Source: Paracoccus sp. (in: a-proteobacteria) (lineage in GTDB: Bacteria; Pseudomonadota; Alphaproteobacteria; Rhodobacterales; Rhodobacteraceae). From it: a stretch of DNA of 36,511 nt. Location: NCBI GenBank assembly GCA_030538425.1, contig JAUNTZ010000027.1, positions 1 to 36,511 on the forward strand, given 5' to 3'. The notes under the pieces are model-generated. The model was not told the DNA's origin, did not search any database, and saw only the letters and a program-made list of their open reading frames with translations. This document shows, in pieces, positions 1 to 36,511 of this stretch. Every line of letters starts with the position of its first letter. Positions within the stretch are counted from its first letter, which is position 1. Position numbers and translations under genes: made by a program.

Positions 1-14
1 GGACCGGGGAAGCC

Positions 15-3353
<3,339 letters not shown>

Positions 3354-3356
3354 ACC

Positions 3357-3823
3357 GCCGAGACGCTTGCGGGGCCGCCCTGTCTCTCGCGGTTGAGCGC
3401 AGACGCATCACGGGCCCCAACGCGCCTCACGCATTACGGGCGACGGCTCACCCATCACGAAGCGCGCTTCGCGCCGGACGGCCCCGCCGCTCACGGTTCA
3501 GCGCATATGCATCACGGGCCTCCCGGCACGACTCACGCATTGCGGGCGACGGCTCACCCAGACCGCATCGCGCTTCGCGCCGGACGGCCCCGCCGCTCCC
3601 AGTTCAGCGCATATGCATCACGGGCCTCCCGGCACGACTCACGCATCGCTGCCGATGGCTCACCTATCGCGCTTCGCGCCGGGCGGCCCCACCTCTCGCG
3701 GTTCAGCGCAGATGCATCACGAGCCGCGACGGGTCTCACGCATCGTGGCCGACGGCACGCCCAACACGCCTCCCGCTTCCCCCGGACGGCTCGCGCCGCC
3801 CGCGTTGCGCGTCGAGGCTCACA
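3357..3823. repeat. Tandem array A: four to five imperfect ~105-bp units behind carB
   Basis: The carB-to-hydrolase gap is filled by imperfect tandem repeats. The anchor GCATCACGGGCC (GCATCACGAGCC in the last copy) starts at 3404, 3509, 3615 and 3714, giving spacings of 105, 106 and 99 bp. A fifth, badly decayed copy is seen around 3804-3823. Units two and three share an identical 44-bp segment (3497-3540 and 3603-3646), so part of the array was duplicated recently. The first unit begins a few bases after the carB stop codon. The open frames running through it read as low-complexity repeats and are not credible proteins. No function is evident. Confidence 0.85.
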
Positions 3824-3911
3824 AAACGCTCACATAACCGTGTCGGGCCCTCGCCGCAGGCCGCCGCTATCATCAGGCATTGTATTCTTTTATTCGACAG
3901 CCGGATCACCC

Positions 3912-4901
3912 ATGCGCCATGCCAGCCGCCGCCATTTCCTGACCACAGCACTTGCCGCCGCCGCGTTGATGCACGGCCCGCGCCCCGTCTTTGCGCAGTC
4001 TCTGGATGCGATCAGCCGTCAGGCTGAGGGGCTGGCGCAGCTTCGTGCGCTTGTTATTCACCGAAACGGCGCGCAGGTCTTTGCCCGCGCCTTTCGCGGC
4101 CCCGCGCCGGACCGGGTGGCGAATGTCAAATCGGTGTCGAAAACCCTGGTCGCGCTGTTGACCGGCATTGCCATCGACCGGGGCGTGATCGAGGGCACGG
4201 GTCAGCGCGTCCTGCCGCTTCTGGGTCATCGCGGCTTCGGCGATGCGCGCGACGGGCTGACCATCGGCCATCTGCTGAGCATGCAGACCGGGCTGGCCAG
4301 CACCTCGGGCGGCAATTACGGCGCCTGGGTGAGCAGCCCGGATTGGGTGGCCTCGGCGCTTGCCCGGCCCGAGGGGCGGCCCGGCGGGCGGTTCATCTAC
4401 TCAACCGGCGGCTGGCATGTGCTGGGCGCGGCGCTGTCGCGGGCCTCGGGGATGAGCCTGCATGCCATGGCCCGCGACTGGCTGGGCCGCCCCCTCGGCA
4501 TCGAGATCCCGCCATGGGTCGCGGACCCGCAGGGGCGCTATCTGGGCGGCAATGATATGGGGCTGAGCCCGCTCGGGCTGGCCCGGATCGGCGATATGGT
4601 GCTGGCCGGAGGGCGCGTGGGCGGGGTGCAGGTCGTCAGCCGCGACTGGCTGGAGCGTTCATGGCAGCGCCGCACCCGCTCACCGTTTTCGGGCGATGAT
4701 TACGGCTATGGCTGGTTTTTGACCCGGTTCGCGGGACACAGCGCCGCCTATGGGCGCGGCTATGGCGGGCAGATGCTGGCGGTGGTGCCGCAGCGCGGGC
4801 TGAGCGTCGCGATCACCTCGGACCCGAACCAGCCCGCCCGCAGCGGGGGCCATTTCGGTGACCTCCTGCGGCTTGTCGAACAGATCACCCGCACGGTTTA
4901 G
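3912..4901 (+). CDS. Tat-exported serine hydrolase, beta-lactamase (class C-like) fold
   Basis: Predicted periplasmic serine hydrolase of the beta-lactamase/penicillin-binding-protein superfamily (329 aa). The start chosen is the ATG at 3912, because it gives a textbook twin-arginine signal (SRRHFLTT, then a hydrophobic stretch and a cleavage site near VFAQ, residue ~29). The longer open frame from 3393 only reads through repeat array A. The nucleophile motif is SVSK (S74, K77) and the second motif is YST (Y163). The third-motif region is GYGGQ (283-287), as in many class C-like esterases rather than a KTG lactamase. The true substrate is unknown; esterase or peptidase activity is as likely as lactamase activity. 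It stands alone, convergent with tctA. The ribosome site is weak. Confidence 0.85.
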   Translation: MRHASRRHFLTTALAAAALMHGPRPVFAQSLDAISRQAEGLAQLRALVIHRNGAQVFARAFRGPAPDRVANVKSVSKTLVALLTGIAIDRGVIEGTGQRVLPLLGHRGFGDARDGLTIGHLLSMQTGLASTSGGNYGAWVSSPDWVASALARPEGRPGGRFIYSTGGWHVLGAALSRASGMSLHAMARDWLGRPLGIEIPPWVADPQGRYLGGNDMGLSPLGLARIGDMVLAGGRVGGVQVVSRDWLERSWQRRTRSPFSGDDYGYGWFLTRFAGHSAAYGRGYGGQMLAVVPQRGLSVAITSDPNQPARSGGHFGDLLRLVEQITRTV

Positions 4902-4935
4902 GCGCGGTAGCCGCACCAACGCGCCCGCCCTCGCC

Positions 4936-6426
4936 TCACGCCCTTCTGCGCCGCCGTATCACGCCGATCAGCGACCAGGCCAGCAATCCCACCGATGCGG
5001 CGACAAAGAAGGCGGAGATGGGCCGCTCAAGGAAGATCATCGGGTCTCCGCGTGACACAAGCATGGCGCGGCGCAGGTTGGTCTCGATCATCGGGCCAAG
5101 CACGAAGCCCAGCAGCAACAGCGCCGGATTGAACCGCGCAAGCGCCAGAAAATAGCCGATCCCGCCGATCACCGCGACAGCCGCGATGTCGAAAATCGCA
5201 CCGCGCACCGACAGAACGCCCATCGAGACGAAAATCAGGATCGCCGGGAACAGCCAGCGAAACGGGATGCGCAGCATGGACACCCAGATCCCGATCAGCG
5301 GCAGGTTCAGGATCAGCAGCAGGATATTCCCGATGCCAAAGCTGGCGACCAGACCCCAGAACATATCGGGCCGCGCGTCCAGCATCATCGGGCCCGGCTG
5401 GATGCCGTGGATCACCAATGCGCCAAGCATCAGCGCCATGATCGGGTCGCCCGGAATCCCCAGCGTCAGGGTCGGCACAAAGGCCGAGATCGCGGCCGAG
5501 TTATTGGCCGATTCCGGGCCCGCCACGCCCTCGATCGCGCCCTTGCCGAACCGCTCGGGGGTCCGTGAGACGCGCTGTTCCAGCCCGTAAGCCAGAAAGG
5601 AGGAAATGGTCGATCCGGTGCCCGGCAATACGCCGAAAAAGCTGCCCAGGACCCCGCCGCGCAGCGACGGAAACGGCAGGCGGCGCAGGTCGTCGCGGGT
5701 CGGCACCAGATCGCGCAGCCGGATCGCGGGCGGGCTTCCGCCGCGCTCGGCCTTGGTGATGTTGCCGACCACCTCGGCCACGCCAAACAGGCCCATCGCC
5801 AATGCCAGAAGGCTGATGCCGTCCATCATCTGGGTCGAGCCGAAGGTGAATCTCTGGACGCCCGAGTTCACATCGGTGCCGACCAGCGACAGGATCAGGC
5901 CCAGAACCACCATGGCCAGCCCCTTGGCCGGGCGCTCGGCCCCGACGGTCGAGGCGGCGACAAGGCCCAGCACCATCATCGCCGCATAATCCGCCGCGCC
6001 GAAGGAGGTCGCAATGCCCGACAGCCAGCCCGACATGAACACCAGAACCGCAATCCCGATCATCGAGCCCGCGAAACTTGACACCATTGAGGTGAACAGC
6101 GCCACGCCCGCGCGGCCCTGTTGCGCCAGCGGATAGCCGTCCAGCGTGGTGACCGCCGATTGCGGCGTGCCGGGCAGGCGCAGCAGGATCGAGGCCACCG
6201 CGCCACCATATTGTGAGCCGTAATAGACCCCGGCCAGCATGATCAGCGCCGATTCCGGCCCGATATGATAGGTGATCGGCAACAAAAGCGAGATGGTCGC
6301 CATCGCCCCGATCCCCGGCAGAACGCCGACGAAAGTGCCAAGCACAACGCCCAGAACGCACCAGATCAGCACCTCGGGCTGGGTCGCATGGGCAAGCCCG
6401 TTCAGAAAACCCTCCCAGCCGCCCAT
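4936..6426 (-). CDS. tctA: Tripartite tricarboxylate transporter large permease TctA
   Basis: Large membrane subunit of a TctABC secondary carboxylate uptake system. It works with the periplasmic binding protein TctC and small permease TctB, usually importing citrate or related di/tricarboxylates; the actual ligand cannot be read from sequence. The 496-residue protein has the family features: many hydrophobic segments, the early GVLPGIGAMATISLLLP signature, and a second internal copy FFGVLPGTGSTISSF (residues ~255-275), reflecting the duplicated fold. It ends with a basic tail. The ATG at 6426 overlaps the tctB stop as TGATG, implying translational coupling. A TTG five codons upstream (6441) is possible but less likely. 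Confidence 0.95.
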   Translation of the reverse strand: MGGWEGFLNGLAHATQPEVLIWCVLGVVLGTFVGVLPGIGAMATISLLLPITYHIGPESALIMLAGVYYGSQYGGAVASILLRLPGTPQSAVTTLDGYPLAQQGRAGVALFTSMVSSFAGSMIGIAVLVFMSGWLSGIATSFGAADYAAMMVLGLVAASTVGAERPAKGLAMVVLGLILSLVGTDVNSGVQRFTFGSTQMMDGISLLALAMGLFGVAEVVGNITKAERGGSPPAIRLRDLVPTRDDLRRLPFPSLRGGVLGSFFGVLPGTGSTISSFLAYGLEQRVSRTPERFGKGAIEGVAGPESANNSAAISAFVPTLTLGIPGDPIMALMLGALVIHGIQPGPMMLDARPDMFWGLVASFGIGNILLLILNLPLIGIWVSMLRIPFRWLFPAILIFVSMGVLSVRGAIFDIAAVAVIGGIGYFLALARFNPALLLLGFVLGPMIETNLRRAMLVSRGDPMIFLERPISAFFVAASVGLLAWSLIGVIRRRRRA

Positions 6427-6869
6427 CACAGCACCGGCCAAAGCGGAAGGGTCATGCGCAACAGGACCGCAAAGATCAGCACGGTCAGGCCCGCGACCAC
6501 CACGGCCAGCACCAGCCGCCAGATCACCCCGCCGCGCGGCGCGGCGAGTGAGGCGACAAGCACCGAGGCAACCGTCGCAGGCACCAGACCGACACGGTAA
6601 AGCCCAAAGGCGAACAGCGCGACAGATGCCAGCACAGCGGCCAGTTCCTTCAACGCGACCGGGCTTTCCTCACCCGCGCGGCCAAAAGCGGGCAGTGCGA
6701 TGACAAGGCCGAGAGCCGCCAGCAACCCGCCCAACATGACCGGGAAGAACCCCGGCCCCATGCGCCTCAGGCTGCCCAGATCATAGCTTGCGGCGGCATA
6801 AATCGCCACAGCCGCGCCGATGGCCGCAAGGGCAAAGCCCCCGGCAATGTCGTGCCAGTCGCGTTGCAT
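6426..6869 (-). CDS. tctB: Tripartite tricarboxylate transporter small permease TctB
   Basis: Small integral-membrane subunit of the TctABC system, 147 aa, with four predicted transmembrane helices: one near residues 8-28, one around 38-60 after the family motif LGSLRRMGPGFFPVMLG, and two in the C-terminal half. TctB is poorly conserved, so the assignment rests on topology, the PGFFP motif and its place between tctC and tctA. The start is an ATG six bases after the tctC stop; the end overlaps the tctA start codon. It should be translated from the same mRNA as both neighbours. Confidence 0.92.
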   Translation of the reverse strand: MQRDWHDIAGGFALAAIGAAVAIYAAASYDLGSLRRMGPGFFPVMLGGLLAALGLVIALPAFGRAGEESPVALKELAAVLASVALFAFGLYRVGLVPATVASVLVASLAAPRGGVIWRLVLAVVVAGLTVLIFAVLLRMTLPLWPVL

Positions 6870-6875
6870 CGGGGC

Positions 6876-7856
6876 TTATTGCGCCTCGATGCGGTCGATC
6901 ACGTCGCCCCAAAGCGCGGTATCGGCCTCAATCCGCGCGGCAAGATCGGCGGGGCTTCCGGCGGCGACCTGCCAGCCCATATCCATCAGGCGTTGCTGCA
7001 CGGTTTCATCGGCAAGGATGTCGTTAATCTCAGAGTTCAGCCGCTCGATAATGGCCGGATCGGTGCCGGCGGGGGCGATAAAGGCGTTCCACAGCTCAGC
7101 GCGGAAATCATCGGGCAGGCCCGCCTGACCCGCCATGACCGGCACATCGGGCACCTGCGCGAAAGGTTCCGCCGAGGTGACGCCCAGCATCGCCATATTG
7201 CCCGCCGCCGCATGTTCCATCACCGCCGAGGGCGCCATGAAACCGCTGTCGATCTCACCGCCCATGATCGCGGTCGTCACTTCGGCGTAAGAGGCATAGG
7301 GGACATGCAGCATCTCAACCCCGGCGAGGCTTGCAAACAGCTCAGCCGTCAGATGCGCGCCCGAGCCCTGCCCGACCGAGCCGTAAGAGACCGCCTCAGG
7401 CTCAGCCCCCGCGGCGGCGGCAAAGCCGTCCAGATCGGTGATCTCACCACCCGCCGCAACCGCCAGCACCAAGGGCGAGGTCGCCACCAGCGCGACCGGC
7501 GCGATATCCGCCGCGACATCATAGCCCACATCCGGCACAAGGCGCGGCGAGGTGGTCACCGGGCCGTTGATGGTGGTGCCGAAGACATGGTTATCGCCCT
7601 TCGCGGCCAGCATTTGCTGAATGCCGATGACCCCGCCCGCGCCCGCGCGGTTCTCGATCACCACCGGCTGACCCAGCCGCTGCGCCAGCGGCTCAGCCAC
7701 GATTCGGGCCAGAAGATCGGGCGACGACCCGGCAGGGAAGCCGACATAGACATGCACCGGCTTGCTGGGCCACCCGTCTTGCGCGAAGGCCGCGCCGCCA
7801 AATGGCAAGGCCAGCGCGGCGGCCAGAACAATACGGCGGGACAGGGTCGGGGTCAT
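6876..7856 (-). CDS. tctC: TctC-family periplasmic substrate-binding protein
   Basis: Extracytoplasmic solute receptor of the Bug/TctC family (326 aa) that captures the carboxylate and hands it to TctAB. A signal peptide with twin arginines (LSRRIVLAAALALP) is cleaved near AFAQ (residue ~26). Mature-protein motifs typical of the family follow: VGFPAGSSPDLLAR, then VIENRAGAGGVIGIQ. The ATG at 7856 is chosen over the in-frame start at 7895 because an AAGGAG ribosome site lies just upstream and the signal peptide then has normal length. It is the first gene of the operon, which fits the need for excess binding protein. Bug proteins are often numerous in these genomes and ligand prediction from sequence is unreliable. 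Confidence 0.95.
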   Translation of the reverse strand: MTPTLSRRIVLAAALALPFGGAAFAQDGWPSKPVHVYVGFPAGSSPDLLARIVAEPLAQRLGQPVVIENRAGAGGVIGIQQMLAAKGDNHVFGTTINGPVTTSPRLVPDVGYDVAADIAPVALVATSPLVLAVAAGGEITDLDGFAAAAGAEPEAVSYGSVGQGSGAHLTAELFASLAGVEMLHVPYASYAEVTTAIMGGEIDSGFMAPSAVMEHAAAGNMAMLGVTSAEPFAQVPDVPVMAGQAGLPDDFRAELWNAFIAPAGTDPAIIERLNSEINDILADETVQQRLMDMGWQVAAGSPADLAARIEADTALWGDVIDRIEAQ

Positions 7857-7909
7857 GTCGGGGTCTCCTTCAAGGCCGGAAAAGGCGGTAAACACGGAAA
7901 AGATGCAGC

Positions 7910-7933
7910 TTTTCCTGCGGTAGCCGCAGAAAA
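7910..7933 (-). other. Hairpin in the tctC 5' leader
   Basis: A near-perfect inverted repeat lies in the predicted tctC leader. TGCGG (7916-7920) pairs with CCGCA (7924-7928) across a 3-base loop, extended by TTTTC (7910-7914) against GAAAA (7929-7933) with one bulged base. It could end transcripts coming from tRNA-Ala upstream or modulate tctC expression. The U-run expected of a strong terminator is missing. Confidence 0.5.
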
Positions 7934-7953
7934 CCCAGAGGTCAAGTTAAGCA

Positions 7954-7982
7954 GTATTAACCAAGCCGCCCGCCTGTATCAA
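7954..7982 (-). promoter_or_regulatory. Predicted sigma70 promoter of tctCBA
   Basis: Reading the minus strand, TTGATA (7982-7977) is followed by a 17-bp spacer and TAATAC (7959-7954), one of the best housekeeping promoter matches in the window. It predicts a start near 7947 and a ~90-nt leader. An inverted repeat GTTAA-N6-TTAAC (7946-7961) overlaps the -10 element and the start, where a repressor would sit. No regulator gene is adjacent. Confidence 0.6.
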
Positions 7983-8018
7983 AAGGCAGGCCACAGTGCT
8001 GAAACGGTCGGGAAGGAT

Positions 8019-8094
8019 TGGTGGAGCCGAGGGGAATCGAACCCCTGGCCTCGTCATTGCGAACGACGCGCTCTACCAACTGAGCTACGGCCCC
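8019..8094 (-). tRNA. tRNA-Ala (anticodon CGC)
   Basis: A complete 76-nt cloverleaf with encoded CCA (8021-8019). The acceptor arm carries the alanine identity pair G3-U70, the D arm is GCTC/GAGC, the anticodon loop is TTCGCAA with anticodon CGC (reads GCG), and the T arm is AGGGG-TTCGATT-CCCCT. All stems pair with only G-U exceptions. Confidence 0.96.
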
Positions 8095-8104
8095 ACTGGC
8101 GCGC

Positions 8105-8133
8105 TGTTTCGCCAAAAGCGGCGATTTTGTCAA
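8105..8133 (-). promoter_or_regulatory. Predicted promoter of tRNA-Ala
   Basis: On the minus strand a perfect TTGACA (8133-8128), a 17-bp spacer and GAAACA (8110-8105) end ten bases before the tRNA 5' end. A consensus -35 with a loose -10 is common for alphaproteobacterial stable-RNA promoters. Confidence 0.6.
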
Positions 8134-8214
8134 GCGGCAACCCGCCGCCACTTGCGCCAGGCCCCGTCGCTCGTCATTGTCGCGCGCATTCAGGCCAGAA
8201 CGGCGGAGGCGGAA

Positions 8215-9423
8215 ATGGATATTGTGATCCTTGGGGCGGGGCAGGCGGCAGCCTCGATGGCGGCGCGGCTGCGCGCGCGCGGGCATGAGGGCGCGATCAC
8301 CGTGATCGGGGATGAGCCTGTCGCCCCCTATCAGCGCCCGCCGCTGTCCAAGGCCTATCTGCTTGGTGAGATGGGCGTGGACCGGCTGACGCTGCGCGCG
8401 CCCGAATGGTGGGCGGATGAGGGGATCACGCTGATCACCGGCACCGCCGCGACCCGGATCGACCGCGAGGCGCGGCAGGTCGGGCTGAGCGATGGGCGCG
8501 TGGTCGGTTATGATACGCTTGCCCTGACGCTTGGCGCCGCGCCGCGCAGGCTGCCTGAGGCGATGGGCGGGCATCTGCCGGGGGTCCATGTCATCCGCGC
8601 GCTTGCCGATGTGGACGCGATGGCGCCGGAGTTTCGCGAAGGCGCGCGGCTTGCCGTGATCGGCGGCGGCTATATCGGGCTGGAGGCGGCGGCGGTGGCG
8701 CGCAAGCTGGGGCTTGAGGTCACGCTGATCGAGGCCGCCCCGCGTATTCTGGGCCGGGTTGCCGCGCGTGAGACCGCCGATATGATCCGCAAACTTCACG
8801 CCGCGCATGGCACCCGCATCGTTGAAGGCGCGGGCGTGGCGCGGATCACCGGCGAGACCCACGCGATCGGGGTCGAACTGACCGACGGTGAGATCATTCC
8901 CGCCGATTTTGTGATCACAGGCATCGGCATCGCGCCCGAAACCGCACTTGCTGAGGCGGCGGGGCTGGCAATCGACAATGGCATTGCCTGCGATGCGCAG
9001 GGGCGGACCAGCGACCCGGCAATCTGGGCGGCGGGCGATTGCGCCAGCTTTGTCACGGCAAACGGTCGGATGCGGCTTGAAAGCGTGGGCAATGCCATCG
9101 ACATGGCCGAGTTGGTCGCCGACAATATCCTTGGTGCGGGCCGCGACTATACGCCTGCGCCCTGGTTCTGGTCGGATCAGTTCGACGCGAAACTGCAAAT
9201 CGCCGGGCTTGGCGCGGGCCATGACCGCATCGTGACCCGTGCGGGCGACGCTGAACATGGCGGCAGCGTGTGGTATTATCGCGAGGGGCGGCTGATCGCG
9301 GTCGATGCGCTGAACGATGCGCGCGCCTATATGGTCGGCAAGCGGCTGATCGAGGCGGGCCGCAGCCCCGCGCCCGAGGCTGTCGCGGACCCGGCCACCG
9401 CGCTGAAAGACCTGTTGGCATGA
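8215..9423 (+). CDS. NAD(P)H ferredoxin/rubredoxin reductase-type FAD protein
   Basis: A 402-residue FAD- and NAD(P)H-binding oxidoreductase of the putidaredoxin/rhodocoxin reductase family, which passes electrons from NADH to a small iron-sulfur protein, often for a P450 or Rieske oxygenase. The FAD dinucleotide motif VILGAGQAAASMAARL is at the very N-terminus. The family signature PYQRPPLSKAYLLGE follows at residues ~41-55. The NADH motif is VIGGGYIGLEAAAVARKLG, with an acidic residue (LIEA) after the second strand, suggesting NADH preference. The second FAD motif is AAGDCASF. The start at 8215 has GGAGG five bases upstream. No ferredoxin or oxygenase gene is adjacent, so its partner is unknown. 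Its stop overlaps rsmD by four bases. Confidence 0.9.
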   Translation: MDIVILGAGQAAASMAARLRARGHEGAITVIGDEPVAPYQRPPLSKAYLLGEMGVDRLTLRAPEWWADEGITLITGTAATRIDREARQVGLSDGRVVGYDTLALTLGAAPRRLPEAMGGHLPGVHVIRALADVDAMAPEFREGARLAVIGGGYIGLEAAAVARKLGLEVTLIEAAPRILGRVAARETADMIRKLHAAHGTRIVEGAGVARITGETHAIGVELTDGEIIPADFVITGIGIAPETALAEAAGLAIDNGIACDAQGRTSDPAIWAAGDCASFVTANGRMRLESVGNAIDMAELVADNILGAGRDYTPAPWFWSDQFDAKLQIAGLGAGHDRIVTRAGDAEHGGSVWYYREGRLIAVDALNDARAYMVGKRLIEAGRSPAPEAVADPATALKDLLA

Positions 9424-9983
9424 GGATCATTGGCGGCAGCCTGCGCGGGCTGAAGCTTGCGGATGTGGGGGCGGGCGATGCGGCAGCGCATCTGCGCCCG
9501 ACCGCCGACCGGGTCCGTGAGGCGATGTTCAACCTGTTGATAAATGGCGCGAATGCTGTCGATCTGGACGGCGCGCGGGTGCTTGACCTGTTCGCAGGGA
9601 CCGGCGCTTTGGGGCTTGAGGCTCTGTCTCGCGGCGCGGCGCGGGTGGCCTTTGTCGATGACGGCGCGGCGGCGCGGGCGCTGTTGCGGGCCAATATCGA
9701 AAAGGCCCGCGCGATGGGCGCGACCGATGTCTGGCGGCGAGATGCCACGCGGCTGGGGCCTAACCGGGGCGCGGGCTACGACCTTGTTTTCATGGACCCG
9801 CCCTATGGCAAGGGCTTGGGCGAAGCCGCGCTAACCTCGGCGGTCGATGGCGGCTGGCTGGCCCCCGGCGCGGTCGTGGTCTGGGAGGAAAGCACCCCCC
9901 CTGCCCCGCCTGCGGGCTTTGATCTGCTGGATCAGCGCCGCTATGGCGACACCCATGTCACCATGCTGCGCAGCAGCGCCTGA
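9420..9983 (+). CDS. rsmD: 16S rRNA (guanine(966)-N2)-methyltransferase RsmD
   Basis: AdoMet-dependent methyltransferase that modifies G966 of 16S rRNA late in 30S assembly. The 187-residue protein has the family start MRIIGGSLRGLKLA, then RPTADRVREAMFN, the AdoMet-binding loop DLFAGTGALGLEALSRGA (residues ~57-74) and the catalytic DPPYG (126-130). The ATG overlaps the preceding reductase stop (ATGA), so translation is probably coupled. This is an unusual partner for rsmD. Its stop codon abuts the stop of the convergent small-protein gene with no spacing. Confidence 0.96.
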   Translation: MRIIGGSLRGLKLADVGAGDAAAHLRPTADRVREAMFNLLINGANAVDLDGARVLDLFAGTGALGLEALSRGAARVAFVDDGAAARALLRANIEKARAMGATDVWRRDATRLGPNRGAGYDLVFMDPPYGKGLGEAALTSAVDGGWLAPGAVVVWEESTPPAPPAGFDLLDQRRYGDTHVTMLRSSA

Positions 9984-10367
9984 TCAGCCGGTCTCGCCGC
10001 CCATCCGCAGCAGATCGTCGATCACCGGACGCGCGCGCGGGCCGATGCGGTCGCAGGCCTCGGGGTCGTCCAGCAGATCGAAGGCGGGGCCGTAATAGCG
10101 CCGCTCATACGTCGCGGGGTCCAGCCCCAGCCGCACGGCCAGCTTGTCGCCCGTGCCGGTCAGCAAGGTCCATTCGCCGTCGCTGATCTCATAGCCCGGA
10201 CAGTTCGATGTGATCACATTGATCTGGGCAAGCGCGGCGATCAGCTTTTCGGCCTCATCCTGCGACAGGCCCGACACATCGGGCAGCGGCACGGTGATCT
10301 GGTCTTGCGCCATCACCGGCAGGACCATCAGGCCAAGCATCGCGGCGGCAAGTTTCAGACGGTTCAT
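9984..10367 (-). CDS. Small exported protein of unknown function
   Basis: A 127-residue protein that I do not recognise. It starts with a clear Sec signal peptide (MNRLKLAAAMLGLMVLPVMA, cleavage before QDQ, residue ~21). The mature part of about 107 residues is acidic, with a lone cysteine pair (NCPGYEI and EACDRIG) that could form a disulfide in the periplasm. The ATG has a good AGGGG ribosome site six bases upstream. It is a single-gene unit, convergent with rsmD and divergent from leuB. GC content and codon use resemble the neighbours, so it is probably a lineage-specific native gene. Confidence 0.75.
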   Translation of the reverse strand: MNRLKLAAAMLGLMVLPVMAQDQITVPLPDVSGLSQDEAEKLIAALAQINVITSNCPGYEISDGEWTLLTGTGDKLAVRLGLDPATYERRYYGPAFDLLDDPEACDRIGPRARPVIDDLLRMGGETG

Positions 10368-10479
10368 GGCATTCCCCTGACATTCGTATTGAGCTCAAAA
10401 CGCAGGTCCAAAAGGCCCGAACCGGGCGCGGGACGCAACCCAAATGCCCGTGATCTGCCGTGTCAGACAGCGCGCGACC

Positions 10480-10508
10480 TTGACCGGGCGCGGGCTCGGC
10501 GCTAGGCC
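10480..10508 (+). promoter_or_regulatory. Possible leuB promoter
   Basis: TTGACC (10480-10485), a 17-bp spacer and TAGGCC (10503-10508) lie upstream of the GAGGGG ribosome site of leuB. The -35 is good and the -10 weak. This is a sequence match only. Confidence 0.4.
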
Positions 10509-10536
10509 ATTTCCGACATTAACGAGGGGGTCCACC

Positions 10537-11661
10537 ATGTCCGAGAGCTATTCCATCCTGATTCTGCCGGGCGACGGCATCGGCCCCGAAGTCATGGCCG
10601 AAGTCCGCAAGGTCATCACCTGGTTCGAGGCAAATCGCGGCATGAATTTCGATGTCAACGAGGATCTGGTGGGCGGCGCCGCCTATGACAAACACGGCGT
10701 GCCTTTGTCCGATGCGACCATGGCCCGCGCACAAGAGGTCGATGCAGTGCTGTTGGGCGCGGTGGGCGGCCCCGCCTATGACGACCTTGATTTCAGCGTG
10801 AAACCCGAGCGCGGGCTGCTGCGTCTGCGCAAGGAAATGGACCTGTTCGCCAACCTGCGCCCCGCGCAATGCTTTGACGCGCTTGCCGATTTTTCTTCGC
10901 TCAAGCGTGAGGTGGTGGCCGGGCTGGACATTCTGATCCTGCGCGAACTGACCTCGGGCGTCTATTTCGGCGAACCGCGCGGCATCCATTCCGACGACAA
11001 CAACCCTGATAATGAGGGCGGTCGCGTCGGCGTCAACACGCAGCGCTACACCTCGGGCGAGATCCGCCGCATCGCGCGTTCCGCCTTTGAACTGGCGCGC
11101 AAGCGGAACAACCGCGTCTGCTCGATGGAAAAGGCCAATGTCATGGAATCGGGCATTCTGTGGCGTGAGGAGGTCCAATGGGTCCATGACAACGAATATC
11201 CGGATGTTGAGCTGACCCATATGTATGCCGATAACGGCGCGATGCAGCTGGTCCGCAACCCGCGTCAATTCGACGTGATCGTGACCGACAACCTGTTCGG
11301 CGACATTCTGTCCGATGCGGCGGCGATGCTGACCGGCAGCCTTGGCATGCTGCCCTCGGCCAGCCTTGGCGCCAAGATGGCGAATGGCCGCCCCAAGGCG
11401 ATGTATGAGCCCGTCCATGGCTCGGCCCCCGATATTGCCGGTCAGGGCAAGGCGAACCCGATTGCCTGCATCCTCAGCTTTGCCATGGCGCTGCGCTATT
11501 CCTTTGACGAGGGGCAGGCCGCCTCCGATCTGGAAGCGGCGGTGGAGAAGGTTCTGGCCGATGGCGTCCGCACCGCCGACCTGATGGGGCCCGAGGGCGG
11601 CACGCCGGTCTCGACCGCGCAGATGGGTGACAAGATCATCGAGGCCTTGACCGCCCGCTGA
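10537..11661 (+). CDS. leuB: 3-isopropylmalate dehydrogenase
   Basis: NAD-dependent enzyme of leucine biosynthesis, oxidising and decarboxylating (2R,3S)-3-isopropylmalate to 4-methyl-2-oxopentanoate. The 374-residue product has the family features: [12 protein letters not shown] at the N-terminus, [19 protein letters not shown]-like [13 protein letters not shown], the metal-binding [16 protein letters not shown] and the NAD-binding [18 protein letters not shown]. The start at 10537 has a GAGGGG ribosome site; the 31-codon upstream extension lacks one and is not conserved-looking. leuC and leuD are not adjacent in this window. Five bases downstream begins an EamA transporter, likely co-transcribed. 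Confidence 0.97.
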
Positions 11662-11666
11662 GGCTT

Positions 11667-12620
11667 ATGGCCGTGACCAAGTCGGACAATCTGCGCGGCG
11701 CGGCCTATTCGCTGATCGGGATGGCGATTTACGCCGCCCATGACGCCATCATCAAGCTGTTGGGCGGCGGCTATCCGCCCCATCAGGTGCTGTTCTTTGC
11801 ATCGCTGATGACGTTCCCCTTTGTCACGGTGATGCTTCTGGGTCAGCGCCGCGCGGGCACGCTGCGCGCCGCAAGCCCGCTTTGGGTCGGCTTGCGCAGC
11901 GCCTGCATCGTTCTGGCCAGCGTCAGCAATTTCTATGCGCTGTCGGTCCTGCCTTTGGCGCAGTTCTATGTGCTGATCTTTACCATGCCGCTGCTGGTCA
12001 CGGTGCTGGCCATCCCGATCCTGGGCGAACGAGTTGGCATCCATCGCTGGCTTGCCGTGGCGATGGGGCTAAGCGGGGTGCTGATCGTGCTGAACCCCAC
12101 AGCCGAGCCGCTCAGCCCCGGCCATATCGCCGCGATGGTAGGCGCCATTCTGGGCGCCGCGGCTTCGGTCATTATCCGCAGGCTTGGCACCTCGGAACGG
12201 GCCGAGACGCTGATTCTCTGGCCGATGATCGGCAATCTGGCCCTGACCGGGGTGATGCTTGGCTTTGACTATCAGCCGATGGCGGCGGTCGATCTGGCGC
12301 TGACGGCGGTGATCGCGCTGTTCGGTCTGGTGGCGGCCTTTCTGATCATCCTGTCCTATCGCGCGGGTGAGGCCGCCGTGGTCGCCCCGATGCAATATTC
12401 GCAAATCCTCTGGGCGAGCTTCTACGGCTGGCTGCTGTTTGGTGAGGGCATCAGCCTGCGCATGGTGATCGGCATCGCGGTGATCATCGCCTCGGGCCTC
12501 TATATCGTGATGCGCGAGAGGCGGATGGGCCACTCCGCCAACCGCCCCGCCATCAACGCCCGCCTGCGCCCCGAGGTGGTGGGTCCGAGAGCCTCGCTGT
12601 TGCAACGCTTGCTGCGGTGA
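11667..12620 (+). CDS. EamA/DMT-family inner-membrane transporter
   Basis: A 317-residue member of the drug/metabolite transporter superfamily with about ten transmembrane helices in two EamA repeats (residues ~8-140 and ~150-285), each rich in small and hydrophobic residues. Family hallmarks include the early AAHDAIIKLLGGG segment and a mid-protein PILGERVGIHRWLAV loop, repeated near the end as WLLFGEGISLRMVIGI. Substrates of this family range from amino acids to nucleotides and drugs. Placement five bases after leuB hints at, but does not prove, export of branched-chain amino acids or related metabolites. Its last codons form the first half of a direct repeat (see 12601-12718). Confidence 0.88.
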   Translation: MAVTKSDNLRGAAYSLIGMAIYAAHDAIIKLLGGGYPPHQVLFFASLMTFPFVTVMLLGQRRAGTLRAASPLWVGLRSACIVLASVSNFYALSVLPLAQFYVLIFTMPLLVTVLAIPILGERVGIHRWLAVAMGLSGVLIVLNPTAEPLSPGHIAAMVGAILGAAASVIIRRLGTSERAETLILWPMIGNLALTGVMLGFDYQPMAAVDLALTAVIALFGLVAAFLIILSYRAGEAAVVAPMQYSQILWASFYGWLLFGEGISLRMVIGIAVIIASGLYIVMRERRMGHSANRPAINARLRPEVVGPRASLLQRLLR

Positions 12621-12718
12621 TCGGCGGCGAGCCTCCGCCTCCGAAGATCATGGCAGCGGCCATGCGCGGCCTGCTGAAGAGGCGGGCGACCGCCTAGCTT
12701 GTGCAACGCTTGCTGCGG
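12601..12718. repeat. 17-bp direct repeat, 101 bp apart, at the 3' end of the EamA gene
   Basis: TGCAACGCTTGCTGCGG occurs at 12601-12617, inside the last codons of the transporter, and again at 12702-12718 downstream. Similar flanks follow (GATC then GCGGCG). The 101-bp period matches arrays A and B elsewhere in the window. The remaining 264-bp gap to the tRNA holds no gene. Confidence 0.8.
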
Positions 12719-12843
12719 AGATCCGCGGCGGACGCTATGGTCAGCAAAACTCACGGCAACGGCCATCCGCCACCTGCGCCGCCGATGGCCCGCCCCACCT
12801 GCCGTTTATTTTACCCCAACAGCAGTTTTCGCCCCCTTCCCCC

Positions 12844-12872
12844 TTGCATTCCCCGCCCCGCCGCGCTACCTC
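12844..12872 (+). promoter_or_regulatory. Possible promoter of tRNA-Pro
   Basis: TTGCAT (12844-12849), a 17-bp spacer and TACCTC (12867-12872) end 12 bases before the tRNA. The arrangement resembles that before tRNA-Ala in this window. Confidence 0.45.
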
Positions 12873-12884
12873 CCCCGCCACGGT

Positions 12885-12961
12885 CGGAGCGTAGCGCAGC
12901 CTGGTAGCGCACCTGCTTCGGGAGCAGGGGGTCGGAGGTTCGAATCCTCTCGCTCCGACCA
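12885..12961 (+). tRNA. tRNA-Pro (anticodon CGG)
   Basis: A complete 77-nt cloverleaf with encoded CCA. The acceptor CGGAGCG pairs with CGCTCCG, giving the C1-G72 pair typical of bacterial proline tRNAs. The anticodon stem CCTGC/GCAGG encloses TTCGGGA (anticodon CGG, reads CCG), and the T loop is TTCGAAT. It decodes a codon heavily used in this GC-rich DNA. Confidence 0.96.
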
Positions 12962-13032
12962 TTTCCCGACATCGAAACACGCCATCACCCGCGAACGCGG
13001 CAAGCAATGCGCTGTCCTACCCCCCAGCCATG

Positions 13033-13060
13033 AAAAAAGGGGCGGTCGCCCGCCCCCTTT
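13033..13060 (-). terminator. Rho-independent terminator of gdhA
   Basis: About 20 bases after the gdhA stop, the minus strand has a GC-rich hairpin (AAAGGGGGCGG, loop GCGA, CCGCCCC with one bulge) ending in six T. The A-tract on the opposite side makes it less effective for the plus-strand tRNA-Pro transcript. Confidence 0.85.
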
Positions 13061-13078
13061 GCCGCTCTTTGGCGTCGC

Positions 13079-14452
<1,374 letters not shown>

Positions 14453-14533
14453 TTAACGGCGACACATATGCGCATTTCCTGGGCAATGAAAAGCACAGAA
14501 CGGTCGCATCGGGCGTCGCGGGCGCAACTTTTG

Positions 14534-15934
14534 TCAGCCGCCGGCGCCCGGGGTGACGCCCAGGGTGTTGTCACGCGCGCCCCAGACCGGAATCTCAAGC
14601 GGCAGCACCCAGTCATTGCTGCGCAGCGCGCGCACTGGCACGGCAGTCAGGTCAACCGACGGGTCGATGAATTGTTGCATCGGGCGCCCGTTCAGCGACT
14701 TCCAGATATCGGCGCGCACGATCACATCGCGATGCCCCGCCGCCTGCCATTCTCGCTCAAGCGCCATCGCGAAGGCATGGATCAGGTCGGGGCGGGTCAG
14801 CATCTTGGAGCTCTGGCGGCGGGTCAGACGCGATTCCGGCTCGATCACCCAAATCTGGCTTTGATCGTCGGGGAGGAGGACGAAGAACACGCCCTCGGCC
14901 TCGCGGTCATAGATCCGCATCCGCCAGCTAAAGCGGTGGCCCTCGCCCGACCAGCGGATCTCGCTGTCGGGGAATATGACGCCGCGGATGGGCAGCACCA
15001 CCTGCACCGCCAGCCAGACCGCCATGCCCGCCAGCAAAATACCGGGCAGCCGGAAGGGCGCGGCACTGGGCGCAGGCATGGGCGGCAGGGTCTCAAACCG
15101 CGACAGCGCCCAGCGCAGCAAGCGCTGCGGCCAGTCGGGTGCGAAAAAGATCGTCGTGGCGGCAATCGTCATCCATGGAAAGATGCCGATGTTGAAATAG
15201 AACGCGTTCGAGACATGGAAGGCGGCATAGATAAAGAACACCCAGACACGCGTGCGCGACCACATCAGCAGCGGCGCGCCCAGCACATGCAGCGCGATCG
15301 TCCCCCAGCTGGCCAGCGGAAAGAACCAGTCATAGGCGAACAGAAACCCGAACGGTCCGGGATCAGCCGCGCCGCGCAGCCAGATCTCCAGCGGTTGACC
15401 GGCCAGCCAGTCGGGCGTCAGTTTCACCAGCCCCGCATAGATCAGCATGATCTCCATCTGCGCGCGCAGCATGAACGGCGCGGCATAGGGGATCGTCTTC
15501 GAGCGCAGACCCGGCCAGATCCGCGCATCCAGCGACAAGGCGCGATGGGCGGGCATGAAGCACAACAGCGCGCCGAACAGGATCACCAGATAAAAATGGT
15601 TCAGATATTCCGCCCGGTCGAGCAGGAAAAAATAGCTGAAAAGCAGGGTCAACGCGACAATCGCGACCCTGTAGAACAGCCCCAGCATGACACAGAAAGC
15701 CGCCAACCCCATCGCGCCCCATGCCAGATAGATCCACGGCTCGGGCAGCGGGCGCAGCCAGCCAAAGCCCGCATAGGGGAACAGGATCTGCGGCTCGACC
15801 CAATAGCGGAACACACGGTCATAGTGGAAAAACCGCCAGCAATCCCAGACCAAGAGCGCACCAAAGGCGATGCGGAACACGGCCAGCGACTGGCTGGAGA
15901 CGGGGTGAGACAGGCGGGCGACAATCGGGTTCAT
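14534..15934 (-). CDS. HTTM-domain (vitamin K-dependent carboxylase-like) membrane protein
   Basis: A 466-residue integral membrane protein of the HTTM/VKG-carboxylase-like family. Bacterial members are widespread, but their reaction is not established. The N-terminal two-thirds carries several transmembrane helices with family-like segments DRAEYLNHFYLVILF, MPAHRALSLDA and YAGLVKLTPDWLAG. The C-terminal soluble part has HRFSWRMRIYDRE and RPDLIHAFAMAL, which resemble the carboxylase-core and lumenal regions. The ATG at 15934 is preferred because the 83 upstream codons run back through the divergent DCC gene. It faces that gene across 57 bp, and the two families are often found together or fused, implying a joint function. 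Confidence 0.85.
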   Translation of the reverse strand: MNPIVARLSHPVSSQSLAVFRIAFGALLVWDCWRFFHYDRVFRYWVEPQILFPYAGFGWLRPLPEPWIYLAWGAMGLAAFCVMLGLFYRVAIVALTLLFSYFFLLDRAEYLNHFYLVILFGALLCFMPAHRALSLDARIWPGLRSKTIPYAAPFMLRAQMEIMLIYAGLVKLTPDWLAGQPLEIWLRGAADPGPFGFLFAYDWFFPLASWGTIALHVLGAPLLMWSRTRVWVFFIYAAFHVSNAFYFNIGIFPWMTIAATTIFFAPDWPQRLLRWALSRFETLPPMPAPSAAPFRLPGILLAGMAVWLAVQVVLPIRGVIFPDSEIRWSGEGHRFSWRMRIYDREAEGVFFVLLPDDQSQIWVIEPESRLTRRQSSKMLTRPDLIHAFAMALEREWQAAGHRDVIVRADIWKSLNGRPMQQFIDPSVDLTAVPVRALRSNDWVLPLEIPVWGARDNTLGVTPGAGG

Positions 15935-15957
15935 GGTGGCGGTGACCTCTGCTATGC

Positions 15958-15989
15958 CGGAATAACGAGCCACCCGCGGCGTTATTCCG
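15958..15989. promoter_or_regulatory. Perfect 10-bp inverted repeat between the HTTM and DCC genes
   Basis: CGGAATAACG (15958-15967) and CGTTATTCCG (15980-15989) are exact inverted copies with a 12-base GC-rich loop. The right arm ends two bases before the DCC ATG, so a hairpin in that mRNA would cover the initiation region, which also has no Shine-Dalgarno. It could instead be a dimeric operator serving both divergent genes. Confidence 0.7.
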
Positions 15990-15991
15990 AT

Positions 15992-16378
15992 ATGAGCCAG
16001 AAAACCGATCTGATCGAGATTGTCTATGACGGCGACTGCCCGTTTTGCGCCGATTTCACCCGCATGGTGGCCCTGCGCCGCGCGGGGCAGGTCGCGCTGA
16101 TCGACGCGCGCGGCGATGATCCGCGCGTGCAGGAGATCGGGGAGAGCTTTGACCTTGACGAAGGAATGCTTGTGCGCCGCCACGGGCAGATCTGGTTCGG
16201 CGCGGATGCGATGGCGCTATTGCTGATGCTGTCGCAGCCCGGCGGACGTTGGGGCGTGGCGAGGTGGCTGTTCGCCTCACCCCGGAGGGCGCGGCTGGCC
16301 TATCCGGTCTTGCGCGCGGGGCGTGGGATCGTGCTGCGACTGCTGGGGCGCGGCAAGATCGGCGACGGGCGCGGGTAG
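15992..16378 (+). CDS. DCC (DUF393) family thiol-disulfide oxidoreductase
   Basis: A 128-residue thioredoxin-fold protein of the DCC family. The N-terminal motif YDGDCPFC gives the redox pair C16 and C19, and the rest follows the family pattern (VALIDARGDD, then GADAMALLLML). The basic, hydrophobic C-terminus (residues ~95-128) could associate with the membrane. No signal peptide is seen. The start at 15992 gives the conserved beginning at normal spacing, and the longer frame antisense to the HTTM gene is spurious. There is no ribosome site: the arm of an inverted repeat occupies that position. Pairing with an HTTM protein is a recurring arrangement, but the redox substrate is unknown. Confidence 0.88.
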   Translation: MSQKTDLIEIVYDGDCPFCADFTRMVALRRAGQVALIDARGDDPRVQEIGESFDLDEGMLVRRHGQIWFGADAMALLLMLSQPGGRWGVARWLFASPRRARLAYPVLRAGRGIVLRLLGRGKIGDGRG

Positions 16379-16469
16379 TTTGCCGGGAAGCGCGGACGGG
16401 GATGCGGGAAGCACGCCACGATGATGCCGAATCGCTGCACGTTCCTGAGTAGGTAGGGGGTGCCGCTTA

Positions 16470-17215
16470 GGCGGATCAGCAGAGGCGCAGCGAACTGACG
16501 GTCTTTGCCAACCATCAAACCAAAAAACCGCGCAGGCTTTCGGATGCGGGGACCTTTGCAATCTGGCTTGGATCAGGGCTGCGCGTTCAGCAGAGCCGCA
16601 TCGAACGGCCAGCCCTCGCCACTCATCACACAAAAACCCCGTGGGTTTTCAGCTGCGGGAACCTTGGGAATCCCACCCGGATAAAAGCAGCGCGTCAAGC
16701 TGAGCCGCGACGAACTGGCAGCCCTTGCCCCGCCCCGCCAAAAAGCACGGCAGGTTTTCGACCGCGCGGCTCTGGCAATGCCTCCCGGATCAGCGCCGCG
16801 CGTTCAGCAGAGCCACCGCGAACTGACAATCTTTGCCGCGCGTCGCACCCAAATAACCCCGTAGGTTTTCGGCTATGAGCCTCCGGCAATCCGGCTCAGA
16901 TCAAAGCATCGAGTTCAGCAGAGCCACGGCAACCAGCCACCCGTCACACCCCAAAACCCCTCAGGCTCTCGGCAGCGTGGCTTTGGCTATGTCACCCGCA
17001 TCAAGTCAGCGCTTTCAGCAGAGCCGCAGCGACCTTCCGGCCTTTGCCACCCGTCACACCGAAAGCCCCGCAGCTTCTCGATTGCGGGACTTAAGCAATG
17101 CGCGTCGGATCAAAGCAATGCGATCAGCAGAGCCACGGCAACCCGACACCCATCACACCCCAACCCCGCAGGCTTTCAACTGCGGCCCCCATCAAGGCAG
17201 CGCGTTCAGCGCCGC
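16470..17215. repeat. Tandem array B: about seven ~108-bp units, each with a terminator-like hairpin
   Basis: The whole convergent gap between the DCC and anti-sigma genes (813 bp) is an imperfect tandem array. The anchor CAGCAGAG(C/G)C begins near 16477, 16588, 16697, 16805, 16916, 17016 and 17125, with spacings of 111, 109, 108, 111, 100 and 109 bp. A truncated copy near 17207 lies inside the last codons of the anti-sigma gene. Units also share CTTTGCCACC, CATCACACC and an inverted repeat CCCGCAG-N8-CTGCGGG next to an A/C tract. On the minus strand this reads as a stem followed by GGTTTT. No credible protein is encoded. From 16379 to about 16470 I see no feature. Confidence 0.88.
16522..16550 (-). 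terminator. Terminator-like hairpin in the last unit of array B
   Basis: In the unit farthest from the anti-sigma gene, the minus strand reads a CCCCGCA stem, a TCCGAAAGCC loop, TGCGCGG (one mismatch) and then TTTTTT. This is the best terminator match of the repeated hairpins; the other units have shorter or interrupted T runs. Confidence 0.5.
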
Positions 17216-17902
17216 GTCCTCATCTGCTTCGGTCAGCGGCTCGCCCATTCCGGTGCTTGCGATATAGGCGTCCAGGCCCTCAATCTCACCCGAGGCGGTG
17301 ACATAGCTGTTGCCGTCAACCGCCACCGGCGCGGAAAAGCGGCCCGTCCAGCCATCGCCATCATGGCAGGCCACGCCGACCTGAATCCGGCCCGGTGTCG
17401 CGGTTTCATATTCGCGGCAGAGCTCACCCTCGCGATTGGTGAATGACGCAATCGCGGTAAAATCATAGCCGCCCAGCTGCTCGGTCTGCCCCGAGGACAC
17501 CCGGCTGAGCGCCGCGCGAAGCTCTGAATGCAGCACCGCCGCTTGCTGAGGCGCGGCCTCTCGGCCCGGCATCGCGACCCAGCCCACCGCGACAACTGCA
17601 AGCGCAAGCGAGGCGGCCAGCGCAAGCGGGCGCCAGTTCATATTCGCCGCAGGTGGCGGGGTGGCGGGGCCAGCCGCTGCACCCTGCCCCGCCGCGCGGA
17701 TCATCGCCGCCAGCGGGTCGTCGGCGCCATCGGCGCGCTCAGCCGCAAAGGCGGTTGCCAGCATCTCACGGCTGCGGCGGAAGCCCGCCACGCGCGCGGC
17801 CAGCTGCGCGTCACCTTCCACCGCCCGCGCAACCTCTTGGGCGCGGGCCTCGTCCAGCTCGCCATCGGCAAAGGCCATCAGGATTTCGTCGCTATATTCC
17901 AT
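17192..17902 (-). CDS. Anti-sigma factor, single-pass membrane protein
   Basis: A predicted anti-sigma factor (236 aa) that would hold the adjacent ECF sigma factor at the membrane. The cytoplasmic N-terminus starts with the typical MEYSDEILMAFADGELDE segment and continues as a helical domain (to residue ~75). It lacks the HxxxCxxC motif of zinc-binding anti-sigma domains. A proline/alanine linker leads to one membrane helix (LALAASLALAVVAVGWVAM, residues ~90-110). The periplasmic part (~110-236) has two cysteines (GELCREYE and GVACHDGDG) that could form a sensing disulfide. It is 47 bp downstream of the sigma gene. Its 3' end (ALNALP) carries a truncated copy of repeat array B. Confidence 0.85.
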   Translation of the reverse strand: MEYSDEILMAFADGELDEARAQEVARAVEGDAQLAARVAGFRRSREMLATAFAAERADGADDPLAAMIRAAGQGAAAGPATPPPAANMNWRPLALAASLALAVVAVGWVAMPGREAAPQQAAVLHSELRAALSRVSSGQTEQLGGYDFTAIASFTNREGELCREYETATPGRIQVGVACHDGDGWTGRFSAPVAVDGNSYVTASGEIEGLDAYIASTGMGEPLTEADEDAALNALP

Positions 17903-17949
17903 GTCATCCGGCTTTTCGGTATCGGTTCCACAGCATTACGCGCGGCATC

Positions 17950-18471
17950 TCAGTTTATTCCCATCTTTTCGCCAAGCGCCAGCCGCGCCCGCGACAGGCG
18001 GCTCATCACCGTGCCTTTGGGGATGCCCAGAATCTCCGCCGTCTCGGCATAGGACAGCTCTTCGACACAGACCAGATGAATCACCTCACGCTGTTCGGCG
18101 GGCAGCGTGGCAATGACCTCGCGCACCTTATCCAGCATCAGCCGCGCCTCAAGCCCTGCTGCGGGGTCGTGGGGCAAAATTTCAGGACTTTCGCTGACAT
18201 CGACGCCGGTGCCCTGGGTCCGCGTGCGGCGGGTCATGTCGATGAACGCGTTGCGCATGATGCGAAACAGCCAGGGCTCCAGCCGGGTTGACGGATCAAA
18301 GGAGGCCTGATTCGCCAGCGCCTTTTCCACGGTGATCTGGGTCAGATCATCGGCCAGATCGGGCCTGCGGCACAGCGACAATGCGAACCGGCGAAGATTC
18401 GGCAAGAGCGCAATCAGCCTGTCGGTAAAGCTCGGTTCCAATTGCCTCAACCCCGTAAAAACTGATGTCAC
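17950..18471 (-). CDS. ECF-family RNA polymerase sigma factor
   Basis: A 173-residue extracytoplasmic-function sigma factor. Region 2 is at residues ~22-90 (LRRFALSLCRRPDLADDLTQ, then PWLFRIMRNAFIDMTRR). Region 4 is at ~115-168 (LPAEQREVIHLVCVEELSYAE with the helix-turn-helix ILGIPKGTVMSRLSRARLAL). The first possible start is GTG at 18471. A TTG ten codons later (18441), giving a protein beginning at EPSF, has a GAGG ribosome-like site and may be the true start. It is co-directional with its anti-sigma gene and divergent from an S8 protease gene. ECF-like promoter elements occur in the intergenic region, suggesting autoregulation. Confidence 0.92.
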   Translation of the reverse strand: MTSVFTGLRQLEPSFTDRLIALLPNLRRFALSLCRRPDLADDLTQITVEKALANQASFDPSTRLEPWLFRIMRNAFIDMTRRTRTQGTGVDVSESPEILPHDPAAGLEARLMLDKVREVIATLPAEQREVIHLVCVEELSYAETAEILGIPKGTVMSRLSRARLALGEKMGIN

Positions 18472-18484
18472 CGCCGATCATTGC

Positions 18485-18511
18485 GGAATATTCTGGGGTG
18501 ACAAGCGTATC
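18485..18511 (+). promoter_or_regulatory. Possible ECF-type promoter of the S8 protease gene
   Basis: GGAATA (18485-18490), a 15-bp spacer and CGTATC (18506-18511) resemble ECF -35/-10 elements (GGAAC-type and CGTC-type). The gene's CGGAGG ribosome site lies at 18531-18536. The spacer is slightly short. Confidence 0.4.
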
Positions 18512-18530
18512 AAGTCCATAAGCTGATTCC
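18502..18530 (-). promoter_or_regulatory. Possible ECF-type promoter of the sigma/anti-sigma genes
   Basis: On the minus strand GGAATC (18530-18525), a 17-bp spacer and CGCTTG (18507-18502) mirror the opposite element. The two overlap, as expected of a compact divergent autoregulated region. The -10 match is weak. Confidence 0.3.
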
Positions 18531-18545
18531 CGGAGGCGCGAGTTC

Positions 18546-19898
18546 ATGCCGAGACCGATCCTGTTGCTGCTGATCGCAGCCCTTGCCCTGACCACCGATC
18601 TGCCGCGCCTTGAGGGCTTCGGCATCAGCGCGGCCTGGGCTGGCGATGATGACGATGATGACGATGGGGGCGCGCGCAATGACGATGATGACGACGCCCC
18701 GGCGGTGATCCGTCGCCGCACCCGGACCCAGCCGCAACGCGCCGCCCCGCGCGCACCGCAGCGCCAGACCCGGCGCGCGCCTGCGCCGCCGCCACCCCCG
18801 CCGCCGGTCCGCGCCAGCAATGAGGTGATCGCCCGCGCGCTGACGCCCGAGGCGCTCATTGCGCTGACCGCGCAGGGCTATGAAAGCCTGCGCAGCGTGA
18901 CCCTGAACAATGGCGATGAGATGCACAGGCTGCGTATCCCCGGCGGCACCACGCCCGAACAGGCCGCAGAGGCACTGCGTCAGGCGGGCGGGGTCGGCAC
19001 GGTCGATTACAACCACTATTATCGCGGCGAACAGGCTGAGGATTGTCAGGGCATCGACTGTCCCGCCCGCGCCATGATCGACTGGCCGAGTGAGCTTGCC
19101 TGCGGCACGCCCCCGCGTGTCGGCATGATCGACACCGGGCTGAACCCCGACCACGCGACCTTTGCCAAGGCCGACCTGACCCTTCACCGGCTGGACAGCG
19201 AGGCGACCGATTCCGGCCTTGTCCATGGCACCGCCGTGGCGGCGCTGCTGGTCGGCGCGGGGGATACGCGCTCACCGGGCTTGATCGGTCACGCGCCGCT
19301 GCTGGCGGTCGATGCGTTTCACCGCAGCCAGAATGACGAACGCGCCGATGCGTTTTCTCTGGTCGAGGCTCTGGACTGGCTGGCCGCGCAGGATGTGCGG
19401 GTGATCAATATGAGCCTTGCCGGACCCGACAACGCGCTGCTGGCCGAGAAGGTCGCGACGATGGAGGATAGCGGCATTCTGGTCGTCGCGGCGGCGGGCA
19501 ATGCCGGGCCGCGCGCCGCCCCCGCCTATCCGGCGGCCTATGACAGCGTGGTCGCGGTGACGGCGGTTGATCGCCGCGGTGAGGTTTACCGCCGCGCCGG
19601 TCGGGGCGCGCATATCGACCTTGCAGCGCCGGGCGTCGATGTCTGGACCGCCGCCTCGATCAGCGGGGCGCGGACCAAGACGGGGACCTCCTTTGCCGCG
19701 CCCTTCGTCACCGCCGCCGCCGCGCTGATCCTGCAAGATGAGCCCGAGCTGACACCCGCCGAGCTGCGCGAGAGGCTTGGTCAGTCGGCTGTAGATCTGG
19801 GCAGCGAGGGCCGTGATGAGATCTTCGGCGCGGGCCTGCTGAGCGTGTCGTCGCCCTGCACCGCGCGCGGCGGGGGGTATTTGCCTGCGGAGCAATGA
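18546..19898 (+). CDS. Exported S8 (subtilisin-like) serine protease
   Basis: A 450-residue subtilase with the full catalytic set: D196 (MIDTGLN), H228 (HGTAVAALL), oxyanion N319 (AAAGNAGP) and S382 (GTSFAAPFV). A signal peptide (residues 1-~32, ending AAWAG) predicts export. Before the protease domain lies a strange low-complexity stretch: two aspartate runs (residues 34-40 and 46-50), an Arg/Gln/Pro/Ala-rich segment, then seven prolines. Residues ~90-160 look like a small prodomain (NEVIARALTPEAL and MHRLRIPGGTTPEQA). A cysteine pair (C167, C172) and C186 precede the domain. The gene has a CGGAGG ribosome site and faces the sigma/anti-sigma genes, so it is a likely target, or an activator that degrades the anti-sigma factor. 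Confidence 0.93.
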   Translation: MPRPILLLLIAALALTTDLPRLEGFGISAAWAGDDDDDDDGGARNDDDDDAPAVIRRRTRTQPQRAAPRAPQRQTRRAPAPPPPPPPVRASNEVIARALTPEALIALTAQGYESLRSVTLNNGDEMHRLRIPGGTTPEQAAEALRQAGGVGTVDYNHYYRGEQAEDCQGIDCPARAMIDWPSELACGTPPRVGMIDTGLNPDHATFAKADLTLHRLDSEATDSGLVHGTAVAALLVGAGDTRSPGLIGHAPLLAVDAFHRSQNDERADAFSLVEALDWLAAQDVRVINMSLAGPDNALLAEKVATMEDSGILVVAAAGNAGPRAAPAYPAAYDSVVAVTAVDRRGEVYRRAGRGAHIDLAAPGVDVWTAASISGARTKTGTSFAAPFVTAAAALILQDEPELTPAELRERLGQSAVDLGSEGRDEIFGAGLLSVSSPCTARGGGYLPAEQ

Positions 19899-20041
19899 AG
19901 AGTGTGGCGTGGTGCAGGCGTGCCGCGCGTTTTTGAGTGGCGAGGCCGTGGTGGCAGGCGTGGAAGGCTGGGACAGAGCAGCTATAGGCTGGCCGCCAAA
20001 CTGCCAAGCCTCTCAGGCAGCCCTTGCTACCGTATCGCCCC

Positions 20042-20245
20042 CTACAACCGACGTGCGGCCTCTCGGACAAGGTCGTCCAGCCCCTCGCCCGAGCCCGCCG
20101 CATAGTCGGTCAGTTGCGCGCGCATCTCGGGCGACCAATAGTCGCGCAGATGCTCGGCCACTCGCCCCGCGCGGTCGGGGTCGTTCTGCGAGCGGAAGAA
20201 AATCGCGATCTGGTTGGCCATGCGGATCATTTTCTCAGGCGACAT
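20042..20245 (-). CDS. fdsD: Formate dehydrogenase delta subunit
   Basis: A 67-residue protein matching FdsD, the small subunit of NAD-dependent molybdenum formate dehydrogenases, needed for stable or active complex in R. capsulatus-type systems. Family parts seen are the N-terminal KMIRMANQIAIFFRSQ and EHLRDYWSPEMRAQL. The ATG at 20245 gives the conserved start. It overlaps the end of fdhD by 11 bp, and an AGGA ribosome site lies within fdhD. A longer upstream extension to 20317 is not family-like. It is the last gene of the operon; the 143 bp beyond it hold no feature that I can support. Confidence 0.93.
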   Translation of the reverse strand: MSPEKMIRMANQIAIFFRSQNDPDRAGRVAEHLRDYWSPEMRAQLTDYAAGSGEGLDDLVREAARRL

Positions 20246-21044
20246 CGGGGATTCCTGACAAGAAACGGTTGGGATGGGTGAAAAGCTCGAACCCGCCATC
20301 GCGGGCGAAGGCGGCAAGGGTGATGCCTGCGCCCTCGGCCAGCCGCACCGCCGCCGCCGTGGGTGCCGAGACGGCGATCAGCGCGGGACAACCGGCCATG
20401 GCGCATTTCTGGACCAGTTCCACCGACAGGCGGCTGGTCATGACAAAGGCCCCGCCTGCGGCCTTTTGCCCGTCGCGGGCCAACGCACCGATCAGCTTGT
20501 CGAGGGCATTGTGCCGTCCCACATCCTCTCGCGCGCAGGTGACGCCCTGCGCGGTCAGAAAGCCCGCCGCATGGGTCGCACGCGTTTGGTCGTGCAAAGG
20601 CTGCCAGTCGCGCAGCAGATCGGTTGCGCGCGCCACATCCGAGGGGCAAAGCGTTAGCCGCGCTTTCACCACCGGAAGGGGCCGCATCGCCTGCTCAATA
20701 CTGTCGATCCCGCACAGCCCGCAGCCCACCGGCCCGGCCAGCATCCGCCGCCGGGCGGCCAGAGCCTCGGCGCGGTCCTCGCGCAGCCAGAACCGCGCCT
20801 CGATCCCCGCCTCATGTTCGGCAATCTCGAAACCTGCAACCTGATCGAGCCGGTCGATCACGCCCTCGCTCAGTGCGAAACCATAGGCGAAATCGGCAAT
20901 ATCGGCGGGCGTCGCCATCATCACCGCCAGCGTGGTGCCGTCGAACACCATCGCCACCGGCACTTCCTCGGGCAACTCGCGCCGCCGCGCAGAGGCACCG
21001 CCGCGCGTTACCGACAGGGCACTATGGGCGGCGACCGGCTCCAT
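20235..21044 (-). CDS. fdhD: FdhD/FdsC formate dehydrogenase accessory sulfurtransferase
   Basis: This protein transfers sulfur to the molybdenum cofactor and aids its insertion into FdsA; in fds operons it is called FdsC. The 269-residue product has the paired cysteines GCGLCG (C108, C111), the family segments FAYGFALSEG and EDVGRHNALDKLIG, and TSRLSVELVQKCAMAGCP near the C-terminus. The ATG at 21044 overlaps the fdsA stop as TGATG, giving coupled translation; a GTG one codon earlier (21047) is the alternative. Position between fdsA and fdsD is the standard fdsGBACD order. Confidence 0.95.
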   Translation of the reverse strand: MEPVAAHSALSVTRGGASARRRELPEEVPVAMVFDGTTLAVMMATPADIADFAYGFALSEGVIDRLDQVAGFEIAEHEAGIEARFWLREDRAEALAARRRMLAGPVGCGLCGIDSIEQAMRPLPVVKARLTLCPSDVARATDLLRDWQPLHDQTRATHAAGFLTAQGVTCAREDVGRHNALDKLIGALARDGQKAAGGAFVMTSRLSVELVQKCAMAGCPALIAVSAPTAAAVRLAEGAGITLAAFARDGGFELFTHPNRFLSGIPDVA

Positions 21045-23974
21045 CACTCGGCGGCGGGCAGGATGCGGCGCGCGCGTTCGGCCTGTGCGCGATAGTCCTG
21101 CTGCCAGTCGGTCGGCCCGTTGGACAGGCTCACCTGCACCGCCGTCACCTTGTATTCGGGACAGTTCGTCGCCCAGTCCGAATAATCCGTGGTGATGACA
21201 TTGGCCTGCGTTTCGGGGTGGTGGAAGGTGGTATAGACCACGCCGGGGCTGACCCGATCCGTCACCTCGGCGCGCAAGGTCGTCTCACCCGCGCGCGAGG
21301 CCAGCCGCACCCAGTCGCCATCCTTGAGGCCGCGCGTCTCGGCGTCATGGGGGTGAATCTCCAGCCGGTCCTCGGGGTGCCATGCCACGTTATCGGTGCG
21401 CCGGGTCTGCGCGCCGACATTATATTGCGACAGGATGCGCCCCGTGGTCAGCAGCAGCGGAAAGCGCGGCCCGCTGCGTTCGTCGGTCGCGACATACTCG
21501 GTCACGATGAACCGCCCCTTGCCCCGCACGAAACCGTCGATATGCATCAGAGGCGTGCCCTGCGGCGCATCATCATTGCAGGGCCATTGCACCGAGCCTT
21601 CGACCTCAAGCTTTTCATAGCTCACCCCCGCGAAAGAGGGCGTGGTCGCGGCGATCTCATCCATGATCTGCGAAGGGTGGGTATAGGCCCAACTCGCGCC
21701 CATCGCATTGGCCAGCATCTGCGTGACCTGCCAGTCCTCATATCCGTTCAGCGGGGCCATGACGCGGCGCACACGGTTGATCCGGCGTTCGGCATTGGTG
21801 AAGGTGCCGTCCTTTTCCAGAAAGGACGAGCCGGGCAGAAAGACATGGGCGTAATTCGCCGTCTCGTTCAGGAACAGGTCATGGACGATCACGCATTCCA
21901 TCGCCGCCAGACCGGCGGCAACGTGATGCGTGTCGGGGTCGGATTGCAGGATGTCCTCACCCTGACAATAAAGCCCCTTGAACGTCCCCGCGACGGCGGC
22001 ATCCAGCATATTGGGGATGCGCAGCCCCGGTTCCGGGTCGATGGCCACGCCCCACATCTTTTCATAGATCGCCCGCACATCGGCATGTTTCACATGGCGA
22101 TAGCCCGGCAGTTCATGCGGGAAGGACCCCATGTCGCAGGACCCCTGCACATTGTTCTGACCGCGTAGCGGGTTCACGCCGACGCCGGGGCGACCGATAT
22201 TGCCGGTCAGCATCGCAAGGTTCGCAATCCCCATCACCGTGGTCGAACCCTGGCTGTGTTCGGTCACCCCCAGCCCGTAATAGATCGAGCCGTTGCCACC
22301 GGTCGCAAACAGCCGCGCGGCGGCGCGCAGATCGGCGGCGGGAACGCCGGTCAGCATCTCGGTCGCCTCGGGCGCATGGCGGGGGTCGCTGACGAATTCG
22401 GCATATTCCGCGAACTCATCCCAGTCGCAGCGGGCGCGGATGAACGCCTCATCCGCCAGCCCCTCGGTCACGATGACATGGGCAAGCGAGGTGACAACGG
22501 CGACATTCGTGCCGGGGCGCAGCGGCAGATGATGGGCGGCGCGGATATGGGGGCTGTCCACCAGATCAATGCGGCGCGGGTCGATCACGATCAGCCTTGC
22601 CCCCGCCCGCAACCGCTTTTTCAGCCGCGAGGCAAAGACCGGATGCCCATCCGTCGGGTTCGCACCGATGACAATGACCACATCGGTCTGCTCGACCGAG
22701 TCGAAATCCTGCGTCCCCGCCGAGGTGCCGAAGGCTTGCCCCAGCCCGTAGCCGGTGGGCGAGTGGCAGACGCGCGCGCAGGTATCGGTGTTGTTATTGC
22801 CGAACACCGCGCGGGTGAGTTTCTGGACCAGATAGGTTTCCTCATTCGTGCAGCGGCTAGATGTAATCACGCCGACGCTGCGCCGCCCATAGCGTTCCTG
22901 AATCCCGCGCATCTTGCCCGCGGCAAATTGCAGCGCCTCATCCCAAGTGACAACGCGCCATGGCTCATCCACGCGGTCGCGGATCATCGGGTTCAGGATA
23001 CGATCCTGATGCGTTGCATATCCGTAAGCAAACCGGCCCTTGACGCAGCTATGGCCGCGATTGGCCTTGCCGTGCTTGTAAGGCACCATCCGCACCAACT
23101 GATCGCCGTTCAGTTCTGCCTTGAAGCTGCACCCGACCCCGCAATAGGCGCAGGTGGTGATGACCGCCCGTTTCGGCGTGCCAAGCTCTGCCACCGATTT
23201 TTCCTGCAACGTCGCGGTCGGGCAGGCCTGCACGCAGGCCCCGCAGGACACGCAATCCGAGGACATGAAATCATCGCCCGCCATGCCCGCGCTGACCCGG
23301 CTGTCGAATCCGCGCCCCTCGATCGTCAGCGCGAATGTGCCCTGCACCTCTTCGCAGGCGCGGACACAGCGGGAACAGACGATGCATTTCGACGGATCAT
23401 AGGTGAAATAGGGGTTGCTGTTATCCTTGGGGGTGAACCGAGGGTTGTCCTGCACCGGCCCGCGCAGCCGAGCCTCAGCCTGGCTGACCGCGCCGCTGCC
23501 CGAGGGGTCGAAATGGTTGACGCCCGGTTTATAACGCATATCGCGCAAGCCCACCTGACCGGCAGCGTCCTGCAATTCGCAATCGCCATTCGCGGCGCAG
23601 GTCAGACAGTCAAGCGGGTGGTCGCTGACATACAGCTCCATCACGCCGCGGCGGATTTTTTGCACCTTGGTCGATTGCGTATGCACAACCATGTCAGGCG
23701 CAACCGGCGTGGTGCAAGAGGCGGGCGTGCCGCGCCGCCCCTCAATCTCGACCACGCAAAGGCGGCAGGAACCGAACGCCTCGACGCTGTCGGTCGCGCA
23801 AAGTTTCGGCACCTCGACGCCCGCAAGGGCTGCGGCCCGCATCACCGATGTGCCGTCCGGCACCGTGACCGACACGCCGTCAATGGTCAGCGTGACCGGC
23901 GGGCCGTGGCGGGCGGGGGTGCCAAGGTCGCGATCATCGCCGGGCGGGAATTGGGGGATGATGAAATCCTTCAT
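21044..23974 (-). CDS. fdsA: NAD-dependent formate dehydrogenase, catalytic alpha subunit
   Basis: Molybdenum (bis-MGD) subunit that oxidises formate to CO2; electrons pass along iron-sulfur clusters to FdsB and NAD. The 976-residue protein is a cytoplasmic, signal-free type. Cofactor ligands are visible in order: 2Fe-2S (C59, C70, C73, C87), a His-ligated 4Fe-4S (H119, C123, C126, C132), two ferredoxin-type 4Fe-4S (C197, C200, C203, C207 and C241, C244, C247, C251) and the proximal 4Fe-4S (C275, C278, C282, C310). The Mo ligand is C403 with H404 (CARVCHSPTG), so this is a cysteine, not a selenocysteine, enzyme. The ATG at 23974 overlaps the fdsB stop (ATGA); the upstream extension is antisense-like. 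Length agrees with the Rhodobacter enzyme. Confidence 0.98.
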   Translation of the reverse strand: MKDFIIPQFPPGDDRDLGTPARHGPPVTLTIDGVSVTVPDGTSVMRAAALAGVEVPKLCATDSVEAFGSCRLCVVEIEGRRGTPASCTTPVAPDMVVHTQSTKVQKIRRGVMELYVSDHPLDCLTCAANGDCELQDAAGQVGLRDMRYKPGVNHFDPSGSGAVSQAEARLRGPVQDNPRFTPKDNSNPYFTYDPSKCIVCSRCVRACEEVQGTFALTIEGRGFDSRVSAGMAGDDFMSSDCVSCGACVQACPTATLQEKSVAELGTPKRAVITTCAYCGVGCSFKAELNGDQLVRMVPYKHGKANRGHSCVKGRFAYGYATHQDRILNPMIRDRVDEPWRVVTWDEALQFAAGKMRGIQERYGRRSVGVITSSRCTNEETYLVQKLTRAVFGNNNTDTCARVCHSPTGYGLGQAFGTSAGTQDFDSVEQTDVVIVIGANPTDGHPVFASRLKKRLRAGARLIVIDPRRIDLVDSPHIRAAHHLPLRPGTNVAVVTSLAHVIVTEGLADEAFIRARCDWDEFAEYAEFVSDPRHAPEATEMLTGVPAADLRAAARLFATGGNGSIYYGLGVTEHSQGSTTVMGIANLAMLTGNIGRPGVGVNPLRGQNNVQGSCDMGSFPHELPGYRHVKHADVRAIYEKMWGVAIDPEPGLRIPNMLDAAVAGTFKGLYCQGEDILQSDPDTHHVAAGLAAMECVIVHDLFLNETANYAHVFLPGSSFLEKDGTFTNAERRINRVRRVMAPLNGYEDWQVTQMLANAMGASWAYTHPSQIMDEIAATTPSFAGVSYEKLEVEGSVQWPCNDDAPQGTPLMHIDGFVRGKGRFIVTEYVATDERSGPRFPLLLTTGRILSQYNVGAQTRRTDNVAWHPEDRLEIHPHDAETRGLKDGDWVRLASRAGETTLRAEVTDRVSPGVVYTTFHHPETQANVITTDYSDWATNCPEYKVTAVQVSLSNGPTDWQQDYRAQAERARRILPAAE

Positions 23975-25488
23975 TCTGCGGCCTCCTTGCGGGCTGCGAA
24001 ATCGTCCGGGAAATGGGTCAGCGCGGACATGACCGGGAAGGGCGTGAAGCCGCCAAGCGCGCAAAGTGAGCCGTCGCGCATCGTCTCGCACAGGTCGGTC
24101 AGCAATTCGACCGCCGCATCGTCACCCGCCCTGATGCGGTCGATGGTCTCAACCCCGCGCACCGCGCCAATGCGGCAGGGGGTGCATTTGCCGCAGGATT
24201 CAATCGCGCAGAACTCCATCGCGAAACGCGCCATGTTCAGCATATCCGTGCTGTCGTCAAAGACCACCAGACCGGCATGACCGATCAGCCCGCCCTGCTG
24301 GTCGAACTCTTCATAGCCGATGGGCGTCTCGAACCTGGCGGGCGGCATATAGGCGCCCAAAGGCCCGCCGACCTGCACTGCCTTGACCGGGCGGCCGGTT
24401 GCCGTGCCACCGCCGATATCGTTCACCACCTCACCTAAGGTCATGCCGAAAGCGGTCTCGAACAGCCCGCCATGCTTGACGTTCCCGGCGATTTGCAGCG
24501 TGACCGTGCCGCGCGACCGGCCAAGGCCAAAGCCCGCATAATGCGCCGCGCCCTTCTCCATGATGACCGGCACGGTCGCCAGACTGATGACGTTATTAAC
24601 CACGGTCGGGCGGCCCAGAAACCCTTGCAGCGCGGGCAAGGGCGGCTTGGCGCGGACCACGCCGCGCTTACCCTCAAGGCTGTTGAGCAGGCTGGTTTCC
24701 TCACCGCAGACATAGGCCCCGGCACCCTTGCGAACCTCGATATCAAAGGCGCGGCCAGAGCCCATCACATCGCCGCCCAGAACGCCCGCCCCCCGCGCGA
24801 GACGCACGGCCTGTTCCATCACCCGGATCGCATCGGGATATTCCGAGCGCAGATAGACATAGCCTCGCGTTGCCCCCACGGCGAGACCCGCAATCGCCAT
24901 GCCCTCGATCAGCGAAAACGGGTCGCCCTCGATTATCATGCGGTCGGCAAACGTGCCGCTGTCACCCTCATCCGCGTTGCAGACGATGTATTTCTGCGGG
25001 GCCTGCGCGTCGTGGACGGTTTTCCACTTGATGCCGGTCGGAAAGCCCGCACCGCCACGCCCGCGCAAGCCGCTATCGGTGATCTCTTGCACAATGGCGG
25101 CGGGGTCCATCGCGGCGGCGCGGCGCAGGCCCGCAAGCCCGCCATGGGCGGCATAATCGTTGAGACTCAGCGGGTCGATCACGCCACAACGCGCAAAGGT
25201 CAGCCGGGTCTGCTTCGCCATCCATGGCAATTCGTCCACCGGGCCAAGCCCCTCTAGCGCGCCGTCCAGCAGCGCCCCTGCCTGCGCGGGATCGAACGGG
25301 CCGTAGCCGTGGCGGATGCCATCCTGTTCAACCTCGACCAAAGGTTCTAGCCAGACCATGCCGCGTGTGCCGTTGCGGATGATCTGGACCTCAAGGCCGC
25401 GCGCCTCGGCCTCGCGGGCGATAGCGGCGGCAACCTGATCGGCGCCCAAAGCCTTGGCGGCGCTGTCGGCGGGAACATAGATCTTCAT
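23971..25488 (-). CDS. fdsB: NAD-dependent formate dehydrogenase, beta (diaphorase) subunit
   Basis: NuoF-like flavoprotein that carries FMN, NAD(H) and one 4Fe-4S cluster, passing electrons from formate to NAD. The 505-residue protein begins with a thioredoxin-like region (~1-110), followed by the FMN/NADH segment GLRGRGGAGFPTGIKW and VCNADEGDSGTFADR, a further GAGAYVCGEETSLLNSLEG, and the cluster motif ESCGKCTPCRIG with a distant C-terminal cysteine (GSLCALGG). The start and stop overlap fdsG and fdsA by four bases each (ATGA), so the three structural subunits are translationally coupled. Confidence 0.97.
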   Translation of the reverse strand: MKIYVPADSAAKALGADQVAAAIAREAEARGLEVQIIRNGTRGMVWLEPLVEVEQDGIRHGYGPFDPAQAGALLDGALEGLGPVDELPWMAKQTRLTFARCGVIDPLSLNDYAAHGGLAGLRRAAAMDPAAIVQEITDSGLRGRGGAGFPTGIKWKTVHDAQAPQKYIVCNADEGDSGTFADRMIIEGDPFSLIEGMAIAGLAVGATRGYVYLRSEYPDAIRVMEQAVRLARGAGVLGGDVMGSGRAFDIEVRKGAGAYVCGEETSLLNSLEGKRGVVRAKPPLPALQGFLGRPTVVNNVISLATVPVIMEKGAAHYAGFGLGRSRGTVTLQIAGNVKHGGLFETAFGMTLGEVVNDIGGGTATGRPVKAVQVGGPLGAYMPPARFETPIGYEEFDQQGGLIGHAGLVVFDDSTDMLNMARFAMEFCAIESCGKCTPCRIGAVRGVETIDRIRAGDDAAVELLTDLCETMRDGSLCALGGFTPFPVMSALTHFPDDFAARKEAAE

Positions 25489-25961
25489 GCCCGCGCCTCG
25501 GCAATCATCGCATCCAGTCGGGCCGCATCGACCCGCCCCGCCACGCGATCATCCAGCATCGCGGCAGGCGCGCAGGCGCATAACCCAATGCAATAGACCG
25601 GCTCAACCGTGATGCGCCCGTCGGGCGTGGTGCCGTGCCAATCCAGCCCGAGCCGCGCCAGTGCCGCCTGAGCCACGGCATCGCCGCCCATCGCCTGACA
25701 GGCCTCGGCGCGACAGATCTTCAGCACATGACGCCCGGCGGGCGCGTCACGGAAATCATGGTAAAAGCTGACCACCCCGTGAAGCTCGGCCCGAGAGATA
25801 TTCAACTGCGTCGCCAACACCGGATAGGCCGCCTGAGGGATATGGCCGAACGCATCCATCAGCGCATGAAGCATGGGCAGCAAAGGCCCCTCAAGCGCGG
25901 CATATGGCGCAATCACGTCGCGGATCTCGGCCTCGGGCGGGGCCGGGTTGCTGGCTGGCAT
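25485..25961 (-). CDS. fdsG: NAD-dependent formate dehydrogenase, gamma subunit
   Basis: NuoE-like 2Fe-2S thioredoxin-fold subunit (158 aa) that joins FdsB in the NADH-reactive module. The cluster ligands are the pairs CRAEAC (near residue 84) and CIGLC (near residue 125). The typical HGVVSFYHDFRDAPAGRH segment precedes them. It is the first gene of fdsGBA-fdhD-fdsD, with a GGGGGAAG ribosome-like site. The lysR gene lies 86 bp upstream in the same orientation, and the gap between them holds several TATCG/CGATA half-sites. Confidence 0.96.
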   Translation of the reverse strand: MPASNPAPPEAEIRDVIAPYAALEGPLLPMLHALMDAFGHIPQAAYPVLATQLNISRAELHGVVSFYHDFRDAPAGRHVLKICRAEACQAMGGDAVAQAALARLGLDWHGTTPDGRITVEPVYCIGLCACAPAAMLDDRVAGRVDAARLDAMIAEARA

Positions 25962-26016
25962 GGCTGACTTCCCCCAAATATCGGGCCAGTCAAGCGCGAC
26001 ACGATACCCGAATCAA

Positions 26017-26053
26017 TATCGCATTTCCGTCAAGCGATAGAAAATCTCTATCG
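26017..26053. promoter_or_regulatory. LysR-type operator before fdsG
   Basis: Two overlapping perfect inverted repeats lie here: TATCGC-N11-GCGATA (26017-26039) and CGATAG-N7-CTATCG (26035-26053). The second contains GAT-N11-ATC, the T-N11-A pattern of LysR regulators. On the minus strand a TTGACG -35-like element (26032-26027) follows directly. Further CGATA/TATCG copies occur nearby (about 25979, 26002 and 26058). Confidence 0.65.
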
Positions 26054-26938
26054 TCCGTCGCGATAAATCCGTCGCGCCTCGGACAAAAGCGCGTCCAGAA
26101 CCGGCGTGTTCGGCTCTCGGTAGGGGGCGACCAGACCGACGCGGTAAGCTTGCCCCTCTTGCACGATCGGCACGGCCCGCAGCGGCTTGCCGGCAATCAG
26201 GAACCGCGCCACGTCATCGGGCAGCACGGTGGCCCAGCCGCCCGCCGCGACATGGGCGACCAGAACCACGGTCGAGTTCGATTCGATCAGCGCATCCGGC
26301 ACGACACCGGCATCGGCAAGGTTCTTGTCCACGATCCGCCGGTTTTGCATGTCCGGCGTCAGCAGGCACAGCCGTAGCCCCGCCATGGCCGACCATTCCA
26401 CCTTGCCCTGCCGGGCCATGGGCGAATCCGCGGCGCAGACCAGAACGTAACGCTCGGCATAAAGCGGCTGGGTGGTGACGCGGCCCATCGGCTCATTGTC
26501 GAGATAGGAGATCCCCGCATCCACATCCAGATTGTCCAGCATCGACAGGATTTCTGCCGAAGTCCGCGACAGGATGGTAAAGCGCACATTCGGATGGTTA
26601 CGGCTGAACCGGCTGACCAGACGGGCGGCCCATGTCATCGCGGTCGGGATCACGGCAATGCGCAGCCGCCCCGACAGCCCATGCTGGGTAAAGCGCATTT
26701 CCTCGCGCAATTGCCGCATGTCACCGACGATCCGCCGCGCCCAGACAAGCGCGGTCTGCCCCTCGGGCGTCAGCCCGCCAAAGCGCGAGCCGCGAAAGAT
26801 CAGCAAGACGCCAAGCTGTTCCTCAAGCTGCTTGATCCCCGCCGAGAGGGTGGGCTGGGTGATGCCAAGGCTTTCGGCGGCGCGGCCGAAATGCTGTTCC
26901 TTGGCGACGGCGATGAACATTTCCAGCTTGTCGAGCAT
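26048..26938 (-). CDS. LysR-family regulator, probable fds operon regulator
   Basis: A 296-residue LysR-type transcription factor. The N-terminal winged helix-turn-helix (residues 1-60) reads MLDKLEMFIAVAKEQHFGRAAE, then LGITQPTLSAGIKQLEEQLG. Residues ~90-290 form the two-lobe effector domain (AVIPTAMTWAARLVSRF, later AGGWATVLPDDVARF). The ATG at 26938 gives the conserved start behind a GGGGG ribosome-like site; the 82 upstream codons are spurious. It precedes fdsG in the same direction, the usual place for the regulator of these operons. Similar half-sites before fdsG and before its own gene suggest operon control and autoregulation. The effector (formate, oxyanion or other) is unknown. Confidence 0.92.
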   Translation of the reverse strand: MLDKLEMFIAVAKEQHFGRAAESLGITQPTLSAGIKQLEEQLGVLLIFRGSRFGGLTPEGQTALVWARRIVGDMRQLREEMRFTQHGLSGRLRIAVIPTAMTWAARLVSRFSRNHPNVRFTILSRTSAEILSMLDNLDVDAGISYLDNEPMGRVTTQPLYAERYVLVCAADSPMARQGKVEWSAMAGLRLCLLTPDMQNRRIVDKNLADAGVVPDALIESNSTVVLVAHVAAGGWATVLPDDVARFLIAGKPLRAVPIVQEGQAYRVGLVAPYREPNTPVLDALLSEARRIYRDGR

Positions 26939-27018
26939 GATCCCCCCGCGCCCGTTCTGCCCCCGCCTCTGCGCCGGATGCAAGGGCGATTGCCGTTGCC
27001 GTCGCGTGGCGGCACCTG

Positions 27019-27050
27019 TATCGGTGGGATCATGTATGGTTTGACCGATA
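27019..27050. promoter_or_regulatory. Inverted repeat between lysR and the glycosyltransferase gene
   Basis: TATCGGT (27019-27025) and ACCGATA (27044-27050) are perfect inverted copies separated by 18 bp in the divergent intergenic region. The half-site shares TATCG/CGATA with the boxes before fdsG, so it may be the LysR autoregulatory site. Confidence 0.55.
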
Positions 27051-27084
27051 TGCCCCTGTTTTATCCCCGTTTCGTGTTGCCGTG

Positions 27085-29223
27085 ATGAGTGACGCCCCCG
27101 ACACCGCGGCCCTACGCGCCAACACCGTTTTCGCCGTTCGCAATGACCGTCTGGGCGGTCGTCTGGGCGCGATGCTGAACGCAAGGCGGCTTGCCGACGA
27201 ACTGGGCGCCACCTTTCGCTTTACATGGTCCGCCCATGAGAACGTCAGCCCGGAATTGCAGCATCCTGAGCATCTGTTTTCCGAAGCCTTCCTTGAGCAG
27301 TATCGCGAGGTAGAGCTGGGCTTTGGTCAACTGCAAAACCAGATCCTCGCCATCGAGGCGCTTCCCGGCCATCTTCGCGACGAGGCCGCGTTGCGCGCCC
27401 ATGTCGCCCGCGAAAGCCTGCGCTGCACTGAGGCAATGCGCGCGATGGCCTTGCCATGGGAAGACCCCGCCATCGCGGCTGAGCGCGTGGCGCAGGCATT
27501 GGACAGCATCGGATTTCAGCCGGTGATCCTTGAGGCGATGCGCCAGATCCGCGCGCATCTGGGCTCGTCCGATCTGGTCGCCTATCACCTGCGGCGTGGT
27601 GATATCATCGACCCGGATGCGCGGCCCTCAAACGTGCTATGGCCCGCGAAATACATCCCCCGGGTCTATTATGAGGAACATATCGCCCGCGTTCTGGCGC
27701 AAGACCCCGACGCGCGGATCGTGATCTTCTCGGACGCCCCGCATGAGGTCGCGGCCTTCTGCGCGATGTCCGACCGGGTGATCTCGGCGGCTGATCTGTT
27801 GCAGGGCGCAGGCACCGAGATCCTGCAACGCGACTTTCTGGAGCTTTACACGATGTCGCTGTGCAAGCGGATCGTGGCGCCGGGGGCAAGCGCGTTTTCA
27901 TCCGTCGCGGCGATCCTTGGCAACAGCCGGATCATCCCGATCACCTCGGATCTCAGCGAGACCGAGCGCGAGACGGCGCTTGCGCGGATGACCGTCCAGC
28001 TTGACAGCGCGCCCGAAGCTTTTGCCGGTGACGCCGATCTGGGCCAGAACTTTCCCGAACTGCTGGCCTATCACAAAAGGCGCGGCACGCCGGATATTGC
28101 GCGCGGCATCGTGCAAAAACACCATGACCGGGGCTTTCAGCTTTCCTACATTTACGACCTTCTGGCCGCCGAACATTTCTGGGCAGGCGATACTGACGCG
28201 GCGCTTGGCATCGTGGAATCGCTGAAATCGCGGCCTATCCTGACCGATCTGGCCAATGCGCCGGTCTATGCCTGGGCCGGGCTTGCCGCGCTTCGCGATG
28301 GCAGGCTGCGCGAGGCGACCCGGCTGGCGCATATCGCGCAATGGTTGCAGCCGACGCTGCCCATCGCGCGCATCCTTGTCAGCAATGTGATCGGGCAGAC
28401 GCCGGACGACCGCAATCTTTATCCGGTGGACCGCGATTTCGTGCTGCAACAAATCCCGTTCAACGCGGTGCATCGCAATATTGCGCGCCGCCTTGCCGGC
28501 GCGCGGGACAGCCAGGACATACACCCGTTCCAGTTCATCCCCTTTGAAAGCGAGCTGCGCGACTGGCGACGGCTACAGACGCCGCGCTTTCCCTCGGCCT
28601 TCTGGAACCTGCCAAACCTGCGCAAAGTGCTTGGCTTTTTCCGTTCGTCTTACCGGAACAGGCTGGAGCAGCCGAATTTCCGCTCATTTCTGGGTCAGTG
28701 GCATATGCAGGCCGAAGAGCCGGAGACCGGCGCGGCGCTGATCCGCGAGGCGTTCGCGGAAGACCCGGACAACCCGCTGATCACCATCCGGCAGGCCCGG
28801 CTGACATGGGCCCAAGGCCGCAAGTCCCGTGCGATTGACCAATTCGCGCAGGCGCGCGCGCTGTCGGGCAACCAGATATGCTTTGCGGCGGAATACGGGC
28901 TTGCGCTGATGGCGCGGGGCAACAAGCAGGCGGCCATTGAGGTGTTCGAGGACATCGCCACGCAGGATCACGACATGATCGAGATCCACATCCAGACCGC
29001 CGATATGCTGCGCCGTCAGGCCCGCACGCGCGAACTTGCGCTGACCGTCGCCGCGCGGGTCGATGCAATGGTGCCGGGCGCGGTCAGAACCTCACAAATC
29101 CATCGCAAGGCGCTGCGCCAACTGGGCCGCGACGCCGAGGCCGATGCGATTGAGGCACAATTTCGCGAATGGAAACGCAACCCCGGCAAGTTCGCCTCAC
29201 GGATCGAGACGCCGCCGAAATAG
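27085..29223 (+). CDS. Fucosyltransferase-like glycosyltransferase with TPR-like C-terminus
   Basis: A 712-residue cytoplasmic protein with no signal or membrane segments. The N-terminal half (to ~300) looks like a GT11/GT23-type fucosyltransferase: an early NDRLGGRLGAMLNARRLADELG, the donor-binding motif HLRRGD (H168-D173), IFSDAP (214-219), and the MSLCKRIVAPGASAFSSVAAILGN segment (257-280). The C-terminal half (~330-710) is helical with TPR-like repeats (FLGQWHMQAEEPETGAALIR, then NKQAAIEVFEDIA). The ATG at 27085 is preferred to the GTG one codon earlier. It faces the manC-gmd-colC-colD genes, sharing a terminator with them. A transferase for GDP-fucose, or the closely related GDP-colitose, is inferred from the fold and context. 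Confidence 0.72.
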   Translation: MSDAPDTAALRANTVFAVRNDRLGGRLGAMLNARRLADELGATFRFTWSAHENVSPELQHPEHLFSEAFLEQYREVELGFGQLQNQILAIEALPGHLRDEAALRAHVARESLRCTEAMRAMALPWEDPAIAAERVAQALDSIGFQPVILEAMRQIRAHLGSSDLVAYHLRRGDIIDPDARPSNVLWPAKYIPRVYYEEHIARVLAQDPDARIVIFSDAPHEVAAFCAMSDRVISAADLLQGAGTEILQRDFLELYTMSLCKRIVAPGASAFSSVAAILGNSRIIPITSDLSETERETALARMTVQLDSAPEAFAGDADLGQNFPELLAYHKRRGTPDIARGIVQKHHDRGFQLSYIYDLLAAEHFWAGDTDAALGIVESLKSRPILTDLANAPVYAWAGLAALRDGRLREATRLAHIAQWLQPTLPIARILVSNVIGQTPDDRNLYPVDRDFVLQQIPFNAVHRNIARRLAGARDSQDIHPFQFIPFESELRDWRRLQTPRFPSAFWNLPNLRKVLGFFRSSYRNRLEQPNFRSFLGQWHMQAEEPETGAALIREAFAEDPDNPLITIRQARLTWAQGRKSRAIDQFAQARALSGNQICFAAEYGLALMARGNKQAAIEVFEDIATQDHDMIEIHIQTADMLRRQARTRELALTVAARVDAMVPGAVRTSQIHRKALRQLGRDAEADAIEAQFREWKRNPGKFASRIETPPK

Positions 29224-29228
29224 CAAAA

Positions 29229-29252
29229 AAGGCCGGGGCAACCCCCGGCCTT
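29229..29252. terminator. Bidirectional terminator between convergent glycan genes
   Basis: GGCCGGGG (29231-29238) and CCCCGGCC (29243-29250) form a perfect 8-bp stem with a CAAC loop, extended by AA/TT. On the minus strand it is followed by six T, a strong terminator for the manC-to-colD transcript. On the plus strand the T tract is interrupted, giving a weaker end for the glycosyltransferase. Confidence 0.88.
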
Positions 29253-29258
29253 CTGGTC

Positions 29259-30431
29259 TTAGGCGCGGAACGCCGCAACCGTGTCGATGGCTTCGGAAAA
29301 ATCGTAATGGTGGTTGCCGATGAAAAAGCCGTTGCGGTCGATATCGTCGGCATTGGTCATCTCGCCATGCAGAGAATGATCCATCAGGTCCAGCACCGGG
29401 TTCTTGGTGAAATTGCCGCTGACGATGGGCCGCGTCTCAAACCCCAGCTCGTTCAGGCGGGTAATCGCCTCTTTACGGGTCAGGCCCGCATCGGGGCGCA
29501 TCACAAGCGCAAAGCCGAACCAGCTTGACGCGCCGATCTCGCGTTGGATGCGGAACACCGGATGATTTGCCATCGCCTCAGTAAAGCGGCGCCCGTTGGC
29601 CTGCCGCCCATCGATCAGCGAGGGGAGTTTCTTCAACTGCTCACGGCCAAGCGCGCCCGACATCTCCAGCGGGCGAAGGTTGTAACCCGGCAGGACAAAG
29701 CGAAAGCTTTCCTCGAAGGGATCATCGCTTTTCTCTCCGGTCAGCGTGTTGAACTTGGGCAGGTTCCGCGTCCAGCCATGCGCGCGCAACGCCAGCAGAA
29801 TATGATACAGCTCTTCGTCATCGGTGACGACAAGCCCGCCCTCCATCGTCGAGATGTGATGCGAGAAGAAGCTCGAAAACGTGCCCATCACGCCAAAAGT
29901 GCCGGCCTGCTTGCCGTCAAAACTCGCGCCCATGGATTCGCAGTTATCCTCGATCACGACAATATCGCGACCGCCGATGATCTGCCGGATACGGTCGAAA
30001 TCATTGGGGTTGCCCAGCAGGTTCACGACCATGATCGCGCGGGTGCGGTCGGTGATCGCGGCCTCCAGCGCATCCAGATCGTAGTTGAGCGTATGCGCGT
30101 CGATATCCACGAACTTCATATGCAGCCCGTATTGGTGCAGCGGATAGAAGGTGGTTGACCAGGACACCGCAGGCACGATCACCTCGTCGCCGGGGTTCAG
30201 GCGCAGCCTGTCGTTCTTGCTATAGCGCAGCGCGGCGACCATGGCGAGGTTCGCGGAGGAACCGGAATTGACCATCACCGCATATTTGCTGCCGACCCAT
30301 GCGGCGAATTCCTGTTCAAAGGCAGCAACTTCTGGCCCCATCGAATACTGGTCCGAGGCGATCACACGGTAAAGCGCATCAAGCTCGGACTGGTCCCAGG
30401 ATGAGGTGGCAAGAGGGAAACGGGCACTCAT
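29259..30431 (-). CDS. colD: ColD-like PLP-dependent GDP-4-keto-6-deoxymannose 3-dehydratase
   Basis: A 390-residue DegT/DnrJ/EryC1-fold PLP protein. In ordinary sugar aminotransferases of this fold a lysine binds PLP in the pattern FSFxxxKxxxxGEGG. Here the aligned segment is SSFFSHHISTMEGG, with histidine (H191) in that place. That substitution marks the 3-dehydratases ColD and RfbH/E1, which remove the 3-hydroxyl instead of transaminating. Length fits ColD (~388). The PLP phosphate and ring region (NSGSSANLAMVAAL, IEDNCESMGA) is normal. Lying after gmd, the expected substrate is GDP-4-keto-6-deoxy-D-mannose, giving GDP-4-keto-3,6-dideoxy-D-mannose. The start at 30431 overlaps the upstream gene stop (ATGA). 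The CDP-sugar enzyme RfbH is the alternative, less likely in a GDP-sugar operon. Confidence 0.85.
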   Translation of the reverse strand: MSARFPLATSSWDQSELDALYRVIASDQYSMGPEVAAFEQEFAAWVGSKYAVMVNSGSSANLAMVAALRYSKNDRLRLNPGDEVIVPAVSWSTTFYPLHQYGLHMKFVDIDAHTLNYDLDALEAAITDRTRAIMVVNLLGNPNDFDRIRQIIGGRDIVVIEDNCESMGASFDGKQAGTFGVMGTFSSFFSHHISTMEGGLVVTDDEELYHILLALRAHGWTRNLPKFNTLTGEKSDDPFEESFRFVLPGYNLRPLEMSGALGREQLKKLPSLIDGRQANGRRFTEAMANHPVFRIQREIGASSWFGFALVMRPDAGLTRKEAITRLNELGFETRPIVSGNFTKNPVLDLMDHSLHGEMTNADDIDRNGFFIGNHHYDFSEAIDTVAAFRA

Positions 30432-31372
30432 TTCGACTGTTCCTTGTAAAAGGCATAGGTGGCAAGGATGCCGTCGCGCAGACTGGTTTGCGGCGCCCAT
30501 CCCCATGCAGTTTGCTGGCTGACATCCAGCAGCTTGCGTTTCATCCCGACCGGGCGCGACAGGTCATGCACAAAGCGCCCGTCCCAGCCCACGACATCCG
30601 CGACGATCTGGTAATATTTGTTGATCGTGTGATCGTGGCCCAGACCGATATTCAGCGAGACCGGTAGCGCCGCCGGATCGGCAAGCGCGCGGATGATCGC
30701 GCAGGCCAGATCGCCCGCATACATGAACTCGCGCCGCGCGGTGCCGTCGCCCCAGATCTCGACCTCGGGCTCGCCATTCTCGCGGGCCAGATGGACCTTG
30801 TGGATGATCGCCGGGATGAGGTGGCTGTGTTTTGGGTCGAACTTGTCCCATTTGCCGTAAAGGTTGCACGGGATCAGCGTCTTGTAATTCAGCGCCGGGT
30901 TCTCGCGCATGGCAAATTCGCACAGCCGCATGCTCACGATCTTGGCAAGCGCATAGCCTTCATTCGTGGGTTCCAGCTCGCCGGTCAGCACCTTGTCCTC
31001 GGACAGCCCGTCACCAAGCGCGCGCGGATACATGCAGGACGAGGACAGGTTGATCAGCGTGCCGATCCCGGCATCAAGACAGCCCTGCACGATATTCAGG
31101 CCCATCTCGGTATTGGCGGCCAGAAAGCGCACCGGTTCGGCCATATTGGCCTGAATACCACCGACGACGCCCGCGCAATGGACCACCGCATCGGGGCGGT
31201 GCCGTTCCAGATAGGCACGGGTCGCGGCGCGGTCGCGCAGGTCCAGTTCACCGCTGGACGGTGTCAGCGCCTGCCAGTTCGCGGCCAGATCGGGATGCGC
31301 CAGCAGGTTCTGCCCGACCATCCCGCCCGCGCCGGTAATCAACAGGCGCGGCTTGTCAGAATTGAACGACAT
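30428..31372 (-). CDS. colC: GDP-sugar epimerase/reductase, ColC- or Fcl-type
   Basis: An extended SDR enzyme of the GDP-L-fucose synthase family (314 aa). It shows the Rossmann motif ITGAGGMVGQNL, the catalytic serine region NLSSSCMYP, and YALAK (YxxxK), followed by IPCNLYGKWDKFDPKHSHLIPAIIHK and WGDGTARREFMYAGD. Fcl performs C3/C5 epimerisation and C4 reduction to GDP-fucose. ColC performs C5 epimerisation and C4 reduction to GDP-colitose. The two are hard to tell apart by motif. The adjacent, translationally overlapping ColD-like dehydratase favours ColC. gmd lies nine bases upstream. The symbol is therefore provisional and fcl is the alternative. Confidence 0.75.
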   Translation of the reverse strand: MSFNSDKPRLLITGAGGMVGQNLLAHPDLAANWQALTPSSGELDLRDRAATRAYLERHRPDAVVHCAGVVGGIQANMAEPVRFLAANTEMGLNIVQGCLDAGIGTLINLSSSCMYPRALGDGLSEDKVLTGELEPTNEGYALAKIVSMRLCEFAMRENPALNYKTLIPCNLYGKWDKFDPKHSHLIPAIIHKVHLARENGEPEVEIWGDGTARREFMYAGDLACAIIRALADPAALPVSLNIGLGHDHTINKYYQIVADVVGWDGRFVHDLSRPVGMKRKLLDVSQQTAWGWAPQTSLRDGILATYAFYKEQSK

Positions 31373-31381
31373 GACCCGCGC

Positions 31382-32503
31382 TCAGCCCGCTTCGGTCGAG
31401 ACCGGCACATCCATGCCATGCTCTTTGAGCAGGGCGTGGCGGCGGGCGACCTTGAGGTCTTCGGCGACCATCTCGGCGCACATCTCGCGGGCGGTGATCT
31501 GCGGCTCCCATCCCAGCTTTTCTTTGGCCTTGGCCGGGTTGCCCAGCAGGGTTTCCACCTCAGCCGGGCGGAAATAGCGCGGGTCGATCCGCATCACCAC
31601 ATCGCCCTGTTTCAGCGCCGGGGCCTTTTCGCCCTGAACCGAAACCACGGTTGCAATCTCGTTCACGCCCTCACCCGAAAATTCCAGCGTTATGCCAAGT
31701 TCCTCGGCGGTCCAGGTGATGAACTCACGCACGGAATATTGCTTGCCGGTGGCGATGACAAAATCATCGGGCTTATCGCCTTGCAGCATCATCCACTGCA
31801 TCCGCACATAGTCCTTCGCATGGCCCCAGTCGCGCAGCGCGTCGATATTGCCCATATAGAGGCAGGGCTCCTGCCCAAGCGCGATATTGGCCAGACCACG
31901 GGTGATCTTGCGGGTCACAAAGGTCTCACCTCGGCGCGGGGATTCATGGTTGAACAGGATGCCGTTGCAGGCATACATTCCGTAAGCCTCACGATAGTTC
32001 ACGGTGATCCAATAGGCATACATCTTGGCCACCGCATAGGGTGAGCGCGGATGGAACGGGGTCGTTTCGGTCTGCGGGATCTCCTGCACCAGACCGTAAA
32101 GTTCCGAAGTCGAGGCCTGATAGAACCGCGTATGCTTCTCCAGCCCAAGAAAGCGGATCGCCTCAAGCAGGCGCAACGTGCCGATCGCATCCACATCGGC
32201 GGTGTATTCGGGCGCCTCGAAGGACACGGCAACGTGGGATTGCGCGCCGAGGTTGTAAACCTCGTCGGGGCGGATCTCGGCGATCAGGCGGGTCAGGTTC
32301 GAGGTATCAGACAGGTCGCCATAATGCAGGCGAAAGCGCGGGTGGCCGACATGCTCATCCTGAAAGATATGGTCAACGCGCTGCGTGTTGAACAGCGAGG
32401 CGCGGCGCTTGATGCCGTGAACCTCATAGCCCTTGTCCAGAAGGAACTCTGCCAGATACGAACCGTCCTGCCCGGTCACGCCGGTGATCAGCGCCTTTTT
32501 CAT
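31382..32503 (-). CDS. gmd: GDP-mannose 4,6-dehydratase
   Basis: NADP-dependent dehydratase that turns GDP-D-mannose into GDP-4-keto-6-deoxy-D-mannose, the branch point to fucose, colitose, rhamnose and perosamine. The 373-residue protein has all family parts: [29 protein letters not shown], the serine/threonine-containing [20 protein letters not shown] (YxxxK), [20 protein letters not shown] and [13 protein letters not shown]-like [17 protein letters not shown]. An AAGGA ribosome site precedes the ATG. It lies 61 bp downstream of manC in the same direction and shares its likely transcript. Confidence 0.97.
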
Positions 32504-32564
32504 GTATCAGTCCTTTACCTTTGCGATGCCGACCTTGCGGCAAACTCATTCAAACAACAGCGGA

Positions 32565-34013
32565 TCAGCCGCGCGCGCCCTGACCACGGGAATAGATATC
32601 CTCATAGCGGATGATGTCATCCTCGCCCAGATAGCTGCCGGTCTGCACCTCGATCAGCACCATCGGCACCTTGCCCGGATTCTCCATCCGGTGAACGGCG
32701 CCAAGCGGGATATAGACCGACTGGTTTTCGGTCACCAGTTGCACATTGTCATCGACGGTCACCTTGGCGGTGCCTTCGACCACGATCCAATGTTCGGAAC
32801 GGTGGTGGTGGCTTTGCAGGCTCAGCGCCGCGCCGGGATGGACGACAATCCGCTTGACCTGAAAGCGCGCGCCCAGAACCAGCGTCTCATACCAGCCCCA
32901 GGGGCGGTAATCGCGGGGCAGCGTTTCGGCCTGGCGGGCATCATTGGCCTTGAGGATCTCGACCGCCTTTTTCACGTCCTGCGCCCGGTCTTTGGGCGCA
33001 ACCAGAACGGCATCCTGCATGGCAATCGCAATGATATTGTCCAGACCGATGCCAACCAGAACCTGCCCGTCGGATTCCGCTCGCAAGAGTGAATCGGTGC
33101 AATCCACCGCCTGCGCCTGACCCGACAAGACAACGCCATTGTCATCGGGGCCCTGTTCGCGCCAGACCGCATCCCAGCCGCCCAGATCGGACCAACCGGC
33201 GGAAAACGGCACAACGGCAAGGTTCTGCGCCTTTTCCATCACCGCATAATCGACTGAGATCGATTCCGCCTGCGCGAACGACTGGGGATCAAGCCGCAGA
33301 AACCCCAGATCGGCCTTTGCGCCCGCGACCGAGGCCGCAACCGGCGCCACCAGATCGGGCGCGTGGGTGCGGAACGCCGCGACCATATCGGCGGCGCGGG
33401 CCAGAAAGATCCCCGCATTCCACAAGAACCGCCCCGAGGCGATCATCTGCGCCGCCGCCTCAGCATCGGGCTTTTCGACAAAGCGTACCAGATCGGTCGC
33501 CGCGCCGCTGTCATCGGGGCGGGCGGGCAGCTCCAGATAACCATAACCCGTCTCCGCCCGGTCGGGGGTGATGCCGAAGGTCACCAGCTTGCCCTGCGCG
33601 ACCGCCTCAAGCCCCCGCGCGACCGCCGCGCGAAACGCCGCCGCATCCGGTATCGCGTGGTCCGAGGGCGCGATCAGCATCACCGATTCGGCATCCTGCT
33701 GTTCCAGATAAAGCGCTGCGGCCAGAACGGCAGGGGCGGTGTTGCGCGGCTCGGGCTCGATCATCACAACGCCCGCGTCGATGCCCACGGCGCTGAGCTG
33801 TTCCGCCACGATAAAGCGGAAATCGGCGCCGGTGACCACCATCGGCGCGGCAAAACCCTCAGCCGCAAAGCGCTGCGCCGCCGCTTGAAACAGCGTCGCA
33901 TCGCCCATCAGGGACGCGAATTGCTTGGGGTAAGACTTGCGCGACAACGGCCATAGCCGCGTTCCCGAACCGCCCGAGAGGATCACCGGGGTAACTTGCG
34001 ACAATGCGGACAT
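32565..34013 (-). CDS. manC: Mannose-1-phosphate guanylyltransferase / mannose-6-phosphate isomerase
   Basis: Bifunctional type II PMI-GMP, supplying GDP-mannose from fructose-6-phosphate with a phosphomannomutase encoded elsewhere. The 482-residue protein starts its nucleotidyltransferase domain with VILSGGSGTRLWPLSRKSYPKQF and includes FVEKPDAEAA and WNAGIFL. The C-terminal cupin isomerase domain (~345-482) has YRPWGWYE, QVKRIVVHPGA, QSHHHRSEHWIVVEG and IPLGAVHRMENPG. The ATG at 34013 is chosen; a TTG eight codons upstream is weaker. It is the promoter-proximal gene of manC-gmd-colC-colD, divergent from the decarboxylase. No manB is present in the window. Confidence 0.96.
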   Translation of the reverse strand: MSALSQVTPVILSGGSGTRLWPLSRKSYPKQFASLMGDATLFQAAAQRFAAEGFAAPMVVTGADFRFIVAEQLSAVGIDAGVVMIEPEPRNTAPAVLAAALYLEQQDAESVMLIAPSDHAIPDAAAFRAAVARGLEAVAQGKLVTFGITPDRAETGYGYLELPARPDDSGAATDLVRFVEKPDAEAAAQMIASGRFLWNAGIFLARAADMVAAFRTHAPDLVAPVAASVAGAKADLGFLRLDPQSFAQAESISVDYAVMEKAQNLAVVPFSAGWSDLGGWDAVWREQGPDDNGVVLSGQAQAVDCTDSLLRAESDGQVLVGIGLDNIIAIAMQDAVLVAPKDRAQDVKKAVEILKANDARQAETLPRDYRPWGWYETLVLGARFQVKRIVVHPGAALSLQSHHHRSEHWIVVEGTAKVTVDDNVQLVTENQSVYIPLGAVHRMENPGKVPMVLIEVQTGSYLGEDDIIRYEDIYSRGQGARG

Positions 34014-34034
34014 GGGGCACCACAAAACGATAAA

Positions 34035-34070
34035 CAATTGCGCACTCTAAAGCAGAATACGCGCCAATTG
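34035..34070. promoter_or_regulatory. Paired CAATTG sites before manC
   Basis: The palindrome CAATTG occurs at 34035-34040 and 34065-34070, exactly 30 bp apart (three helical turns), in the most AT-rich stretch of the glycan locus. On the minus strand TTCACA, a 17-bp spacer and TTTAGA lie across them as a weak promoter candidate for manC. The regulator is unknown. The rest of the 201-bp divergent gap shows nothing else that I can name. Confidence 0.4.
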
Positions 34071-34214
34071 TGAAGTGTTTGTATTGCCTTGCGACCTTGT
34101 TTCGGACTCCTTGGCTGCGAAAGATGCTTTTCAGTTCGCGCCAACTTATGATAGCCCGCGCTGGAGTATTCGCCTCTGTTTGTCGTCTTAGCCAGTTCGC
34201 AGAAAGTGCCGCAA

Positions 34215-35510
34215 ATGTCTGACCGTGACCACGACCTGCTTGCGACTTCGGTTGCTGCTCTGGATCTCGACCGTCTGGAAACGCCGTTCTACGTTTACGC
34301 CTCGGATCTGCTGGCCGGGCGGGCCGCGCGGCTTGTGGCCTGTTTCGACGGGCTGTTCACCCCCAGCTATGCGATCAAGTCGAACCCGAATCTTGAGGTT
34401 CTGCGCATCGTCATGTCGCAGCTGAACCATATTGACGCGTCATCGGCGTTCGAGGTCGAACGCGCCCTTGCCATCGGTCTTGCACCGGAACAGATCAGCT
34501 GGTCAGGCCCCGGCAAGCGTGAGGCTGAGCTGCGCCGTCTGGCCGGGCGCGGCATCAATATCGTGGTTGAGTCGCTCGATGAGGTGGAGATGCTGGCCTC
34601 GGTCTGCGCCGCGCAAGGGGTGCGGCAGGACGTGCTTTTGCGCATCAACCCCGACCATGTGCCCAAAGGCTTCGGTGCCAGCATGTCGGGCAAGCCAAGC
34701 CAGTTCGGCATTGATGAGCCGCAATTGCCCGACGCGATCCGCGCGATCGAGGCGCAGGACGCGCTGCGGCTGACCGGTTTTCACGCCTATACCGGCTCGA
34801 TGTGCCTGTCGCCCGAACCGATTGCCGAGAATGTGGCGAACCTCTGCGCCATCTTTGCCCGCGCCGCCGATCTGGCCAGCAACCCGCCCGAAAAGCTGAT
34901 CTTTGGCGCGGGTTTCGGCATCTCGCTGCATGAGGGGCAAGAGCCGCTGGACATCGACCGCGTGCGCGAACTGGTCGCGCCTCATATCGACGCGCTTGCG
35001 GGCAATCCGCGTCTGGCGGGGGCGGAACGCTTGCTGGAGATCGGTCGCTGGATCAGCGGGCCCTCGGGCGCGCTTGTCGCCCGCGTCTTGTCGGCCAAGA
35101 CCAGTCGCGGCCTGCCGATTGCGGTCTGTGATGCCGGGTTCAACAACCATCTTGCCGCCTGCGGGATGATGGGTTCGGTGTTTCAGAAGAACTATCCGTT
35201 CAGGGTGCTGCGCCATCAGGGCGATGATGCCCCGGTCGATCAGATGCTGGCCGGGCCGCTTTGCACCTCGATTGACCAGCTGGCGCGAAAGATTGCCCTG
35301 CCGCTTCTGGCGAAAGGCGACGTTCTCGCGGTGCTGATGTCGGGCGCATACGGCCTGACCGCCAGCCCGACGCGCTTCATCAGCCACCCCGAGCCTGCTG
35401 AATATGTTCTAGAGAACGGCCAGCTGCGCGACGTGTCCGAAAGTGCGCTGAACCATCCCGGCAGCATCGGCGCTGCGCGAAGGGAGAGCAGGCATGACGC
35501 ATCCGCTTGA
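34215..35510 (+). CDS. PLP-dependent decarboxylase, exosortase/EPS-associated type
   Basis: A 431-residue fold-type III PLP enzyme related to diaminopimelate and ornithine decarboxylases. The PLP lysine is K55 (PSYAIKSNPNLEVL). A glycine-rich phosphate-binding region (FGAGFGISLHEGQE) follows, then CDAGFNNHLA, the active-site cysteine segment GPLCTSIDQLARK, and a C-terminal SGAYGLTASPTRFISHP. The last two segments are typical of the decarboxylases found beside an acyl-CoA ligase in exosortase/exopolysaccharide loci. The substrate is unknown. The ATG at 34215 is preferred to a GTG three codons earlier. The stop overlaps the downstream ligase by 17 bp. It diverges from manC, suggesting a shared surface-glycan locus. 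Confidence 0.82.
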   Translation: MSDRDHDLLATSVAALDLDRLETPFYVYASDLLAGRAARLVACFDGLFTPSYAIKSNPNLEVLRIVMSQLNHIDASSAFEVERALAIGLAPEQISWSGPGKREAELRRLAGRGINIVVESLDEVEMLASVCAAQGVRQDVLLRINPDHVPKGFGASMSGKPSQFGIDEPQLPDAIRAIEAQDALRLTGFHAYTGSMCLSPEPIAENVANLCAIFARAADLASNPPEKLIFGAGFGISLHEGQEPLDIDRVRELVAPHIDALAGNPRLAGAERLLEIGRWISGPSGALVARVLSAKTSRGLPIAVCDAGFNNHLAACGMMGSVFQKNYPFRVLRHQGDDAPVDQMLAGPLCTSIDQLARKIALPLLAKGDVLAVLMSGAYGLTASPTRFISHPEPAEYVLENGQLRDVSESALNHPGSIGAARRESRHDASA

Positions 35511-36511
35511 CGCCTTTCTGTCGCTGGCCCAAGCCGCGCCCGATGCGCCGATTGGGGCGCAGGGCGACACCGTGTGGACGCGGGCGCGCTTGCTGACTGA
35601 GGCGGGCGCCTTGGCGAGCGCCTTGGCAGCGCGCGGCATTGGTGAAGCGCCGGGTCAGCGCGTCATGCTGGCCCTGCCCAACAGCCCGCGCATGATGGCG
35701 CTGTTGCCCGCGATCTGGTCGCTTGGGGCAATCCCGATGTTCCTGTCGGCCAAGGCGACAGAGGCTCAACGCGCCGGGGTGACCGGCTTTTACAACCCCA
35801 ATCTGGTGATCGATCAGGACCTGCTGGATGCGCTTAGCGATGCGCCGGGCGCGCTTGGGCCGCAGCGCCCCGATGCGCAGGACGATGCCTCGGTGGTGTT
35901 CACATCGGGCTCGACCGGCCTGCCCAAGGGCGTGGTGCAAAAGGGCGCGACCCTGACCGACGGCGCGCTTCGGGTGGCGCGGACGCTGGGCTATGGCCCG
36001 TCAGAACGCATCCTTGTGCCGATCCCCTTTGCCCATGATTACGGCTGGGGTCAGATGCTGTCAGCCTTTGTCGGCGGTCATATGCTGATCCTGCCCGAGC
36101 GTGAGATTCTGGCCGATATCGCGCTTGCCATCAACGCGCATCGCCCCACCGTCATGGCCGGGGTGCCCTCGCTTTATTCCGGTCTGCTGTTCGGGATCTC
36201 GGGCTTTGAAAAGGCCGATACGTCCAGCCTGCGCCTGCTGACCTCGACCGGCTCGGCCTTTTCGCCGCGCCTGATTGCCGCGCTTGAGGAACGGATTCCG
36301 CAGGCGCAGGTCTTGCGCAATTACGGCCTGACCGAAACCTATCGCGGCTGCTGCCTGCATCCGCGCGACGCGGCTGCGCATCCGGGTTCCGTCGGACGCC
36401 CGATCGAGGGGGTCGAGATCCGCATTGTCGATCCGCAAGGCGCGGTTCTGCCGCCGGGGTCCGAGGGTGAGATCGTCCATCTGGGCGCGGGCGTGTTCGA
36501 CCGTTACCTTG
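35494..36511 (+). CDS. AMP-forming acyl/aryl ligase, incomplete at the window end
   Basis: The first 339 codons of an ANL-superfamily adenylating enzyme, cut off at the window edge. It activates a carboxylate as acyl-AMP and transfers it to CoA or a carrier-protein thiol. Visible motifs are the phosphate loop FTSGSTGLPKGVV (residues ~140-152), PFAHDYGWGQML, GVPSLYSGLLFG, STGSAFSPRLI and NYGLTETYRGC (adenine/carboxylate pocket). The ATG at 35494 has a GGGAGAG ribosome site and overlaps the decarboxylase end by 17 bp, so the pair is coupled. Decarboxylase-plus-ligase pairs are known from exosortase-associated loci; a carrier protein might be expected downstream, outside the window. Confidence 0.85.
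   Translation, partial: MTHPLDAFLSLAQAAPDAPIGAQGDTVWTRARLLTEAGALASALAARGIGEAPGQRVMLALPNSPRMMALLPAIWSLGAIPMFLSAKATEAQRAGVTGFYNPNLVIDQDLLDALSDAPGALGPQRPDAQDDASVVFTSGSTGLPKGVVQKGATLTDGALRVARTLGYGPSERILVPIPFAHDYGWGQMLSAFVGGHMLILPEREILADIALAINAHRPTVMAGVPSLYSGLLFGISGFEKADTSSLRLLTSTGSAFSPRLIAALEERIPQAQVLRNYGLTETYRGCCLHPRDAAAHPGSVGRPIEGVEIRIVDPQGAVLPPGSEGEIVHLGAGVFDRYL

Follow-up and report, generated by a model that had tools for sequence, protein, structure and literature searches.

A predicted GDP-L-colitose operon and a candidate partner glycosyltransferase in Paracoccus

The window, that is, the whole stretch of 36,511 nucleotides of Paracoccus sp. contig JAUNTZ010000027.1 that was analysed here, carries on its minus strand a single intact operon, manC-gmd-colC-colD (29259-34013), in which all four open reading frames are uninterrupted. 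The first gene, manC (32565-34013), encodes a bifunctional mannose-1-phosphate guanylyltransferase/mannose-6-phosphate isomerase and is followed by gmd (31382-32503), encoding GDP-mannose 4,6-dehydratase, by colC (30428-31372), for a predicted GDP-L-colitose synthase (C5 epimerase/C4 reductase), and by colD (29259-30431), for a predicted GDP-4-keto-6-deoxymannose 3-dehydratase. An earlier note on this DNA had described a minus-strand operon of four genes with overlapping or short junctions, and the layout bears this out: 61 bases separate manC from gmd and 9 bases gmd from colC, while colC and colD share 4 bases and are thus coupled. Directly 3' of colD, on the same strand, a GC-rich hairpin with a T-rich tail (29227-29254; 12-pair stem, 8 GC pairs), recognised by consensus match only, is the likely intrinsic terminator of the operon. 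The region has seven terminator-like sites, where shuffled sequence would give 4.8, and the colD-side hairpin is the longest of them.

Convergent with colD lies a plus-strand gene (27082-29223) for a divergent NodZ/GT11-like glycosyltransferase (residues ~1-310) with a TPR tail. At the other end, divergent from manC, a plus-strand gene (34206-35510) encodes a type III PLP decarboxylase that resembles the exosortase-A-associated kind (TIGR03099, 323 bits, below the cut-off of 478), and it is followed on the same strand by a gene for an AMP-forming acyl ligase (35494-36511; PF00501, E 1e-61; TIGR03098, 166 bits, below the cut-off of 592), which is cut by the contig end. These two genes are possibly neighbours in the same glycan locus.

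ManC and Gmd both exceed the curated TIGR cut-offs (TIGR01479, 589.7 bits against 373, and TIGR01472, 578 bits against 415, respectively), and they are 41% and 75% identical to their counterparts in E. coli O111. Since the two enzymes are encoded in the operon, the substrate of the pathway would appear to be GDP-mannose. Two genes of the phosphoglucomutase/phosphomannomutase family are found elsewhere in the genome and are candidates for the phosphomannomutase.

The DegT-fold protein encoded by colD was compared with ColD, RfbH and perosamine synthases, as the earlier note had proposed, and it sides with ColD both by score and by tree. Among solved enzymes it matches ColD (PDB 2gms) at 531 bits, RfbH, the nearest other, at 201 bits and perosamine synthase at 120 bits, and it is 61% identical to E. 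coli O111 ColD. Residue 191, in SSFFSHHISTMEGG, is histidine and corresponds to H188 of ColD; the PLP-binding lysine of the Lys-type DegT aminotransferases is absent. The alignment thereby confirmed the histidine-for-lysine replacement that had been read from the translation. PDB variants of ColD altered at the catalytic residue (3b8x with N; 2r0t and 3gr9 with K) align exactly with this position, at which 108 of the 115 aligned rows, the window protein included, have H and the other 7 have K. The only cysteine of the protein is Cys164, so that it lacks the cysteine set of a [2Fe-2S] cluster. In the tree, it falls into one clade (starred) with E. coli O111 ColD, apart from six RfbH-like rows, the one perosamine-synthase row (O157) and other Lys-type rows. 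The likeness to E. coli ColD (2gms/3gr9) extends over homology along the full length, the catalytic histidine and the missing Fe-S cysteines, although ours is an alphaproteobacterial protein. We thus predict that it is ColD, a GDP-4-keto-6-deoxymannose 3-dehydratase.

A similar picture emerged for the reductase. In a quick tree, 33 ColC rows were split from 13 Fcl rows at an SH-aLRT of 100, and the window protein stood with O111 ColC, to which it is 50% identical. At all 14 alignment columns that separate ColC from Fcl it shows the ColC letter. The catalytic residues S111, C113, Y140, K144 and H184 are kept, and the same five letters are found in 46/46 rows of the ColC and Fcl alignment; we take these residues to act in epimerisation and reduction, C113 and H184 corresponding to what is presumably the epimerase pair of Fcl, C109/H179. 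Against the Fcl model NF047922 the protein scored 283 bits, below the cut-off of 500, and O111 ColC itself scored 311. In comparison to Fcl/WcaG of E. coli K-12, it belongs to the same SDR family with the same S-C-Y-K-H residues; however, it lies in a separate clade and differs at the 14 columns. A closer Fcl than this reductase was not found in the genome, which is 87% complete. Thus, the tree of ColC and Fcl references suggested in the earlier note led to the ColC clade, and the reductase is predicted to be ColC rather than Fcl and to make GDP-L-colitose.

The closest known system is the colitose locus of E. coli O111 (gmd, manC, rfbK, colC, colD; NC_013364), which encodes the same four enzymes and has the same 4-base overlap of colC and colD. 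With 41-75% identity to the O111 genes, the match is not due to chance. In O111 these genes lie within a wzx/wzy O-antigen cluster, together with rfbK (phosphomannomutase) and wbdI (GDP-sugar hydrolase), whereas the window has a four-gene operon with phosphomannomutase-family genes elsewhere; wzx, wzy and further polysaccharide genes were not seen among the other open reading frames of the window that were scanned.

In this pathway, ManC would supply GDP-mannose, which Gmd would convert to GDP-4-keto-6-deoxymannose. ColD, as a PMP enzyme with His191 in place of the catalytic lysine, would then deoxygenate C3, drawing its nitrogen from glutamate and needing no Fe-S reductase, and ColC would invert C5 and reduce C4 with NADPH to yield GDP-L-colitose. 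We consider that the operon makes this nucleotide sugar with a probability of about 0.92, and the ColD and ColC clades together with His191 support the original proposal of a 3,6-dideoxyhexose (colitose) pathway over that of fucose plus an aminotransferase.

Three other products were weighed. A different 3,6-dideoxy sugar might be formed if ColC did not epimerise C5, or if the substrate was a GDP-heptose as for the 3,6-dideoxyheptoses of Campylobacter. There is a precedent in the C3 dehydratase active in C. jejuni 3,6-dideoxyheptose synthesis, as described in PMC10440746. However, this outcome seems very improbable, as ManC and Gmd suggest GDP-mannose, all four enzymes have counterparts in the O111 cluster, and the pair which we assume to carry out epimerisation in Fcl is conserved throughout the alignment. 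The second possibility is that the operon leads to GDP-L-fucose, with the DegT protein acting independently as a sugar aminotransferase, e.g., toward GDP-perosamine. This would agree with the database names of relatives and with the homology of ColC and Fcl, whose tested catalytic residues are common to both. It is nevertheless very improbable, given the histidine in place of the PLP lysine, the position in the ColD clade and not with the perosamine-synthase (O157) or Lys-type rows, the ColC clade, the coupling of colC to colD, and an Fcl score far below the cut-off of 500, a value that is exceeded by matches in 13/125 genomes of the genus. Finally, an action on CDP-sugars as with RfbH/E1 (paratose, abequose, tyvelose) is scarcely credible: the fold and the His-for-Lys change are common with RfbH, and the RfbH model NF011936 is the best NCBIfam match (271 bits, cut-off 423), but O111 ColD itself scores similarly (261 bits), the Fe-S cysteines are missing, the clade is separate from the six RfbH-like rows, and manC, gmd and colC encode GDP-sugar enzymes. 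His191, the single cysteine, both trees and the separating columns led us to drop the fucose, perosamine and CDP-sugar readings.

We scanned 125 genomes of the genus. ColD was encoded in 41 of them and an Fcl-type reductase in 17 (13 over the Fcl cut-off and 4 at 450-486 bits), and none had both. The pathway is therefore common in Paracoccus rather than exceptional (41/125 genomes). Of 80 loci retained after a contig search, 78 carry the complete trio gmd-colC-colD, which is also present in P. denitrificans.

The TPR glycosyltransferase stays below the Pfam gathering cut-offs (GT11, 11.6 bits against 23.9). A family profile built from a cleaned alignment (A3) matched NodZ (PDB 2hhc) at E 2.1e-5, the sole PDB match up to E 1, and the Pfam NodZ model matched 4/19 relatives (best E 7e-5). 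The HxRxG and SAF regions align with NodZ, so the likeness to NodZ/GT11 is weak but significant in a protein that differs by its TPR tail. We take WbgN of E. coli O55 to be a GT11 member. In PMC12723683, this enzyme is described as a colitosyltransferase which also accepts GDP-fucose.

Within the genus, the transferase family was found in 40/41 colD genomes, in 11/17 Fcl genomes and in 3/66 genomes with neither pathway (pathway versus none, Fisher p 1e-22, relatedness ignored). On a CarB tree of 121 of the 125 genomes (G125 and G017 had no CarB match, G132 and G146 partial ones), the transferase tracked colD in ~12 of 13 independent pairs and went in the opposite direction in 0 (p ~0.0005). 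The genus scan for the transferase rests on an earlier alignment (A1), several rows of which had over-long starts (L090 being the worst); alignment A3 reproduced the PDB, Pfam and tree results for the transferase.

The transferase is, in our judgement, probably the colitosyltransferase, and it is the best candidate that comparison of the genomes offers. The opposite view, that it is unrelated to colitose and stands beside colD by chance, is unlikely. It draws on the convergent position outside the operon and on the distance in other colD genomes, where the gene lies at least 20 kb away or on another contig in 37/39 cases (distances, here and for fcl below, counted from the N-domain match, not the gene end). 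It also draws on the small association with colD outside the genus: in 147 genomes of the wider family, colD and the transferase were each found in 5 and both in 1, so that a link holding for the whole family fails (1/5 colD genomes). In 4/5 of the transferase genomes outside the genus, close gmd or fcl was absent within the 17 kb fetched. One weak Gmd-like match (27%) was seen in L289. Against chance speak the co-occurrence that survives the tree control and the position 0 to 33 bases behind fcl, on the same strand, in 11/11 Fcl genomes having the transferase. Moreover, in L290, from a different genus of the family, the transferase is convergent beside a colC-colD-manC-gmd set, and distant relatives adjoin colD or gmd in two further loci (L058, L020). 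Contrary to expectation, the tree of the transferase family places the window protein with one from an Fcl genome and apart from most of its counterparts in colD genomes; the present donor is thus less sure than the pathway.

As the putative colitosyltransferase, this protein would use GDP-colitose and move the sugar onto an acceptor. An O-antigen polymerase or ligase had been expected, but a search of the 87% complete genome for Wzy_C/O-antigen ligase gave no match; as such a gene could lie in the missing 13%, this absence is weak evidence. We tentatively envisage, as a possibility that we rate somewhat below even, a stand-alone GDP-colitose operon without an O-antigen cluster, with a dedicated NodZ/GT11-like TPR transferase decorating just one acceptor, which might be the LPS core or a protein. 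On this view, sister species, in which the transferase family is coupled to GDP-fucose operons, may swap fucose and colitose on the same acceptor by exchange of the donor module.

Colitose has been described, in the portions of the literature available, from enterobacteria, Vibrio, Aeromonas, Pseudoalteromonas and Herbaspirillum. Open-licence literature yielded no report on colitose for Paracoccus, Rhodobacter, other alphaproteobacteria or Azospirillum, and nothing on Paracoccus and O-antigen among the papers listed; for the Roseobacter group, the word colitose occurs in PMC3210612, and no report on colitose for the group was found. Among the matches listed for the window proteins and for the E. 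coli O111 originals there was no NCBIfam model for ColD or ColC. The mis-annotation guessed at the outset, GDP-fucose synthesis plus a sugar aminotransferase, is true of the plasmid records of relatives: in 13 such records with colD, the gene is called 'DegT/DnrJ/EryC1/StrS family aminotransferase' in 10 and is not listed in 3, and the name 'GDP-L-fucose synthase' appears next to it in 5/13, as well as in both annotated regions examined. The transferase is a 'hypothetical protein' in two database records.

The pathway itself is already known; what is new is the host lineage and the partner transferase. The predicted operon places a rare surface sugar in a genus that is common in soil and marine habitats and to which P. 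denitrificans belongs. Routine annotation conceals the pathway behind two misleading names, and a transferase listed in two records as a hypothetical protein now becomes a named candidate.

The manC, gmd, colC and colD genes lie intact on the minus strand (34013-29259) with a 61-base gap, a 9-base gap and, at the colC/colD junction, a 4-base overlap, which agrees with the operon of short or overlapping junctions described in the earlier note. Behind colD sits a hairpin resembling a terminator. The genome (G000) measures 2.69 Mb and is 87% complete; the window is the stretch 1-36511 of its contig C65, and the G+C content of colD and gmd (59-60%) is slightly under the window mean of 64.5%. Pfam searches of 28 window proteins left two without any match and found no polysaccharide families outside the operon, the transferase gene, and the PLP decarboxylase and AMP ligase genes. 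The product of a minus-strand gene at 14534-16183 combines an HTTM domain with the lumenal domain of vitamin K-dependent gamma-carboxylase; an opposite-strand reading frame with a DCC1-like end overlaps this gene.

Against PDB sequences, the DegT-fold protein scored 526-531 bits with four distinct ColD sequences, 197-201 with RfbH and about 120 with perosamine synthases. Its residue 191 is histidine, as had been proposed for the position of the PLP lysine. This column held His in 108 and Lys in 7 of 115 non-identical aligned rows (the window protein and a second copy of it with a longer start included), and the RfbH motif AHHIT occurred in 7 of the 108 His rows. Since the window protein contains a single cysteine, it lacks an Fe-S set. 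In both respects it resembles ColD, which, according to an excerpt of PMC8987622, has His for Lys, uses PMP with glutamate and carries no Fe-S cluster. In a quick tree of 53 rows picked from the 115, with long outgroup branches flagged, the window protein fell inside the starred ColD clade, composed of 29 type I rows (the window among them), 10 type II rows and E. coli O111 ColD, the last standing next to two betaproteobacterial rows (support 84) within the starred type I branch. No second ColD was found in the 87% complete genome.

The reductase scored 283 bits on the model of Fcl, the GDP-L-fucose synthase (cut-off 500), similarly to E. coli O111 ColC (311). In a quick tree of 46 rows, in which O111 ColC forms a long branch, a fully supported branch separated 33 ColC rows from 13 Fcl rows and placed the window protein, left between fcl and colC types by the earlier note, on the ColC side. 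It has the ColC letter in all 14 separating columns (the usual letter of each type being present in no less than 84% of Fcl rows and 93% of ColC rows), and S, C, Y, K and H, which we take to be the epimerase/reductase residues, are conserved in 46/46 rows. ManC and Gmd were both over curated cut-offs, and two phosphoglucomutase/phosphomannomutase family genes lie elsewhere in the genome. No closer Fcl was found in this 87% complete assembly, the sole other reductase match being 25% identical and of partial length. The facts of the earlier note and the function it predicted, GDP-colitose synthesis, both hold up in the sequence checks on ColD and ColC.

A scan of genome contigs returned 377 encoding stretches; among the best 80 of these, gmd, colC and colD occurred together in 78, the exceptions being L069 (only colD) and L072 (without gmd). 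Thirteen plasmid records carried colD (Paracoccus 5, Azospirillum 4, and Phaeobacter, Parasedimentitalea, Sulfitobacter and Chelatococcus one each); it was labelled aminotransferase in ten, and no gene was listed in three. The ColD relatives on the four Azospirillum plasmids (H30-H33), about 50% identical, bear generic labels.

Within the genus, Paracoccus, type I colD (75-84% identity) was found in 21 of 125 genomes, that of the window included, and type II (51-57%) in 20. Each of these 41 also encodes a ColC-type reductase, scoring 253-310 bits against the Fcl model; in a 42nd genome, G134, such a reductase accompanies a colD fragment where a contig stops. An Fcl-type reductase (at least 446 bits; 13 over the cut-off) is present in seventeen other genomes, and none of the 125 has both it and colD (chance p 0.0006, kinship ignored). 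The pathway is patchy in the genus, as its four states change 33 times on the CarB tree.

The divergent type II set also differs in Gmd, whose identity to the window Gmd (62-65%) is lower than that of E. coli O111 Gmd (75%). Example loci are L120-L128, L139, L140 and L154, and the gene order was colD-gmd-manC-colC in the three checked (L139, L140, L154). Its product may be colitose or a related GDP-3,6-dideoxy sugar. In seven mostly betaproteobacterial loci (L043, L045, L047, L054, L057, L061, L075) ColD is accompanied, about 2 kb downstream, by an RfbH-like CDP-sugar 3-dehydratase, that is, two separate 3,6-dideoxy sugar routes per cluster. Another RfbH-like protein (L151:3826-5049, genome G032), with 316 bits against an RfbH cut-off of 423, reads SHVIN for AHHIT at the His; twelve genus genomes, G032 included, have matches scoring alike, with 33-36% identity to ColD, the RfbH-like character having been examined in L151.

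Between the end of the predicted colitosyltransferase gene (27082-29223, plus strand) and colD lie 35 bases. The N-domain of its product was under every Pfam cut-off; a profile built from 19 relatives had NodZ as its sole PDB match (E 2e-5), in which the HxRxG and SAF regions align, and the tail contains TPR repeats. The family is present in 54 of 125 genus genomes: 40 of the 41 with colD (missing in G125, 71% complete), 11 of the 17 with Fcl, not the one with the colD fragment, and 3 of the 66 without a pathway (G083, G109 and, as a short match, G116). On the CarB tree, about 12 of 13 independent colD contrasts agreed in direction and none was opposed (104 rows, Fcl genomes and G134 left out); for any pathway, about 14 of 19 were in favour, 0.2 against and 5 showed no difference. 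Results from outside the genus tell against the link: among 147 other genomes of the bacterial family, five had colD, five the transferase and one both.

In all 11 Fcl genomes with the transferase, it lies on the same strand, 0-33 bases behind fcl. Near colitose genes it was found in the window itself; in L290 (G267, a genome of another genus), where it is convergent with colC-colD-manC-gmd and about 115 bases separate the match ends; and in G100 and G101, where the N-domain match is convergent with colC at a distance of 1.3 kb. In 15 type I genomes the distance is 20-49 kb, and in the remainder it is farther or on another contig, contig breaks limiting these distances. In P. seriniphilus the gmd-colC-colD trio and the transferase, annotated hypothetical, are about 160 kb apart, each amid unrelated genes; this layout argues against a classical O-unit cluster in that species but is no proof of what the final glycan is. 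Distant relatives lie directly before gmd in L020 and directly behind colD in L058 (10227-12023), the latter a NodZ-like transferase that carries an F5/8 type C (discoidin) domain as an N-terminal fusion, and six further loci of the 80 have genes above the GT11 cut-off (L023, L042, L051, L060, L063, L066). Also against the link, the window protein clusters in the transferase tree with that of G030, an Fcl genome (96/93 support, long branches), outside the main colD-genome group. The known colitosyltransferase WbgN of E. coli O55 takes both GDP-colitose and GDP-fucose, as stated in an excerpt of PMC12723683; by this analogy, a single transferase family using both donors is plausible.

The PLP decarboxylase and AMP ligase pair at 34206-36511 adjoins manC and resembles exosortase-A-associated families. 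In 11 of the 80 loci, all Paracoccus (L004, L006-L013, L015, L037), genes for a type III PLP decarboxylase and an AMP ligase are likewise found, roughly 3-6 kb past colD, and L160:18155-21201 encodes both together with an acyl carrier protein. The neighbour-locus enzymes are only 27-44% identical to those of the window. In analogy to BtrJ, BtrI and BtrK, an amino acid might be loaded and decarboxylated on a carrier for glycan decoration.

In excerpts of the literature, a single sentence of PMC8987622 names colitose, along with related sugars, for E. coli, Y. pseudotuberculosis, Salmonella and Vibrio; PMC3210612 places it in V. cholerae O139 and Aeromonas trota, PMC4052302 in Pseudoalteromonas, and a cited title in Herbaspirillum frisingense; an excerpt of PMC8204192 has ColC and ColD annotated in a verrucomicrobial endosymbiont. 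Since a sugar-pathway scan of 12,939 genomes already included colitose, as outlined in part of PMC7725333, the pathway's occurrence across many phyla is in itself no novelty. The pathway is of a known kind, to which the window adds another member; worth following are the transferase as a partner at genus level and a possible exchange of fucose and colitose modules.
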